From positions 186,001 through 250,000 of the forward strand of contig JASCOE010000003.1 in NCBI GenBank assembly GCA_029959285.1: a stretch of DNA of 64,000 nucleotides, read 5' to 3'. The DNA comes from Flavobacteriaceae bacterium PS02337. GTDB lineage: Bacteria > Bacteroidota > Bacteroidia > Flavobacteriales > Flavobacteriaceae. The notes under the pieces were generated by a model. It saw only the letters and a list, made by a program, of their open reading frames with translations, was not told the origin of the DNA and did no database searches. The stretch's first letter is position 1, and each line of letters starts with the position of its first letter. Positions 1 through 64,000 of the stretch are shown here, one piece after another. The position numbers and the translations under genes are program-made.

Positions 1-442
1 TTTCTTTGCAGATATTATGGAAGATAAAGGTTTAGTAGTTTACAGCGACATTGATAATAGTGAATTAGAAAGAGTTGTTAAAGACCACGAAGATAATTTC
101 TTTGAAGGTGTTTTAATAAAATTAGCATTTTCTTCGACTGAGAAATTATCTAGCCGTTATCGTCAGCCAGAAGATGAATACGAAGAAGATGATGCAAACG
201 AAGACGGTGTTTTATGGGATTATTTTGAAGGAAGCGAAACGTCAAAAATCTTCGGAATCTTTACGCATTGCCAAGCGCAAGAACAAGAAATATTAGATAT
301 GGTAAATTCAGATAAAATAGTGCTTTTGCAAATAGGTGAAAACGGATTTAATGAAGAAGGTGTGTTTAGTGTTTTAATTGAAGAAAATGATTTAAAGGAT
401 TTGAATTTTGATAACTGTGAATTTTACTGGGGACAATCATAA
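1..442 (+). CDS. C-terminal part of a DUF1963/YwqG-like protein (5' truncated by window)
   Basis: The frame is open from base 2 with no stop before the ATG at 17, so the gene probably begins outside the window. The visible 141 residues are acidic, with a D/E run near residues 52-62. The second half follows the layout I know from the YwqG (DUF1963) family: a K-x-x-G block, a Q-x-Q-E stretch, then LLQIGEN, a short beta strand (VFSVLI), E-x-D-L-K-D-L-N-F and an aromatic C terminus (FYWGQS). YwqG proteins have no established biochemical role. The next gene starts 12 nt downstream on the same strand. The family call rests on pattern memory and is moderate; the protein-coding call is strong. Confidence 0.6.
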   Translation, partial: FFADIMEDKGLVVYSDIDNSELERVVKDHEDNFFEGVLIKLAFSSTEKLSSRYRQPEDEYEEDDANEDGVLWDYFEGSETSKIFGIFTHCQAQEQEILDMVNSDKIVLLQIGENGFNEEGVFSVLIEENDLKDLNFDNCEFYWGQS

Positions 443-453
443 AAAAAGAAAAA

Positions 454-1206
454 ATGATTAAAGATTTAGGACACGGTTATAAAATCATAGACAACAAATT
501 TATTCTTCGTTATGATAGTGAAGTTTTTAAAAAGTTTTATAAGATTATAGATTTCGAAACATTCAAAATCACGGCAACAAATGCTGAATTCGATAATGAC
601 GGATTTGCTTCGACAGTTTATTTTGAAGATAAAAAGCATATTTATTTAGAAAGTTTTTTTACTAGTTTTTGTGTTTTAGAAGATGCTATACCTGATGATT
701 TTAAAGTAGTAGATATTAAGAAAGGATATACTTTTTCAAACGGAAATTATTATCGTCACAATGATAAAATGCCTTTTGATTTAAGCAAAGCAAAACATCT
801 CAATGATTATCACATTCAAGTTGATGATCAATTGTATTTTGGCGATGTAATTTTAATTGAAAATGTAGATTTACAATCATTTAAGATTCCGTATCCAGAT
901 TTGATTCAAAACCTAGCGATGGATAAGAATCATGTTTTTTTTAAAGGAAAGATAATTCCAGAAGCAAATGCTCAGACTTTTAAAATTCTAGAAGGCTGTT
1001 TAGACGGAACTTATTATTTGGAATGTGACAATGCATTTTATGCAAAAGATGATAAATATGCCTATTTCATAAGAACAATCAATAATGAAGTAAAAGTTAT
1101 AAAATCAAAAAGTCTGAATGATTTTCACTTTAAAGTTGTTAATGAAAGAGGTTATGCTTTTGACAATGAGTACAGTTACTATATGGGAAAAAGGACAAAA
1201 GTATGA
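454..1206 (+). CDS. DKNYY-family protein
   Basis: This 250-residue protein has no signal peptide. It contains several copies of the loose signature that names the DKNYY family, where an aspartate/lysine/asparagine turn precedes an aromatic strand: MDKNHVFFKGK, KDDKYAYF and a related YRHNDKMPF segment. These repeats probably form strands of a repetitive beta structure. The role is unknown. The gene starts 12 nt after the DUF1963-like gene and is probably cotranscribed with it. DKNYY and YwqG-type genes are often small cytoplasmic accessory genes; no function is inferred from context. Confidence 0.65.
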   Translation: MIKDLGHGYKIIDNKFILRYDSEVFKKFYKIIDFETFKITATNAEFDNDGFASTVYFEDKKHIYLESFFTSFCVLEDAIPDDFKVVDIKKGYTFSNGNYYRHNDKMPFDLSKAKHLNDYHIQVDDQLYFGDVILIENVDLQSFKIPYPDLIQNLAMDKNHVFFKGKIIPEANAQTFKILEGCLDGTYYLECDNAFYAKDDKYAYFIRTINNEVKVIKSKSLNDFHFKVVNERGYAFDNEYSYYMGKRTKV

Positions 1207-1325
1207 TCTAAGTTTATTCACTACGAACTATTGATAAATCTTAGCAACTTAGAATCTTAGCCCCTTAGCATCTTTAAAATAGAATCATTAAATTTTCATT
1301 AACAAAATCTAATTCGGCATTAGTT

Positions 1326-1333
1326 TATATTTG
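1326..1333 (+). promoter_or_regulatory. Candidate -7 element upstream of the thioredoxin pair
   Basis: TATATTTG matches the Bacteroidota -7 consensus TANNTTTG and lies 35 nt before the ATG at 1369. No clear TTG was found 19 nt upstream, so only half of the promoter is supported. The 162-nt gap around it also holds a run of short CTTAG-containing words (about 1240-1275) resembling repeats seen near 27035. Confidence 0.35.
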
Positions 1334-1368
1334 TAAGAAACAAATTAAATTTTAAGATTCTTAAGTCT

Positions 1369-1848
1369 ATGAAAAATAAACTTTTAAAGATTTCTTTTTT
1401 CCTTTTTTTATTATTTTCAGTTAAAGGATACAATCAAAACGTAAAGCTTTTGAATATAAATCAAGTCAACGAAAGAATCAAAAACGGAAAAGATAGCACT
1501 TACGTGGTTAATTTTTGGGCAACTTGGTGCGCGCCATGCATAAAAGAACTACCGCATTTTGAGAAGTTGAAAGCAGAACATAAATCTGAGAAATTAGCTG
1601 TTTTATTAGTAAGCCTTGATTTCAAATCGAAATTAGAATCGAATGTAATTCCGTTTGTGAAAAAGAAGAATTTAAAAAATGAAGTTTTTCTTTTAAACGA
1701 AAGCGATCCACAACAATTTATTGATCGAATTGATCCGTCTTGGTCAGGAAGTATTCCAGCGACACTTTTCATTAAAAATGATAAAAGAAAATTTGTAGAA
1801 AGCGAATTTACCTATGAACAATTATTAACTGAATATAAAAAACTGTAA
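1369..1848 (+). CDS. Exported TlpA-like thiol-disulfide oxidoreductase
   Basis: A 159-residue thioredoxin-fold protein. Residues 1-22 form a hydrophobic export signal. The redox motif W-C-A-P-C lies at residues 53-57 (C54, C57) after the strand VVNFWAT, and the cis-proline region is G-S-I-P-A-T near residue 129. Family members act in the periplasm or on the outer face of a membrane, reducing protein disulfides or supporting cytochrome maturation; the partner here is unknown. It lies only 5 nt upstream of a second thioredoxin-fold gene with its own export signal, so the two form an operon and probably share an electron pathway. A candidate -7 box lies 35 nt upstream. Confidence 0.85.
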   Translation: MKNKLLKISFFLFLLFSVKGYNQNVKLLNINQVNERIKNGKDSTYVVNFWATWCAPCIKELPHFEKLKAEHKSEKLAVLLVSLDFKSKLESNVIPFVKKKNLKNEVFLLNESDPQQFIDRIDPSWSGSIPATLFIKNDKRKFVESEFTYEQLLTEYKKL

Positions 1849-1853
1849 TTACC

Positions 1854-2468
1854 ATGAAGAAAATAATCTTATTATTAGCATTGGCATTTTCTGCTTTTCT
1901 TTCGCAAGCACAAAATGCAGTAACACTTAAAGCGGGCGACAAAGCACCAGATTTCAAACTGAAAAATGTAGACAATAAAGAAGTTTCATTCGGAACTTTT
2001 AAAGATGCCAAAGGATATATTGTTGTTTTTACTTGCAATACTTGTCCGTACGCAATAGGTTATGAGCAAAGAATTATCGATTTAGATAAAAAATTCAGAC
2101 CACAAGGATATCCTGTAATTGCTATTAATCCTAATGATCCAGAAGCTTCTACAGCAGATACTTTTGGTAAAATGCAAGATTTGGCAAAAGAGAAAAAATA
2201 TCCTTTTCCTTATTTATTTGATCCAGGACAAAAAATTACAGACGAATATGGAGCAAAACGTACGCCTCATATTTTCATAGCTTCTAAAACTTCAAAAGGA
2301 AATGTTGTTGAATATGTTGGCGCAATCGACAATGACCCAGAAGGAAATAAACCAGAAAAAGTAAAATATGCAGAAGATGTAATTGCGTCTTTAAAAAGCG
2401 GTCAAAAACCAGCTATTACTCAAACCAAAGAAATTGGATGTACAGTTAAAAGAAAAGCTAAAGCTTAG
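1854..2468 (+). CDS. Exported peroxiredoxin/thioredoxin-like protein
   Basis: A 204-residue protein with an export signal (residues 1-20, cleavage near S-Q-A-Q) followed by an AhpC/TSA-like domain: AGDKAPDFKLKN near residues 27-38, then FTCNTCPYA with C61 and C64. The insert of extra residues before the C-terminal strand and a final G-C-T-V-K motif match the thioredoxin family protein widely annotated in Bacteroidota. It probably handles thiol redox or peroxide in the periplasm, but the substrate is not known. It follows the TlpA-like gene by 5 nt, and the pair ends at a strong terminator at 2557. Confidence 0.82.
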   Translation: MKKIILLLALAFSAFLSQAQNAVTLKAGDKAPDFKLKNVDNKEVSFGTFKDAKGYIVVFTCNTCPYAIGYEQRIIDLDKKFRPQGYPVIAINPNDPEASTADTFGKMQDLAKEKKYPFPYLFDPGQKITDEYGAKRTPHIFIASKTSKGNVVEYVGAIDNDPEGNKPEKVKYAEDVIASLKSGQKPAITQTKEIGCTVKRKAKA

Positions 2469-2556
2469 TTTTTTTGTTTCAAGTTTTAAGTTTCACGTTT
2501 TATTCCGTTACGTTAACTTTAAACCTTAAACCTGAAACAAAAATTATAAAAATACG

Positions 2557-2584
2557 AAACGCCCCATTTTACTGGGGCGTTTTT
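2557..2584. terminator. Bidirectional intrinsic terminator
   Basis: A 10-bp stem (AAACGCCCCA at 2557-2566 with TGGGGCGTTT at 2573-2582) encloses a 6-nt loop and is followed by T residues. The A-run on the other side makes it work for the convergent sugar dehydrogenase gene as well. Confidence 0.9.
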
Positions 2585-2614
2585 GGCTAGTATAATGAAC
2601 AAGTCTACTTATTT

Positions 2615-3841
2615 CTATTTTTTATCAATTTTGTAAAGTCTTCCTTGATCGGTAACGGCGTATAATGCTTCATCTTTTCCTTGTGTAATATCTCTAAATC
2701 TTTGTCCTTCGCTAGATAATAATCTTTCTTCTCCAGAGACTTTATTGTCTTTAAAAGCCAGACGAACAATATGCTGTCCGCTTAAGGCGCCTATAAAAAG
2801 ATTATTCTGCCATTCTGGAACACGGTTTCCTGCGTAAAAAGTCATACCACTTGGCGAAACAACAGGATCCCAATAATAAACGGGTTGTTCCAATCCTTCT
2901 TTTTGTGTTATTCCATCTCCAATTTTTGCCCCGCCATATTCAATTCCGTAAGTTATTGTTGGCCAGCCGTAATTTGCTCCGGCAGTAATTCTATTAATTT
3001 CATCGCCACCTCTTGGACCATGTTCACTTTGCCATAATTCACCGCTTGTTGGATGAAGTGCCAATCCTTGCGGATTTCTATGCCCGATAGAATAAAGTTC
3101 TGGTAAAGCACCAGTTCCAGTAATAATTGGATTTCCAGGCGCTGCTTGCCCACTAGTTGTAATTCGGACAACTTTACCCAAACTGCTATTTACAGCTTGC
3201 GCCAGCGGACGTGTTTGTAACACAGATCTTTCACCAATACTAACAAATAAATTTCCAGTTTTATCAAACAATACACGACCTCCGTAGTGTAGTGTACTTG
3301 CGTTTGGCGTATTCGAACGATAAATAACAGTTACATTTTCAATTGCAGTTTCGTTATCAGAGATTCTTCCTTTCGCTACAGCGGTAATATTTCCGCCAGC
3401 AACAGCTTCAGAAAAAGCCCAGTAAATCAATCTATTTGTTGCATATGATGGATCTAGACAAATACCTAATAAACCTCCTTGATCGGCAGGATTAACAGCT
3501 GGAACACCTGTTAATGCATTTCCAATAACACCTGCTTGTGTTACAATTTTTATTTTACCTGCTTTTTCGGTAACTAAAAGACGTCCGTCTGGAAGATAAG
3601 CAACTCCCCAAGGAGCACTTAAACCGTTGGTGATAACTTTAGATTCAATTTCTGTAGTAGTTTGAATGCTTCCAGCACGTGTTTGTCCAGCAAATGCAGG
3701 CTGATAGGTAGTATTTGCAGCGCCTGTTTCTACAGGAGGTCCAGTTGGTCCTGTGTTGGCACTGTCATCATTATCATTGTTGGAACAGCTGCTTAGCGCC
3801 AAAACTCCAACAAGAAGAAAAAAAGTTTTTTGAATTATCAT
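2615..3841 (-). CDS. PQQ-dependent aldose/glucose-sorbosone dehydrogenase-type lipoprotein
   Basis: A 408-residue protein with a lipoprotein signal ending L-S-S-C (C19), then a Gly/Thr-rich linker to about residue 60, then a six-bladed beta-propeller. The propeller carries the typical blocks GLSAPWGVAYLPDG, GRLLVTEKAGKI, GGLLGICLDP, LHYGGRVLFDKTGNLFVSIGER, GHRNPQGLALHP and EHGPRGGDEINR. These match the glucose/sorbosone dehydrogenase family (YliI-like aldose dehydrogenase), which oxidises sugars outside the cytoplasm using PQQ. PQQ supply and electron acceptor cannot be judged here. The gene is single, convergent with the thioredoxin pair, and shares the terminator at 2557. Confidence 0.88.
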   Translation of the reverse strand: MIIQKTFFLLVGVLALSSCSNNDNDDSANTGPTGPPVETGAANTTYQPAFAGQTRAGSIQTTTEIESKVITNGLSAPWGVAYLPDGRLLVTEKAGKIKIVTQAGVIGNALTGVPAVNPADQGGLLGICLDPSYATNRLIYWAFSEAVAGGNITAVAKGRISDNETAIENVTVIYRSNTPNASTLHYGGRVLFDKTGNLFVSIGERSVLQTRPLAQAVNSSLGKVVRITTSGQAAPGNPIITGTGALPELYSIGHRNPQGLALHPTSGELWQSEHGPRGGDEINRITAGANYGWPTITYGIEYGGAKIGDGITQKEGLEQPVYYWDPVVSPSGMTFYAGNRVPEWQNNLFIGALSGQHIVRLAFKDNKVSGEERLLSSEGQRFRDITQGKDEALYAVTDQGRLYKIDKK

Positions 3842-4196
3842 AATGCTTTCATTTTTAATGGTTAAAAAATAATTTTTGCATTATCGAACAAATCGTAAGT
3901 GAAGATTGTATTTTAGAGATTCATAAAAATGAAATGGTCAGCTTCAAACAAAATTCTCAGATTCTATTTTCAATTAAGATTGCCTAAATACTTGTACATT
4001 TTTATAAAGTACCTCAAATTTCAAATTAGAAATTAAACTCCTTTTTGGAAAGCATTTAGTGGGACATGCATTATTTTGAACGGGAAATTGTTACAAAATA
4101 TTGCCAGTAAGAATTAGATTATCTTTTTTCTAACCATAATTTAATATTCAAATTTAAAATCAAAATCAGGTTAAAGCCTTATTTTTAAAGGGATTT
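3842..4196. other. 355-nt AT-rich intergenic spacer
   Basis: This spacer lies between the start of the sugar dehydrogenase and the end of the DUF3861-like gene, both on the minus strand. It must hold the promoter of the dehydrogenase. I looked for TTG-N19-TANNTTTG on the minus strand and found only partial matches. I see no coding frame, strong terminator or repeat in it. Confidence 0.5.
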
Positions 4197-4490
4197 CTAA
4201 AGGCTTTTCAGCTTCTTCATAAAAACAGGAAAAACTTCATTTAATTCATCAAAAAGTGGATTTTTGCGGTTTTTTATTTTGATTTCACTGAATAATTTTA
4301 GTCCCAAAGCAAATTGAATGGCTTCAGATTCATTTGCAAAAATGTTTTTGTCTTTGATTCTGTCAATAATTCCGAAAATTTCGTCGTGATTGTCAAATTC
4401 AATTCCTAATTCTTTTGCAGGCTCGGTTTCGCCATTTGCATATTCTTTTAGACTTAAAGTAAGATAATATTTGTTTGATCTTTTTTCCAT
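4197..4490 (-). CDS. Small DUF3861-like protein
   Basis: A 97-residue cytoplasmic protein with no signal or membrane segment. It reads as strand (KYYLTLSLKEYANG), acidic helix (HDEIFGIIDRIKDKN), a helix containing SEAIQFALGLKLFSEI, then N-P-L-F-D-E and a basic C terminus. This order matches my recollection of DUF3861, a small family without known function. It follows the LytTR response regulator by 19 nt on the same strand, so it is probably the last gene of a sensor-regulator-DUF3861 operon. The family call is moderate. Confidence 0.6.
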   Translation of the reverse strand: MEKRSNKYYLTLSLKEYANGETEPAKELGIEFDNHDEIFGIIDRIKDKNIFANESEAIQFALGLKLFSEIKIKNRKNPLFDELNEVFPVFMKKLKSL

Positions 4491-4509
4491 GATATTTGTA
4501 ATTCTAATT

Positions 4510-5241
4510 TTATTTCAGCCATTTATCGACTACGATTTTAAAGGCTTCTTTGTATTGTTCGCCAACTGTAATTTCGATTTTATCGATAAAAATGGAGTTT
4601 TTACTAATGGCGCTAATTTTATCTAATGAAACGATAAAAGAGCGATGAACGCGCATGAATTTTGAAGACGGAAGTTTTTCTTCTAAAGCTTTTAATGAAA
4701 TCAATGACAGTAAAGCTTTTTGAGAATCTTCCAAATGTACTTTTACATAATCTTTTAAACTTTCTATATAGCAAATGTCTTTTAATGAAATCCTAACCCA
4801 TTGATATTCTACTTTTAAAAAGATAAACTCATCGTCTAAAGTAACCGTTTGAAATTGATTGTTAGATTCTTCATGCAATTGCAAAACTTTAGTAGAAGCG
4901 CGTAGAAATTCTTCGTAGCTAAAAGGCTTTAAAAGATAATCAACCGCATTCACTTTATATCCTTCAATAGCATAATGATTGTAAGCTGTTGTAAAGATGA
5001 TTTTCGGTAAAGGTCCAGCTTGATCTTGTATCAGTCTTGCCAATTCCATTCCGGTTAAATTAGGCATATTGATGTCTAAGAAAACAACATCTGGTTTGGT
5101 TTCACGAATAATTCCCATAGCTTCAACAGCATTGTCGCAAGTGGTAATTAATTCTAAAAAAGGAGTTTGTTCTATAAAAGTTTCAACCAATTTTAAAGCC
5201 AATGGTTCGTCATCTACTGCTATACATTTTAATACCGTCAT
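4510..5241 (-). CDS. LytTR-family response regulator
   Basis: A 243-residue two-domain regulator. Residues 1-120 form a receiver domain with the acidic pair D10/D11, the phospho-acceptor D56 in VVFLDINMP, a T/S switch (FTTAYN) and K in LLKPFS. Residues about 140-243 form a LytTR DNA-binding domain (FLKVEYQWVRI, ICYIESLKDYVKVHL, FMRVHRSFIVSLDKI). It receives phosphate from the kinase whose gene overlaps its start by 4 nt. Targets are not shown by sequence; the divergent RND efflux operon that starts 242 nt from the kinase gene is the natural candidate. Confidence 0.93.
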   Translation of the reverse strand: MTVLKCIAVDDEPLALKLVETFIEQTPFLELITTCDNAVEAMGIIRETKPDVVFLDINMPNLTGMELARLIQDQAGPLPKIIFTTAYNHYAIEGYKVNAVDYLLKPFSYEEFLRASTKVLQLHEESNNQFQTVTLDDEFIFLKVEYQWVRISLKDICYIESLKDYVKVHLEDSQKALLSLISLKALEEKLPSSKFMRVHRSFIVSLDKISAISKNSIFIDKIEITVGEQYKEAFKIVVDKWLK

Positions 5242-6308
5242 TGCTCTAGATTTATTTTCAATTTAATTTTATATGTTCCGTGATCGGTAACGCCAAATGA
5301 GATAAAATGCTGATTCGGATAAATCAACTGCAATCTGCGTTTGGTGTTTGTTAAACCAATTCCGCCTACATCAGAAACAGCTGTTTTTTCGAAGAAAGTA
5401 TTTTCTACTTCAAATTCCAGATTGCTTCCATTTTGCGTAAGCTTGATGTAAATTTCACTTTTATCTGTGGCATGAACGCCATGTTTAAAAGCATTTTCTA
5501 CTAAAGGTAATAATAACATCGGAACAATCGGGTAATCGTGTATTTTTTCAGGAATGTCCGTTGTAATCGTCAATTTGCTGTTGGCACGAAGTTTCATTAA
5601 AGCGATAAAATCTCTCATAAATTCGGCTTCTTTAAGCAAGGTCGTTTTTTCTTCTGTGCTGTAAAGCAAGTAACGCATCATTCGGCTTAAAGTGTGCAAA
5701 GCGTTTCGAGAATCTTCAATATCGGTATAAGTAAGCGAATAAATGCTATTTAAAGAATTAAAGAAAAAATGCGGATTTATCTGAGCTTTCAACATTGCTA
5801 ATTCGGCTACAGTTTTATCTTGTTCCAATTTCTGTTTGTGTTGCGCCGCTTTTTGCCAATATTGTAACATTGCCCAACTTGTACTTATTCCTAAAACTAA
5901 AAGCGTCAGTGTAAAAACGTAATTGTCAAAATAAGGGTTTTTGTATTTTGTAAAACCAATTGCCTTACTAATTTGATAGTGAAGATCTGTTTGTGAGGTA
6001 TAAAAATAAGCAATTAACTGCATGGTAAAAATTGCTAGAAATGCCCAAAATAAAAATAGCGAAGTATTGTCTTTTATAATGGTTCTAGGAACTATGATTT
6101 TTGCTGTAGAATAAAAAACAACAATCAGTAGAAATAGTATAATACTCTGCCAAAGCCAAAATGCTGACGGAAGTACTACATTCCATGTCAATGGAATATA
6201 AAACAACATAAGATACCCAAGTAAAAACCATCCAAGAATGTGTAATCCGGTGAATAAGTAGGGTCTAAAAAAGTTTGGAGACATTGTAATTTGTGATTTT
6301 AAAGGCAA
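5238..6308 (-). CDS. LytS/YpdA-type sensor histidine kinase
   Basis: A 356-residue kinase. The first 150 residues hold about four hydrophobic membrane segments, with no large periplasmic domain. A short coiled coil (about 150-170) leads to the His_kinase domain with Q-I-N-P-H-F-F-F-N-S-L-N (phospho-accepting H180). The ATPase part carries PMLLLPLVENAFKHG (N box) and GGIGLTNTKRRL (G box). M1 and M9 are both possible starts. The stop overlaps the regulator start by 4 nt, so the two are translationally coupled. It is divergent from the RND efflux adaptor gene. Confidence 0.92.
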   Translation of the reverse strand: MPLKSQITMSPNFFRPYLFTGLHILGWFLLGYLMLFYIPLTWNVVLPSAFWLWQSIILFLLIVVFYSTAKIIVPRTIIKDNTSLFLFWAFLAIFTMQLIAYFYTSQTDLHYQISKAIGFTKYKNPYFDNYVFTLTLLVLGISTSWAMLQYWQKAAQHKQKLEQDKTVAELAMLKAQINPHFFFNSLNSIYSLTYTDIEDSRNALHTLSRMMRYLLYSTEEKTTLLKEAEFMRDFIALMKLRANSKLTITTDIPEKIHDYPIVPMLLLPLVENAFKHGVHATDKSEIYIKLTQNGSNLEFEVENTFFEKTAVSDVGGIGLTNTKRRLQLIYPNQHFISFGVTDHGTYKIKLKINLEQ

Positions 6309-6550
6309 TATTACATTTTATTTGAATAGGATTTTTAAGCAATCGCCCAACCTTGATTTACAGCCTCTAAAAAGTGTTTTAGAGCCGACGGGACAAAAAT
6401 TAAACGCTTGTTTAATATTTATAGAAAAACCATCGGTTCTTAACTAATCTTTGTCGATTCTTATTTGCTCTTCGTCTATTTCAAATTTTTCGTTTGTTAT
6501 AATTTATTTCTTTTGTTGTCATATAATAGATAAATCACACATTTTTCACA
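6309..6550. other. Divergent promoter region between sensor kinase and RND operon
   Basis: 242 nt, rich in T-tracts. It must drive both the LytS/LytT operon (leftward) and the RND operon (rightward). A TTTG at 6493-6496 and a CTTTTG downstream resemble promoter parts, but the -7 element is not a clean TANNTTTG, so no promoter is called. Confidence 0.4.
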
Positions 6551-7708
6551 ATGAAGAAGCAATCATTTTTAAGTATTCTCGCAGCATCACTTATTATCGC
6601 ATCTTGCGGTAAAAATGATAAATCGGCTCAAGCGGCTGGTGGAGCACCACAGATAAAAGAGTATAAGACTGTGACATTACAACAGGAATCAGCTACGTTA
6701 AACAGCGACTTTCCTGCTAGTATTCAGGGACAGCAAAATATAGAAATTCGACCAAGAGTTGAAGGTTACATCGATAAAATTTTTGTAGATGAAGGAGCGG
6801 TTGTAAAAGCAGGACAACCTTTATTTAAAATCAGCGCTCCAGAATATGAGCAGCAAGTTCGTACAGCAACTGCAAGTATAAAAAGTGCTCAGGCAGACGT
6901 AAGTTCAGCAAAATTAGCTGTCAATAAAGTAAAACCTTTAGTTGAAAAAGGAATCATCAGTAAATATGATTTAGAATCTGCTCAATATACTTATGAGTCA
7001 GCAATGGCTTCTTTGGCGCAAGCAAATGCAGCTTTAGTAAATGCTAAAGTTAATTTAGGATATACAACAGTTACAAGTCCAGTTAATGGAGTTGTGGGTT
7101 CGATTCCGTTTCGTTTAGGAAGTTTGGTAAGTTCTAATACAACTGAACCTTTAACAACAGTTTCAAGTATTGGTAATGTATACGCTTATTTTGCCATGAA
7201 TGAAAAAACCTTGTTGAATTTTACTAAAGATTCAGGAGCTTCATTAAACCAAACAATAAAAAGTATGCCGGCAGTTTCTTTAGTACTTTCAGATGGTTCT
7301 GCTTATGATGAAAAAGGGCATATTGAAACCGTAAACGGATTAATCAATACAGAAACAGGAACGGTAAATGTTAGAGCGCGTTTCCCAAACTCAAAAGGAA
7401 TTATCAGAAGCGGAAGCAGTACTACAGTTAGAATTCCAAAAGAAGTAAAAGACGGAATCATTATTCCTCAAAGCGCAACATTCGAACTTCAAGATAAAAT
7501 GTTTGCTGTAGTTTTAGGAAAAGATGGGAAAACGAGAAATGCTAATATCACAGTTCTAGAAAATACAGCAGGAAACTATTATGTAGTAACAAGCGGTTTA
7601 CAGGCAGGAGATGAGATTGTTTTAGAAGGAGTGGCTTCTCTTAAAGAAGGAACTGAAATTAAAGCTCAAAAGCAAAGTGCAGAAACAGTATACGCCGATT
7701 TAAAATAA
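6551..7708 (+). CDS. RND efflux periplasmic adaptor (membrane fusion protein), lipoprotein
   Basis: A 385-residue AcrA/MexA-type adaptor. The signal ends I-A-S-C (C19), so it is lipid-anchored. A split biotinyl/lipoyl domain follows (VEGYIDKIFVDEGAVVKAGQPLFKI and later GYTTVTSPVNGVVG), flanking an alpha-helical hairpin at about 100-150 rich in Ala/Gln/Lys, then beta-barrel and membrane-proximal domains (GIIRSGSSTTVRIP; LQAGDEIVLEGVASLKEG). It bridges the inner-membrane pump, whose gene begins 6 nt downstream, to the outer-membrane channel encoded third in the operon. The exported substrate cannot be read from sequence. Confidence 0.95.
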   Translation: MKKQSFLSILAASLIIASCGKNDKSAQAAGGAPQIKEYKTVTLQQESATLNSDFPASIQGQQNIEIRPRVEGYIDKIFVDEGAVVKAGQPLFKISAPEYEQQVRTATASIKSAQADVSSAKLAVNKVKPLVEKGIISKYDLESAQYTYESAMASLAQANAALVNAKVNLGYTTVTSPVNGVVGSIPFRLGSLVSSNTTEPLTTVSSIGNVYAYFAMNEKTLLNFTKDSGASLNQTIKSMPAVSLVLSDGSAYDEKGHIETVNGLINTETGTVNVRARFPNSKGIIRSGSSTTVRIPKEVKDGIIIPQSATFELQDKMFAVVLGKDGKTRNANITVLENTAGNYYVVTSGLQAGDEIVLEGVASLKEGTEIKAQKQSAETVYADLK

Positions 7709-7714
7709 AAAAGA

Positions 7715-10700
7715 ATGTTTAAAAAATTTATACAAAGACCCGTACTCTCAACGGTAATATCTGTTATTATCGTCATCTTAGGTGTTTTAGGCCTAATTGA
7801 GTTACCGATTTCGCAATACCCAGATATTGCGCCTCCAACTGTAAATGTGGCGGCAAGTTATACTGGAGCGAATGCAGACGTAGTATTGAAAAGTATTGTA
7901 ATTCCGTTGGAAGAGCAAATCAATGGTGTAGAAAACATGACTTACATGACTTCTACAGCAACAAACGACGGAAATGCCTCAATCAAAATTTTCTTTAAAG
8001 TTGGAACAAATCCTGATTTAGCAGCGGTAAACGTTCAGAACAGGGTTTCTAGAGCAACGAGTTTATTGCCTGTTGAGGTAACCCAAGCGGGTGTAACCGT
8101 TACTAAAAGTCAGAGTAGTAACTTGTTGATTTTCTCTTTATATAGTGATGATAAAGCTTACGATCAGACGTTTCTTCAGAACTACGCGAAGATCAATCTT
8201 GTACCGCAAATTCAGCGTGTAGTTGGAGTAGGAGATGTGACCGTTTTTGGTGCAAAAGATTATTCTATGAGAATCTGGTTGAAACCAGATATAATGCAGC
8301 AATACAAACTGATTCCAAGTGATATTTCGGCAGCTTTAGCAGAACAAAATATCGAAGCGGCGCCAGGTAAATTCGGTGAAAACGGAAATCAAGCTTTTCA
8401 ATATGTAATCAAATACAAAGGACGTTTAACAAGCGCTCAAGAGTTTGAAAATATTGTTATAAAATCGGTTGGAAACGGGCAAATGTTGCGTCTTAAAGAT
8501 GTAGCAAAAGTAGAATTAGGTTCTTTAAGTTATTCTTCAACCATTAAAACAAACGGTGTAGAATCTGCAGCGATGGCAATTAGCCAAACACCAGGTTCGA
8601 ATGCACGTGACGTAATTATCAATTCTAAAAAATTAATTGAAGAAGCTGCGAAGAGTTTCCCGAAAGGAATGAAATATACCATTATGGTGGATGTCAACGA
8701 AAACTTGGATGCTTCTATTGAAAAAGTTATTCATACTTTGATTGAAGCTTTTATCTTGGTTTTCATCGTAGTATTTATTTTCCTTCAAGATTTTAGGTCA
8801 ACTTTAATTCCAGCGATTGCGGTTCCAGTTGCGATTGTAGGTACATTTTTCTTCCTGAATTTATTCGGATTTACGATCAACTTATTGACGCTTTTTGCAA
8901 TGGTACTTGCCATTGGTATTGTCGTCGATGATGCAATTGTCGTCGTCGAGGCCGTTCACGCCAAATTAGATGACGGATATAAATCGGCTAAAAAAGCGAC
9001 GATTCACGCGATGGACGAAATTTCTGGAGCGATTATTTCGATTACTTTAGTAATGGCTGCGGTATTTATTCCGGTAACATTTATTACAGGATCAACAGGG
9101 GTTTTCTACAAACAGTTTGGTATTACGCTGGCTGTTGCGATTATTCTTTCTGCCGTAAATGCCTTGACTTTGAGTCCAGCTTTATGTGCGCTTTTATTGA
9201 AACCACATGCAGACGATCATAAACATAAAAGTTATTTACAGCGTTTTTATACTTCTTTTAACGTTGCATTCGATAATGTTACTGAAAGATACAAGCGTTC
9301 CGTAAGTTTCCTTTCTGTGAAAAAATGGATTGCTTTGGGTTCTATTTTATTTGCAGGTTTGGCATTATTTTATATGATGAAAACTACACCTTCAGCTTTC
9401 GTTCCTTCGGAAGATCAAGGAACTGTTTTCGCCAATATTAGTTTGCCGCCATCAGCTTCTATGGAACGTTCTGATATAATCGCTAAAAGAGTTGATAGTA
9501 TTGCGAAGACTATTCCGGGAGTTAAAAATACACTTCGTATCGTTGGACAAAACTTCACCGCTGGAGCTGGTAGTGCTTACAGTATGGTTATTGTGAAATT
9601 GAAACCGTGGGATGAACGTGATTTAAGTGTTGATGATGTAATCGGACAGCTTTTTGCTAAAACAAGCGGTATTCGTGAAGCCAGTATTTTCTTTATTTCT
9701 CCGCCAACTATTCAAGGTTTTGGACAAAGTGGTGGATTTGAATTCCAATTGCAAGATAAAGGTGGACATACAACGGCCGAGTTCTTTAAAGTAAATAACG
9801 AATTTTTAGCAAAACTTGCTGAACGTCCTGAAATTCAATATGCGACAACACCATTTAATCCTGGTTTCCCGCAATATATGATGGACATTAATTTAGCGAA
9901 AGCGAAAGATGCAGGAGTTTCTGTAAACACGATTCTTTCTACAATGCAAGGATATTATGGTGGATTGTATGCTTCGAATTTCAATAAATTCGGAAAACAA
10001 TACCGTGTAATGGTTCAAGCTGCTCCAGAATTCAGAGCTAACACAGAAGGATTAAATAAAATATTCGTTCGTAACAGCGCAGGAAATATGGCGCCAATTA
10101 CGGAGTTCGTAAAAATGACAAGAGTTTTTGGACCAGAATCGATTTCGAGATTTAACTTGTTTACGTCTATTTCGATTACGGGAGCGCCAAAACCAGGTTA
10201 TAGTTCTGGAGATGCGATTAAAGCAATTCAAGAAGTGGCGGCAGAAAATCTTCCTGCGGGTTATGGTTACGAATTTTCTGGATTAACGCGTGAGGAATTA
10301 GCTTCTGGAAGTGAAACGATATTCATCTTTATTTTATGTTTGGTTTTCGTTTATTTCTTATTAAGTGCGCAATATGAAAGTTATATTTTACCATTTGCGG
10401 TATTATTCTCAATTCCGTTTGGATTGGCTGGAGCGTATTTGTTCTCGATTATCTTCAAATTGAATAGTAATATTTATTTGCAGATTTCATTAATCATGCT
10501 TATTGGACTTCTGGCGAAGAATGGTATTTTGATTGTCGAATTTGCTTTAGATAGAAGAAGAAAAGGTCTTCCAATTGTAGAAGCAGCAATTGAGGGTGCC
10601 GTAGCACGTTTACGTCCAATTTTGATGACTTCATTCGCCTTTATTTTAGGATTAGTGCCGTTGATGTTTGCTTCTGGAGCAGGAGCTGTTGGTAACAAAT

Positions 10701-10885
10701 CAATTGGTACAGGAGCTGTAGGAGGTATGTTGATTGGAACAATCTTGGGAGTTTTCGTAATTCCGGTATTGTTTATCATTTTTCAAACCTTACAAGAAAA
10801 AATTAGCGGACCTGCAAAAGACGGTTATGATGATGACGATGACGATGAAGACGAAATTCATTTAATAGAAGCTCACAAAGAGTAA
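7715..10885 (+). CDS. RND multidrug efflux transporter (AcrB/MexB class, HAE-1)
   Basis: A 1056-residue pump, full length for the HAE-1 family. N-terminal FIQRPVLSTVISVIIVILG is TM1, followed by the porter/docking region. Motifs seen are GIVVDDAIVVVEAV in TM4 (the D-D proton relay), FLQDFRSTLIPAIAVPVAIVG, and in the second half LLAKNGILIVEFA with RLRPILMTSFAFILG. The C terminus carries an Asp-rich tail (DDDDDDEDE), which is unusual but harmless-looking. It uses the proton gradient to expel drugs or other amphiphiles through the outer-membrane channel. It sits between the adaptor (6 nt) and the TolC-like gene (18 nt). Confidence 0.96.
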   Translation: MFKKFIQRPVLSTVISVIIVILGVLGLIELPISQYPDIAPPTVNVAASYTGANADVVLKSIVIPLEEQINGVENMTYMTSTATNDGNASIKIFFKVGTNPDLAAVNVQNRVSRATSLLPVEVTQAGVTVTKSQSSNLLIFSLYSDDKAYDQTFLQNYAKINLVPQIQRVVGVGDVTVFGAKDYSMRIWLKPDIMQQYKLIPSDISAALAEQNIEAAPGKFGENGNQAFQYVIKYKGRLTSAQEFENIVIKSVGNGQMLRLKDVAKVELGSLSYSSTIKTNGVESAAMAISQTPGSNARDVIINSKKLIEEAAKSFPKGMKYTIMVDVNENLDASIEKVIHTLIEAFILVFIVVFIFLQDFRSTLIPAIAVPVAIVGTFFFLNLFGFTINLLTLFAMVLAIGIVVDDAIVVVEAVHAKLDDGYKSAKKATIHAMDEISGAIISITLVMAAVFIPVTFITGSTGVFYKQFGITLAVAIILSAVNALTLSPALCALLLKPHADDHKHKSYLQRFYTSFNVAFDNVTERYKRSVSFLSVKKWIALGSILFAGLALFYMMKTTPSAFVPSEDQGTVFANISLPPSASMERSDIIAKRVDSIAKTIPGVKNTLRIVGQNFTAGAGSAYSMVIVKLKPWDERDLSVDDVIGQLFAKTSGIREASIFFISPPTIQGFGQSGGFEFQLQDKGGHTTAEFFKVNNEFLAKLAERPEIQYATTPFNPGFPQYMMDINLAKAKDAGVSVNTILSTMQGYYGGLYASNFNKFGKQYRVMVQAAPEFRANTEGLNKIFVRNSAGNMAPITEFVKMTRVFGPESISRFNLFTSISITGAPKPGYSSGDAIKAIQEVAAENLPAGYGYEFSGLTREELASGSETIFIFILCLVFVYFLLSAQYESYILPFAVLFSIPFGLAGAYLFSIIFKLNSNIYLQISLIMLIGLLAKNGILIVEFALDRRRKGLPIVEAAIEGAVARLRPILMTSFAFILGLVPLMFASGAGAVGNKSIGTGAVGGMLIGTILGVFVIPVLFIIFQTLQEKISGPAKDGYDDDDDDEDEIHLIEAHKE

Positions 10886-10903
10886 AATTTAATTACAAAA
10901 AAG

Positions 10904-12310
10904 ATGACGAATAGTTCAAATAAATATATTTTACTGGTAATAACAGCCGCACTTATTAGTGCGTGCTCTGTTACCAAGAAATACGAACGTCCTACTGATT
11001 TAAAAACAGATAAATTGTATCGCGATCAGTCTTCTACAGATTCGACTTCAATTGCAGATATGCCTTGGAATACGGTTTTTAAAGATGAAAAACTGAATGC
11101 TTTAATTCAAAAAGGTTTAGATCAGAACTTAAATCTAAAAAATGCAATTGAGAATATTGTGCAGGCAAGAGCTTCTTTACGTCAGAGTAAATTGGCTTAT
11201 TACCCTACGTTACAATTAGATGCAAATGCTACACACAATAAACAATCTCAGGCTGGACTTAACTTTCCTGCGGGAATTAATATCAATACCTTAACAACAA
11301 CTTACAAATTAGGGGTAAGTACTTCTTGGGAAGTTGATGTTTGGGGAAAACTAAGCAGTTCTAAAAGAGCAGCTTTGGCAACATATTTAGCAACAGATGC
11401 GGCAAAACAAGCAGTTCAAACACAATTAATTGCTGATATTGCTAACAACTATTTCTTGCTTTTAGCATATGATAAACAGTTAGAAATTACAGAAGCAACT
11501 TTAGAAAGCCGTATTAAAAATGTTGAAACAATTAAAGCATTAAAAGAAGGCGCAATTGTTACTGGAGCTGCTGTTGTTCAAAGTGAAGCCAATCAGCATG
11601 CAGCAGAAGTTTTGATTCCAGATTTAAAACAAAACATTCGCGAGACAGAAAATGCCTTAAATATTTTACTTGGACAAACGCCTGGACATATTGAAAGAGG
11701 AGAATTAGGAACACAGATTATTCCTGAGAAAATTGCAATCGGAATGCCTGCTCAATTATTAAATAATCGTCCAGATGTCCGTCAAGCGGAATTTAATTTC
11801 AGAGTGGCTTTTGAATCGACTAATTTGGCGAAGACTTATTTCTATCCAAGTTTAACGCTAACGGCTAGTACTGGATTTTCTAATTTAGAATTAAAGGATT
11901 TCTTTAGTAATTCTATTTTCTACTCGATTATCGGCGGATTGACACAGCCTTTATTTAATCAGGGATTGAATAAAATGAGGTTAACAACAGCGCAGTCACA
12001 ACAATTGCAAGCGTATAATAATTTTCAGCAAAGTCTTTTAGTGGCTGGTCAGGAAGTTTCGAATGCATTATATTCTTACGAAATGGCTGTTGAAAAAGAA
12101 GATTCAAGAAAAAAACAAATTGAAGCTTTAGAAAAAGCAGTCGATTTTACACAACAGCTTTTAGAATACAGTTCTGCTACTAATTATACAGATGTATTAA
12201 CATCAGAACAAAACCTTTTGGCAGCGCAATTAAGCGGAATCAATGATAATTTGCAAAAGCTGCAAGCCGTTGTTGACTTGTACAGAGCTTTAGGTGGAGG
12301 TTGGAAATAA
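10904..12310 (+). CDS. TolC/NodT-type outer-membrane efflux channel lipoprotein
   Basis: A 468-residue outer-membrane factor with lipobox I-S-A-C (C21) and two OEP repeats made of long alpha-helical hairpins and short beta strands. Visible signatures are DMPWNTVFKDEKLNALIQKGL, the GIGMPAQLLNNRPDVRQAEF block joining the two repeats, and TGFSNLELKD with PLFNQG in the second. It completes the tripartite pump, forming the trimeric channel across the outer membrane. The operon appears to end at the hairpin at 12493. Confidence 0.94.
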   Translation: MTNSSNKYILLVITAALISACSVTKKYERPTDLKTDKLYRDQSSTDSTSIADMPWNTVFKDEKLNALIQKGLDQNLNLKNAIENIVQARASLRQSKLAYYPTLQLDANATHNKQSQAGLNFPAGININTLTTTYKLGVSTSWEVDVWGKLSSSKRAALATYLATDAAKQAVQTQLIADIANNYFLLLAYDKQLEITEATLESRIKNVETIKALKEGAIVTGAAVVQSEANQHAAEVLIPDLKQNIRETENALNILLGQTPGHIERGELGTQIIPEKIAIGMPAQLLNNRPDVRQAEFNFRVAFESTNLAKTYFYPSLTLTASTGFSNLELKDFFSNSIFYSIIGGLTQPLFNQGLNKMRLTTAQSQQLQAYNNFQQSLLVAGQEVSNALYSYEMAVEKEDSRKKQIEALEKAVDFTQQLLEYSSATNYTDVLTSEQNLLAAQLSGINDNLQKLQAVVDLYRALGGGWK

Positions 12311-12492
12311 AATATTCATAATTTGAAAAAATAACCGTTTGTCGGAAATATTATACCTTTCATCTATTTAATTGTTAATTATTAGAGAATTGAATTTACC
12401 TTTGAAACGGTTAAAAGATTTAAAGAATACTTAAAGTTCCACCACGATCAAAATCATTTCGATGATTGCTTAAATTAAATAAAAACATGACT

Positions 12493-12523
12493 AAAAACGC
12501 CTCAGAAATGAGGCGTTTTTTTT
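12493..12523. terminator. Strong intrinsic terminator after the RND operon
   Basis: A 12-bp perfect stem (12493-12504 with 12509-12520) with a GAAA tetraloop and eight T residues. It lies in the 345-nt gap 12311-12655. The rest of that gap is AT-rich, and the only other signal noticed is a weak TACTTTAG at 12609 that may be part of the next gene's promoter. Confidence 0.9.
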
Positions 12524-12655
12524 GAAATGTATATCGGCTGAAAAGTTCTATTCGTCGATTAGTTTCGTGTTTCCGTATAATGAATGCAATAAATTTAAAT
12601 ATTGGCATTACTTTAGATTCATATCTACTAAAATTAATATTTAAAACTAAAGATC

Positions 12656-13141
12656 ATGAAAAAATTAGTATTCGCCTCAGTACTCTTTATGAGTGTTTTT
12701 TTCGCCCAAGCGCAAGTATCAATCAATGTAAATATTGGAACGCCGCCAAATTGGGGACCGCAAGGTTACGATGACAGCAGATACTATTTTCTGCCAGATA
12801 TCGATGTATATTACGATGTAAATCAAAGCGTATTTATCTATGACAACGGTGGAAAATGGATGCGTGAAAAAAGACTTCCATCAAGATACAGAAATTATGA
12901 TTTGTATTCTGGTTACAAAGTTGTATTAACAGATTATAGAGGAGATGCACCTTATAGTTATCATACTAAACACGTAAAAGCATATCCAAAAGGCTATCAT
13001 GGAAAACCTCAAAAAAATAGAGGAGAAAAACCAAAAGGCAACAACGGAAACCACTACGGAAATGCTAAAGGAAACAAAGGAAAAAATAACTCCAAACAGT
13101 CAGACAAAAACCACGATCACGGAAACGGTAAACACCGTTAA
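12656..13141 (+). CDS. Small exported protein with a basic Gly/Asn/Lys/His tail
   Basis: A 161-residue protein with a clear signal peptide (residues 1-19, cleavage after A-Q-A). The mature N-terminal half (20-105) is aromatic-rich: GPQGYDDSRYYFLPDIDVYYDVN then FIYDNGGKWMREKRLPSRYRNYDLYSGYKVVLTDYRG. Such exported proteins are common in Flavobacterium but have no assigned role. The last 55 residues are low complexity (K, G, N, H), probably disordered and cationic, and could bind acidic polymer or nucleic acid. It is monocistronic between two terminators. Function unknown. Confidence 0.75.
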   Translation: MKKLVFASVLFMSVFFAQAQVSINVNIGTPPNWGPQGYDDSRYYFLPDIDVYYDVNQSVFIYDNGGKWMREKRLPSRYRNYDLYSGYKVVLTDYRGDAPYSYHTKHVKAYPKGYHGKPQKNRGEKPKGNNGNHYGNAKGNKGKNNSKQSDKNHDHGNGKHR

Positions 13142-13160
13142 TTCTAAACATGACTAAAAG

Positions 13161-13187
13161 AAAACGTCCCGAATTTCGGGACGTTTT
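13161..13187. terminator. Bidirectional terminator between convergent genes
   Basis: A 12-bp stem (13161-13172 with 13176-13187) carries A-tract and T-tract on opposite sides. It serves both the exported protein (+) and the end of the leftward fucP operon (-). Confidence 0.9.
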
Positions 13188-13210
13188 TGATTTTATATAT
13201 AATTGGATTT

Positions 13211-14515
13211 TTATTCTGAAACCGCTTTTACTTTATGACCAAAAACTCCGAAAGAAAGAATAATCAAAAAGCAAACCAACGGAATAATATATCCAGACTG
13301 AATATCATCATGGTTCATATCGATTAAAGTTCCCATTCCGTACGGAATAATCGCACCTCCAACAATCGACATTACTAACCAAGAAGAACCAGTTTCTGTA
13401 TTCGATTTTAAACCTTTAATTCCTAAAGAAAAGATTGTCGGAAACATAATTGACATGAAGAATCCAATTCCTCCAAGAGCGTAGATAACAACGATTCCTG
13501 TACCGTAAATAGCAACAAGACAAAGAATAACACTCATTACACAATAAATAGAAAGTAAAACGTAATCTTTGACAAATTTTAAAAAGAATGTTCCAATAAA
13601 ACGTCCCGCCATAAAAAGGAAACCATAAATTCCTAAATAATATCCAGCTGTTTTTTCATCCAATCCAGCTCCTTGTTGCGCAATTCTGATGAAGAAACTT
13701 GTAATGCAAACTTGAGCTCCAACATAGAAAAATTGAGCAGCAACTCCCCAGCTTAAATGTCTGAATTTTAAAACAGAGAAAAATCCTGGTTTAACTTCAG
13801 CTTCGGTATGAGTTACTTTCATCGAAGGCAATTGTACAAAGTAGAATATAATGGCAACCAAAACTAAAATGCTTCCTAATACAATATAAGGCATTTTTAC
13901 AGAAGCCGCTTCACCTAATAAATAAGCCGCTTTTTCAGCCTCAGGCATTGCCGCCATTTGTTCTTTGGTATGGTTTGTTCCTGAAAGAATGAATAACGAG
14001 CCCACAATAGGAGCAACCATCGCAGCTAACCCGTTGAAAGAAGCCGCTAAATTTAATCTTTTAGAAGAAGATTCGGCCGGTCCTAATATCGCTGCGTATG
14101 GATTTGCACTTGTTTCTAATATGGTTAAACCACAACCAATTACAAATAAAGCGAATAAAAATAATTCATAAGTTCTAGTGTTTGCTGCTGGTACAAATAA
14201 AAATGCTCCAACGGCAAAAACTAATAAACCAGTTATAATACTGTTTTTATAACCAAATCTTTTAATTAGCATTCCCGCAGGAATTGCCATTATAAAATAA
14301 GCAAAGAATACAGAAGTATCAATTAAAGTAGATTGGCGGTTGTTTAATTCACACGCTTTTTTCAAGTGCGGAATCAAAACTGAATCTAAATTGTGGGCCA
14401 TTCCCCACAGAAAAAATAGGCATGTAACGAGAATAAAAGGCAGAAGATATTGTTTTTGATTTCCGCCTTCTGACGGCACTTCATGTTGATCGCCAGCTTG
14501 GTTTGTAATTTGCAT
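13211..14515 (-). CDS. fucP: L-fucose:H+ symporter FucP (MFS)
   Basis: A 434-residue, 12-helix MFS permease. Family features are LFFLWGMAHNLD...LIPHLKK in helix 1, the ILETSANPYA block (Glu equal to E135 of E. coli FucP), AQFFYVGAQVCITSFFIRIA, FMSIMFPTIFSLGIKGL and SSWLVMSIVGGAIIPYGMG. Compared with the E. coli sequence as I recall it, the proton-relay Asp46 position reads Ser45 here, with Asp44 just before it. It is the last gene of the leftward operon headed by the SBP/CoA-transferase pairs, and with the divergent fucose-type oxidation genes it points to L-fucose uptake. L-galactose or L-rhamnose transport is not excluded. Confidence 0.85.
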   Translation of the reverse strand: MQITNQAGDQHEVPSEGGNQKQYLLPFILVTCLFFLWGMAHNLDSVLIPHLKKACELNNRQSTLIDTSVFFAYFIMAIPAGMLIKRFGYKNSIITGLLVFAVGAFLFVPAANTRTYELFLFALFVIGCGLTILETSANPYAAILGPAESSSKRLNLAASFNGLAAMVAPIVGSLFILSGTNHTKEQMAAMPEAEKAAYLLGEAASVKMPYIVLGSILVLVAIIFYFVQLPSMKVTHTEAEVKPGFFSVLKFRHLSWGVAAQFFYVGAQVCITSFFIRIAQQGAGLDEKTAGYYLGIYGFLFMAGRFIGTFFLKFVKDYVLLSIYCVMSVILCLVAIYGTGIVVIYALGGIGFFMSIMFPTIFSLGIKGLKSNTETGSSWLVMSIVGGAIIPYGMGTLIDMNHDDIQSGYIIPLVCFLIILSFGVFGHKVKAVSE

Positions 14516-14562
14516 TGTTTAGATAGTTTTTAGTTGTTTTTTTATGGTTCAGAGGTTCAAAG

Positions 14563-14618
14563 TGACAAAGGTTCAAAGTGAAGAAACCTTTTTTCCTCTG
14601 CACCTTTGAACCTTTGTT
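14563..14618. repeat. Intergenic palindromic repeat (GGTTCAAAG family)
   Basis: ACAAAGGTTCAAAGTG at 14565-14580 pairs with CACCTTTGAACCTTTGTT at 14601-14618, separated by a T-rich loop. It lies in the 113-nt gap between fucP and the MaoC gene and could fold as an mRNA hairpin without fully ending transcription. Confidence 0.75.
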
Positions 14619-14628
14619 CCTAAAAAGA

Positions 14629-15069
14629 TTATTTCTTTTTCACTAAAAGTAAATGATCACATACCAAAACGACTTCACCGCGTTGGTTAATGATTTCTAC
14701 GTGTTCTGTTACAGTTCCCATTTCTGGATTTTTGGCTTCTCCTTTTTCAGAAATTGTAATTTCAGAATGAATAGTGTCGCCAATATGAACAGGTTTTACG
14801 AAACGCATTTTGTCGTAACCTCTAGAAAAAGCTTCAGGATTTATTTCTGATGCCGTTAATCCGATTCCGATGGCAAAAACCATTGTTCCGTGGGCAATTC
14901 TCTGTCCGAATGGCTGAGTTTTACACCATTCTTCATCCATGTGGTGCGGGAAGAAATCCCCAGTGTGTCCGGCGTGAACTACAAAATCAGTTTCTGTAAT
15001 CGTTCTGCCTAAAGTTACTCGTTTGTCGTCGATTTGATAATCTTCGAAAAAAGTCGATTTAAAATACAT
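14629..15069 (-). CDS. MaoC-family (hot-dog fold) enoyl-CoA hydratase/dehydratase
   Basis: A 146-residue single hot-dog domain. The hydratase-2 signature is seen as TGDFFPHH, giving catalytic D38 and H43, although the usual Asn two residues after the Asp is Phe40. G-x-R-I-A-H-G-T-M follows as the CoA/substrate loop. Family members add or remove water on CoA- or ACP-linked acyl chains. It sits between a Gfo/Idh/MocA oxidoreductase and fucP, downstream of two family III CoA-transferases, so a CoA-ester intermediate in this pathway is plausible. The actual substrate is unknown. Confidence 0.88.
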
Positions 15070-15167
15070 ATTATAGATATTTTTTGTCGGCCTTACTTTA
15101 AAAAATACGTTTGTTTTGAAGAAGGCTTAAATTTGTTTTTTTTTGGTTTTGAAATATAGTGTTTTAA

Positions 15168-16241
15168 TTACACTTCATCAAAAGAAATTCCACCGTTTTT
15201 ACTGCTCGCATAACAAGCTTCTACCACTTTCATAGTACCTAACACATCTTGAACGCTAGCAGATAATATTTCGTCAGAACCCTCTTTGTAACGCATCAAA
15301 TTAGACATTGCGCCAATAAAAGCTTCAGGAAACCATGAACCTTCTAATTTTACTTCTGTCCATTCGTATTCATTTTCATTATCTTTTTTCGGCAACGCAT
15401 ACTCAAAAACATCTGGCAAACCGTCAGGATAATTCATCAACAAGCCCATTTTTGCTTTAATCGCGCCTTTTGTTCCTTCCCATTTAATGTAACTTTCTTC
15501 GTGCTTTGGACCAAAATGATGATCGTGATTCGTATTGATTACAACATGTTTATCTTCTCCATAATCTAAAATAATCGTAGATCGGCTTGATGATAATTTT
15601 TTAAGCGGATGTTTCGCCGTTTTTGCCAGTACACTTTTAGGATTTCCAAGAAAAGATCGAATGCAATCAATATAATGAACACTGTGGAAAAGAATCTCCA
15701 ATCTAGGATGTTCTTTAATTAAAGGAAACAATTCCCAAGGTGTATTTACAGTTACTTTGAATTCTAGATCGTATAATTCTCCAATAATTCCTTGATCGAT
15801 TAAATATCTCGCCGCACTTACAAATGAAGCAAAACGCAGTTGAAAGTTAATGGCAGCAACTAAATTTTTTCTTTCGCAAACCGCTACAATTTCTCTTGCT
15901 TGAGCCAAATCATTTCCCATTGGTTTCTGAATCAAAACTGCAGCGCCATCTGGCAATTGTTCTAAAATTTCGATGTATTGATCAGGTAAAACCGTAATAT
16001 CGTAAACAGCATTTGATGGCGCATTTTTTACGGCATCAGCAACACTTTCAAAAACATGATCGATTTTGAATTGTTTCTGTAAATCATAAGCTTTTGAAAT
16101 CGTTCTGTTGGTTATACCAAAAACTTTAAAACCAGCCATTTCGTAAGCAGGAAGATGCGCATCTTTTACAATACCGCTCGCTCCAATAATTACAATGGGC
16201 TGTTCTGTTTGGGGAAGTAAAGGTTTATAGGGAATATTCAT
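15168..16241 (-). CDS. Gfo/Idh/MocA-family oxidoreductase
   Basis: A 357-residue NAD(P)-dependent oxidoreductase. The Rossmann start is IVIIGASGIVKDAHLPAY, the sugar-binding K is in LIQKPMGND (QKP in place of EKP), and the second domain carries FHSVHYIDCIRSFLG, where the His/Asp pair sits in the usual substrate site. Family members oxidise or reduce sugars and inositols at one hydroxyl. It is 33 nt downstream of a solute-binding-like gene and 98 nt upstream of the MaoC gene, so it belongs to the same leftward operon. The substrate is inferred only from context (deoxy-sugar or a sugar acid). Confidence 0.88.
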   Translation of the reverse strand: MNIPYKPLLPQTEQPIVIIGASGIVKDAHLPAYEMAGFKVFGITNRTISKAYDLQKQFKIDHVFESVADAVKNAPSNAVYDITVLPDQYIEILEQLPDGAAVLIQKPMGNDLAQAREIVAVCERKNLVAAINFQLRFASFVSAARYLIDQGIIGELYDLEFKVTVNTPWELFPLIKEHPRLEILFHSVHYIDCIRSFLGNPKSVLAKTAKHPLKKLSSSRSTIILDYGEDKHVVINTNHDHHFGPKHEESYIKWEGTKGAIKAKMGLLMNYPDGLPDVFEYALPKKDNENEYEWTEVKLEGSWFPEAFIGAMSNLMRYKEGSDEILSASVQDVLGTMKVVEACYASSKNGGISFDEV

Positions 16242-16274
16242 TTGTTCTATATTTTGAAATTAAGCCTGCCAAGT

Positions 16275-17531
16275 TTAATTTTTGACAGAGCCGTGTAATG
16301 TTGTTCCTTGACTTAGTTTTCTTATTTTATTTTGAGTTTCTTCTAAAAGTATTTCAGACGAAATATCAGTTTCAATAGCTTTTAAAACAGTGCCGTCAAT
16401 CAATTCGGCTACTTTTGGCCAGATTGGAGTTTGAGGTAATGTTAATGCATTTTCATGAAGCATTTCGAGTTTATGATAGAATGGAATCAAAGTATTAATT
16501 TCTGCATCTTTCCAAGTCGATTTTCTGCATCCAATTCCGCCTTCTGTGGTTAATAATTTATCACTTTCGGGCGTTGTTGCAAAACGTAAAAAATCATAAG
16601 CCAATTTTTTGTGTTTGCTTCCAGAACCAATGGTATACAACCAATATACATTTAAAGAAGCTGTTTTGTGACCTGGATCAGATGGGAGGGAAGTGATATC
16701 AATTTTTCCTTTCACTTTCGATTCTTCAATCACTTCAGCCATAGATGCAAATCCGAACCAGTTGATTGCCATTGCCGCTTGCCCTTCGGCGAAAGCCAAA
16801 CCTGCTTCAACCGAACCAAATTCTCTCGATTTTGGATGAACTGCATTTTTGTCATTGACCATTTTTCGATAAAAATCCAATGCTTTTATTGCCGCTTCGT
16901 TATGAATATCAATCTGATTTTTTTTGTTTAATAAAGAACCGCCGCGTGTCCATAATTGCAGACAGAAGTCAAAAACCATATTGTGTCCGTCAGGATAATT
17001 GGCAAAAACAGCACCGTATAAATTTTGTTCGGGACGATTAAAAAATGTGGCAATTTCTGTAAATTCCTGCCATGTTTTTGGCGTATCAAGTTCGTAACCA
17101 AACTGCTTTTTAAAATTCTCTTTTTCTGTTTCGTTTTCGAATAAATCTTTTCTGTAAATCAGACATTCTGGTCCATCGTGAAAAGGAAGTCCGAAAATGC
17201 CATTGCTTAATTTCTGCAAATGCAAAAGCGATTTATGCCATCCAAAAGGATAATTTTCAGGCGGATTTTCTCCAATTAATGAAAACAAATTAAGAACCGC
17301 ATTTTCGTTTGCAGCATCATAAATCCAATCGGTATTGATGTGCGCGATATCCCATTTTCCTTCTTTTAAACCTTTATCTGAAATTGTGGTTTCATATAAA
17401 TCATGAAGTTCTAATGCAACCATTTCCGCTTCAATCTTTATATTGTTTTGAAGTGAAAATGCATCCCATAATTTTCGAAGTGTACTTTCGAAAGGATCGA
17501 ATTTACGAACGGCGATTCTAATTTTTTCCAT
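16275..17531 (-). CDS. Solute-binding-protein-fold protein lacking a signal peptide (module 1)
   Basis: A 418-residue protein with the fold pattern of ABC sugar-binding proteins (SBP family 1): PFHDGPECLIYRKDLFE, DTPKTWQEFTEIA, QAAMAINWFGF and YWLYTIGSGSKHKKLAYDFLRF. It starts directly with the first core strand (MEKIRIAVRKFDP). There is no hydrophobic signal and no lipobox Cys, so it should stay in the cytoplasm. No ABC permease or ATPase lies nearby. Its ATG shares one base with the stop of a family III CoA-transferase (TAATG), showing tight translational coupling. A cytosolic binding or chaperone role for that enzyme's substrate is my inference. Confidence 0.85.
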   Translation of the reverse strand: MEKIRIAVRKFDPFESTLRKLWDAFSLQNNIKIEAEMVALELHDLYETTISDKGLKEGKWDIAHINTDWIYDAANENAVLNLFSLIGENPPENYPFGWHKSLLHLQKLSNGIFGLPFHDGPECLIYRKDLFENETEKENFKKQFGYELDTPKTWQEFTEIATFFNRPEQNLYGAVFANYPDGHNMVFDFCLQLWTRGGSLLNKKNQIDIHNEAAIKALDFYRKMVNDKNAVHPKSREFGSVEAGLAFAEGQAAMAINWFGFASMAEVIEESKVKGKIDITSLPSDPGHKTASLNVYWLYTIGSGSKHKKLAYDFLRFATTPESDKLLTTEGGIGCRKSTWKDAEINTLIPFYHKLEMLHENALTLPQTPIWPKVAELIDGTVLKAIETDISSEILLEETQNKIRKLSQGTTLHGSVKN

Positions 17532-18670
17532 TAACAGTCAATAAATTCTTTAATAATTTTCTCGTTGTCTTGACCCAGTTTTGGCGAACCTTTTTCTGAA
17601 GTCAGATATTCACCATCAATTTTTATCGGACAGCGCGTTGTTTTATAAGTGTATCCGTCCAACATTTCGACTTGCTGGGTAAAATTTAAAACTTTAAATC
17701 CATCTTCTGCAAATAACTGCTGATAGTTTAAAACTCCTGCACACCAAATGTCTGCTGGTTCTAAAATATCCAGCCAAAACTGTGTTTCCTGTGTTTGCAA
17801 ATGATTGGCGAGTATATTTTTGATTTCGTCTCTAAGCGTAAATTTATTTTCAGGAAAAGCCAACAAAGCATCACATTTTAGCAGAGAAGCCAAAACAGGA
17901 ATCGATCCCATTGCCAATGCTAAATAACCGTTTTTGGTTTTGTAAATTCCGTATGGCGCGCCCAAATAAGCGTGCGCGTTATTGGTTTTAGTTCGAACAG
18001 GCAATTCACCTCCGTCATTAAAGAAAGTGGTAATGGTTTCAAATTGAAAATCAAATGCCGATTCTAGCATACTTACTTGAATTTGTGCTCCGATATTATG
18101 AGTTGCTTTTCTATATAAAGCAGCTAAAATTCCTTGCGCTAAATGTGCGCCCGCAAGCATGTCTACAATCGACAATCCCATTGGAACTGGACCATCTTCT
18201 TGATTTCCGCTTAGCCAAGTTAAAGCTGTTAAAGATTGTAAAAGCAAATCTTGTCCTGGTAAATCTTTTAAATCTGGATGTTCTCCAAAACCTGAAATCG
18301 ATCCATAAATCACATTTGGATTAATGCTTTTTACGTCGTCATAACTCAAACCAATGCGTTCCATAACGCCGGGTCTGAAATTATGCATCACAACATCAGC
18401 TTTGGCTAATAATTTTTTTAATTTTTGAAGTTCCTCAGGCTGTTTGAAATCAATTGCAAATGATTCTTTGTTTCTGTTGATGGTATGAAAAACAGACGAT
18501 TCGCCGTTCATAATCAAATCAGAAGTATATAAAGTACGGCAGATATCTCCCGTTCCCGGTTTTTCAATTTTTATAACGCGCGCGCCCAAATCGGCCAGAC
18601 GCAAACTCGCCGACGGCCCCGAAAGAAACTGACTGAAATCTACAATTAAATAATCTTCTAATGGTTTCAT
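17531..18670 (-). CDS. Family III (CaiB/BaiF) CoA-transferase, module 1
   Basis: A 379-residue enzyme. N-terminal FSQFLSGPSASLRLADLGARVIKIE is the family CoA-binding start; INRNKESFAIDF, HNFRPGVMERIGL and IYGSISGFG follow. The catalytic Asp is D170 in GLSIVDMLAG, matching Asp169 of formyl-CoA:oxalate transferase. Members move CoA between organic acids. It is a close paralogue of the enzyme 172 nt upstream (same length of blocks, same D170), and its stop overlaps the start of a signal-less solute-binding-like gene by one base. Substrates cannot be told from sequence; a heterodimer with the paralogue is possible, as some family III enzymes are heteromeric. Confidence 0.9.
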   Translation of the reverse strand: MKPLEDYLIVDFSQFLSGPSASLRLADLGARVIKIEKPGTGDICRTLYTSDLIMNGESSVFHTINRNKESFAIDFKQPEELQKLKKLLAKADVVMHNFRPGVMERIGLSYDDVKSINPNVIYGSISGFGEHPDLKDLPGQDLLLQSLTALTWLSGNQEDGPVPMGLSIVDMLAGAHLAQGILAALYRKATHNIGAQIQVSMLESAFDFQFETITTFFNDGGELPVRTKTNNAHAYLGAPYGIYKTKNGYLALAMGSIPVLASLLKCDALLAFPENKFTLRDEIKNILANHLQTQETQFWLDILEPADIWCAGVLNYQQLFAEDGFKVLNFTQQVEMLDGYTYKTTRCPIKIDGEYLTSEKGSPKLGQDNEKIIKEFIDC

Positions 18671-18738
18671 TTTTTTTGTTTAACCGTTTTATTGTTTATT
18701 CGTTGAATCGTTTTCCTTAAAAAATTAAAATCTAATTT

Positions 18739-18823
18739 AATCTGCTAAAATCTTTTTGAATCTGCGTGAAATACTTTTGCACATAGATTTTTTCACGCAG
18801 ATTTGTGCAGATTAAAGCAGATT
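18739..18823. repeat. Intergenic palindromic repeat (AATCTGC family)
   Basis: 33-nt imperfect inverted arms at 18739-18771 and 18791-18823 are built from AATCTGC words and end in TCTGCGTGAAA / TTTCACGCAGA. It fills the gap between the two CoA-transferase genes. Relatives are at 40386, 55322 and 55477. Confidence 0.85.
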
Positions 18824-18842
18824 TTATTTAAGTTGTTGAGTA

Positions 18843-19991
18843 TTATTTAGCTTTAATAAACTCTTCGCTTATACTAAAATTATCTTGTCCTACTTTTGGT
18901 GCTGCTTTTTCACTTAATAAAATCTCACCGTCCAATTGTATCGGACTTCTGGTGGTTACCAAAGCTTCGCCTTCGGTATTTTTTACGGTTTGTTTTAGCT
19001 GTAATTCATTTACAAAAGATTGACTATCTAATTCTTTATAATTGAAAACTTTTCCGCACCAAATACCTTCTTTTTGAAGGATTTCAATCCAATAATCAGA
19101 AGTTTGGGTTTGAATTCTTTCACTTAAAATCGTTCTGATTTCATCTCTTTTTTCAAACCAAAGATGTTTATCAGCAAAAGCGTTTAAATCCAGTCCTAAC
19201 GTTTTTCCAATGAAAAGTAAATCGCCCATTGCAAGAGACAAAAAGCCGTCTTGTGTTTGGTAAACTCCGTAAGGAGCGCTTAAAAAAGCATGTGCACTTC
19301 CTTTAATATCGCCGCGTTCTGGTAATTGTCCGCCATCATTTAAGAAAGAAGTAATCGCTTCAAATTGCACATCGAGAATAGATTCTAGCAAACTGACTTC
19401 TACCAAAATACCTTTTTTAGTTTTGGCTCTTTTCAAAAGTGCCGCTAAAATTCCCTGTACAAAATGATTCCCGCACATTAAATCGGCTACAGCCAACCCA
19501 AAAGGAACTGGGCCTTGACTTTTGCGTCCGCTCAGCCAGCTTAATCCAGAAAGCGATTGTAATAACAAATCTTGTCCTGGCTTTTTTGCCCACGGACCTT
19601 CATTTCCGTAACCTGTAATGGTTCCGTAAATAATCTGCGGATTAATAGAAAGCGTATTTTCAAAATCTAATCCGATTTTTTCCATCACTCCAGGTCTGAA
19701 ATTATGTGTCATAATATCAGCCTTTTCGATTAGTTTTTTGATTAAAACCAAATCGTCTGGATTTTTTAAATCGGCTGCAAATGATTCTTTATTTCTGTTA
19801 ATCGTATGAAAAAGCAAACTGCTGTCGTCTACAAATAAATCTTTGATGCTCAATTGTCTGCAAGCTTCACCTTTTACTGGACGTTCGATTTTGATGACGC
19901 GCGCGCCCAAATCAGCCAGTTTTAAACCCGCTGAAGGTCCTGCTAAAAATTGGCAGAATTCTAGAACAATTAATCCTTCTAAAGGTCTCAT
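18843..19991 (-). CDS. Family III (CaiB/BaiF) CoA-transferase, module 2
   Basis: The start is the ATG at 19989-19991 giving MRPLEGLIVLEFCQF. A longer in-frame extension to 20213 encodes a basic, unrelated leader that only shadows the overlapping gene. The 382-residue product has FLAGPSAGLKLADLGARVIKIE, INRNKESFAADL, HNFRPGVMEKIGL, and D170 in GLAVADLMCG as the catalytic residue. It is very like the downstream paralogue, especially around NDGGQLPER and SAPYGVYQ, so a tandem duplication is likely. Its start overlaps the stop of the solute-binding-like gene (ATGA, 4 nt), the mirror arrangement of module 1. Confidence 0.9.
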   Translation of the reverse strand: MRPLEGLIVLEFCQFLAGPSAGLKLADLGARVIKIERPVKGEACRQLSIKDLFVDDSSLLFHTINRNKESFAADLKNPDDLVLIKKLIEKADIMTHNFRPGVMEKIGLDFENTLSINPQIIYGTITGYGNEGPWAKKPGQDLLLQSLSGLSWLSGRKSQGPVPFGLAVADLMCGNHFVQGILAALLKRAKTKKGILVEVSLLESILDVQFEAITSFLNDGGQLPERGDIKGSAHAFLSAPYGVYQTQDGFLSLAMGDLLFIGKTLGLDLNAFADKHLWFEKRDEIRTILSERIQTQTSDYWIEILQKEGIWCGKVFNYKELDSQSFVNELQLKQTVKNTEGEALVTTRSPIQLDGEILLSEKAAPKVGQDNFSISEEFIKAK

Positions 19992-21136
19992 ACGGTCTGG
20001 ATTTTTAGAGATTCCGCGTAAAGCGAATTCATTTCTTCCAATACTTTTAATTCGTCTCCGCCATTCATCAAATAATTGCGAACCACGTCTCCAGCATGAT
20101 CTTGGAAATACATATGACCGTAATATCTTGGACGAAGGAAAGCGCGCTCTAAAGCAGGTAAAGTATTTTTGAAATAATCGTGTGTTACACCATTTATTCT
20201 TTCGCTTTTCCAAGCTTGCAAATGACCTGGCTGACCGCCATTATCCGTATAAATATTCTGTTGAACTTGTGAAGAACATGTAAATTCGGCATATTTTATG
20301 GCAGTTTCAATATGTTCACTAAAAGATGAAACAGCCAAACCAGTTCCGCCCAAAGACGAAATCATCGGATTATCATTCAATTTTACTAAATCATAAAAAT
20401 GTAAAAGGTTTTGGCTGTAGCCAGCGCGAGAATAATTAGAATAACCGTAAGCAAAAGGACAATATGCAATTTCATCTGAATTGACCATTGCTTCATAAAC
20501 CTGAATAGGGTTACGATTAAAGTTGGCAGGAGCAATTAATTGAGCTAATTCTCTAAACATTTGAAGCGCTTTGATTCCAGTAGTTTCAGAAATCACTTTT
20601 TCTTCCGAAAGAAAAGGAGCTTCGCCCAAACTACAGCAAAACATATAAAAACTCATTAAAACATCTACGGGAATTCCAGCAAAGGCAACTAAACCTTTTT
20701 TAGCTAATGCCAATAAATCGTCATAAGTTTTGGGAACTTCTAAATTATTTTTTTCTAAAATATCCAAGCGGGCAGAAGCTACCGGAGTTGCCGCATCGAT
20801 TGGCAAAGCCCATAATTTGTCGTGAAAAACATAACTTCCGTATGATTTTCCAACTGTATTAATTTCTTGATCTTTAATATATTCGTTTGATAAATAATCA
20901 GATAACGGAAGAATCGCTTTAGTTTGCGCTCCAAAACCTGTCCAAGGATGATCAATAACCAATAAATCAAATCTTTTGGCTAAATCTTCGATAGAGGCAT
21001 CCGCAAATTCTTGTAAGCTTCTTTTCTCCCAAGAAATTTCAACATCAGGATGTAGTTCTGTAAAACGTTGCGATGTGGCAACCATAGGAAGCAAACCTCT
21101 TGTATGGTTCCAAGTTATGCCTTTTAATTTTATCAT
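19988..21136 (-). CDS. Solute-binding-protein-fold protein lacking a signal peptide (module 2)
   Basis: I choose the ATG at 21136 (MIKLKGITWNHTRG). An in-frame ATG at 21196 would place the start against the promoter and add residues with no family match. The 382-residue product follows ABC sugar-binding proteins: FTELHPDVEISWEKRSL, FDLLVIDHPWTG, LPIDAATPVASARLDIL, VPKTYDDLLAL, and YCPFAYGYSNYSR. No signal peptide or lipobox Cys is present. It is the first gene of the leftward operon, 57-64 nt after a good TTG-N19-TANNTTTG promoter, and is coupled by a 4-nt overlap to a CoA-transferase. Function unknown; see module 1. Confidence 0.83.
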   Translation of the reverse strand: MIKLKGITWNHTRGLLPMVATSQRFTELHPDVEISWEKRSLQEFADASIEDLAKRFDLLVIDHPWTGFGAQTKAILPLSDYLSNEYIKDQEINTVGKSYGSYVFHDKLWALPIDAATPVASARLDILEKNNLEVPKTYDDLLALAKKGLVAFAGIPVDVLMSFYMFCCSLGEAPFLSEEKVISETTGIKALQMFRELAQLIAPANFNRNPIQVYEAMVNSDEIAYCPFAYGYSNYSRAGYSQNLLHFYDLVKLNDNPMISSLGGTGLAVSSFSEHIETAIKYAEFTCSSQVQQNIYTDNGGQPGHLQAWKSERINGVTHDYFKNTLPALERAFLRPRYYGHMYFQDHAGDVVRNYLMNGGDELKVLEEMNSLYAESLKIQTV

Positions 21137-21199
21137 TTTTATATAGGAATTTTTGAGTCGTGAAATCGATTGAAATAATAAATGTAAAAAATACAATTA

Positions 21200-21229
21200 C
21201 AAAAGTAGAAATAAGATTTAAATGCACAA
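21200..21229 (-). promoter_or_regulatory. Promoter of the leftward fucP/CoA-transferase operon
   Basis: On the minus strand TTG (21229-21227), a 19-nt spacer, and TACTTTTG (21207-21200) match the Bacteroidota consensus exactly in spacing and sequence. The start codon at 21136 lies about 60 nt downstream. Confidence 0.8.
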
Positions 21230-21383
21230 GAAATCCGTTCTTTTTAAGAAATCTTTTTTACATAAAGTGATAATTAGTGATAGATTTTTTACAAACCGTC
21301 TAAAAAATGTTATAAAAATTTAAAGTTTAGTCATTTTCATTAACGGAAAATAAAATATGTCTCTAAAATTAATTTTTAAAAAG

Positions 21384-21391
21384 TACTTTTG
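21384..21391 (+). promoter_or_regulatory. -7 element of the rightward catabolic operon
   Basis: TACTTTTG fits TANNTTTG. No TTG lies 19 nt upstream, so this side may need an activator or be the weaker promoter. The leader to the ATG at 21503 is about 105 nt. Confidence 0.6.
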
Positions 21392-21395
21392 TAAT

Positions 21396-21408
21396 TGTAA
21401 ATTTTACA
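21396..21408. promoter_or_regulatory. Candidate operator TGTAAA-N-TTTACA
   Basis: A perfect 6+1+6 palindrome lies right after the rightward -7 box, over the expected transcription start. A degenerate copy (TGTAAAAAATACA) occupies the mirror place at 21183-21195. This position suits a repressor. Confidence 0.65.
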
Positions 21409-21502
21409 TTTATTAATTTTACTTTACTCTTTTTAAAGAATTTTGAATTTATAAATGAAGAATCACAACAAATGATTAACTAACAACTAAAAATATACGA
21501 TT

Positions 21503-22357
21503 ATGAAATTAATACGTTTTGGAGAAATCGGAAAAGAGAAACCTGGTGTTTTGATTGGAGAAAAAAGATATGATGTTTCTTCGATTGTAACGGATTTTAA
21601 CGAAAGTTTCTTTGAAGAAAACGGATTAGAAAAATTACAAAAAGCATTAGAAAGTAATCCAACTTTGCCGGAAGTTAATGCTTCGGTACGTTTGGGTTCG
21701 CCAGTGGCAAGACCTTCAAAAATTATCTGCATTGGTTTAAATTATATTGATCACTGTAAAGAAACAAACGCTCCGATTCCGACAGAACCTATTATTTTCT
21801 TCAAATCAACAACTTCTTTATGCGGTCCCGATGATGATTTGATTATTCCAAAAAATAGCGAAAAAACAGACTGGGAAGTGGAATTGGCTTTTATCGTTGG
21901 TAAAAAAGCAAGTTATGTTGAAGAAGCGGAGGCTTTAGATTATGTGGCTGGTTATGCTTTGCTAAATGATTACAGCGAAAGAGCTTTTCAGCTGGAGCGT
22001 GGCGGACAATGGGCAAAAGGAAAAGGAAGCGACACTTTTGCGCCTTTTGGACCATTTTTGGCTACGAAAGACGAAATCGCCGATGTGGACAATTTAAAAA
22101 TGTGGCTGACTGTAAACGGTAAAAAATACCAAGACAGCAATACCTTAAATTTAGTTTTCAAAATTCCTTATCTGGTACATTATTTAAGCCAGTTTATGAC
22201 TTTGCTTCCGGGAGATATCATTAGTACAGGAACGCCTCCGGGAGTTGGTTTAGGAATTAAACCAGATCCGATATATATTAAAGCGGGCGATGTTATTGAA
22301 TTAGGAATTGAAGGTTTAGGAACTAGTAAGCAAAAGGCTGTAGCTTATAAAAAGTGA
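21503..22357 (+). CDS. FAH-family hydrolase, probable 2,4-diketo-3-deoxy-L-fuconate (or -rhamnonate) hydrolase
   Basis: A 284-residue fumarylacetoacetate-hydrolase superfamily enzyme. An N-terminal 70-residue cap is followed by CIGLNYIDHCKETNAPIP, FFKSTTSLCGPDDDLIIP, and the metal-ligand region DWEVELAFIVGKKA with downstream D in NDYSER. The C-terminal part carries GDIISTGTPPGVGLG. Length and motifs match the enzyme that splits 2,4-diketo-3-deoxy-L-fuconate to pyruvate and L-lactate. It is first in the rightward operon with dehydrogenases and a lactonase, which supports that role over other FAH reactions. Confidence 0.82.
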   Translation: MKLIRFGEIGKEKPGVLIGEKRYDVSSIVTDFNESFFEENGLEKLQKALESNPTLPEVNASVRLGSPVARPSKIICIGLNYIDHCKETNAPIPTEPIIFFKSTTSLCGPDDDLIIPKNSEKTDWEVELAFIVGKKASYVEEAEALDYVAGYALLNDYSERAFQLERGGQWAKGKGSDTFAPFGPFLATKDEIADVDNLKMWLTVNGKKYQDSNTLNLVFKIPYLVHYLSQFMTLLPGDIISTGTPPGVGLGIKPDPIYIKAGDVIELGIEGLGTSKQKAVAYKK

Positions 22358-22417
22358 TATAACTATCTGTTATTGTGACGAGGATAAAGCGGATTTACTT
22401 CGTAAAAACGCGGATTT

Positions 22418-22501
22418 AAACGGATTCTATATTTAAGAAAATTAATAAAAAATCCGTTTCATCCGTGTCTTCGCGATAGCGAATCTGTTTCATCCGTGTC
22501 T
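22418..22501. repeat. Intergenic repeat with direct and inverted parts (ATCCGT family)
   Basis: In the 171-nt gap before the zinc dehydrogenase, AAACGGATT (22418-22426) pairs with AATCCGTTT (22451-22459). A 20-nt word AATCYGTTTCATCCGTGTCT occurs twice (22451-22470, 22482-22501, one difference). Related sequence occurs near 57575. Confidence 0.7.
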
Positions 22502-22528
22502 CATTAGAAATTTAAACAAAACGAAAAA

Positions 22529-23542
22529 ATGAAATATATAGTTTGTGAAAAACCGCAGGAATTTTTATTAAAAGAAACCAGTATTCCAGAACCAAAAGAG
22601 GGTGAAGTTTTATTGAAAATTAAAAGAATCGGAATCTGCGGAACTGATATTCACGCTTTTGGCGGAACTCAACCATATTTTGAATATCCAAGAATTTTGG
22701 GCCACGAATTGGCGGCTGAATATGTCAAAGGAAATGCTGAAGGTTTCAAGCCGGGAGATAAAGTAACTTTTATTCCGTATTTTAACTGTGGAAAATGTGT
22801 TGCGTGCCGAAACGGATTAACAAACTGCTGTGTGAATATCAAAGTTTTCGGCGTTCATATTGATGGCGGAATGGCTGAATATGTGTCGATTCCAGAACAA
22901 TATTTATTGCACGGACAAGGTTTAGATTATGATGAATTGGCTTTGGTTGAACCTTTGGCAATTGCAGCTCACGGAGTTAGAAGAGCAGCTGTAAAACCAA
23001 CGGACACCGTTTTGGTAATGGGAGCAGGACCAATCGGAATTGGTTTGATTCAGTTTGCTAAAATTGCGGGTGCAAAAGTAATCGTAATGGATATCAACGA
23101 TTACAGATTAAACTTCTGTAAAACAGAACTAAATGCAGATGAAACGATTAATCCGTTAAACGATGATGTTGCACAAAAGTTAGGTGAATTGACAAACGGC
23201 GATATGGCAAATGTGGTTATTGATGCGACTGGAAATCAGAAAGTAATGAATAGCGCTTTTAATTATATTTCGCATGGCGGAAGATTTGTTTTGGTTGGAC
23301 TTCAAAAAGGTGAATTAAGTTTTAGTCATCCAGATTTCCACAAAAGAGAATCGACTTTGATGAGCAGCCGAAATGCTACAATCGAAGATTTCGAATATGT
23401 AATGAAATGTTTGAAAGAAGGGAAAATCGATCCGAAAAAGTACATCACGCACAGAACAAGTTTTGCTGAAATGATTACTGATTTTGGAAAATTGATTGAT
23501 CCGAAGAATAATGTTATTAAGGCGTTGATTGAAATAGAATAA
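22529..23542 (+). CDS. Zinc-dependent alcohol dehydrogenase (MDR family), sugar or sugar-acid oxidation
   Basis: A 337-residue medium-chain dehydrogenase. GICGTDIHAFGG gives the catalytic-zinc Cys, GHELAAEY the His-Glu pair, and CGKCVACRNGLTNCC the four structural-zinc cysteines. VLVMGAGPIGIGLIQFAKIAGAKVIVMDIND is the NAD-binding fold with an acidic residue after strand 2, indicating NAD rather than NADP. In this operon it most likely oxidises 2-keto-3-deoxy-L-fuconate at C4, supplying the FAH hydrolase. Direct oxidation of the free sugar is the alternative, since the SDR encoded next could take either step. Confidence 0.85.
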   Translation: MKYIVCEKPQEFLLKETSIPEPKEGEVLLKIKRIGICGTDIHAFGGTQPYFEYPRILGHELAAEYVKGNAEGFKPGDKVTFIPYFNCGKCVACRNGLTNCCVNIKVFGVHIDGGMAEYVSIPEQYLLHGQGLDYDELALVEPLAIAAHGVRRAAVKPTDTVLVMGAGPIGIGLIQFAKIAGAKVIVMDINDYRLNFCKTELNADETINPLNDDVAQKLGELTNGDMANVVIDATGNQKVMNSAFNYISHGGRFVLVGLQKGELSFSHPDFHKRESTLMSSRNATIEDFEYVMKCLKEGKIDPKKYITHRTSFAEMITDFGKLIDPKNNVIKALIEIE

Positions 23543-23551
23543 TTTCACGAA

Positions 23552-23588
23552 TTAAACCCTACAGATTTTTGAAACCTATAGGGTTTAA
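23552..23588. repeat. Intergenic hairpin TTAAACCCTA/TAGGGTTTAA
   Basis: 10-nt perfect arms at 23552-23561 and 23579-23588 lie in the 64-nt spacer between two operon genes. It resembles the terminator-like hairpin at 30024 but sits inside an operon with only a short T-run, so attenuation or mRNA processing is more likely than full termination. Confidence 0.65.
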
Positions 23589-23606
23589 CTTTAAATACCC
23601 ACAAAA

Positions 23607-24404
23607 ATGGATTTAAACTTAAAAAATAAAATAGTTGTCGTTTCTGGTTCGGCTGGAAAAGAAGGCAGTATCGGAGAAACGATTGTGAATAGATTGGCAG
23701 ATGAAGGAGCGATTCCGGTTTTAGTTGACAGAAATGCAAGAGGTTTCGAATACGTAGAAAGACTTCAAAAAAGAGGTGTTAATTCCTTATTTGTGCAGAC
23801 CGACGTAACCGATCCAGTTGCGATAGAAAATGCTGTAAAAGTAATTGGAGCTAAATACGGTAGAATTGATGCCATCATAAATAATGTTGGTGTAAATGAC
23901 GGTGCAGGCTTAGATTCTAGCTACGAGGAATTTATGGATTCTTTGAAATTGAATGTCGTTAGTTATTTTCTTCTAGCTAAATACACATTGCCATATTTAA
24001 AAGAATCAAAAGGAAATATTTTAAATATTGGTTCAAAAGTCGCTTTAACAGGGCAGGGCGGAACTTCTGGTTACGCTGCCGCGAAAGGTGGAGTTTTGGG
24101 CTTAACAAGAGAATGGGCAGTAGATTTGATTCAGTACGGAATTCGTTCAAACGCGATTATTATTGCAGAAAGTTATACGCCTGCTTATGAAGATTGGATT
24201 AAAACATTGCCAGATGGAGAGGCGGTCTTGAAAAAAATTAGTAAAACGATTCCATTAGAAAACCGAATGACAAAAACGGAAGAAATTGCAGATACAGCAC
24301 TTTTTATCATTTCTGAAAAATCATCGCATACTACAGGACAATTTGTTTTTGTGGATGGAGGTTACGTACATTTAGACCGTGCTTTAATCAGCGATGTTAA
24401 TTAA
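23607..24404 (+). CDS. SDR dehydrogenase, probable L-fucose dehydrogenase
   Basis: A 265-residue short-chain dehydrogenase. The nucleotide loop is SGSAGKEGSIG (an expanded TGxxxGIG), with NNVG at 92-95 and the catalytic set S143, Y156 and K160 (GYAAAK). The C-terminal tail after the cofactor-loop G-Q-F-V-F-V-D-G-G reads YVHLDRAL, an ending I associate with L-fucose dehydrogenases of the SDR type. It would oxidise L-fucose to L-fuconolactone, which the next gene's product hydrolyses. A 2-keto-3-deoxy-fuconate dehydrogenase role is the alternative. The next gene begins 6 nt later. Confidence 0.82.
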   Translation: MDLNLKNKIVVVSGSAGKEGSIGETIVNRLADEGAIPVLVDRNARGFEYVERLQKRGVNSLFVQTDVTDPVAIENAVKVIGAKYGRIDAIINNVGVNDGAGLDSSYEEFMDSLKLNVVSYFLLAKYTLPYLKESKGNILNIGSKVALTGQGGTSGYAAAKGGVLGLTREWAVDLIQYGIRSNAIIIAESYTPAYEDWIKTLPDGEAVLKKISKTIPLENRMTKTEEIADTALFIISEKSSHTTGQFVFVDGGYVHLDRALISDVN

Positions 24405-24410
24405 AAAGTT

Positions 24411-25247
24411 ATGAGTAAAAGAATTGATTCCCATCAGCATTTTTGGAAGTTTGATCCTGTTCGAGACAGCTGGATTGATGAAACGATGCAAAATATTCAA
24501 AGAGATTTTCTTCCTGAAGATTTACAGCCATTATTAAATTCGAATCAGTTTGAAGGCTGTGTTGCAGTTCAAGCTAGCCAATCGGAAGAAGAAACTCAAT
24601 TTTTATTGGATTTAGCTTCTAAAAATGATTTCATAAAAGGAGTTGTCGGCTGGGTAGATTTACGAAGTGAGAATATTGAAGAACGCTTGCAATTCTTTTC
24701 AGATCAAAAAAAGCTGAAAGGTTTTAGACATGTTGTGCAAGGTGAAGCTGATGATTTTATGTATGGAACAGAATTCAGAAATGGAATTCAAGCTTTAAAG
24801 CCATTTAATTACACTTACGATATATTGATTTTCGAGCGTCAATTACCAGCTGCAATAAGTTTGGTGAAAGATTTTCCAAACCAAAAGTTTGTAATCGATC
24901 ATATTGCAAAACCAGATATTAAATCGGAAACTATTTATTCTTGGAAAAGCGGCATTGAAGAAATTGCAAAATACGACAATGTTTGGTGTAAAATCTCTGG
25001 AATGGTCACAGAAGCCGATTGGAAAAACTGGAAACCTGAAGATTTAAAACCTTATTTGGATGTTATTTTTGAAAATTTTTCAATTGATAAATTAATGTAT
25101 GGTTCAGATTGGCCAGTTTTAAATGTAGCTTCTGATTATGATGAAGTGGTAAAAACTTTAGAAGATTATATTTCGAAGCTTTCTGTTGAAGACCAAAATA
25201 AGATTTGGTTTGAGAATGCGAATGCTTTCTATAGTTTAAATGACTAA
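24411..25247 (+). CDS. Amidohydrolase_2 family lactonase (L-fuconolactonase-like)
   Basis: A 278-residue TIM-barrel amidohydrolase of the COG3618 type. RIDSHQHFWKF carries the first metal-site histidines, VAVQASQ and GVVGWVDL follow, then KGFRHVVQGE, FVIDHIAKPDI, WCKISGM and LMYGSDWPV with the conserved Asp. Members open the lactone ring of L-fuconolactone or L-rhamnonolactone. It ends the rightward operon, 6 nt after the SDR, and completes the sugar-to-acid half of the route. A hairpin terminator follows at 25269. Confidence 0.86.
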   Translation: MSKRIDSHQHFWKFDPVRDSWIDETMQNIQRDFLPEDLQPLLNSNQFEGCVAVQASQSEEETQFLLDLASKNDFIKGVVGWVDLRSENIEERLQFFSDQKKLKGFRHVVQGEADDFMYGTEFRNGIQALKPFNYTYDILIFERQLPAAISLVKDFPNQKFVIDHIAKPDIKSETIYSWKSGIEEIAKYDNVWCKISGMVTEADWKNWKPEDLKPYLDVIFENFSIDKLMYGSDWPVLNVASDYDEVVKTLEDYISKLSVEDQNKIWFENANAFYSLND

Positions 25248-25268
25248 ATATTCAATTTTAGATTTATA

Positions 25269-25302
25269 AAAAAAGCGTGAATTAATCAATTCACGCTTTT
25301 TT
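25269..25302. terminator. Bidirectional terminator between the lactonase and GH28 genes
   Basis: 15-bp perfect arms (25269-25283 and 25288-25302) around a 4-nt loop, with A- and T-runs on the outer sides. It separates convergent operons. Confidence 0.92.
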
Positions 25303-25306
25303 GTTA

Positions 25307-26986
25307 TCATAAAAATTTTACCGCTTTTTTAGGCAGGTTTTTATCAATAGTAGTCGTCTTAGAAAAATTAATCTTAGAACCACTCAAATCAATATTCTTG
25401 CTCGCTTCGCCATTAATCGTAATTGCGTTTGAAGAAGAAGGATTAAACTCGATATTTTTCAGAGAAAGATTTTTAGTATTGTAAATTTCGAAAGCATTTT
25501 TAGCTTCGATATCTAATTGAGTATTACTGATTTTAATTCCGTTAGCATCAATTATAGAGAAACCTTTTTGTGCTTTAGCAATCAAGTTTGAAATTTCAAT
25601 ATTCTCTAAATTCATTTCTGGAAGTCCTTGTAAAAATACCGCTTGTTGAGCACCTTTAATTGTGATGTTTTTGATTACGATATTTTTAAACTGAGGTGTT
25701 TCTTCATTTACCGGAATCGCTTTTGTACTTACCGTATTGCCGCCTTCCGCCAAAGTTTCTGCGATTGATTTTCCTCCGTAATATAAATCAAAAGAAATTG
25801 CTTGAGACGGAATATCAGTCATAAAAATATCCGAAATATAAATGTTTTCTACAATACCGCCACGTCCGCGAGTGCTTTTAAAACGAAGTCCGACATCAGT
25901 TCCCATAAAAGTACAGTTCGAAACGTGCAGGTTTTTTACACCGCCCGACATTTCACTTCCAACCGTAACACCGCCGTGACCGTGATACACGATGTTATTT
26001 TTTACAATGATATTTTCGCAAGGAACACCTCTGTCACGTCCGTCTTTGTCTTTTCCAGATTTAATGCAGATTGCATCATCGCCCACATCAAAACTTGAAT
26101 TTTCGATTACTACATTTTTACAAGATTCCACGTCAAGTCCGTCACCGTTTTGAGAAAACCACGGATTACGAACCGTTATATTTCGCACAATTAAATCTTC
26201 AATCAATAAAGGATGAATATTCCAAGCTGGAGAATTTTGGAAAACTGGTCCGTCAAACATAACTCGTTTACTATTTTGAATACTAACCAAAACTGGACGC
26301 AAAAAATCGTGAATAGCTTCAAAATCTTCCTTTGTTTTCAAATCATGACGAATGTTCTGATCAGCACCTTTAGCCCCTTTTAAATATTGTTCAGAAGGAT
26401 ACCAGCTGTCTTTCTTTTCATTTAAAACGCCTCCAGAAGCTACAAATTTTTTCCATTGTTCGTCTGTCAATTTGCTTTTTTTAACTTGTCTCCAAGCTTC
26501 ACCAGAACCATCCCAAACGCCATTTCCTGTAAAAGCTACATTCTCTAAGTTTTTGCCATAAATAGGAGAGATGCATCGCCAAGTATTTATGCCTTCAAAA
26601 CTGGTTTCTATGATTGGATATAAAGTTTTATCAGTCGAGAATTTGATCAAAGCGCCAGTTTCAGCATGAAGTTCGATATTGCTTTTTAGAATGATCGGTC
26701 CTGTGAGCCATATTCCAGATGGAATAATTAACTTTCCTCCGCCTTTTTTCGAAAGAGCATCAATAGCATCTGCAAAAGCTTTTGTATTTAAAACATAACC
26801 ACCGTTTACAGCTCCAAAGTCTTTTAAATTTACACTGTAATTCGGAATTACAGGTTCTTGTACTTCAGCCATTTTAAATTCAATATTTTTATAAGTATCA
26901 GTAGATTTCTGTGCAGAAACTGTATTGAAACTCAAAGCAAAAGAGGTGAGAGCTATACATAAAAGGGTTTTTCGGTTAGTTTTCAT
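25307..26986 (-). CDS. GH28 polygalacturonase/rhamnogalacturonase-type hydrolase, exported
   Basis: A 559-residue right-handed beta-helix enzyme with a signal peptide (residues 1-25, T-V-S-A-Q). The N-terminal VNLKDFGAVNGG strand leads to the GH28 catalytic blocks: NGDGLD with D282, GDDAICIKSG with D303/D304, GHGG with H337, and RFKS with R368/K370. This gives an intact inverting galacturonan hydrolase. An inserted segment at about 165-225 (lysine-rich, GAKGADQ) is typical of exo-acting Bacteroidota members. It probably releases galacturonic acid in the periplasm. It is divergent from the beta-helix gene at 27498; the shared 511-nt region holds several candidate operators. Confidence 0.93.
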   Translation of the reverse strand: MKTNRKTLLCIALTSFALSFNTVSAQKSTDTYKNIEFKMAEVQEPVIPNYSVNLKDFGAVNGGYVLNTKAFADAIDALSKKGGGKLIIPSGIWLTGPIILKSNIELHAETGALIKFSTDKTLYPIIETSFEGINTWRCISPIYGKNLENVAFTGNGVWDGSGEAWRQVKKSKLTDEQWKKFVASGGVLNEKKDSWYPSEQYLKGAKGADQNIRHDLKTKEDFEAIHDFLRPVLVSIQNSKRVMFDGPVFQNSPAWNIHPLLIEDLIVRNITVRNPWFSQNGDGLDVESCKNVVIENSSFDVGDDAICIKSGKDKDGRDRGVPCENIIVKNNIVYHGHGGVTVGSEMSGGVKNLHVSNCTFMGTDVGLRFKSTRGRGGIVENIYISDIFMTDIPSQAISFDLYYGGKSIAETLAEGGNTVSTKAIPVNEETPQFKNIVIKNITIKGAQQAVFLQGLPEMNLENIEISNLIAKAQKGFSIIDANGIKISNTQLDIEAKNAFEIYNTKNLSLKNIEFNPSSSNAITINGEASKNIDLSGSKINFSKTTTIDKNLPKKAVKFL

Positions 26987-27034
26987 TCGTATTATATTAT
27001 AGTTAGTATTTTAAGGTTCTGAGGTTCTAAGTGG

Positions 27035-27074
27035 CTAAGATGCTAAGATTCAAGTGAGAAACATAGCATCTTAG
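27035..27074. repeat. Intergenic inverted repeat CTAAGATGCTA
   Basis: 11-nt perfect arms at 27035-27045 and 27064-27074 lie in the leader side of the GH28 gene. The flanks (GGTTCTGAGGTTCTAAG) resemble the repeat vocabulary near 14560 and 1240. Confidence 0.7.
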
Positions 27075-27140
27075 TGATTTAGTGTCTTGGGAACTTTTTT
27101 TTCGATTTACTGGTAATTCAATTTTTTATACTTTAAATTT

Positions 27141-27166
27141 TTATTCAATGAATAAAATTATTCATT
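27141..27166. promoter_or_regulatory. Nested palindromes built on TGAATAA/TTATTCA
   Basis: TTATTCA-A-TGAATAA (27141-27155) overlaps AATGAATAA-AA-TTATTCATT (27147-27166), so three half-sites alternate in 26 nt. This arrangement in the divergent GH28/GH141-like control region suggests a dimeric regulator site. Confidence 0.55.
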
Positions 27167-27185
27167 TTTAATTTGAAATATTTAA

Positions 27186-27199
27186 TGTAATCGATTACA
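27186..27199. promoter_or_regulatory. Candidate LacI-type operator (TGTAATCGATTACA)
   Basis: A perfect 14-bp palindrome with a central CG, the form typical of LacI-family sites. A near-identical site lies upstream of SusC at 58937. It is 187 nt from the GH28 start. Confidence 0.65.
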
Positions 27200-27343
27200 C
27201 AAATCTATTAAAAAAAATATTATGAAATACCAGTTTTTGGCGGTTTATCACAGATTTTTTATGAATTTAACTTTTTTTGATTGGGAAATCAGAAGATAAT
27301 TAAAAGCCGAATTTTCAAAGTGAATGTCTCGAAGTCAATATTA

Positions 27344-27357
27344 CAGGAGGGTACAGG
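27344..27357 (+). promoter_or_regulatory. CAGG-N6-CAGG direct repeat, site 1
   Basis: CAGG at 27344 and 27354 are spaced one helical turn (10 bp) apart. Four bases later a TTG (27362-27364) and, 16 nt on, TAAATTG (27381) form a weak promoter reading toward 27498. The same layout occurs at 36315 and 59332. Confidence 0.65.
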
Positions 27358-27497
27358 ATGCTTGTGATTTTATATTCTTTTAAATTGTCGTCGTTATTCG
27401 GCAAAAGTGTTAAAAATACAATTATTTGTAAAAATTATAGCGCTTTAAATAAATGCCTCGTAATTTTAGCTCAAGAAAAAAATCAATACTATAAATA

Positions 27498-30014
27498 ATG
27501 CGTTTAATTCCTTTCAACAAATTACTAATCGTTTTTTTACTGGTATTCACAATTTCGGCAAGTGGAGCTGAAATCTGGGTTTCACCATCAGGAAAAGATT
27601 CTAATATCGGAACAAAATCAAATCCGTTGGCAACGGTGCATATGGCAATGCGAAAAGCCAGAGAACTTCGCCGATTAAAAGATCCATCCATAAAAGACGG
27701 AATCCGAATTATAGTAATGAACGGAACGTACTATTTAAACGAGCCTTTATTTGTACGTCCTGAAGATTCGGGTACGGCAGACAGCCCAACAACAATTGAA
27801 GCTGATGTAAATGCAAGACCCATTATAAACGGGGGAATCGAAATTAAAAACTGGACAAAATCGACAACGGTTATCAACGGACTGAAAAAAGGCTCTGTTT
27901 GGGTGGCAGATGCTCCTAAAAAAGTAGGAAGCTTGATTGATTACAGACAATTGTGGGTAAATGGTAAAAAAGCCGTAAGAGCCAAAAATACTGCCGGAAC
28001 TACAATGGAACGCATTTTATCATGGAATCACGAGGAACAAACCTGTTGGATTCCGTTTAAAGACAAATCGGTTAAGTTTGAGCCGGGAATGGAAATGTTT
28101 ATTGTGCAATGGTGGTCAAACGCGAATCTTCGAATCAAAAATATCGAAGTTCAAAAGGATAGCGCCAAACTTTCGTTTGAAGAGCCAGAAAGCCGTATTC
28201 AAAGCGAGCATCCTTGGCCTGCGCCGTGGATTTCTAAAAATAATGGAAATTCAGCTTATTTCTTAAACAATGCTTTTTCGCTTTTAAACGAGCCTGGAGA
28301 ATGGTATTTGGACAAGAAAAATGCTAAAATCTATTACATTCCTCGTCAAGGAGAAGATATTAATTCTGCAGTTGTAACTGTGCCTGTTTTAGAAAATCTA
28401 GTTGAAGTAAAAGGAACGATTGATTCTCCTGTAAGTCATTTTAGATTTAAAGGAATTTCGTTTCAGTACAGCAACTGGCTCCGTCCTTCACAGCAAGGTC
28501 ATGTGCCTTTGCAGTCTGGTTTGTATTTGTTAGACGCTTATAAATTGAAAGTTCCTGGAACGCCAAATCAGGCGAATTTAGAAAATCAGGCTTGGGTTGG
28601 AAGGCCTCGTGCAGCGGTTGAAGTAAATTATGCTAATAATATTCAGTTTGAATCTTGTCGTTTTGAGCATTTGGCTTCGACAGGTTTGGATTTAAATAAA
28701 GGAACGAATCACAACACAGTAAAAGGTAATTTATTTAAAGATATTGGCGGAAGTGCCATTAACGTTGGGATTTTTTCTGAAGAAGCTTTTGAAGCGCATT
28801 TGCCTTTAATCATAAAAGATGAAAGAGAAATGTGTTCTGATGAAGTAATTGCTGATAATTTAATTACCAATGTAACCAATGAAGATTGGGGAACTTTGGG
28901 AATTAGCGCTGGTTTTGTTCGAAATATTACAATTGAGCACAACGAAATTTCAGATGTTTCGTATTCCGGAATGGCAATGGGTTGGGGTTGGACACATACG
29001 CCAAATGTCATGCAAAACAATAAAATCATAGGAAATAAAATTCATCACTATGCGAAACATTTACATGATGTTGCTGGAATTTACACACTTTCGGCTCAGC
29101 CTAACAGCCGAATCGAAGAAAATTATATCGACAAAGTTTATAGCAGTCCGTATGCGCACGATCCGTTTTTATGGCTGTATTTGTATACCGATGAAGGAAG
29201 TGAAGGTTTTACGATTAAAAACAACTGGATTGCCGAAAAGAAAATCCTTAAAAACCACAATGGTCCAAAAGGAAATATCTGGGAACATAATGATCCGTAT
29301 GTAAGCTCTAAAATTAAAGACAATGCCGGAATTAGAGCACCTTACAAAGATTTAGAAAAAGAAGTCGTAATCGATGAAAAATGGGGATTGCAGGAAATGC
29401 CAAAGCCGTATGCAATCGAATTGATAGGTTCTGATTTTGATATCGAAAAAATCAAATCGACTTTAACTGGTTTTAGAATCGTAGGTCAGGAATTGTATCA
29501 ATGGAAAAATCATTTGGTGATTTACGGAAAAATGAATCAGCCCGAAAGAACAAAGCGAAAATTGGCAGGTGCTTTTCCTTCTTTAGAAATTAAAATCTAT
29601 GATGATTTGGTTTATGATTTCCAAAACTTCGAAAGATGTAAAGATTCGAAACCTGCATCAGATTGGGAAAATGTAGTTTTAACAGCGAATCTTCCTGCTG
29701 ATGAAAAACTCCAAAAAGAATATGTGGAATATCATAAAACACAATTCGAAAAATGGCCTGAAGTAGCGAAAGGTTTCTGTAATGCCGATTTTCAGCAGTT
29801 GCAAGTTTTCAAAAAAGACAGACAATTGATCTTGGTAATCAGTATTCCGAAAGGAGAAAATCTGGATAAATTAAATCCGAAAACAACAGAAAATAATCCG
29901 AAAGTAGATCAGTGGAATGCCTTAATGAAAAAATACCAATCTGGAATTGAAGGCACAAAACCAGACGAAACCTGGATTTTTCTAAACAAAGTAGAAGTAG
30001 AAGCAAAAAAATAA
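27498..30014 (+). CDS. Exported beta-helix glycosidase-like protein (GH141-like) with C-terminal L-rhamnose-mutarotase-like domain
   Basis: An 838-residue protein with a signal peptide (residues 1-23). Residues about 24-630 read as a right-handed parallel beta-helix: EIWVSPSGKDSNIGTKSNPLAT, ADSPTTIEAD, then helix rungs such as ANNIQFESCRFEHLASTG and RNITIEHNEISDVSYSGMAMGWGW. The architecture resembles GH141, whose founder is an RG-II alpha-L-fucosidase. The last 110 residues carry Y742-x-x-Y-H746-x6-W753-P-E-V, a strand with gRxL, and W-N-A-L-M-K-K-Y, matching RhaM/RhaU L-rhamnose mutarotase. The fusion is unusual. It is followed by a Gfo/Idh oxidoreductase and a symporter. Confidence 0.75.
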   Translation: MRLIPFNKLLIVFLLVFTISASGAEIWVSPSGKDSNIGTKSNPLATVHMAMRKARELRRLKDPSIKDGIRIIVMNGTYYLNEPLFVRPEDSGTADSPTTIEADVNARPIINGGIEIKNWTKSTTVINGLKKGSVWVADAPKKVGSLIDYRQLWVNGKKAVRAKNTAGTTMERILSWNHEEQTCWIPFKDKSVKFEPGMEMFIVQWWSNANLRIKNIEVQKDSAKLSFEEPESRIQSEHPWPAPWISKNNGNSAYFLNNAFSLLNEPGEWYLDKKNAKIYYIPRQGEDINSAVVTVPVLENLVEVKGTIDSPVSHFRFKGISFQYSNWLRPSQQGHVPLQSGLYLLDAYKLKVPGTPNQANLENQAWVGRPRAAVEVNYANNIQFESCRFEHLASTGLDLNKGTNHNTVKGNLFKDIGGSAINVGIFSEEAFEAHLPLIIKDEREMCSDEVIADNLITNVTNEDWGTLGISAGFVRNITIEHNEISDVSYSGMAMGWGWTHTPNVMQNNKIIGNKIHHYAKHLHDVAGIYTLSAQPNSRIEENYIDKVYSSPYAHDPFLWLYLYTDEGSEGFTIKNNWIAEKKILKNHNGPKGNIWEHNDPYVSSKIKDNAGIRAPYKDLEKEVVIDEKWGLQEMPKPYAIELIGSDFDIEKIKSTLTGFRIVGQELYQWKNHLVIYGKMNQPERTKRKLAGAFPSLEIKIYDDLVYDFQNFERCKDSKPASDWENVVLTANLPADEKLQKEYVEYHKTQFEKWPEVAKGFCNADFQQLQVFKKDRQLILVISIPKGENLDKLNPKTTENNPKVDQWNALMKKYQSGIEGTKPDETWIFLNKVEVEAKK

Positions 30015-30023
30015 ACGTTACAA

Positions 30024-30058
30024 TAAACCCGACAGTTTTTTAAAACCTGTCGGGTTTA
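30024..30058. terminator. Hairpin after the GH141-like gene
   Basis: 12-bp perfect arms (TAAACCCGACAG 30024-30035; CTGTCGGGTTTA 30047-30058) with a T/A loop and a weak T-tract. It may act as a partial terminator, since the next gene on the same strand starts at 30190. Confidence 0.65.
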
Positions 30059-30073
30059 AATGCGGAAAAATAT

Positions 30074-30142
30074 TTTGCCACAGATTAAAAAGATTAAAAT
30101 GATTTTTTCTAATCTGTGAAAATCCTTTTAATCTGTGGCAAA
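30074..30142. repeat. Intergenic palindromic repeat (GCCACAGATTAAAA family)
   Basis: 17-nt perfect inverted arms at 30074-30090 and 30126-30142. Fragments of the same family lie around 48630-48660 and 48890-48915. Confidence 0.82.
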
Positions 30143-30189
30143 AAAAAAATCTAAAATCTAAAATCAACAATCTAAAATAACCACACCTC

Positions 30190-31254
30190 ATGTTAAAAAT
30201 AGCCATTCTAGGACTTGGAGAAGGACGAAGCACAATGTCGGCTGCTATCGAAAGTTCAAAACTAGAACTCGTTAAAATATGCGACCGAAACGAAGAATTG
30301 TGTAAACAACGCGCAAAAGAATTCGATTTTCATTCTTACACTACTAATTACGATGATTTATTGAATGATGAATCAATTGATATTATAGCGATTTATACGC
30401 CAGATCATTTGCATGCACAACATATAAAACAAGCTTTGTTGCACGGAAAACACGTTGTTTGTACAAAACCATTTATTGATGATCTTTCGGATGCTAAAGA
30501 ATTGCTAGAATTAAGCAAATCAACTGGAAAAAAAGTTTTTATCGGACAAAGTTCCCGTTTTTTCGAACCAGCAAAAAGACAAAGAGCCGATTATGAAGCA
30601 GGTCTAATTGGAGATTTAATTACCATTGAAGCCCAATATCACGCCGATCACAGATGGTTTTTAAAGAAAGAATGGTCGCTTTTGCAATCGTTTAAATGGC
30701 TTTACGGAGGTTTGAGCCATCCTGTAGATTTCATTAGATGGTATTTGCCAAATATTCAGGAAGTGATGGGTTACGGAATGATCAGCAGTAACGGACAAAA
30801 TGCAGGGTTAAAGAATGAAGACACCATGCATTTTATCTTCAAAGCAACTGATGGAAGAATTGCTCGTGTAAGCGGTGTGTATACTTCACCAACTCAGCCA
30901 GCGCAACGAGACAGCGGAATGAGCACAATTTTAAGAGCTACAGAAGGAGCAAGTCAAGCCGATTATCATGAATTGCGTTATGCGGTTACAGATAAAACGG
31001 GCGAAGAAAAAGTAATTACTTGGGGGGACAGCACGATAAAATATTATTTCCGTTTTGAAGGACAAAGTCATCACGGCGGAGAATATCAGAATTATTTAGA
31101 ATATTTTGTAGATAGCATTGAGCAAGGTTTCGAAGCTTATCCAAACATGGAAGAAGGAATAGGAACTGTGGCTTTATTGCAAGCAATGGATAAATCTTTG
31201 CAAACTGGAATGCCGGTTAAAATTGCCGATATTCTTAACGAATACGGACTATGA
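30190..31254 (+). CDS. Gfo/Idh/MocA-family oxidoreductase
   Basis: A 354-residue enzyme. AILGLGEGRSTM is the Rossmann turn, IYTPDHLHAQHIKQALLHGKHVVCTKPF carries the family Lys (TKP), and YGGLSHPVDFIRWY provides the substrate-site His and Asp. No signal peptide, so cytoplasmic. Its last codons overlap the downstream symporter start by 4 nt, so the pair imports and then oxidises, or reversibly reduces, one sugar. With the upstream beta-helix enzyme this looks like a release-import-oxidise unit; the exact sugar (fucose, rhamnose or a uronic acid) is not determined. Confidence 0.88.
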   Translation: MLKIAILGLGEGRSTMSAAIESSKLELVKICDRNEELCKQRAKEFDFHSYTTNYDDLLNDESIDIIAIYTPDHLHAQHIKQALLHGKHVVCTKPFIDDLSDAKELLELSKSTGKKVFIGQSSRFFEPAKRQRADYEAGLIGDLITIEAQYHADHRWFLKKEWSLLQSFKWLYGGLSHPVDFIRWYLPNIQEVMGYGMISSNGQNAGLKNEDTMHFIFKATDGRIARVSGVYTSPTQPAQRDSGMSTILRATEGASQADYHELRYAVTDKTGEEKVITWGDSTIKYYFRFEGQSHHGGEYQNYLEYFVDSIEQGFEAYPNMEEGIGTVALLQAMDKSLQTGMPVKIADILNEYGL

Positions 31255-32831
31255 ACAGTATCTACGATAAATTAACTACGCTCGATTTTGTAATTGTTGC
31301 GGGTTATTTAGTGGCTTTATTAGTCATTGGATATGTGGTAAGTATGAAACAGAGAAAGAAAAACGAAACGCTTTTTCTGGCTGGAAATTCATTAAACTGG
31401 TACAGCATCGGGTTTAATATGTGGGGAACCAACGTTGGGCCTTCGTCATTATTGGCTTTTGCGAGTATTGGTTACGCTACGGGAATTGTGGCGGGAAATT
31501 TCGAATGGTATGCTTTCGTGTTTTTACTGCTTTTGGCGATGGTTTTTGCACCAAGATATATTGCCAGCAAAGTAAGCACGATGCCCGAATATATGGGAAA
31601 ACGCTACGGCGACAGTACACAGAATATTTTGGCTTGGTATGCTTTAGTGAAAATATTAGTAAGCTGGCTGTCTTTAGGATTATTCAGCGGAGGGGTTTTA
31701 GTACGTCAGATTTTGGGAATTCCGATGTGGCAGAGTGTTACGGTTTTAGTGATTTTCTCTGGAATTTTTACGTTTGCAGGAGGATTAAAAGCGATTGCAA
31801 AAGTGAATGTTTTTCAGATGATTCTGCTAATTGTCGTTTCGCTTACACTTTCCTTTTTAGGTTTGCAAAAATTGGGCGGAATCGATGTTTTAATTGCAAA
31901 AACACCTTCTAATTTTTGGAATTTAGTTCGTCCTTCAGATGATGCACATTATCCGTGGCCTGCAATTCTGTTAGGATATCCTGTCGCCGCAGTGGCGTTC
32001 TTCTGTACCGATCAATCGATGGTGCAGAGTGTTTTGGGAGCGAAAAACTTAGAACAAGGACAATTGGGAGTTAACTTTATTGGATGGTTAAAAGTAATGG
32101 CGTTGCCGTTGTTTATTCTTCCTGGAATTTTGTGTTATGCTTTATATCCAGAATTAGGAAGTAATTCCGATTTGGCTTATATGACCATGGTTACGAATCT
32201 TTTCCCAAGTGGAATGAATGGTTTAGTAATTTGCGTAATGATTGCCGTTTTGGTGGGAACAATTGGTTCCTCGCTAAACGCTTTAAGCACCGTTTTCACA
32301 AATGATATTTATGTAAAGAAAATTAACCCGACGGCGACGATTCAGGATCAAATTAAAATTGGTCGTTTGACAATTGCTGCTGGATGTATTTTTGCGATTC
32401 TGATTGCTGTTGCGATTGACAATATTAAGGGACAGAATTTATTCAACATTTTTCAGGCGGTTTTAGGTTTCTTGGCACCTTCATTGTCTGTTGTTTTCCT
32501 TTTGAGTGTTTTCTGGAAACGTACTACCAAAAAAGCCGTAAATGCAACGCTTTCTTGGGGTTCTGCTTTTAGTTTGTTTGTTGGGGTTTTATATTTATGG
32601 ATTTTTCCTGCCGATAAATATCCAGCTTGGCCTCATTTTTTATTGATTTCGTTTTACATTTTTGCTGTACTTTTAATTACAGCAGTGATTATTTCTTTAA
32701 CCGATAAAAATCCTGAAGTGAATGTTTCAGATGAAACGGATATTCCTAAAACTAGTAAAAAGGTGAAGCTTTTGTTTGGGTTGTTGGGTTTAACGATCTT
32801 TATTTTGTATGTGGTTTTTAATGGAAATTAA
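31251..32831 (+). CDS. Sodium:solute symporter (SSS family)
   Basis: A 526-residue membrane protein with about 13-14 hydrophobic segments. TM1 LDFVIVAGYLVALLVIGY, the loop LFLAGNSLNWYSIGFNMWGTNVGPSSLLAFA, the ARYIASKVSTMPEYMGKRYG block and the GTIGSSLNALSTVFTNDIY sodium-site motif are all SSS features of the SGLT-like sugar branch. It imports a monosaccharide across the inner membrane with Na+. Coupled by 4 nt to the Gfo/Idh oxidoreductase gene. Confidence 0.92.
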   Translation: MNSIYDKLTTLDFVIVAGYLVALLVIGYVVSMKQRKKNETLFLAGNSLNWYSIGFNMWGTNVGPSSLLAFASIGYATGIVAGNFEWYAFVFLLLLAMVFAPRYIASKVSTMPEYMGKRYGDSTQNILAWYALVKILVSWLSLGLFSGGVLVRQILGIPMWQSVTVLVIFSGIFTFAGGLKAIAKVNVFQMILLIVVSLTLSFLGLQKLGGIDVLIAKTPSNFWNLVRPSDDAHYPWPAILLGYPVAAVAFFCTDQSMVQSVLGAKNLEQGQLGVNFIGWLKVMALPLFILPGILCYALYPELGSNSDLAYMTMVTNLFPSGMNGLVICVMIAVLVGTIGSSLNALSTVFTNDIYVKKINPTATIQDQIKIGRLTIAAGCIFAILIAVAIDNIKGQNLFNIFQAVLGFLAPSLSVVFLLSVFWKRTTKKAVNATLSWGSAFSLFVGVLYLWIFPADKYPAWPHFLLISFYIFAVLLITAVIISLTDKNPEVNVSDETDIPKTSKKVKLLFGLLGLTIFILYVVFNGN

Positions 32832-32848
32832 TAAATTCAAACAATATT

Positions 32849-32946
32849 AAACATAAACCGTGGTTTCAACCACTGGAAACGTATTTTGTTAAAAGAAATA
32901 TTATTTGCTTTGCGTTCCAGTGGTTGAAAAAACTGGCTATGTTTTC
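32849..32946. repeat. 98-bp palindromic element, copy 1
   Basis: Ends AAACATA and TATGTTTTC pair, as do internal GTGGTTTCAACCACTGGAAACG and CGTTCCAGTGGTTG segments. The same-length, same-orientation copy at 33743 is about three-quarters identical by eye. The two bracket the HEPN-like gene. Confidence 0.85.
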
Positions 32947-33067
32947 AGTGTTGGAATTAATGATTTTGTATTTGTGTTTGATTTTTAGATGATAAAATAT
33001 TATGTTTGTTAAATACTGTTAATAGATAGTATTTCATTGAGTTATGAAATTATAATCATAATAGATC

Positions 33068-33727
33068 ATGGATAATAAAGAAAATTTGAAAAGTCATTTC
33101 TTTGAAAAAATTGACCAAAATTTTGATGAACTAAAGAAATATTATGATCATTATTTAATCGAAATGTGCGAGATTAATACATTGAAGAGCGAAACTTTAA
33201 ATTGTCTTTTACTCGGTTTCTATACTGCAAGTATTACATCGACAAGTCATTTATTGGAGCGTATGATGAAAATGGCTTTGATAAAATTTGAAACAAAAGG
33301 TTTGAATTTTTCTGATCATGAAAAGTATAACAAAGCAGTAAATCATGCACATAATCAATATGATCATTTAAAATTACCAAAAACAGTTTCTCTTGCAAAA
33401 AATAAAGGATTAATATCCCATGATCAATTCAAATATTTAAATGAAAAGGCAAAATCATTAAGAGATGCATATTCGCATGCACAAACTTCAGTTATAAATA
33501 AAGATTTTCCTCAATTTTTTTCTGGTTTTTTATTTGATTTTTCTAAAGTAAAAAACAATATAATTAACAACGAGGATGTTAAGGTTACTACAATTGTTGA
33601 TGTTTCCAAGACTTCACCAGTTGTAGCGCAAATGCAACAAGGGAAATCTTCTAAAATAAATGCATTAGATTTTTTTGATAATGTTTATAAAATTCTATGC
33701 GATATCGAATTGAAATTGAAAGAGTAA
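33068..33727 (+). CDS. Orphan protein with HEPN-like R-x4-H motif
   Basis: A 219-residue, mostly alpha-helical protein without signal or membrane segment. The helix SLRDAYSHAQ contains R132-x4-H137, the R-x4-6-H signature of HEPN-domain RNases, preceded by the helix LERMMKMALIKFE typical of such folds (MAE_28990/Swt1-like HEPN). Family RNases act in toxin-antitoxin and phage defence systems, but no antitoxin or partner gene is adjacent. It is alone between two direct copies of a 98-bp palindromic element (ending 32946 and starting 33743), which points to insertion as a unit. A non-nuclease HEPN role is possible. Confidence 0.6.
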   Translation: MDNKENLKSHFFEKIDQNFDELKKYYDHYLIEMCEINTLKSETLNCLLLGFYTASITSTSHLLERMMKMALIKFETKGLNFSDHEKYNKAVNHAHNQYDHLKLPKTVSLAKNKGLISHDQFKYLNEKAKSLRDAYSHAQTSVINKDFPQFFSGFLFDFSKVKNNIINNEDVKVTTIVDVSKTSPVVAQMQQGKSSKINALDFFDNVYKILCDIELKLKE

Positions 33728-33742
33728 TATAATCATTATTTT

Positions 33743-33840
33743 AAACATAGCCAGTAGTTTCAACTACGGGAAACGTATTTTGATAAACGGAATGTAATAT
33801 GCTTTGCGTTCCCGTGGTTGAAACCATGGGCTATGTTTTG
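33743..33840. repeat. 98-bp palindromic element, copy 2
   Basis: Same length and orientation as copy 1 and starting 16 nt after the HEPN-like stop. Arms pair AAACATAGCC(A) with (T)GGGCTATGTTTT and TAGTTTCAACTACGGG with CCCGTGGTTGAAAC. Confidence 0.85.
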
Positions 33841-33879
33841 AAAAAGATTGTAAATAAAGCAAGGCTATTTTATGAGTTG

Positions 33880-33960
33880 CCTCCAGTTTTAACTGGAGGT
33901 ATATTTAAAAAGAATAGAAAAAGGCTTTAGCCAAATTGTAGATATTTTGGCTAAAGCCTT
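33880..33960. repeat. REP-like double hairpin (CCTCCAG / AAGGCTTTAGCCAAA)
   Basis: CCTCCAGTT (33880-33888) pairs with AACTGGAGG (33891-33899). AAGGCTTTAGCCAAA (33921-33935) pairs with TTTGGCTAAAGCCTT (33946-33960), and its first arm is itself palindromic. A second copy lies at 48691-48808. The rest of the 34-bp gap to the MFS gene stop shows nothing. Confidence 0.85.
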
Positions 33961-34065
33961 TTGAGCTTTTGTATTTTGTTTTATGCCGTTTTAGCGGGAC
34001 GTAATTAAAACTTAATTTTTTAGAAATAAAACTTTGCGTCTTAGCGACTTTGCGAGATTAAAAAT

Positions 34066-35277
34066 TTAATCAGACTTTTTCTTTCCTTCAATATTAGGCA
34101 AGAACCCAGTTATAACACCAATCAAAGGCAGAAACGCACAAATTTTAAATACATATTCTATACTGGTAGCATCGGCAATTTTTCCTAAAACAGCAGAACC
34201 TAAACCGCCCATTCCGAAAGCAAATCCGAAGAAAAGACCTGCAACAAGTCCGACTTTTCCGGGCAATAATTCAGTTGCATAAACCAAAATCGCTGAGAAT
34301 GCCGAAGAAAGAATCAACCCGATAATTACAGATAAAGTTCCAACCCAAAATAAAGAAACGTAAGGCAGCATTAAAGTAAAAGGAGCAACTCCAAGAATTG
34401 AAACCCAGATTACGTATTTTCTTCCGTATCTATCTCCAATTGGCCCACCAATTAAAGTTCCTGCTGCAACTGCGCCTGAAAACAAGAACAGATAAACTTG
34501 CGATTGCTGAATTGAAATGTGAAATTTATCAATCAAAAAGAAAGTGTAATAACTTGTAATACTGCTCATGTAGAAAAACTTAGAGAAAATCAAAATCAAT
34601 AAAACAACTAGCGACACAACGACTTTGTTTTTTGATAAATGATGTGTTTCAATTTTATATGCCGATTTATTAGCATTTCTTTCAGACAAATGCGCAGTGT
34701 ACCAAATCCCAATTTTATACAAAGCAAAAATTCCCACCAAAGCAATAATACAAAACCAAGCAACATAGCTTTGTCCGTGTGGAATAATGATAAAAGCTGC
34801 TAGTAAAGGCCCAATGGCACTTCCTGCGTTTCCTCCTAATTGAAAGATAGATTGAGCCAATCCTTTTTTTCCTCCCGAAGCCAAATGAGCAACACGCGAA
34901 GATTCTGGGTGAAAAATAGAAGATCCAATTCCGATTAAACTTACTGACATTAATAGAAAAGTAAAATTAGTCGCAATAGAAACTAAAAATAGACCAACCA
35001 TTGTAAAACACATTCCGATAATTAGAGAATATGGTTTTGAATTTTTATCTGTATACATTCCAACAAAAGGCTGTAGAATAGAAGCAACGATTTGATAAGT
35101 AAAAGTAATGATTCCAATCTGGGTAAAACTAAGTCCGAAATTGTCTTTAATAAGAGGATAAATGGACGGAACTACAGCTTGTAAAAGATCATTAATTAGA
35201 TGCGAAAAACTGATTATAAAAAGTATCGAATAGATTGTTTTTTTTATCACTTCTGGTTGTACTTTAACGGTTTCCAT
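34066..35277 (-). CDS. Fosmidomycin-resistance-type MFS efflux transporter
   Basis: A 403-residue, 12-helix major facilitator. ISFSHLINDLLQAVVPSIYPLIKDNFGLSFTQIGIITFTYQ at the N terminus, MYTDKNSKPY in the first cytoplasmic loop, GIGSSIFHPESSRVAHLASGG and QLGGNAGSAIGPLLAA are hallmarks of the Fsr family, which exports fosmidomycin and related compounds or sugars. It is divergent, across 100 nt, from an AraC-type regulator, the usual arrangement for a regulated pump and its activator. No link to pectin use is evident. Confidence 0.86.
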   Translation of the reverse strand: METVKVQPEVIKKTIYSILFIISFSHLINDLLQAVVPSIYPLIKDNFGLSFTQIGIITFTYQIVASILQPFVGMYTDKNSKPYSLIIGMCFTMVGLFLVSIATNFTFLLMSVSLIGIGSSIFHPESSRVAHLASGGKKGLAQSIFQLGGNAGSAIGPLLAAFIIIPHGQSYVAWFCIIALVGIFALYKIGIWYTAHLSERNANKSAYKIETHHLSKNKVVVSLVVLLILIFSKFFYMSSITSYYTFFLIDKFHISIQQSQVYLFLFSGAVAAGTLIGGPIGDRYGRKYVIWVSILGVAPFTLMLPYVSLFWVGTLSVIIGLILSSAFSAILVYATELLPGKVGLVAGLFFGFAFGMGGLGSAVLGKIADATSIEYVFKICAFLPLIGVITGFLPNIEGKKKSD

Positions 35278-35365
35278 GAGTTGTTTTTAGGTTAATGGTA
35301 ATTTTTAAAATAACAGCTGTATTATTTTTTTACAAAATTGAAATAAATAATAATGTCAAAATTGC

Positions 35366-35373
35366 TATATTTG
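35366..35373 (+). promoter_or_regulatory. Candidate -7 element just upstream of the AraC gene
   Basis: TATATTTG matches TANNTTTG. It ends only 4 nt before the ATG at 35378, so if real the mRNA would be nearly leaderless. A TTG at 35338-35340 is 25 nt upstream, longer than usual, so support is partial. Confidence 0.35.
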
Positions 35374-35377
35374 GACA

Positions 35378-36196
35378 ATGAATAATCAAATTCGGACATA
35401 TCGACTTGCACAGGATTATGGATATCAATTGGATTCGTCGATTCCTGTTATTGGTTATACTGAAATGGTAAACAACGAAATGTGCATTTCACACTCACAT
35501 CCGAGAGCACAGCTTATTTATGCCACTCGTGGTGTTATGAATGTTGTGGTTGGCAACAATATTTGGGTTGTGAATCCATTGCAGGGTTTGTGGCTTCCGG
35601 GCGGAGTAGAACATCAGGTTACTTTTCAGAAAGACGTTAATTATTACAGCGTTTTTATCGATCCTTCTGCAGTTGAAGGTTTGCCTACAAATAGTTTTTC
35701 ATTTGATATTCCGATGTTTCTAAAACAATTAGTTTTCAAAATTATCACTTTTGGAACAGCGGGAAACTTAACCCCAGCACAAAGAAGAATCAGTTCAGTT
35801 TTTTTAGATGAACTGGCATTGATAGAACCAAGCGCTACTTTTTTGCCCACAACCAACAATGAAAGACTTCAAAAAGTAGTAGAGCTTTTAATGAATGATG
35901 TTTCCAGTAAACAAACAATTGATTACTATGCAGAACTTTCGTTTATGAGCAGCAGAACATTATCTCGCTTATTCATCAAAGAATTGGGAATGAATTTCAG
36001 CGATTGGCGTACCCGTTTAAAATTACTAGAAGCCATTAAACGTTTAGGTGAAAAACAATCCATAAAAGAAATTGCTTTAGATTTAGGTTATGAAACCGCA
36101 AGTGCATTTATTTATATGTTTAAAAAACATTTAGGTAAAACACCTTCTAACTATATTTTAGAAGATGAAAATGAGGGTGACAAAATTTATGCATAA
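35378..36196 (+). CDS. AraC-family transcriptional regulator with cupin domain
   Basis: A 272-residue regulator. Residues 1-110 form a cupin-type sensing domain (SHSHPRAQLIYATRGVMNVVVGNN, LQGLWLPGGVEHQV) and the C-terminal 100 residues contain two helix-turn-helix motifs: SSRTLSRLFIKELGMNFSDWRTRLKLLEAIKRL and IKEIALDLGYETASAFIYMFKKHLGKTP. The layout matches YdeC/NimR-like regulators, which control neighbouring efflux genes. Divergent to the Fsr-type pump, its likely target. It lies 182 nt before the GH78 gene, but a role in the pectin locus is only a possibility. Confidence 0.9.
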   Translation: MNNQIRTYRLAQDYGYQLDSSIPVIGYTEMVNNEMCISHSHPRAQLIYATRGVMNVVVGNNIWVVNPLQGLWLPGGVEHQVTFQKDVNYYSVFIDPSAVEGLPTNSFSFDIPMFLKQLVFKIITFGTAGNLTPAQRRISSVFLDELALIEPSATFLPTTNNERLQKVVELLMNDVSSKQTIDYYAELSFMSSRTLSRLFIKELGMNFSDWRTRLKLLEAIKRLGEKQSIKEIALDLGYETASAFIYMFKKHLGKTPSNYILEDENEGDKIYA

Positions 36197-36314
36197 ACTT
36201 AAATAAGTAATTCAATAAAAATTTCAACATCATTTTTTTTTAATACTAAAAAAGTGATAACTCATAATTTTTCCCTTAAAAAATTATGAAAGATTACTGT
36301 TTTTTATGAAATAG

Positions 36315-36328
36315 CAGGATAGTGCAGG
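36315..36328 (+). promoter_or_regulatory. CAGG-N6-CAGG direct repeat, site 2
   Basis: CAGG at 36315 and 36325 abuts directly onto TTG (36329-36331), so a bound activator would touch the -33 element of the GH78 promoter. Confidence 0.7.
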
Positions 36329-36359
36329 TTGTGAAATGTAATAATAACACTTATCTTTA
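36329..36359 (+). promoter_or_regulatory. Probable promoter of the GH78-led operon
   Basis: TTG (36329-36331), a 20-nt spacer and TATCTTTA (36352-36359, one mismatch to TANNTTTG) lie 20 nt before the ATG at 36379. Confidence 0.55.
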
Positions 36360-36378
36360 GTCCCAAAATACACTAACT

Positions 36379-38565
36379 ATGCTAAACCGCTTTCCCATCT
36401 TTAAGATTTTACTTCTTTTTGTTGCCCTTTTCTCTTGTTCTTTAATGTTAGCACAAGAAAAACCAAAAGAAGCGACATGGATCTGGTATCCAGGTGATTT
36501 TGAAGTTTGGTTAAGCAATAAAATGCAGGTTAGACGTACAGAACGTGAGGCAGTATTTCCTCCGCTTTGGCAATATTACAGCCCTTATGCTTTGGTCACT
36601 TTTCAGACAGAAGTAGATATTCCAGAACCAGACGAGGTGAAAATCTTCTCAGAAGGACCTTTTCAATTACTTTTAGATGGCGTTCAAATTTACGGACAGC
36701 CAAAATCAATTTCAGTTCCTGCGGGAAAACACAAAATATCTTTTAAAGTTTACAATCAAGAAGTATTGCCAGCTATTTATATTTCAGGTCAATATGTTAA
36801 ATCTGATGCCTCTTGGAAAGTAACCAACGAAGATAAACTTTGGATTGATGAAACTGGAAAAGCACAACAATCTGGTACGCCGTGGGTTCCTGTTGGTTCT
36901 TGGAATTTTAATTCGCCAGAAAATAAACCTTCTGAGTTTAAACTAACAACCAAACCTTTAAGTGCAAAAAAGACAGAAAAAATAGGATCTGGTCAATTAG
37001 TAGATTTCGGTAAAGAAACTTTTGGTTACATTAAAATTCACGGTTTAAAAGGAAAAGGTAAAGTAGCATTGTATTATGGAGAATCTCGTGAAGAAGCTTT
37101 GGATTCTGCTAAATGTGAAACATTAGATCATTTATCTTTTGATGGAAAACAATCTGAAACCTACACGCATGATGGATCGAAAGCATTCCGCTATGTTCAG
37201 GTTCAAGCGGATGCGGGAGTAAAATACGATTCAATTTCGATGCTTTATGAGTATCTGCCATTAGATTATCGTGGCGCATTCAAATCTTCCGATGAACAAT
37301 TAAATAAAATTTGGGATGTGTCGGCTTACACGATGCATTTGACTTCTCGTGAATTTTTTATTGATGGCATCAAACGTGACCGTTGGGTTTGGTCTGGCGA
37401 CGCTTATCAAAGTTATTTAATGAATTATTATTTATTCTTTGATTCTGCTTCTGTAGAAAGAACGCTATTAGCACTTCGCGGAAAAGATCCTGTAACTGCT
37501 CACGTAAACATTATCATGGATTATTCATTGTATTGGTTTGTAGGTGTTTACGATTGTTATTTGCATACAGGCGATACAAAATTCATCAAAACTTTTTATC
37601 CGAGAATGAAATCGCTCATGGATTTCTGTTTAGAAAGAAGAAACAAAAACGGATTCCTTGAACCATTAGAAGGCGACTGGGTTTTTATTGACTGGGCTGA
37701 CGGATTGCCAAAAACAGGTGAGGTGAGTTTTGAGCAAATGCTTTTAGCAAGAAGTCTTGAGGCGATGGCCGTAAGTGCTGAAATTGCTGGTAAAAGTGAA
37801 GACCAAAAACAATATCAAAAGTTAGGAGATGACTTAAAAACGAAATTATTTGATGTGTTTTGGGATAAAAAAGAAAACGTTATGAAACACCAGCGTATCG
37901 ATGGAAAAATACAAAACATCGTAACCAGATACGCTAATATGTTTGGGATTTTCTTCAATTATTTTAATGAAGAACAAAAACAAAGTGTAAAAAATAAGGT
38001 GTTGCTCAATAAAGATGTTCTCCAAATTACAACGCCATATATGCGTTTTTACGAATTGGAAGCGTTGTGTGCGATGGGTGAACAAAATTATGTTTTAAAA
38101 GAAATGAAAGATTATTGGGGCGGAATGCTGAATGAAGGCGCAACATCTTTCTGGGAAGAATATAATCCGAACAAAAAAGGAACGGAACATTTAACGATGT
38201 ACGGTCGTCCTTACGGGAAAAGCCTTTGCCACGCCTGGGGCGCAAGTCCGATTTATTTATTAGGGAAATATTATTTGGGTGTAAAACCAACTGCTCCAGG
38301 TTATTCAGAATATGAAATTAAACCAAATCTTGGCGGTTTAAAATGGATGGAAGGAAAAGTTCCAACACCAAACGGAGAAGTTGCTGTGTATTGTAACACT
38401 AAAGAAATCAAAGTAAAAGCAGGTGAAGGCGAAGGAAAATTGATTTTTGAAAGTGCCAGTAAGCCGAAAACAAACTCTGGAACGATTACAGAATTATCAA
38501 AAAATAAATATCAATTGATTGTAAAACCTAATGTGGAGTATAAAGTGAGTTATAAAGCTTTGTAA
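36379..38565 (+). CDS. GH78 alpha-L-rhamnosidase, exported
   Basis: A 728-residue enzyme with a signal peptide ending near residue 26 (L-M-L-A-Q). N-terminal beta-sandwich domains (about 27-300) carry EATWIWYPGDFE and FGKETFGYIKIHG. The (alpha/alpha)6 catalytic domain has DGIKRDRWVWSGDAY (D329, D334, D341) and SFWEEYNP (E593). In characterised GH78 enzymes the second of these positions is usually Glu; here it is Asp334. The C-terminal domain reads YSEYEIKPNLGGLKWMEGKVPTPNGEV. It removes terminal alpha-L-rhamnose from rhamnogalacturonan in the periplasm. It is first in the rightward pectin operon. Confidence 0.93.
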   Translation: MLNRFPIFKILLLFVALFSCSLMLAQEKPKEATWIWYPGDFEVWLSNKMQVRRTEREAVFPPLWQYYSPYALVTFQTEVDIPEPDEVKIFSEGPFQLLLDGVQIYGQPKSISVPAGKHKISFKVYNQEVLPAIYISGQYVKSDASWKVTNEDKLWIDETGKAQQSGTPWVPVGSWNFNSPENKPSEFKLTTKPLSAKKTEKIGSGQLVDFGKETFGYIKIHGLKGKGKVALYYGESREEALDSAKCETLDHLSFDGKQSETYTHDGSKAFRYVQVQADAGVKYDSISMLYEYLPLDYRGAFKSSDEQLNKIWDVSAYTMHLTSREFFIDGIKRDRWVWSGDAYQSYLMNYYLFFDSASVERTLLALRGKDPVTAHVNIIMDYSLYWFVGVYDCYLHTGDTKFIKTFYPRMKSLMDFCLERRNKNGFLEPLEGDWVFIDWADGLPKTGEVSFEQMLLARSLEAMAVSAEIAGKSEDQKQYQKLGDDLKTKLFDVFWDKKENVMKHQRIDGKIQNIVTRYANMFGIFFNYFNEEQKQSVKNKVLLNKDVLQITTPYMRFYELEALCAMGEQNYVLKEMKDYWGGMLNEGATSFWEEYNPNKKGTEHLTMYGRPYGKSLCHAWGASPIYLLGKYYLGVKPTAPGYSEYEIKPNLGGLKWMEGKVPTPNGEVAVYCNTKEIKVKAGEGEGKLIFESASKPKTNSGTITELSKNKYQLIVKPNVEYKVSYKAL

Positions 38566-38581
38566 AATTTACGTACAGCAC

Positions 38582-38665
38582 GTCATTGCGAAGAACGAAG
38601 CAACCTCACTAATGATTGCAAAAGTTTGATATAGTAAATGTGATTGCTTCGTTCCTCGCAATGAC
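38582..38665. repeat. Palindromic repeat of the GTCATTGCGA family, copy A
   Basis: 22-nt arms at 38582-38603 and 38644-38665 with a couple of mismatches. It sits in the gap between the GH78 and beta-propeller genes. Another copy is at 45153. Confidence 0.88.
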
Positions 38666-38691
38666 ACAAAATCAAGAAAAAAAATAAAACA

Positions 38692-40374
38692 ATGTTTTCA
38701 AAAAATAAAAAATACAATTTCAAGTTAAAAACCGTTTTCCTAATGCTGCTCACTGTCTGCATCCAAGCCACAGCACAAACCACAGCATGGAAACTAGCGT
38801 CATTTGAAATTGTAAAATCAAATTACAAAACTTTCAAAACAACACAATATGCTCATGTATTTTCAGGAAGCAAACACAATATTGTTCGTTTAGCTTCAGA
38901 ATTAGAAGGCTTGACAGGAATTGAACTTCCTTTAGATAAATATAAAAACGGAACTAATGAACCTTTACAATTAAAATTTAAAGAACCTGTAAAAGTAATT
39001 ATTGGAGTTCCTCAAGCTGATATTAATCAAGCATTACGTTTATTTCCTACTGGAGATAATGTGGAATCAATTATTCAAAATGGTGTAACAATTACAGGTT
39101 TGCCTCCAATAATGGTTTATGCAGTTTCTTTTCCAAAGGGTACGCATGAAATTTTTCCAGAGTCAAGACATTTATATACAGTTTTAGGAGTGGTAAAAGC
39201 TTCTGAAAATTTAAAATTTAGAAATGCAGAATTACCAGATGGAAAACTTTGGAATCCAACTTTTATCGTTGAAGGATTTTCAGATGAAAAACCGCTTTTC
39301 GAAATTATTGGCGGAGAAAATAAACCCGTTATAGATGAAGGAATGTCTGGAACAGATGGAATTCAAGGCGGTTTTGAAGGCGGACGAGTTGTAAAAGTTG
39401 GCGATACGTATCATATGTTTCCAACTGAAAGAGCAGGAGAAAAGGGAGTTGATTACTATTACGATCGTGTAAAAACAAAAATCGGACATTGGACAAGTAA
39501 AGATGCAATCCATTGGAAAAGAGAATCGACAATTTATCAAGCTAGCGGAACTTACGCCGTTACAGAAGATGATAATCCTATGAATGATCGCCGTGCAGCA
39601 ATTTGGTCGTATATGCCAGTTTTTAATGAAAAAGCAAACAAATGGTATGGCTATTATTTGGCGTATACTGTGAGTAAAGAAATAGAACCAAATCACTCTT
39701 TTGGAAGAATCTGGCGTTGTGAATCAACTGTAGACGGAATCAACGGAATTGGCGGCCCTTATAAAGATATGGGAATCATTATGGAACCCGGATTAGATTC
39801 TCAGCCTTGGGAAGGTCGTCAGGGAGTTGCTTCATTTTTCCCATATCAAGTTGGAGATAAATATTTCGGATTTTACAGCGGTGCTTATCCATTCAATTCG
39901 TGGGCAGATTATCCGAAGAAATCAGGTAAAGGCTGGTTTGTAGCTTTAGCCGAATCCAAAAGTTTAGAAGGACCTTGGTTAAGAATGAATAAAGGTTTGG
40001 AACCAATTAAAACCATGCATCCACAGTTTGTTGAAAATCCAATTGTAAGTCAATTACCAAACGGAATGTACATCGCTATTTTCGATGGAGGCCCAGACGG
40101 TTGGGGACATCATTTACCAAACATGATTGCGTATTCATTATCAGCAGACGGATTGAATTGGGCAGAAGCTCATTATTTACCAATCGAAACCAAAGTAAAT
40201 AAATGGTGGGATATTATGAGAACGCCTTTGTGTTTAATCCCGGAAGGGAATGATGTTTATACCATAGTATATAATGCAATTGATTTGAAAAGAAGATTTC
40301 ATCCAACAGGAATGGTAAAAGTCAAACTGAATAAAGACGTCATGGAATCTAAATTAAAAGAGTTGAAGAAATAA
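38692..40374 (+). CDS. Exported beta-propeller protein, putative glycoside hydrolase (GH43/GH32-clan-like)
   Basis: A 560-residue protein with a signal peptide (residues about 10-29, Q-A-T-A-Q). Residues 30-190 form an N-terminal alpha/beta domain (ASELEGLTGIELPL, VIIGVPQADINQ). The rest reads as five-bladed-propeller strands: GGRVVKVGDTYHMFPTER, GHWTSKDAIHWKRESTI, NKWYGYYLAYTVS, DKYFGFYSGAYPFN and GMYIAIFDGGPDGWGHH. Blade motifs of the type sxDgihW occur in GH43/GH32/GH130-like families, but I cannot assign a family. In this operon it most likely acts on a side-chain sugar of pectin. Confidence 0.7.
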   Translation: MFSKNKKYNFKLKTVFLMLLTVCIQATAQTTAWKLASFEIVKSNYKTFKTTQYAHVFSGSKHNIVRLASELEGLTGIELPLDKYKNGTNEPLQLKFKEPVKVIIGVPQADINQALRLFPTGDNVESIIQNGVTITGLPPIMVYAVSFPKGTHEIFPESRHLYTVLGVVKASENLKFRNAELPDGKLWNPTFIVEGFSDEKPLFEIIGGENKPVIDEGMSGTDGIQGGFEGGRVVKVGDTYHMFPTERAGEKGVDYYYDRVKTKIGHWTSKDAIHWKRESTIYQASGTYAVTEDDNPMNDRRAAIWSYMPVFNEKANKWYGYYLAYTVSKEIEPNHSFGRIWRCESTVDGINGIGGPYKDMGIIMEPGLDSQPWEGRQGVASFFPYQVGDKYFGFYSGAYPFNSWADYPKKSGKGWFVALAESKSLEGPWLRMNKGLEPIKTMHPQFVENPIVSQLPNGMYIAIFDGGPDGWGHHLPNMIAYSLSADGLNWAEAHYLPIETKVNKWWDIMRTPLCLIPEGNDVYTIVYNAIDLKRRFHPTGMVKVKLNKDVMESKLKELKK

Positions 40375-40385
40375 ATTAAAGTTTT

Positions 40386-40453
40386 CCGCAGATTTTGCAG
40401 ATCAGGCAGATAAAAAAATCAGCTAAATCTGCAAAATCTGCGAGAGAAACAAA
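40386..40453. repeat. Intergenic palindromic repeat (CCGCAGATTTTGCAGAT family)
   Basis: An inverted arrangement of GCAGAT/ATCTGC words in the gap before the glycosidase lipoprotein. It belongs to the AATCTGC family also seen at 18739, 55322 and 55477. Confidence 0.75.
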
Positions 40454-40492
40454 ATATAATCCGAGTCATCCGCGTACCAAAATAAAACCAAA

Positions 40493-41617
40493 ATGAAAAT
40501 TAAATACTTACTAATCGCCATTTCAGCACTTGCCCTAACCAGCTGTGCAACCAAATACAAGAAAAGAGAAATTACCGATAGTGTAATGCAAGAGATTTAC
40601 GAAGAAATCAAAACGCCTTATAAATACGGTTTGGTAATGGTTCCTACAGACAACTCATACAAAATGGATTGTCCGAGTGTGTTTAGAAAAGACGGGAAAT
40701 GGTACATGACGTATTTAATTTATGACGGAAGAGGTTATGAAACCTGGTTAGCAGAAAGTGACAATCTTTTAGATTGGAAATATCTAGGAAAAGTAATGTC
40801 TTTCTCAGAAAATGAAAAACATTGGGATGTTAATCAAAAAGCAGGATATATTTCGTTGCAAGATCCAACTTGGGGCGGAAGTTACGAATGGGAAAAATAC
40901 GATGATAAATACTGGATGAGTTATTTTGGCGGAGACAGCAAAGGTTACGAAGCGGGCGTTTTATCAATCGGAATGGCGTATACCAAAGAAGCACCAACAA
41001 AACCACACGAATTTCAAAGATTAGAAAATCCGGTTTTAACCCCAAAAGATAAAGATGCTAAATGGTGGGATAATAGTACGATGTACAAAAACAGCGTAAT
41101 TCGTGATAAAGACAAAGTTACAGGACACAATTTCATCATGTACTATAATGCACGTGGCGATAGTTTAAATCCTGCCAAAGGTGCTGAGCGTATTGCAATG
41201 GCTGTATCAAACGACATGAAAACATGGAAGCGTTATGGTGATAAACCATTAATCAATCATCATAAAGGAATTTCGGGAGATGCTTATATTCAGCGTATTA
41301 ATGATACTTGGGTAATGTTCTATTTTGGAGCTTTCTGGACGGGTTGGAATCAAGGTGCATTTAACCGTTTTGCCGTTTCAAATGATTTAGTAAACTGGAC
41401 CGACTGGAAAGGTGAGGATTTAGTTAAATCATCTGAACCTTACGATGATATGTTTGCGCATAAATCATTTGTTGTAAAACATGATGGCGTTGTGTATCAT
41501 TTTTACTGTGCCGTTAACAAAGCAGAACAAAGAGGAATTGCAATTGCTACTTCTAAAGATTTAGGAAAAAGCAAATTGAATTTTGTAGCACCGCCGGAGA
41601 AAAAGGCGAAAAAATAG
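40493..41617 (+). CDS. Beta-propeller glycosidase-like lipoprotein (GH43/GH130-like)
   Basis: A 374-residue lipoprotein, lipobox A-L-T-S-C (C18). Propeller strands begin MVPTDNSYKMDCPSVFRKDGKWYMTYLIYDGRGYETWLAESDNLLDWKY, where the D-C-P-S start matches the first-blade Asp of this clan. Others are WMSYFGGDSKGYEAG, HNFIMYYNARGD and MAVSNDMKTWKRY. Probably anchored at the outer membrane or periplasmic face, cleaving a pectin side-chain linkage; substrate unknown. Its stop codon lies inside a heptanucleotide repeat (41616-41678). Confidence 0.75.
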   Translation: MKIKYLLIAISALALTSCATKYKKREITDSVMQEIYEEIKTPYKYGLVMVPTDNSYKMDCPSVFRKDGKWYMTYLIYDGRGYETWLAESDNLLDWKYLGKVMSFSENEKHWDVNQKAGYISLQDPTWGGSYEWEKYDDKYWMSYFGGDSKGYEAGVLSIGMAYTKEAPTKPHEFQRLENPVLTPKDKDAKWWDNSTMYKNSVIRDKDKVTGHNFIMYYNARGDSLNPAKGAERIAMAVSNDMKTWKRYGDKPLINHHKGISGDAYIQRINDTWVMFYFGAFWTGWNQGAFNRFAVSNDLVNWTDWKGEDLVKSSEPYDDMFAHKSFVVKHDGVVYHFYCAVNKAEQRGIAIATSKDLGKSKLNFVAPPEKKAKK

Positions 41618-41678
41618 TTATGAGTTATGAGTTATGAGTTATGAGTTATGAGTTATGAGTTATGAGTTATGAGTTATG
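41616..41678. repeat. Nine-copy AGTTATG heptanucleotide tandem repeat
   Basis: Nine perfect head-to-tail copies (63 nt) begin within the stop codon of the glycosidase lipoprotein and run toward the GH2 gene. Seven is not a multiple of three, but copy-number change would alter only the leader, not a frame. Confidence 0.95.
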
Positions 41679-41785
41679 AAGTATACTAATAGTCTTAGCA
41701 AAAAATAAGCGGTAGAAAAGACTCCGTTAGGAGTCACTGGTCGGTAGAAAAAACAAATTATCGCAAAGGAAATTTTGTTCCATAG

Positions 41786-45148
<3,363 letters not shown>

Positions 45149-45152
45149 TGAG

Positions 45153-45223
45153 GTCATTGCGAGGAAAGAAGCAATCACACTTAGTTGCTCTCGTTATGAG
45201 ATTGCTTCGTTCCTCGCAATGAC
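45153..45223. repeat. Palindromic repeat of the GTCATTGCGA family, copy B
   Basis: 23-nt arms at 45153-45175 and 45201-45223 (one or two mismatches) fill the GH2-GH106 gap. Confidence 0.9.
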
Positions 45224-45237
45224 AAAACAACAATAAA

Positions 45238-48200
45238 ATGTTTCAAAAAAAACACCTCTTTTTTATCCTCCTTTTGTCGAGCATCGTCTCTGCACAAGAA
45301 GTCCATAAAAAAGAAACCAATTTTCAGCCAACATTAGAATCCTCAAGACCTTGGGTGTATTGGTATTGGATGAAATCGGCGTATTCTAAAGCCGGAATCA
45401 CAGCCGATTTAGAAGCTATGAAACAAGCTGGAATTGCGGGTGCTTATTTAATGACCATTAAAGGGCCAGCCAATCCGCCATTGATAGATCCGCCTGTTTT
45501 ACAGTTGACGCCTGAATTTTGGGATATGATTCATTGGGCTTTTAAAGAAGCAGATCGTTTAGGTTTGAAATTGGCTTTTCACGGAGCTGACGGATTTGCC
45601 GTTGCAGGCGGACCGTGGATTACCCCAGAAATGTCAATGCAGAAAGTAGTCTGGTCAACTACTGAAATTTCAGGTGGAAAGAAAATGGGGCTAAAATTAC
45701 CAATTCCAGAACACTATAAAGATTATTATCAAGACATTGCAACTTTTGCTATTCCGATAAAAGAATACCAAATTACCTCGCAGATGCAACTGCCAAAAGT
45801 AACGACATCAAACAATACCGATGCCTCGTTTTTGGCTGATCCTAAAAAAGACGAAAACTTTAAGTTTGCCGATGCAGGCTGGATTCAGTATGAATTTGCA
45901 CAGCCATTTACTTGTAAATCCATTGTAATTGAAACCAAAGGAAGAGATTTTCAGGCACAGCGTCTGATTGTAGAAGTGAGTGATGACGGAATCAATTTTA
46001 GATTCCACGAAAGAATGATTGCACCGCGTCACGGCTGGCAGGATATGGATTTTCCAAATACACATACTATTACGCCAGTTACAGCAAAATATTTCAGATT
46101 TGTTTATGATCCAAAGGGAACAGAACCCGGAGCCGAAGATTTAGATTTTGCGAAGTGGAAACAGAATCTGAAAGTGAGTAAAATAACCCTTTCGAATCAA
46201 TCACTGATTAATAATTTCGAAGGAAAATCAGGAGCAATTTGGCGTTTGACTCTGCAGACAACTGAAAAAGAAATACCAAATTCGGATGCATTTAAAAAAT
46301 CAGAAATCATCAATATTTCCAATTTTGTTGACGCTGATGGAAACCTGAGTTGGAAAGCTCCAAAAGGAAAATGGAAAATTATCCGAATGGGACATACTTC
46401 TACAGGACATGAAAATGCAACTGGTGGAGCAGGAAAAGGATTGGAAGTAGATAAATTTAATCCAGAATTAATCCGTTTTCAATTAGATCATTGGTTTGGA
46501 GAAGCAGTTCGTTCGGCTGGTCCAGAATTGGCTTCAAAAGTTTTAGAAATACTTCATTTTGACAGTTGGGAATGCGGAAGCCAAAACTGGTCTTCAGTTT
46601 TTCAATCTGAATTTAAAAAGAGACGTGGTTATGATCTTGTAGATTATCTTCCAGTTATGGCAGGAATTCCCGTAGAAAGTGCCGATTTTTCAGAGAAAAT
46701 TTTATACGATGTCAGAAAAACAATTGGCGATTTAGTTGCCGATAATTTCTACGGAACTGTCGCTCAAATTGCCAAAGAATATAACGTTAAGTTAAGTTCT
46801 GAAAACGTTGCGCCAACAATGATGAGTGACGCTCTGTTACATTATAAATATGTTGATTATCCGGGTGGTGAATTTTGGTTGAAAAGCCCAACACACGACA
46901 AACCTTTTGATATGGTAGATGCCATTTCGGGCGGACATATTTACGGAAAAGACATTATTCAGGCAGAATCTTTTACAGCATTGCGAATGGATTGGGATGA
47001 ACATCCCGGAAATCTAAAAACAACTGCAGATCGCAATTACGCTTTAGGAATTAACCGTTTATTCTATCACGTTTTTGTACATAATCCGTGGACGGATAGA
47101 AAACCGGGAATGACTCTAGATGATATTGGAACTTTTTTCCAAAGAGACCAAACTTGGTGGAAACCTGGGCAAGCATGGTTTGATTATTGCCAAAAAGTAC
47201 AGTTTCAATTGCAAAAAGGAAAACCTGTAGTTGATTTGGCGTTTTTTATTGGCGAAGATTTTCCTTCACGTTCTTTTGTTCCAGATCGTTTGGTACCTTT
47301 TATTCCGAATGTTTTCGGAAAAGAAAGATTAGAAAGCGAGAAAATCCGTTTAGAAAATGAAGGTCAGCCAACGGCAAAAATGCCAAAAGAGGTAACCTAT
47401 TCTAAAAACATTACGGATTTATCACAATGGATTAATTCGCTAAATGGTTATCAATATGATTCTTTCAATGCCGATGTTTTAATAAATCGTGCGAAAGTTC
47501 AGAACGGAAAAGTGACTTTTGAAGGCGGAATCGAATATGGTGCTTTATTCTTTCCAGGAAGTCATAAAATGGCGCCAAATAAGATTTTATCTTTGGCTTC
47601 CGCCGAAAAAATATTGCAGTTAATAAAAGACGGAGCAACCATTTTTGTGGATGAAAAACCAAATCTTCAGCCAGGAATTCAATCAGAAGCCGATCAAAAA
47701 AAATGGCAGAATGTAATTGATGAAATCTGGAATAACAGTAATTCATCAACATGTAAAATCGGAAAAGGAGCGGTTGTCAAATTACCCTATTTTGGAAATG
47801 ATTTTGCTTCAATTGGAATTACTCAAGATATTTATTTTCCAAATTTAAACAGAGCTGATTCAGAAACATTAGCTTGGACACATCGCAAATCGAATACTGA
47901 AGATATTTATTTCATTTCCAATCAAAAAGCAGAAAAACGCTCTTTTGAGGCGTCTTTCAGAATAGCTGGAAAAGTTCCACAATGGTACAATCCTGTAACA
48001 GATCAGACTTCCGCTTTAGCCAATTGGAAAATAGAAAACGGAAGAACAATTGTTTCCATGACTTTAGATGCCAACGAATCTGGTTTTGTGATTTTTAAAA
48101 AAGAGACGAAAGAAGTTTTAGTACAAGGAAAATTATCAGAATTTGAGAAAGTGCAGACTTTGGATGAAAATTGGAAATTACAGTTTGATTCTACTTTCAA

Positions 48201-48627
48201 AGGTCCGAAAGAAATTGTTAAAACAAAGAAACTTTTTGATTGGAGTACTTCTGAAAATGATCAGATTAAATATTATTCAGGAACTGTAATCTATAGAAAA
48301 GATTTTGTCTGGAAAGGAAAAAGCACAGATAAAATTTGGCTTGATTTGGGGGGGATTTCCAATATCGGAGAAGTGATTATTAATGATATTCACTGCGGAA
48401 CACTCTGGACATTTCCTTATAAAGCCGATATTTCGAAAGTGCTTAAAAGAGGTAAAAATGAAATTGTAATTAAAATTACAAATACCTGGACAAATAGATT
48501 AATTGGCGATCAAAAACTGCCAAAAGAAGAAAGATTAACATGGACAACAGCGCCGTTTCGTTTAGAAGGAGAACCATTGTTGAAAGCGGGATTGTTAGGG
48601 CCAGTTACAATTTTACAAGAGAAATAA
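45238..48627 (+). CDS. GH106 alpha-L-rhamnosidase, exported
   Basis: A 1129-residue protein, the usual length of GH106. Signal peptide residues 1-19 (I-V-S-A-Q). The N-terminal barrel motif is SRPWVYWYWMKSAYSKAGITADLEAMKQAGIAGAYLMTIKG, then FKEADRLGLKLAFHGADGFAVAGGPWI and LEILHFDSWECGSQNWSSVFQSEFKKRRGYD, followed by beta-sandwich domains and a C-terminal carbohydrate-binding-like domain (YSGTVIYRKDF...WLDLGGISNIGEVIINDIHCGTLW). It removes alpha-L-rhamnose linked to galacturonic acid or side-chain sugars, complementing the GH78 enzyme. Confidence 0.94.
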   Translation: MFQKKHLFFILLLSSIVSAQEVHKKETNFQPTLESSRPWVYWYWMKSAYSKAGITADLEAMKQAGIAGAYLMTIKGPANPPLIDPPVLQLTPEFWDMIHWAFKEADRLGLKLAFHGADGFAVAGGPWITPEMSMQKVVWSTTEISGGKKMGLKLPIPEHYKDYYQDIATFAIPIKEYQITSQMQLPKVTTSNNTDASFLADPKKDENFKFADAGWIQYEFAQPFTCKSIVIETKGRDFQAQRLIVEVSDDGINFRFHERMIAPRHGWQDMDFPNTHTITPVTAKYFRFVYDPKGTEPGAEDLDFAKWKQNLKVSKITLSNQSLINNFEGKSGAIWRLTLQTTEKEIPNSDAFKKSEIINISNFVDADGNLSWKAPKGKWKIIRMGHTSTGHENATGGAGKGLEVDKFNPELIRFQLDHWFGEAVRSAGPELASKVLEILHFDSWECGSQNWSSVFQSEFKKRRGYDLVDYLPVMAGIPVESADFSEKILYDVRKTIGDLVADNFYGTVAQIAKEYNVKLSSENVAPTMMSDALLHYKYVDYPGGEFWLKSPTHDKPFDMVDAISGGHIYGKDIIQAESFTALRMDWDEHPGNLKTTADRNYALGINRLFYHVFVHNPWTDRKPGMTLDDIGTFFQRDQTWWKPGQAWFDYCQKVQFQLQKGKPVVDLAFFIGEDFPSRSFVPDRLVPFIPNVFGKERLESEKIRLENEGQPTAKMPKEVTYSKNITDLSQWINSLNGYQYDSFNADVLINRAKVQNGKVTFEGGIEYGALFFPGSHKMAPNKILSLASAEKILQLIKDGATIFVDEKPNLQPGIQSEADQKKWQNVIDEIWNNSNSSTCKIGKGAVVKLPYFGNDFASIGITQDIYFPNLNRADSETLAWTHRKSNTEDIYFISNQKAEKRSFEASFRIAGKVPQWYNPVTDQTSALANWKIENGRTIVSMTLDANESGFVIFKKETKEVLVQGKLSEFEKVQTLDENWKLQFDSTFKGPKEIVKTKKLFDWSTSENDQIKYYSGTVIYRKDFVWKGKSTDKIWLDLGGISNIGEVIINDIHCGTLWTFPYKADISKVLKRGKNEIVIKITNTWTNRLIGDQKLPKEERLTWTTAPFRLEGEPLLKAGLLGPVTILQEK

Positions 48628-48690
48628 ATGTTAGCCACAGATTAAAGGATTTGCACAGATTTATTTAAAGTATAAAGTAAAAATTAATTG

Positions 48691-48808
48691 CCTCCAACTT
48701 TAGTTGGAGGTTAAGAAAGAAGACACAACAAGGCTTTAGCCAAATAATTAGTTTGGCTAAAGCCTATTGAGAATAAACATAATATGATCCTCCAGCTAAA
48801 GCTGGAGG
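48691..48808. repeat. REP-like triple hairpin (CCTCCAAC / AAGGCTTTAGCCAAA / CCTCCAGCT)
   Basis: CCTCCAACTTTAGTTGGAGG (48691-48710), then AAGGCTTTAGCCAAA/TTTGGCTAAAGCCT (48730-48765), then CCTCCAGCTAAAGCTGGAGG (48789-48808). Same family as 33880. An apparent upstream in-frame start for the next gene lies inside it. Confidence 0.9.
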
Positions 48809-48924
48809 CAATTGAAAAAGAAAATAACCATAAATTAAAAGTTTTCAAATTGAGAAAAATTCGTGAATTCGTGGCGAAAAAAAATCCTTCTAATCCTTTT
48901 AATCTGTGGCAAAAAATAAAAAAA

Positions 48925-50349
48925 ATGAAAAAATCAATTATTGCATTATTAACGATTTTAGCAAGTTTTCAAATCAATGCCAAAATTAAATTGCCAGCAT
49001 TGTTTACTGACAATATGATGTTACAGCAAAAATCCAACGCACCAATTTGGGGCTGGGCAGAAAAGAACGCTAATATTGTAGTGAAAACTTCTTGGGATTC
49101 TAAAATTTACAAAGTTAAAGCAGACAATTCTGGAAAATGGAAAACAGAATTACAAACTTCCTCTTTTGGCGGGCCGTTTACAATTGAAGTTTTGGAAGGA
49201 ACTGAAAAAGTTACAATCAAAAATATTTTGTTAGGAGAAGTTTGGCTTTGTTCTGGACAATCTAATATGGAAATGCCATTAAAAGGTTTTCAAGGTCAGC
49301 CAGTAAAAAATGGAAACGAAATTATTGTAAGATCAACCAATAAAAACATTCGTTTAATCACGATTCCGAGAGCAACGGTTTTAGAACCTTTACAAGATTT
49401 TGAAGGAAAATGGGAAGAAGCTTCTCCAAAATCAACATCCAATTTTAGTGCAACGGCTTGGTATTTTGGATCGATTTTACAGGAAGTTTTAAATGTTCCG
49501 GTTGGGTTGATTCATGTTTCGTACGGAGGTTCGAGCATGGAAGCGTGGATGAATCAGGAAATGCTGAAAGATTTTGCAAGCGCTAAAATTCCAACTATGA
49601 AAGAAGAATTGGCAAAAGATCCAAATCGTGTTCCAACGACTTTGTTTAATGGAATGCTTTCGCCTGTAGTTGGTTACGGAATCAAAGGATGTATCTGGTA
49701 TCAGGGAGAATCAAATTACGAAAGAGCTTCTGAATATACCGCTTTAATGAAAAAAATGGTAAGCAGTTGGAGAACATTATGGAATCAAGGCGATTTCCCA
49801 TTTTATTTCGCTCAGATTGCGCCATTTAATTATGCTTCATTTCATCCAAAAGATTATCAGGAAAAATACAATTCGGCTTATTTGAGAGAAGCACAGTTTA
49901 AGGCTTCGAAGGAAATTCCGAACTCTGCAATGGCAGTTTTAATGGACGTTGGAGAAGAAAATAACATTCATCCAATGGACAAGGAAAAGGGCGGAAATCG
50001 TTTAGCTTTTCATGCTTTAGCAAGAACTTACGGAATTGAAGGTTTTGAATTTGAAAGTCCGAAATATAAATCAATGGAAATAAAAGATGGAGCTGCAACA
50101 GTTTCTTTTGATGATGTTAATAACGGAATTACATCTTATGACAAAGAAGTTTTAGGTTTTGAAATAGCGGGAGCAGACAAAGTTTTTTATCCAGCAAAAA
50201 CTGTGGTAAGAAGAAAATCAGTGGTTTTGACTTCGGATAAAGTAAAAAATCCAGTTGCAGTAAGATATTTATGGAAGGATTTCGCTAAAGCGGAATTGTT
50301 TAGCGCAGGGGGTTTGCCGGTTTCTTCTTTTAGAACCGATGAGTGGTAA
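48925..50349 (+). CDS. SGNH-type carbohydrate acetylesterase (sialate-O-acetylesterase family)
   Basis: The ATG at 48925 gives a proper signal peptide (MKKSIIALLTILASFQINA). The in-frame ATG at 48784 lies in a repeat, so it is rejected. The 474-residue enzyme has a beta domain (LPALFTDNMMLQQ...PIWGWA), then EVWLCSGQSNMEMPL with Ser113, the YGGSSMEAWM and CIWYQGESNYER blocks, and late NNIHPMDKEKGGNRLA providing the Asp/His region. This is the acetylesterase family acting on acetylated sugars. In this operon it probably deacetylates rhamnogalacturonan. Confidence 0.9.
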   Translation: MKKSIIALLTILASFQINAKIKLPALFTDNMMLQQKSNAPIWGWAEKNANIVVKTSWDSKIYKVKADNSGKWKTELQTSSFGGPFTIEVLEGTEKVTIKNILLGEVWLCSGQSNMEMPLKGFQGQPVKNGNEIIVRSTNKNIRLITIPRATVLEPLQDFEGKWEEASPKSTSNFSATAWYFGSILQEVLNVPVGLIHVSYGGSSMEAWMNQEMLKDFASAKIPTMKEELAKDPNRVPTTLFNGMLSPVVGYGIKGCIWYQGESNYERASEYTALMKKMVSSWRTLWNQGDFPFYFAQIAPFNYASFHPKDYQEKYNSAYLREAQFKASKEIPNSAMAVLMDVGEENNIHPMDKEKGGNRLAFHALARTYGIEGFEFESPKYKSMEIKDGAATVSFDDVNNGITSYDKEVLGFEIAGADKVFYPAKTVVRRKSVVLTSDKVKNPVAVRYLWKDFAKAELFSAGGLPVSSFRTDEW

Positions 50350-50379
50350 TTTATAATTGTTAATTGTGAATTGACACGC

Positions 50380-50490
50380 AGTTTGTCATTCTGAGGAACG
50401 AAGAATCTTCGTTTACAGCATCGACAAAGATTGAAGACTTGGATTGAGGAGTTACTTGCGAAGATTCTTCGTTCCTCAGAATGACAAACT
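50380..50490. repeat. Perfect 32-nt inverted repeat (GTCATTCTGAGGAACGAAGAATC family)
   Basis: Arms at 50380-50411 and 50459-50490 are exact reverse complements over 32 nt. It ends 18 nt before the TTG start of the next gene. A degenerate relative is at 57694. Confidence 0.95.
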
Positions 50491-50508
50491 ATACTAAAAA
50501 AGAATAAA

Positions 50509-52836
50509 TTGAAATACATAAAATACATATTTCTCTTCATAACGTTTTGCCTTAAAGCGCAAATTCCTGTGCTTGATAATTACAATCAAGTTTGGACGAC
50601 ACAGAGTCAGAATTCATCAGAATCTATGCCTTTGGGAGGCGGTGATATTGGTATGAATGTTTGGGTAGAGAAAGGCGATTTGTATTTTTATTTTTCACGA
50701 AGCGAAACTTTCGATGAACATAATACTTTATTAAAATTAGGAAGAGTAAAAGTGACTTTAAGTCCGAATCCGTTTGAAGGAAAAGACGGTTTTCATCAAG
50801 AATTAAAACTGAAAGATGGTTATGTTTTAGTTGGACAAAATAATACTAAAATCAAACTGTGGGTAGATGTTTTTAAACCAATCATTCATGTTGATTTAGA
50901 AAGTAAAACTTCGTTTAAAATGACAGCTTCTTATGAAAGTTGGCGTTATCAAAATCATCATTCAAAAGGAAAAGAAAATAATGCCAATTCTTATAAATGG
51001 GCGCCTCAGGGAGATCTTATTATTTTTAAAGATTCGATTGCTTTTGAAAATAACGGAGTTAAATTTTATCACAGAAATCGTGAACAAACCGTTTTTGACG
51101 TAGCGGTAAAACAGCAGAAAATGGAATCGGTAAAAGATCAAATGCTGAATCCAATTGCTAATTTAACTTTTGGAGGATTTATGAAAGGCGATAACTTAAA
51201 ACCAGACGGAACGTATCTTGGAAAATATCAGGACACCGATTTTAAAGGTTTTAATTTGACAAGCGTAAAACCATCCAAAAAACATTCATTAGAAGTTTAT
51301 TTGAACACCAATCAATCTGATTTTTCAACTTGGAATAACGGATTAAAAGGTTTGATTTCATCCAATAAAAATAATTCAAAACAATCAGAAAAAAACACTC
51401 AAAAATGGTGGAATAATTTCTGGAACCGCAGTTTTATTTTTACACAAAAAAATCAATCGATTGAGAAAGATTCTGTGTATCAAATCGGGCAGAATTATCA
51501 GTTGTTCCGATATATGCTCGGATGCAATGCGTATGGAAAATATCCAACGAAATTCAACGGCGGACTTTTTACGGTTGATCCTGTTTACACGAATAAAGAC
51601 CTGAATTTTACGCCAGATTTCAGAAATTGGGGCGGAGGAACTATGACGGCTCAAAATCAGCGATTGGTTTATTTTCCGATGGTAAAAAGTGGGGATTTTG
51701 ATATGATGAAATCGCAATTGAGTTTTTATCTTGATTTGCAAAAAAATGCTGAATTACGTAGTAAAGTCTATTGGAAACACGGCGGAGCATCATTCACAGA
51801 ACAATTAGAAAATTTCGGCTTGCCAAATCCAGCAGAATATGAATGGAAACGTCCTGTAGATTATGATCCAGGAATGGAATATAATGCTTGGTTAGAATAT
51901 GAATGGGACACGGTTTTTGAATTCTGCCAAATGATGCTTCAGCAAAAGGAATATGCTGGAGAAGATATTCAGAAATACAATCAATTTATTATAAGCTGTC
52001 TTCGTTTTTTTGATGAACATTATCAATATCTGGCGAAACAAAGAGGAAGAAAAGCATTAGATGGAAACGGAAAATTAGTTTTATTTCCAGGTTCTGGCGC
52101 TGAAACTTATAAAATGGCGAATAATTCTAATAGTACAATTTCGGCTTTGCAAGTGATTACAGAAAACCTTTTAAACCTTTCTGGAAATCAATTGTCAAAA
52201 GAAGATTCAGAATATTTAAAAGCATTTCAAACCAGAATTCCGCCTTTGAATTTTGGACAAATTGAAAATCATAAAGTTTTAGTTCCTGCAAAATCTTGGG
52301 AAAGAGTCAATAATTCTGAAGTTCCGCAATTATATCCTGTTTATCCGTGGGGAATTTATGGAGTTGGAAAACCAGATTTAGAAACGGCTTTAAATACATG
52401 GAAATATGATTCGGATGCTATAAAATTTAGAAGTCATATTGGCTGGAAACAAGATAATATTTTTTCGGCTCGTTTGGGATTAACAGAAGAAGCGATGAAA
52501 TACAATACAATGAAAATGGCGAATTCAGAGAGACGTTTTCCTGCGTTTTGGGGACCAGGATTTGATTGGGTTCCAGATCATAATTGGGGCGGATCGGGAA
52601 TGATTGGAATGCAGGAAATGCTTTTGCAGGAAACTGATGATAAAATCTATCTTTTTCCAGCTTGGCCAAAAGAGTGGAATGTTCATTTTAAATTACATGC
52701 CAAACAAAATACTACGATTGAAGCCGAACTCTTAAACGGAGAATTAAAGGTTTTGAAAGTAATTCCAGAAGAAAGAAAAAAAGACATTATAAATCTGCTA
52801 GGAAAATCTGAAGCAGAAAAAACGAAATTAAACTAA
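50509..52836 (+). CDS. DUF5703-type exported protein, putative (alpha/alpha)6 glycoside hydrolase
   Basis: Starts with TTG (no ATG until far inside), giving a clean signal peptide (residues 1-17, C-L-K-A-Q). The 775-residue protein has an N-terminal beta domain beginning YNQVWTTQSQNSSESMPLGGGDIGMNVWVEKGDLYFYFSRSETFDE, then an alpha-rich middle (SQLSFYLDLQKNAELRSKVYWKHGGASFTEQ, YNAWLEYEWDTVFEFCQMML, FPGSGAETYK) and a beta tail (IYLFPAWPKEWNVHFKLHAKQNTTIEAELLNGEL) much like GH95-type fucosidases. The N terminus matches DUF5703. Substrate unknown; an L-fucosidase or galactosidase role is a guess from fold. Confidence 0.8.
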   Translation: MKYIKYIFLFITFCLKAQIPVLDNYNQVWTTQSQNSSESMPLGGGDIGMNVWVEKGDLYFYFSRSETFDEHNTLLKLGRVKVTLSPNPFEGKDGFHQELKLKDGYVLVGQNNTKIKLWVDVFKPIIHVDLESKTSFKMTASYESWRYQNHHSKGKENNANSYKWAPQGDLIIFKDSIAFENNGVKFYHRNREQTVFDVAVKQQKMESVKDQMLNPIANLTFGGFMKGDNLKPDGTYLGKYQDTDFKGFNLTSVKPSKKHSLEVYLNTNQSDFSTWNNGLKGLISSNKNNSKQSEKNTQKWWNNFWNRSFIFTQKNQSIEKDSVYQIGQNYQLFRYMLGCNAYGKYPTKFNGGLFTVDPVYTNKDLNFTPDFRNWGGGTMTAQNQRLVYFPMVKSGDFDMMKSQLSFYLDLQKNAELRSKVYWKHGGASFTEQLENFGLPNPAEYEWKRPVDYDPGMEYNAWLEYEWDTVFEFCQMMLQQKEYAGEDIQKYNQFIISCLRFFDEHYQYLAKQRGRKALDGNGKLVLFPGSGAETYKMANNSNSTISALQVITENLLNLSGNQLSKEDSEYLKAFQTRIPPLNFGQIENHKVLVPAKSWERVNNSEVPQLYPVYPWGIYGVGKPDLETALNTWKYDSDAIKFRSHIGWKQDNIFSARLGLTEEAMKYNTMKMANSERRFPAFWGPGFDWVPDHNWGGSGMIGMQEMLLQETDDKIYLFPAWPKEWNVHFKLHAKQNTTIEAELLNGELKVLKVIPEERKKDIINLLGKSEAEKTKLN

Positions 52837-52853
52837 CTATTACCACAAAAAAA

Positions 52854-55313
52854 ATGATTAAGAAATTACTAAGTGCAACAGTTTTGTCAATGTTTTTGGC
52901 AACAAACGGACAAGCACAATCAGTTCAAAATACTGATAAACAAATTGTAAAGGTTGACTTTGATTTTTTTCAAAGAAGACTAGAAGAAGTCCACGATCCG
53001 AGTTATGATTCGTGGGTAATTAATGAAGGAAAAGAAGCCGAAAAATCATTTAATAATGTGTCATTTAAAATAAAAGGAAACTTTACTTCAAAATGGTATA
53101 AGGTTGGAATGAGCGCTCCACATTATAACAAATTAGGAAGCGACGGTTTAGTTACAGCCGAAAATTTAGAATTGAAAATCAGCGGATTGAAAGTGGGAAA
53201 ACATACACTTTTGACTTTTCACAACGCTTTTGATGTTATTACAGGAAAAACATTTTCTCCGATAAAAATCTTCGTAAACGGAAAACTTCAAGAAACCGTA
53301 AATGCGAGTCAGAGAGCAAATGCTAAAGTTGATGCTTCGATGGCGTATATTACTTTTAATGCTGAAAAAGGAAAAGATGTAATTGTAGGTTTTGAAATTG
53401 ATCCGACCTCAAACCCTGATATTGTAAAACAGATTGTGATTAATGGTTTCGAAATTGATACACCAAATTTGATGAATCAGGCCAGAACTCCAGAACCAAA
53501 AAATAGAGATGAACACGTTGAAGTGGGTAAAACTTTAATCTTAAAATGGGACGCTGTAAAAAATGTAGCCTCTCATAAATTATATTTTGGTGAAGATAAA
53601 AATGCTGTTGAAAATGCCACAGAATCTTCAAAAGAATTTAAAGGAAAATTAACCGATAAATCTTTTACAGTTTCTGATTTATATAGTGGAACAACTTATT
53701 ACTGGAGAGTAGATGAAGTGGATAATAATGGCGAAGTGACATTAGGAAATGTTTGGTCGTTTAAACCGGCGCAATTGGCGTTTCCGGGTGCAGAAGGTTA
53801 CGGAAGATATGCAGTTGGAGGACGTGGCGGAAAAGTAATTGAAGTAACGAATTTAAATGACGACGGACCAGGAAGTTTACGTGACGCGATTAATCAGGAA
53901 ATAGGGCCAAGAACGATTGTTTTTAATGTTTCAGGAAATATAAAACTGGCTTCGAGATTAGTAGCAAATCAGCCTTATATTACAATTGCGGGACAAACTG
54001 CTCCAGGCGAAGGAATTACGATAAGTAGAGCGCCAATTGGATTGACAGGAAATGATGGTGTAATTCGATTTTTAAAAGTAAGAATTGGAGGCGGAACGAC
54101 TTTTGACGGAATGGGATTAACTGGTGCAGACTACAGTATTATCGATCATTGCTCGATTAGCTGGACAATTGATGAATCTTTTAGTTCGCGTGGAGCGCAT
54201 CATATTACGTTACAACGAACTTTAATTTCTGAGGCACTAAATGTTGCGGGACATGACAAATATGAAGCAGGAAAAATGCATGGTTATGCTGCTACAATTG
54301 GTGGGGATATAGGTAGTTTTCATCATAACTTATTGTCTCACAATTACGGAAGAAACTGGAGTATTGGTGGTGGTTTAAGCGGTGACGGATTTTACACAGG
54401 AAGACTGGATATTACAAATAACGTAGTTTACAACTGGGGAAAAAGAACAACAGACGGAGGGGCAAACGAGGTAAATTTTGTCAATAATTATTATAAACCA
54501 GGAGCTTCAACTGGAATTTTTGTAGCGTTAAATGCACAGCATGAAGGCGTTGGAAAAGGAATGCAACGTTATTATTTTGATGGAAATGTTATGCCCGGTT
54601 ATTTTGATGAAAAATCTCAAGATAAAGGAAGAAAATCTACAGTAACAAACAAAGAAAAAGTAGAATATGAAACATTCGTTGATAAGCCATTTTTTCCTTC
54701 TTACGTAAATACGCAATCAGCGAAAGCGGCTTATAAAAATGTACTTTCAGATGTTGGAGCAAATCAGCCATTTTTTGACAAACACGATAACCGAATCATT
54801 GATGAAACTCTAAAAGGAACTTTCACTTATAAAGGAAGTAAAAGTGGTTTAGGCGGAATGATCGATAACGAACAAGATGCAGGCGGATGGCCAAATTTTG
54901 CTTCAGAAACTCGTGCTGCAGATTGGGATACAGATCATGACGGATTGCCAAACTGGTGGGAAAAAGCGTTTGGTTTAAATGAAAATTCAAAAGCAGGAGA
55001 TTTCTCAGATGCAAATTCAGATACTGATAAAGACGGATTTACACAATTAGATAATTATTTAGATTGGTTGGCTCAGCCTCATTATTTTATCAATTTAAAA
55101 GATAAAAAAGCTTTGAATGCAGCAGATTATTTCAAAGGTTTTGAAAACAAGCCAGTTTACACTTTTTCGGATGTTAAAAACGGAAAAGTAAGCTTAAAAG
55201 GGAAAGAAATTCAGTTTACGGATTCAGATAGAGGTTTCGCTTCTTTCGTAGTAACGGTAAAAGATGCAGACGGAGATTCAATGAGCAGAACCATTAATTT
55301 CTTTATTAAATAA
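52854..55313 (+). CDS. Pectate lyase, PL1 (subfamily 2 type) with FN3-like and EF-type tail
   Basis: An 819-residue protein with a signal peptide (residues 1-21). It holds an N-terminal beta domain (to about 210), an FN3-like domain (about 215-305: LILKWDAVKNVASHKLYFGED...YYWRVDEVDNNGEVTLGNVWSF), then the PL1 beta-helix from FPGAEGYGRYAVGGRGG with NDDGPGSLRDAI and DHCSISWTIDESFS. It ends in a Ca-binding-like DTDHDGLPNWWEKAFGL segment and a repeat D-x-D-x-D-G. It cuts de-esterified galacturonan by beta-elimination, probably at the cell surface. The CE8 methylesterase downstream would prepare its substrate. Confidence 0.92.
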   Translation: MIKKLLSATVLSMFLATNGQAQSVQNTDKQIVKVDFDFFQRRLEEVHDPSYDSWVINEGKEAEKSFNNVSFKIKGNFTSKWYKVGMSAPHYNKLGSDGLVTAENLELKISGLKVGKHTLLTFHNAFDVITGKTFSPIKIFVNGKLQETVNASQRANAKVDASMAYITFNAEKGKDVIVGFEIDPTSNPDIVKQIVINGFEIDTPNLMNQARTPEPKNRDEHVEVGKTLILKWDAVKNVASHKLYFGEDKNAVENATESSKEFKGKLTDKSFTVSDLYSGTTYYWRVDEVDNNGEVTLGNVWSFKPAQLAFPGAEGYGRYAVGGRGGKVIEVTNLNDDGPGSLRDAINQEIGPRTIVFNVSGNIKLASRLVANQPYITIAGQTAPGEGITISRAPIGLTGNDGVIRFLKVRIGGGTTFDGMGLTGADYSIIDHCSISWTIDESFSSRGAHHITLQRTLISEALNVAGHDKYEAGKMHGYAATIGGDIGSFHHNLLSHNYGRNWSIGGGLSGDGFYTGRLDITNNVVYNWGKRTTDGGANEVNFVNNYYKPGASTGIFVALNAQHEGVGKGMQRYYFDGNVMPGYFDEKSQDKGRKSTVTNKEKVEYETFVDKPFFPSYVNTQSAKAAYKNVLSDVGANQPFFDKHDNRIIDETLKGTFTYKGSKSGLGGMIDNEQDAGGWPNFASETRAADWDTDHDGLPNWWEKAFGLNENSKAGDFSDANSDTDKDGFTQLDNYLDWLAQPHYFINLKDKKALNAADYFKGFENKPVYTFSDVKNGKVSLKGKEIQFTDSDRGFASFVVTVKDADGDSMSRTINFFIK

Positions 55314-55321
55314 AAAAAAGG

Positions 55322-55423
55322 TTTCACGCAGATTTTGGCTGATTTAGGCAGATCTGCGCAGATTTTTTTAAAGAATAAAACCAAAAAATAGAATCTGCTA
55401 AAATCTGCTGAATCTGCGTGAAA
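55322..55423. repeat. Intergenic palindromic repeat (AATCTGC/TTTCACGCAGATT family)
   Basis: A TTTCACGCAGATTTTGGCTG arm at about 55322-55364 and an AATCTGC arm at about 55392-55423 pair with several mismatches. Same family as 18739. Confidence 0.8.
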
Positions 55424-55476
55424 AAAATCAGATTAAGAGATTATAATAGATTAAAAAGAAAAAAATAAATCAGCGC

Positions 55477-55527
55477 AATCTGCTAAATCTGCGAGAAAAA
55501 TTTAAACTCTCGCAGATTTAGCAGATT
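55477..55527. repeat. Perfect 20-nt inverted repeat AATCTGCTAAATCTGCGAGA
   Basis: Arms at 55477-55496 and 55508-55527 are exact complements with an 11-nt loop, 24 nt before the GH127 ATG. With the previous repeat it fills the 237-nt gap 55314-55550. Confidence 0.92.
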
Positions 55528-55550
55528 CAGCAGATTAAATTTATATCAAA

Positions 55551-57566
55551 ATGAAAAAGAATATCATCATCTCAAGTTTATTTCTTTCAACTGTAATCTT
55601 TGCTCAGAACAAAGGTTTGGTTGCCAATTCAGAAAGTCCGTATTCGAAACTGCAGAGTGTAGGCCTGCAAGATGTAAAATGGACAAACGGCTTTTGGAAA
55701 GAACAATTTGATGTAGAAACCAAAAATACCTTGCCGTATATGTGGGATTTGTATCATAATGAAACTTCGCATGCTTACAAAAACTTCGAAATTGCAGCAG
55801 GTTTGAGTAAAGGAACTTTCAAAGGACCTTCGTTTCATGATGGTGATTTCTATAAGATTTTTGAAGGAATGGCGGCAACTTACGCCGTTACAAAAGATAA
55901 AAAACTCGATGCCGAAATGGATAAAGCAATTGCGCTTTTCGCGAAAGTGCAACGCAAAGACGGTTATATCCATACGCCAGTTTTAATTGATGAACGCTGG
56001 GGAACTTTAGGTCCAGAAGAAGTGAAAAAACAATTGGGTTTTGAGAAATACAATATGGGACATTTAATGACTGCAGCATGTATTCATTATCGTGCCACGG
56101 GAAAAACCAACTTCTTGAATATAGCAAAAGGTGTTGCCGATTTCTTATATGATTTCTATAAAAAAGCATCGCCAGAATTGGCTAGAAATGCAATTTGTCC
56201 GTCTCATTATATGGGAATTGTTGAAATTTATAGAACAACAAAGAATCCAAAATATCTGGAATTAGCCAATAATTTAATTGATATTAAAGGAACTACAAAT
56301 GACGGAACGGATGATAATCAAGATAGAGTTCCGTTTAGACAGCAAACAACTGCAATAGGACATGCTGTACGCGCGAATTACCTTTATGCTGGAGTTGCCG
56401 ATTTGTATGCTGAAACTGGTGAAAAGAAATTATTAGACAATTTAGAATCGATTTGGGATGACGTAACCTATCGTAAAATGTACATTACTGGAGGATGCGG
56501 TTCATTATATGATGGAGTTTCGCCAGACGGGACTTCTTATGATCCAACGGTGGTTCAGAAAATTCATCAGGCCTACGGAAGACCTTTTCAATTGCCCAAT
56601 GCAACGGCTCATACAGAAACTTGTGCAAATATTGGAAACGTTTTATGGAATTGGAGAATGCTTCAAATTACGGGAGATGCTAAATATGCTGACATTGTTG
56701 AATTAGCATTATACAACAGCGTGCTTTCTGGAATGGATTTGGAAGGTGAAAAATTCCTTTATAATAATCCGCTCAATGTTTCTAACGATTTGCCATTTCA
56801 CCAAAGATGGGGCAATGAACGAGAAGGATATATTGCCTTATCAAATTGCTGTGCACCAAACGTAACGAGAACAATTGCCGAAGTTGGAAATTATGCCTAC
56901 AATATTTCAAAAGATGGTTTGTATGTGAATTTATACGGAAGTAATTCATTAAAAACTAAATCTTTAAACGGAGAAGAAATCGAAATTGAACAGCAAACTA
57001 ATTATCCTTGGGACGGAAAAATAACGTTGAAAATTGTAAAAGCTCCAAAAGATTTACAGAATCTCTTTTTGAGAATTCCAGGTTGGAGTCAGAATGCTGA
57101 AATTTCGATAAACAATTCAAAAATTAATGATAAAATTGCTTCAGGAACTTATTTCAAAATAAATCAAAAATGGAAAAAAGGAGATGTAATTGAATTGAAT
57201 CTTCCGATGCCAGTTGAAGTTATGGAAGCCAATCCGTTGGTAGAAGAAGTTAAAAATCAGGTTGCTGTAAAAAGAGGACCTTTGGTTTATTGTTTAGAAT
57301 CTGATCAATTGCCTGCAAAAGTTAGTGTAAATAATGTCGCTTTGAAAGTTAATTCAACATTTACTACTAATCATTTTACCTTAAATAATAGAAATTTAGT
57401 TAGCATTGATGCTGAAGCAGTAATAAATGCTAATAATTCATGGAACAAAACGTTGTATAAACCTCTTTCGTCTAAAGATGCCAATGCAATATCGGTTAAA
57501 TTGGTTCCTTATTTTGCATGGGGAAATAAAGGAAAAGGAGAAATGACGGTTTGGATGTCGCATTAA
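55551..57566 (+). CDS. GH127 beta-L-arabinofuranosidase-type hydrolase, exported
   Basis: A 671-residue enzyme, signal peptide residues 1-18 (V-I-F-A-Q). Key residues match the zinc/cysteine mechanism of HypBA1: E356-T-C358 in HTETCANIGN and the pair C433-C434 in SNCCAPNVTRTIAE; one of the pair is the nucleophile. The (alpha/alpha)6 barrel carries GGCGSLYDGVSPDGTSYDP, FEGMAATYAVTKDKKLDAEMDKAI, and a C-terminal beta domain (LRIPGWSQNAEISINN). It releases beta-L-arabinofuranose or a related sugar from pectin; RG-II-linked GH127 enzymes are known. Confidence 0.93.
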   Translation: MKKNIIISSLFLSTVIFAQNKGLVANSESPYSKLQSVGLQDVKWTNGFWKEQFDVETKNTLPYMWDLYHNETSHAYKNFEIAAGLSKGTFKGPSFHDGDFYKIFEGMAATYAVTKDKKLDAEMDKAIALFAKVQRKDGYIHTPVLIDERWGTLGPEEVKKQLGFEKYNMGHLMTAACIHYRATGKTNFLNIAKGVADFLYDFYKKASPELARNAICPSHYMGIVEIYRTTKNPKYLELANNLIDIKGTTNDGTDDNQDRVPFRQQTTAIGHAVRANYLYAGVADLYAETGEKKLLDNLESIWDDVTYRKMYITGGCGSLYDGVSPDGTSYDPTVVQKIHQAYGRPFQLPNATAHTETCANIGNVLWNWRMLQITGDAKYADIVELALYNSVLSGMDLEGEKFLYNNPLNVSNDLPFHQRWGNEREGYIALSNCCAPNVTRTIAEVGNYAYNISKDGLYVNLYGSNSLKTKSLNGEEIEIEQQTNYPWDGKITLKIVKAPKDLQNLFLRIPGWSQNAEISINNSKINDKIASGTYFKINQKWKKGDVIELNLPMPVEVMEANPLVEEVKNQVAVKRGPLVYCLESDQLPAKVSVNNVALKVNSTFTTNHFTLNNRNLVSIDAEAVINANNSWNKTLYKPLSSKDANAISVKLVPYFAWGNKGKGEMTVWMSH

Positions 57567-57646
57567 ACTTGGACGCAGATGAAACGGATTTACTTCGTAA
57601 AGATGCTGATTAAAACGGATTTTTAAATTGTCTTAAATGCTATCAT

Positions 57647-57720
57647 CTTTGTCAAAGTTTTAAACTTTGACAAAGATTTTAAATAACCACATTGTTTGTC
57701 ATTCTGAGGAACGAAGAATC
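57647..57720. repeat. CTTTGTCAAAGTTT palindrome plus GTCATTCTGAGGAACGAAGAATC remnant
   Basis: CTTTGTCAAAGTTT (57647-57660) pairs with AAACTTTGACAAAG (57662-57675), and a 26-nt word at 57694-57720 matches the arm at 50383. Nearby 57575-57630 resembles the ATCCGT-family repeat at 22418. Confidence 0.85.
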
Positions 57721-57828
57721 ACACACGTAATTCGACAAAGATTGAGAATTAAGATTGCGGATTTTCTTTTGTGATCTTTCCTTCGTAAAGATGGCAAAAA
57801 ATGAGATCAATAAATAAACCATTAAAAA

Positions 57829-58815
57829 ATGAAATATATTTTAGCATTATTTTTAATAACAACACTTTCATTATCAGCCCAAACGCTCGATAATAAATTG
57901 GCATTAACTGTTGCGCAAGATGGCTCTGGAGATTTTAAAACGATTCAGGAAGCGATTAATAATGTAAAAGACAATTCAGAAAAGCGGGTTGTAATAACTA
58001 TAAAGCCTGGGAAATATGTTGAAAAGCTAGAGATTCCATCTTCTAAAGCTTTCATTACTTTAAAAGGAAAAGATCGAAATAAAACTATCATTTCATTTGA
58101 TGATTATTCAGGAAAACCGCTTCGTGAAAATGATTCTTCAGGAAAAAAAGCATTCGGAACTTCAACTTCTTATTCTTTTCAAATTAAAGGAAATGACTGT
58201 ACGTTAGAAAATCTTACGATTGAAAATACAGCGGGAAGAGTAGGACAGGCAGTAGCTCTTCATATAAAAAGCGATCGGGTTATTGTGAAGAACTGCAATC
58301 TTTTAGGAAATCAGGACACGCTTTATTTATCAGAAGGAAATACTCGTACGTATTTTGAAAACTGTTTTATTAACGGAACAACCGATTTTATATTCGGTGC
58401 TGCAACGGCGTATTTTTATAAATGCACTATCGAAAGTTTAACGAATTCGTACATCACGGCAGCTTCAACTCCGCAAGGTCAAGAGTATGGATTTGTTTTT
58501 GAAGATTGTAAACTAACAGCAAAAGATAAATCGGTTGATAAAGTTTTTCTGGGAAGACCTTGGAGACCTTACGCACAAACTGTTTTCCTTAATACAGATA
58601 TTGGTTCGCATATTATACCAGAAGGTTGGAATGAATGGATCGATACGAGATTTCCAAATAAAGATAAAACGGCATATTATGCAGAATTTGGCAGTAAAGG
58701 TTTGAGTGCCAAAAATGTTTCTGAGAGAGTTTCTTGGTCGCATCAATTGAAAAAAGAAGATGTTAAAAAATACAATAGAGATTTAGTTTTGAATGGATGG
58801 AATCCAAATAAATAA
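57829..58815 (+). CDS. CE8 pectin methylesterase, exported
   Basis: A 328-residue right-handed beta-helix enzyme with a signal peptide (residues 1-17, L-S-A-Q). All CE8 motifs are present: VAQDGSGDFKTIQEAIN, the first Asp in GNQDTLY (D163), the nucleophile Asp in GTTDFIFGAA (D186) and the Arg in LGRPWRPYAQTVF (R243). It removes methyl groups from homogalacturonan, making it cleavable by the PL1 lyase and GH28 in this locus. Last gene before the terminator at 58877. Confidence 0.96.
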   Translation: MKYILALFLITTLSLSAQTLDNKLALTVAQDGSGDFKTIQEAINNVKDNSEKRVVITIKPGKYVEKLEIPSSKAFITLKGKDRNKTIISFDDYSGKPLRENDSSGKKAFGTSTSYSFQIKGNDCTLENLTIENTAGRVGQAVALHIKSDRVIVKNCNLLGNQDTLYLSEGNTRTYFENCFINGTTDFIFGAATAYFYKCTIESLTNSYITAASTPQGQEYGFVFEDCKLTAKDKSVDKVFLGRPWRPYAQTVFLNTDIGSHIIPEGWNEWIDTRFPNKDKTAYYAEFGSKGLSAKNVSERVSWSHQLKKEDVKKYNRDLVLNGWNPNK

Positions 58816-58876
58816 ACTCATAATAAACTTTGGAATTTTGTAAATTTCAATAAAGCAAAATATTTTTAGTATAACG

Positions 58877-58907
58877 CCCGCTGCCTTTGATGGTTAGCGG
58901 GTTTTTT
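58877..58907 (+). terminator. Terminator after the pectin methylesterase gene
   Basis: CCCGCT (58877-58882) pairs with AGCGGG (58896-58901) across a 13-nt loop, followed by six T. It separates the enzyme operon from the SusC/SusD unit. Confidence 0.8.
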
Positions 58908-58934
58908 ATTGTTTTTTTGACTTGGAAAACTAAA

Positions 58935-58952
58935 AATGTAATCGTTTACATT
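58935..58952. promoter_or_regulatory. Candidate LacI-type operator upstream of susC (AATGTAATCGTTTACATT)
   Basis: An 18-bp palindrome with one mismatch; the core TGTAATCG-TTTACA matches the site at 27186 in 13 of 14 positions. It is 557 nt from the SusC start, with no gene between. The rest of the 694-nt gap holds the CAGG site and promoter (59332-59376); no coding frame was seen in it. Confidence 0.6.
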
Positions 58953-59331
58953 TCATTGGTCAGAATTTTACGTTTAAAAATTATTTTTCTTCAATTTTTT
59001 TTTAACCCTAATATCAATAGTATCCTGTAGCTATTTTGTAAGTTTTTTAATGTAAATTAAATGTTATTTTAATAATTATCTCTAACGTTTTCGTAAATTT
59101 TAAGTGTTTATAAGCTCTTACGTATCAGGAGTGCTACCTCATAGTTTTGCAGAATAAATAGTATATGTATATTTTTGATAAAAATCTTATCGTTTTTTGC
59201 TAAAAATGGGATTGTAAATTTTGTTTTAAGCAATCAATTGTCTTGAATATTCTGTATCGTTTATTTTTTTCGACCGTTTTTTATTAATATTGTTTTTTTT
59301 GAGTCCTTTTTTTGAAATTATGTTTTTAAAA

Positions 59332-59345
59332 CAGGATACAGCAGG
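59332..59345 (+). promoter_or_regulatory. CAGG-N6-CAGG direct repeat, site 3
   Basis: CAGG at 59332 and 59342, then ACGG and TTG (59350). Matches sites at 27344 and 36315. An ACAGGATA inverted match lies at about 59021 on the other strand. Confidence 0.7.
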
Positions 59346-59349
59346 ACGG

Positions 59350-59376
59350 TTGTCATATATCATCGTTATATTTTTG
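59350..59376 (+). promoter_or_regulatory. Probable promoter of the SusC/SusD operon
   Basis: TTG (59350-59352), a 16-nt spacer, and TATTTTTG (59369-59376), a match to TANNTTTG. The spacing is shorter than the 19-nt consensus, which would suit an activator-dependent promoter. The leader to 59509 is about 125 nt. Confidence 0.6.
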
Positions 59377-59508
59377 GAATACTAAAATAAATGTGTTTTA
59401 AACATTTAATAAAATTCTTTAAGATTTCTTTAAGTAAACTTTTATTATAATTAAGACATGTTTAACATGACTAACTAACAATTAATAACCTAACCAAAAA
59501 AAACATTT

Positions 59509-62500
59509 ATGAAACAAGCACTTATAAAAAGATGTAGTTTTCTTTTGTTTACATTGATGAGTGTGCTGAGTTATGCTCAAAGTAATCAAGTTACAGTAAC
59601 AGGAACTGTTACAGATAATTTAGGAGGACTTCTTCCTGGGGTTAACGTCACAGAAAAATCTACCAAGAATTCGGTGACAACAGATTACAATGGTAAATAC
59701 CAAATTAAAGTTAAGAGTGGCGGAACATTGGTTTTTTCTTTCATCGGAATGAAGAAAATTGAAATACCTCTTAATGATCGTACTATTGTTAATGCAAAAA
59801 TGGAAGACGATTTTAATCAATTAGAAAATATTGTTGTAGTTGGTTATGGTAGTCAAAAGAAAAAGGAACTTACTGGAGCTATTGCTACTATCAAGGCAGA
59901 TGATTTAATGGATTTGCCAGTTACAAATTTATCTGACGCATTAAAAGGATTAGTTCCTGGTGTTAGTGTAACTAGTGGAACTGGGCGTCCAGGTGAAGCA
60001 GGAAGTGTACAAATTCGTCAAACTTTTAGTTTGTCTAAAGATGGAGGTTTTAGTATTCCTTTGATTATTATTGATGATATGATTCAAGTTGATCCAAGTA
60101 ATGGTAAACCTACATTAGAGCAGTTTAATAGATTAGATCCTTCTGAGATTGAGAGTATTACTGTATTAAAAGATGGTTCTGCAGCAATTTACGGTTCTCG
60201 TGCATCACAAGGAGCAATTTTTGTAAAAACGAAACGTGGTAAAGCTGGTAAAGCAAAATTCTCATACAATAGTCAATTTGCTATAAACGACGCTGTTAGT
60301 CATAGTAAAGTATTAAATGCTTATGAGTTTGGAGTTTTTAGTAATAGATTTTTTAAATCAAGAGTTGCTGCGCCTGCTGTAATCGATCCTGCAACGATAT
60401 ATTCAGATGCTGAATTGGAGCAAATGAAAGGCTTAAATTACAACTGGTTAGATGAAGCTTGGAAGCCAGCTATTCAACAAAAACACTCATTTAACGTGAG
60501 TGGAGGTTCTGAAGATATTACGTATTTTGCTGGTGCTACTTACCTAACGCAAGATGCTAACTTAGGAAATCAAAAATATGATAAGTGGAATTTCCGTACA
60601 GGTATTAATGCAAAAATTGCTAAGAATTTAGATTTTTCTGCTTCTGTTTCTGGAAATGTTGGATTTATAGATAAATCGTTTACTAAAGCGTCATCTAATA
60701 TTAGTGATGGTAGTTATGCTTCTGCTTCAGGCGGAGAACAAGCAGATTACGGTTTCTTGTTACACATGCCACAACATGTGCCTTGGCAAACAACTTTAAG
60801 CGATGGTAAACAATATTATGTATCTCCATTTCCTAATTCAAACAAAAACTTCGGAAGTGCAAATGCAAATAATAATATTGCAGGTTGGAACTATTTTGCA
60901 AATTTAAATAACGGTTCACACCAAACTACTGATGATAATACTTGGAACGTAAATGCTTCGTTAAATTATAAAATAGCTGCAATTAAAGGATTGTCTTTCA
61001 AAGTAAGTTATTCTAGAAATCAAAGTTCAACTTATAGTGAGCAAATTCAATTGCCTTACGATTTAGTTAGAATTAGAGATTATCAACTTCAAGATAGACA
61101 CTTAGCAAGTTCTGCTAATCCTAGCTTTTATAATGCATCAACTAATCCGACAGGTAGTTATGTTTTAGAAACTAACGTAAGAAACTCAAGAGTTTATTAT
61201 AATAATACTGATAGTAAAAGTACTCAAGGAGATTTCTTGATTAACTATGATAGAACTTTTGGAGATCACCAAATTGGCGCTATGGTAGGTGGAGAGGCTT
61301 CTGAAACATACAATACTTTTACACGTTTAGCTTATGAAAATACTGGAAAAGATTATTTAGGAGATTATCGTACAGCTGGTACATTAAGTCTTTCTAATAG
61401 CCAGGCTACAAAAGTAGAAGGAGGAACGTTATCTTATTTTGGACGTTTTAACTATAGCTTTAAACAAAAATACTTGTTCCAATTTGTTCTTCGTAGTGAT
61501 GCTTCGACAAAATTTGCACCAGAAAATTATTGGGGAACTTTCCCATCGGTTCAAGTTGGTTGGGTAATGTCTAAAGAAAGCTGGTTTGAAAAAAGTGTGC
61601 CATGGGTTGATTTCTTCAAAATTCGTTATTCAATTGGTAAAACAGGGAAAGATAATATCAGTCCTTGGAGATGGGAACAATATTACGATCTTATCGTTGA
61701 TAAAGGATTTCAATTTGGACCTGGTACAGCTACTAGCGGTGGAGGATTTAACGGAAATGGTTTAACGCCTAGAGTAAACCCTAATAGAGATGTAACTTGG
61801 GATACTACAATTAAAAACAACGTCGGAGTTGATATTAATTTCTTGAAAAACAGATTAAGTTTAACGTATGATTACTACTACGACAAAAATAAAGATATGC
61901 TTACAGATATGAGTAGTGCTGTTGGAGTGCCAATTTCTGTAGGAGGTGCGTATGCTGAACAAAATTATGGTAGAATTGATGCATGGGGACATGAAGTTGC
62001 TATTAGCTGGAGCGATAAAATAAAAAGTAACATGAGTTACAATATTGGAATCAACTTTAGTTATAACAACAATGAAGTTAAAAAATATCCAGATCAAGGA
62101 AATTTAGTTCCATCTAATAATACTACAAGAGTTGGATATTCATCTTTCAATCCTGTATGGGGATTTGAAACTTGGAAAGGAACATCAACAGGAGACGGTA
62201 TTTTACGTACAGATGAGGATATTGCAAATTACTGGGCATATTTAACAGAACGTGCAACTGCAGTTGGTGGAGTGCCAAGATATTTCGATATCAACTCTGC
62301 AGCAGGTATGAGAAAAGGATCTTTAGCGTATCAAGATGTTGCTGGACAACTTAATCCAGATGGTACTTTAGCTCCTGCAGACGGACAAATCATGAAAGAT
62401 AATGATTATGTGAAATTAGCTAACAGCAGTAGAACTTATGGTTTTACAACAAACTTAGGGTTTAAATATGAGGGATTCTCTTTAAGAACTCAAATCGCAA

Positions 62501-62904
62501 CTTCATGGGGAGGAGCTAATTTTGTAGACTTAGTAAATCAAGGTACATCATCTGCACACAATATGTGGTCTCGCGAAAGTTTTTGGAGCGATATGTATGG
62601 TGATGATAATCCAAATGGAAAATATCCAAACGTAGCACAATGGGCATATATGTCTAGTCCATCAGATTTCTGGCAATTGAATACTTTCCGTTGTTTTGTT
62701 AGAAACTTAAGTGTTAATTATGATATTCCTAAGAAAGTTTTTGCAGATACAAAAATCGCTGCTATCACATTGGGTATAACAGGTAATAACCTTTGGGATT
62801 TATACAATCCTTATCCAGATCATTATAGAAACATGTATGATAATTCTTCTGTAAATTATCCTACACTTAGAACTTGGTCGCTTAATTTTAACGTATCATT
62901 CTAA
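59509..62904 (+). CDS. SusC/RagA-family TonB-linked outer-membrane transporter
   Basis: A 1131-residue outer-membrane protein. Signal peptide to about residue 23 (L-S-Y-A-Q), then a CarboxypepD_reg-like domain (VTGTVTDNLGGLLPGVNVTEKST), then the VVVGYGSQKKKELTGAI block, a plug domain (LSDALKGLVPGVSV, ESITVLKDGSAAIYGSRASQGAI) and a beta-barrel ending in aromatic WSLNFNVSF. No STN domain is present, so signalling through an anti-sigma factor is unlikely. It imports oligosaccharides with its SusD partner, whose gene follows by 19 nt. The enzyme set implies pectin oligosaccharides. Confidence 0.96.
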   Translation: MKQALIKRCSFLLFTLMSVLSYAQSNQVTVTGTVTDNLGGLLPGVNVTEKSTKNSVTTDYNGKYQIKVKSGGTLVFSFIGMKKIEIPLNDRTIVNAKMEDDFNQLENIVVVGYGSQKKKELTGAIATIKADDLMDLPVTNLSDALKGLVPGVSVTSGTGRPGEAGSVQIRQTFSLSKDGGFSIPLIIIDDMIQVDPSNGKPTLEQFNRLDPSEIESITVLKDGSAAIYGSRASQGAIFVKTKRGKAGKAKFSYNSQFAINDAVSHSKVLNAYEFGVFSNRFFKSRVAAPAVIDPATIYSDAELEQMKGLNYNWLDEAWKPAIQQKHSFNVSGGSEDITYFAGATYLTQDANLGNQKYDKWNFRTGINAKIAKNLDFSASVSGNVGFIDKSFTKASSNISDGSYASASGGEQADYGFLLHMPQHVPWQTTLSDGKQYYVSPFPNSNKNFGSANANNNIAGWNYFANLNNGSHQTTDDNTWNVNASLNYKIAAIKGLSFKVSYSRNQSSTYSEQIQLPYDLVRIRDYQLQDRHLASSANPSFYNASTNPTGSYVLETNVRNSRVYYNNTDSKSTQGDFLINYDRTFGDHQIGAMVGGEASETYNTFTRLAYENTGKDYLGDYRTAGTLSLSNSQATKVEGGTLSYFGRFNYSFKQKYLFQFVLRSDASTKFAPENYWGTFPSVQVGWVMSKESWFEKSVPWVDFFKIRYSIGKTGKDNISPWRWEQYYDLIVDKGFQFGPGTATSGGGFNGNGLTPRVNPNRDVTWDTTIKNNVGVDINFLKNRLSLTYDYYYDKNKDMLTDMSSAVGVPISVGGAYAEQNYGRIDAWGHEVAISWSDKIKSNMSYNIGINFSYNNNEVKKYPDQGNLVPSNNTTRVGYSSFNPVWGFETWKGTSTGDGILRTDEDIANYWAYLTERATAVGGVPRYFDINSAAGMRKGSLAYQDVAGQLNPDGTLAPADGQIMKDNDYVKLANSSRTYGFTTNLGFKYEGFSLRTQIATSWGGANFVDLVNQGTSSAHNMWSRESFWSDMYGDDNPNGKYPNVAQWAYMSSPSDFWQLNTFRCFVRNLSVNYDIPKKVFADTKIAAITLGITGNNLWDLYNPYPDHYRNMYDNSSVNYPTLRTWSLNFNVSF

Positions 62905-62923
62905 TCAAAATTAAAAAGAAATT

Positions 62924-64000
62924 ATGAAAACACCATTTAAATATATAACGCTATCACTATTGCTTGCTGTAGGTGCTGCTTCTTGTAGTGATGATTTTCT
63001 AAAAGATAAGAAAGGTTATGGTTTTTACGACGATACGTTTTACCAAACTCAAGAACGTGTTCAAGCCTACGTAGACAATCAATATTATGATTTTTATAGT
63101 GCTTTTAAGTCACCAACTGCAACTATTATCGGTTCTTATACAGATACAAACTCAAGATTGACAGAAGAGTTAGGTGGTACTCAGGACTTTATCAATCCGA
63201 ATAAAACAATTATCAATTCGGCAGATGCAAGTGGTTACTATGGAGCAAAATTAGCAACTAGTATTAATAACCATCCTTACAACAGAATTAGAGAGTGTAA
63301 TGCATTTTTAGAAGATGTAGATGTAAAAGGAGCAAATCTGGATAAAACATTTCGCGATCAGGCAAAAGGACAAATGTATTACATGCGTGCTATGCAGTAT
63401 TTTGATTTAATGCGTGTTTACGGAGGAGTGCCAATTGTTACAACTGTTCAGGCAGCTGCAGCAGATGATCCATCTATTCAAATTCCGAGAGCTAAACCTT
63501 CTGAAGTGGTAGCACAAATCGTAAAAGATTTAGACATGGCGGCAAGTTTATTGCCAGGAAACTGGGCTTCTGGAGCTTACGGACGTTTTACAAAAGGTGC
63601 TGCTATGGCACAAAAATCTAGAGTACTTTTAACATTTGCTAGTCCATTATTCAATAAAAATTGGGATGGATCAAATGAGCGTTGGGAAGCTGCTTTGAAA
63701 GCGGGATTAGAAGCAGAAGCTCAATTGTCTGCTGACGGTTACGGTTTATACGGAAGCACAGCAAAACAATGGGAGCAAATGTTTTTAATTGATAATGCAT
63801 TTTGTTCAGAAGCAATCACGGTACAACTTCTTGGATTTGGTCCAACACAATCAAATAATAACTCTTGGGAAAGAGGTATTCGTTTATTAAGTTTAGGTGG
63901 AACAGGAGGAGGAGTTGCTGCACCGAAAGAAATGATTGATTTGTTCCCAATGGCAGATGGTAAAAGACCAACCGCAGCAAATGGTTACAACGATTTTACT
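62924..64000 (+). CDS. SusD/RagB-family surface glycan-binding lipoprotein (3' truncated)
   Basis: The frame from the ATG at 62924 is open to the window end (359 codons). Lipobox A-A-S-C (C21), then CSDDFLKDKKGYGFYDDTFY, RIRECNAFLEDVD, AKGQMYYMRAMQYFDLMRVYGGVPIVT (the hallmark SusD TPR-like segment) and ITVQLLGFGPTQSNN. It sits over the SusC barrel as the ligand-capturing lid. Follows SusC by 19 nt. The C-terminal third lies beyond the window. Confidence 0.95.
   Translation, partial: MKTPFKYITLSLLLAVGAASCSDDFLKDKKGYGFYDDTFYQTQERVQAYVDNQYYDFYSAFKSPTATIIGSYTDTNSRLTEELGGTQDFINPNKTIINSADASGYYGAKLATSINNHPYNRIRECNAFLEDVDVKGANLDKTFRDQAKGQMYYMRAMQYFDLMRVYGGVPIVTTVQAAAADDPSIQIPRAKPSEVVAQIVKDLDMAASLLPGNWASGAYGRFTKGAAMAQKSRVLLTFASPLFNKNWDGSNERWEAALKAGLEAEAQLSADGYGLYGSTAKQWEQMFLIDNAFCSEAITVQLLGFGPTQSNNNSWERGIRLLSLGGTGGGVAAPKEMIDLFPMADGKRPTAANGYNDFT

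What the first reader, a model, noticed from the sequence alone, without database searches (positions are those of the whole stretch)
14629..21136. Paired modules of signal-less solute-binding-like proteins and family III CoA-transferases in a sugar operon
Seen: two SBP-fold proteins start directly at the mature fold with neither signal peptide nor lipobox. Each is translationally coupled to a CaiB/BaiF CoA-transferase with catalytic D170 intact: SBP2 to CoAT2 by a 4-nt ATGA overlap, CoAT1 to SBP1 by a 1-nt TAATG overlap. The two modules are mirror-ordered (SBP2-CoAT2, CoAT1-SBP1). No ABC permease or ATPase is present, and Gfo/Idh/MocA, MaoC and FucP genes follow in the same direction. Known: SBPs normally deliver ligand to ABC importers outside the cytoplasm; CaiB enzymes move CoA between acids; MaoC hydrates enoyl-CoA. 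Inference: a cytosolic SBP-like protein may bind or present a substrate for CoA activation, giving a CoA-dependent deoxy-sugar-acid branch. I know of no description of such a system.
Basis: partly seen in the sequence, partly recalled or inferred. Interest (0 to 1): 0.85.

Follow-up and report, generated by a model that had tools for sequence, protein, structure and literature searches.

The report
Cytosolic sugar-binding proteins paired with CoA-transferases
Many soil and marine bacteria carry sugar-binding proteins that lack an export signal and sit beside CoA-transferase genes inside L-fucose-type sugar clusters, which points to an undescribed CoA-based step in sugar breakdown.

Summary
In detail: SBP2-CoAT2-CoAT1-SBP1-Gfo-MaoC-FucP, minus strand, with 4-nt (SBP2/CoAT2) and 1-nt (CoAT1/SBP1) overlaps; no signal peptides; D170 in both CoATs. 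It is not local. In 296 sampled Bacteroidota genomes SBP2 occurs in 16, beside a CoAT in 15; of the best 80 relatives in species genomes 79 have the pair. Plasmid records extend it to alpha- and betaproteobacteria, with looser links in Streptomyces and a haloarchaeon. It belongs with L-fucose oxidation: 14 of 16 SBP2 genomes have L-fucose dehydrogenase, against 43 of 296 overall, and a 32-nt promoter-like element is shared with the divergent fucose operon. The smallest recurring unit is SBP + CoAT + hydratase (MaoC or crotonase). Best reading: a cytosolic CoA-thioester branch that dehydrates a sugar acid, carnitine-style, with the SBP as its substrate-binding part. Reaction and SBP role are inferred. 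The simplest form, that the cassette replaces a missing fuconate dehydratase, was tested and not supported.

The parts
19988..21136 (-). SBP2: signal-less MalE-fold solute-binding-like protein (382 aa)
   Evidence: AlphaFold2 pLDDT 93.7, Foldseek best hit maltose-bound MalE3 TMq 0.84
18843..19991 (-). CoAT2: family III (CaiB/BaiF) CoA-transferase, D170 present
17531..18670 (-). CoAT1: family III CoA-transferase, D170 present
16275..17531 (-). SBP1: second signal-less MalE-fold protein (418 aa), a clade separate from SBP2
   Evidence: pLDDT 93.1, Foldseek
15168..16241 (-). Gfo/Idh/MocA oxidoreductase; usually in the cassette but separable from it
14629..15069 (-). MaoC-type hydratase; GD(F/Y)(F/Y)PHH site in 65 of 65 MaoC ORFs over 100 bits in L048-L127
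13211..14515 (-). FucP-type L-fucose:H+ symporter, over one NCBIfam cut-off
   Evidence: TIGR00885 363.7 bits, cut-off 280.4; PRK10133 328.7, cut-off 427, not reached
21176..21207 (-). promoter/operator-like element of the SBP2 operon (TACTTTTGTAATTGTATTTTTTACATTTATTA)
21384..21415 (+). same element, opposite direction, ahead of the fucose-oxidation operon
21503..22357 (+). FAH-family hydrolase, best hit 2,4-didehydro-3-deoxy-L-rhamnonate hydrolase (376 bits, below cut-off 500)
22529..23542 (+). Zn-dependent alcohol dehydrogenase
23607..24404 (+). L-fucose dehydrogenase (NF052481 359 bits, cut-off 300)
24411..25247 (+). amidohydrolase, best hit L-fucono-1,5-lactonase (269 bits, below cut-off 400)

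Best explanation
The cassette is a cytosolic CoA-thioester branch of sugar-acid (aldonate) catabolism that goes with L-fucose oxidation. A family III CoA-transferase moves CoA onto a sugar acid made by the sugar dehydrogenase and lactonase (L-fuconate or a close relative). The thioester makes the C2 proton acidic, and the MaoC enzyme (a crotonase in sister clusters) removes the C3 hydroxyl as water, giving a 2-keto-3-deoxy acid after release. A second CoA-transferase, or the same one, returns CoA to the next acid, as CaiB and CaiD do for carnitine (recalled). SBP1 and SBP2 are former import receptors kept in the cytosol as substrate-binding subunits that hold the open-chain sugar acid for the CoA-transferase. 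Shown: gene order, absent signal peptides, intact CoAT aspartate and hydratase motif, near-constant gene pairing, co-occurrence with L-fucose dehydrogenase and a shared divergent promoter-like element. Inferred: cytosolic place, substrate, reaction, CoA cycle, co-regulation and the SBP's part.
For: Pairing: CoAT beside SBP2 in 15 of 16 SBP2-bearing genomes of a 296-genome sample, 79 of 80 of the best relatives, 18 of 21 plasmid loci read out of 146 plasmid records with a match; SBP1 beside CoAT in 67 of 68. No export signal: 0 of 67 SBP1, 0 of 18 annotated starts, 2 of 76 SBP2 (one upstream ATG shared by two close relatives), against 10 of 11 controls (ten importer binding proteins and one SusD). 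Importers beside the pair mostly bring their own binding protein. Fucose link: 14 of 16 SBP2 genomes and 10 of 10 SBP1 genomes have L-fucose dehydrogenase, 43 of 296 overall; within the genus 7 of 8 against 0 of 10. The 32-nt element stands ahead of both divergent operons. Hydratase belongs: MaoC is missing at the G206 locus with SBPs and CoATs though not adjacent; 10 of 80 relatives have a crotonase in place of MaoC and SBP1, and 5 of 5 crotonases read keep both glutamates (motif recalled). Chemistry: in this pathway only the aldonate carries the 3-hydroxyl that such hydratases remove (established chemistry). In Azospirillum, Streptomyces and Variovorax clusters CoAT, SBP2 and a hydratase sit with FAH-family genes and, in the first two, an NADP+-type aldehyde dehydrogenase, with no known-type aldonate dehydratase found in the stretch. 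Rhizobium sp. Q54 has CoAT, crotonase, MaoC, SBP2 and a TRAP importer with no sugar-oxidation gene named in the 15-kb stretch.
Against: Eight of the ten sampled SBP1 genomes also hold a UxaA-type or enolase-type candidate fuconate dehydratase (G000, G170, G025, G222, G154, G080, G138, G286), and G206 and G118 keep a fucose operon with no SBP1 or SBP2 and no such candidate found, so the cassette does not simply fill a missing dehydratase step. 11 of 23 non-Bacteroidota loci scanned carry a known-type aldonate dehydratase near the module. SBP2 sits without an adjacent CoAT in Microvirga and in L120/G286. In Croceibacterium SBP1 directly overlaps an ABC permease gene, as an importer's receptor would, though that importer also has its own receptor gene. 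No substrate, complex or activity was measured.
Confidence: 0.4

Rival explanations
1. The SBP-like proteins are themselves enzymes (for instance the dehydratase, epimerase or lyase of the branch) that use the SBP fold, as MqnA/MqnD and THI5 do (recalled), and work next to the CoA-transferase.
For: Strict conservation of charged and polar residues in diverse rows: SBP2 T8 W9 R13 D57 D62 D114 Y230 Y232 Y235 R335 invariant and H11, H63, R337 nearly so over 18 rows; SBP1 R9 E15 H118 E122 H183 R196 invariant over 11 rows (R196 only nearly so over 25 rows).
Against: Predicted folds match ordinary sugar receptors over their whole length, best the ligand-bound ones; orthologous receptors with one ligand would also be conserved; no catalytic motif known.
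Confidence: 0.2
2. The SBPs are cytosolic sensors or buffers of a sugar acid that regulate the CoA-transferases or transcription rather than take part in catalysis.
For: Receptor fold closest to ligand-bound structures; SBP2 without adjacent CoAT in Microvirga and beside IclR in L120.
Against: SBP2 and CoAT overlap by 4 nt in 45 of 79 loci (longest-ORF start), which suits a subunit better than a sensor; separate IclR, LacI or AraC regulators are present in many loci.
Confidence: 0.13
3. The module acts on another acid that reaches the cell together with L-fucose (2-O-methyl-fuconate, L-galactonate, D-arabinonate, L-rhamnonate or an acyl group from the polysaccharide), so it runs beside the ordinary fuconate dehydratase rather than in its place.
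For: 8 of 10 sampled SBP1 genomes have a separate dehydratase candidate; the window's neighbourhood carries a GH28-like gene (named by eye) and a weak match to the beta-glucuronidase/beta-L-arabinofuranosidase family (542 bits, cut-off 1800); cassettes also sit near RhaT, fucosidase and sulfatase genes.
Against: The shared promoter-like element and L-fucose dehydrogenase, lactonase-like and FAH genes at the same locus fit L-fucose itself.
Confidence: 0.2
4. The SBPs are ordinary extracytoplasmic receptors exported without a classical signal, with an importer encoded elsewhere.
For: Their fold and Pfam families are those of import receptors; in Croceibacterium SBP1 overlaps an ABC permease gene.
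Against: No signal in two families across phyla; importers in the same clusters mostly carry their own signalled receptors; coupling to CoA-transferase genes.
Confidence: 0.05

Closest known systems
Carnitine system CaiB/CaiD (recalled) and other CaiB-dehydratase pairs (BaiF/BaiE, FldA/FldBC; recalled)
   Same: Family III CoA-transferase beside a hydratase, CoA recycled between acids
   Different: No SBP-like partner there (recalled); here sugar clusters, one or two CoATs and up to two SBPs
CUT1-type ABC sugar-binding proteins (MalE3, SmoF, trehalose/maltose-binding protein)
   Same: Fold: Foldseek TMq up to 0.84, 14-23% identity among the rows shown
   Different: No signal peptide, no obligate importer, coupled to CoA-transferase
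YfdE, formyl-CoA transferases and succinate--hydroxymethylglutarate CoA-transferase
   Same: Best solved relatives of CoAT1, aspartate kept
   Different: No NCBIfam equivalog cut-off reached, so substrate is unassigned
Oxidative L-fucose pathway (L-fucose dehydrogenase, fuconolactonase, fuconate dehydratase; passages of PMC11378808)
   Same: Same locus and shared promoter-like element here
   Different: Known pathway has no CoA step (recalled)
TctC/Bug binding-protein genes beside CaiB genes in Bordetella and relatives (recalled)
   Same: Binding-protein and CoA-transferase genes adjacent
   Different: Bug proteins are a different family and have signal peptides (recalled, not tested)
Cytosolic SBP-fold enzymes MqnA/MqnD, THI5 (recalled)
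   Same: SBP fold without export
   Different: Different SBP families and no CoA-transferase partner (recalled)

Membership tests
ABC importer solute-binding protein, family 1 | SBP_bac_1/SBP_bac_8 fold | tested here: met
ABC importer solute-binding protein, family 1 | signal peptide or lipobox | tested here: not met
   0 of 67 SBP1, 2 of 76 SBP2, 0 of 18 annotated; controls 10 of 11. Own hydropathy rule, not SignalP; lipobox not scored for the SBPs
ABC importer solute-binding protein, family 1 | cognate permease and ATPase genes alongside | tested here: not met
   ABC gene match in 5 of 80 loci; in the plasmid loci with importers most have their own binding protein. Exception: Croceibacterium SBP1 overlaps a permease gene
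CoA-transferase family III | CoA_transf_3 domain over full length and catalytic Asp | tested here: met
CoA-transferase family III | CoA transfer activity and a defined acid pair | not testable with these tools
   no equivalog cut-off reached
MaoC/crotonase hydratase | catalytic residues | tested here: met
   MaoC motif in 65 of 65; both crotonase glutamates in 5 of 5 crotonases read (motifs recalled)
Oxidative L-fucose pathway | L-fucose dehydrogenase, lactonase, FAH hydrolase and FucP at the locus | tested here: met
   L-fucose dehydrogenase and FucP over a cut-off, lactonase and FAH below theirs
Oxidative L-fucose pathway | fuconate dehydratase at the locus | tested here: not met
   none recognised among the cassette and fucose-operon genes; a UxaA-type candidate lies in a second fucose operon on contig C11
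CoA-dependent dehydration (CaiB/CaiD kind) | CoA-transferase and hydratase genes as one unit | tested here: met
   MaoC or ECH with CoAT in most of 80 loci; joint absence at the G206 locus
CoA-dependent dehydration (CaiB/CaiD kind) | genomes with the module lack another dehydratase for the same acid | tested here: not met
   8 of 10 SBP1 genomes have a candidate; two genomes without SBP1 or SBP2 lack one

The most novel reading that the evidence does not exclude
A new kind of catabolic machine: a CoA-transferase whose acid-binding subunit is a captured import receptor, running sugar-acid breakdown through CoA thioesters (aldonyl-CoA dehydration) in bacteria and haloarchaea, with the receptor fold recruited twice (SBP1 and SBP2).
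Probability: 0.3. Interest if true: 0.92.

Novelty: categorically new. Interest (0 to 1): 0.8.

Why it matters
Binding proteins of the MalE family are thought of as parts that catch food outside the cytoplasm. Two clades that appear to stay inside and are coupled to CoA-transferases would show the fold reused as a cytosolic metabolic subunit. If the branch is an aldonate-CoA dehydration, it would add CoA-thioester chemistry to sugar-acid catabolism, give a function to hundreds of proteins (at least 577 relatives of SBP2) of the kind that database records name solute-binding or ABC substrate-binding proteins, and explain part of how fucose-rich plant and algal polysaccharides are used.

Tried and rejected
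Rejected: (1) a hidden signal peptide upstream. (2) A single-locus arrangement. (3) SBPs as the receptors of a neighbouring importer, in general (Croceibacterium SBP1 remains an exception). (4) The cassette simply replacing a missing fuconate dehydratase. It first looked good: G202 and G021 have only the uronate-type UxaA and no protein like the annotated L-fuconate dehydratase, though G021 has one unassigned 424-aa enolase-family frame. But G206 and G118 lack SBP1, SBP2 and such a dehydratase alike, and eight of ten SBP1 genomes have another candidate. For G206 and G118 the UxaA family and one L-fuconate dehydratase protein were searched, not the whole enolase family, and IlvD/EDD only in the window's own genome. 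(5) A close solved relative of the SBPs: best hits were distant import receptors. (6) NCBIfam names for the CoATs: none reached a cut-off.

Led nowhere: ten paper searches. Searches found no paper. Searches (20 of 65 shown; 2 of 2; 15 of 1,024; 10 of 20; 10 of 37; 10 of 23) showed no description of such a system in the titles and abstract starts listed. Passages found by term were read in PMC11378808, PMC3454389, PMC7374468 and PMC10107873; no paper was read whole. The library lacks most subscription papers, so 'not described' is limited to these searches. No tool for predicting complexes was on hand.

Limits: the 80 loci are the best-scoring of at least 577, mostly Bacteroidota. The 21 plasmid SBP2 loci were picked by hand from 146 matching records. 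Fisher tests ignore phylogeny apart from the within-genus one. Signal detection is a hydropathy rule of my own. Gene names such as KDF-DH, fucose-type UxaA and uronate-type UxaA are my labels from neighbours and similarity. In the SBP tree SBP1 and SBP2 are each one clade (100/98 and 100/100), but with only 11 ABC controls, whose own grouping is unsupported (52/55), and a midpoint root.

Full report
What is there. The seven genes are on the minus strand in the order SBP2-CoAT2-CoAT1-SBP1-Gfo-MaoC-FucP. SBP2 and CoAT2 overlap by 4 nt, CoAT1 and SBP1 by 1 nt; a 172-nt repeat-bearing spacer parts CoAT2 from CoAT1. Both CoATs have aspartate 170. The SBPs share 21% identity over about half their length, and in a tree with 11 ABC receptors each is its own clade (100/98 and 100/100 support). 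Models are confident (mean pLDDT 93.7 and 93.1) and match CUT1-type sugar receptors, best the ligand-bound ones (TMq up to 0.84, 14-23% identity among rows shown).

No export signal. In 76 SBP2 loci where the N-terminal motif was found (of 80), two close relatives (L048, L050) share an upstream in-frame ATG that would add a hydrophobic stretch; the others do not. 0 of 67 SBP1 (of 68) and 0 of 18 annotated starts in plasmid records look signalled. Ten of 11 controls (ten importer binding proteins and one SusD) scored as signalled by a similar rule; the miss appears to have a late annotated start.

How far it reaches. In 296 sampled Bacteroidota genomes SBP1 at 51-100% identity is in 10 (8 more matches are 20-28% identical; of the three looked at, one lies beside genes that look like permeases by eye), and SBP2 is in 16. 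CoAT is next to SBP2 in 15 of 16. In the nine related loci read first, eight hold SBP2-CoAT2-CoAT1-SBP1-Gfo-MaoC in that order; in the ninth (G286) SBP2 lies elsewhere on the contig. Of 21 plasmid loci read, 18 have SBP2 directly beside CoAT: Persicobacter (two), Rufibacter, Croceibacterium, Sinorhizobium (several), Ensifer, Martelella, Qingshengfaniella, Labrenzia, Roseateles, Ponticoccus, Variovorax, Shinella, Azospirillum, Rhizobium jaguaris. In Rhizobium sp. Q54 a crotonase gene lies between, in Streptomyces CoAT is three genes off, in Microvirga there is none in the stretch. The haloarchaeon Halostagnicola has SBP1 with CoAT, AMP-binding, MaoC, Gfo, L-rhamnose mutarotase and fucosidase genes nearby, CoAT not adjacent.

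The fucose link. The divergent operon holds L-fucose dehydrogenase (359 bits, cut-off 300), a lactonase-like amidohydrolase, an FAH hydrolase (both below their cut-offs) and a Zn alcohol dehydrogenase; FucP passes the TIGR00885 cut-off. L-fucose dehydrogenase is in 43 of 296 genomes, in 10 of 10 with SBP1 and 14 of 16 with SBP2 (not G107, G269) (Fisher p 1.6e-9 and 2.3e-11, phylogeny ignored). Within the genus, SBP1 is in 7 of 8 genomes with the dehydrogenase and 0 of 10 without (p 2.5e-4). A 32-nt element, TACTTTTGTAATTGTAWWWTTTACATTTATTA, stands once ahead of each divergent operon in the window with no mismatch; 100 shuffles gave none. With up to 6 substitutions allowed, a divergent pair 197-209 nt apart recurs in 15 of 29 Flavobacterium SBP2 loci scanned, a single copy in 5 and none in 9 (one of these, L063, is cut off upstream), and in G206 (3 and 1 mismatches); none was found in the loci of other genera scanned, nor in 489,028 bases of control loci. 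It contains TAnnTTTG, the Bacteroidota -7 box (recalled), and a TGTA-N5-TACA palindrome. Co-regulation is inferred.

Which genes form the unit. At its locus G206 keeps FucP, Gfo, an SDR like the 2-keto-3-deoxy-fuconate dehydrogenase (my label), FAH, ADH, L-fucose dehydrogenase and lactonase in the same order, but lacks SBP2, CoAT2, CoAT1, SBP1 and also MaoC, which in relatives lies beyond Gfo; its genome has no SBP1 or SBP2. In 10 of 80 relatives SBP2-CoAT-CoAT stands with a crotonase and an aldehyde dehydrogenase and neither SBP1 nor MaoC. A proteobacterial group has CoAT-SBP2-crotonase. So SBP + CoAT + hydratase is the smallest recurring set.

What it probably does. CoAT plus a 3-hydroxyacyl-CoA type hydratase is the logic of carnitine dehydration (recalled). 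In an aldonate pathway only the aldonate has a 3-hydroxyl. In Azospirillum and Streptomyces the module stands with FAH-family genes and NADP+-type aldehyde dehydrogenases, as in the oxidative pentose route, without a known-type aldonate dehydratase in the stretch. A passage of PMC7374468 says that the 2-keto-3-deoxy-D-xylonate dehydratases studied there are annotated as FAH family; [quoted passage not shown]). Of 23 non-Bacteroidota loci scanned with ten dehydratase queries, 12 show no known-type aldonate dehydratase and 11 show one (two of the 12 are one locus in two strains).

What speaks against it. The window's genome has a second fucose operon on contig C11 with a UxaA-type dehydratase. 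Seven other sampled SBP1 genomes also have a UxaA-type or enolase-type candidate; G202 and G021 do not. G206 and G118 have a fucose operon, no SBP1 or SBP2, and only the uronate-type UxaA. So the cassette is not shown to be needed for, or to explain, fuconate dehydration, and a different or additional acid is a serious rival. In Croceibacterium SBP1 overlaps an ABC permease gene.

Novelty. Ten paper searches found no description, within an open-access library and, for six of them, from the titles and abstract starts listed. The SBPs fail two defining features of importer receptors, and the CoATs reach no named CoA-transferase cut-off. I rate the pairing categorically new; the reaction remains a hypothesis.

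Noticed in passing
window 21176-21207 (-) and 21384-21415 (+): Nearly identical 32-nt promoter/operator-like elements face outward between the two operons, 0 mismatches to the pattern; a like pair in 15 of 29 Flavobacterium SBP2 loci scanned.
   Followed up: yes
L151 (G000 contig C11, about 649,500-655,000): The genome has a second fucose-type operon: L-fucose dehydrogenase, UxaA-type dehydratase, SDR, FAH hydrolase (83% identical to the window's) and a possible mutarotase, without the cassette.
   Followed up: partly
L254 (G206): Natural absence of SBP2, CoAT2, CoAT1, SBP1 and the separate MaoC with the rest of the fucose locus in place.
   Followed up: yes
L291 (Rhizobium sp. Q54 plasmid): Cluster of LacI, MaoC, TRAP importer, CoAT, crotonase and SBP2 with no sugar-oxidation gene named in the stretch; a good place to identify the acid.
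   Followed up: no
window 40493-41617: Partial match (542 bits, cut-off 1800) to the beta-D-glucuronidase/beta-L-arabinofuranosidase family, hinting at a pectin (RG-II-like) locus downstream.
   Followed up: no
window 18671-18842: Spacer between CoAT2 and CoAT1 carries two direct-repeat families and 38-nt inverted repeats (79% complementary), a possible hairpin.
   Followed up: no
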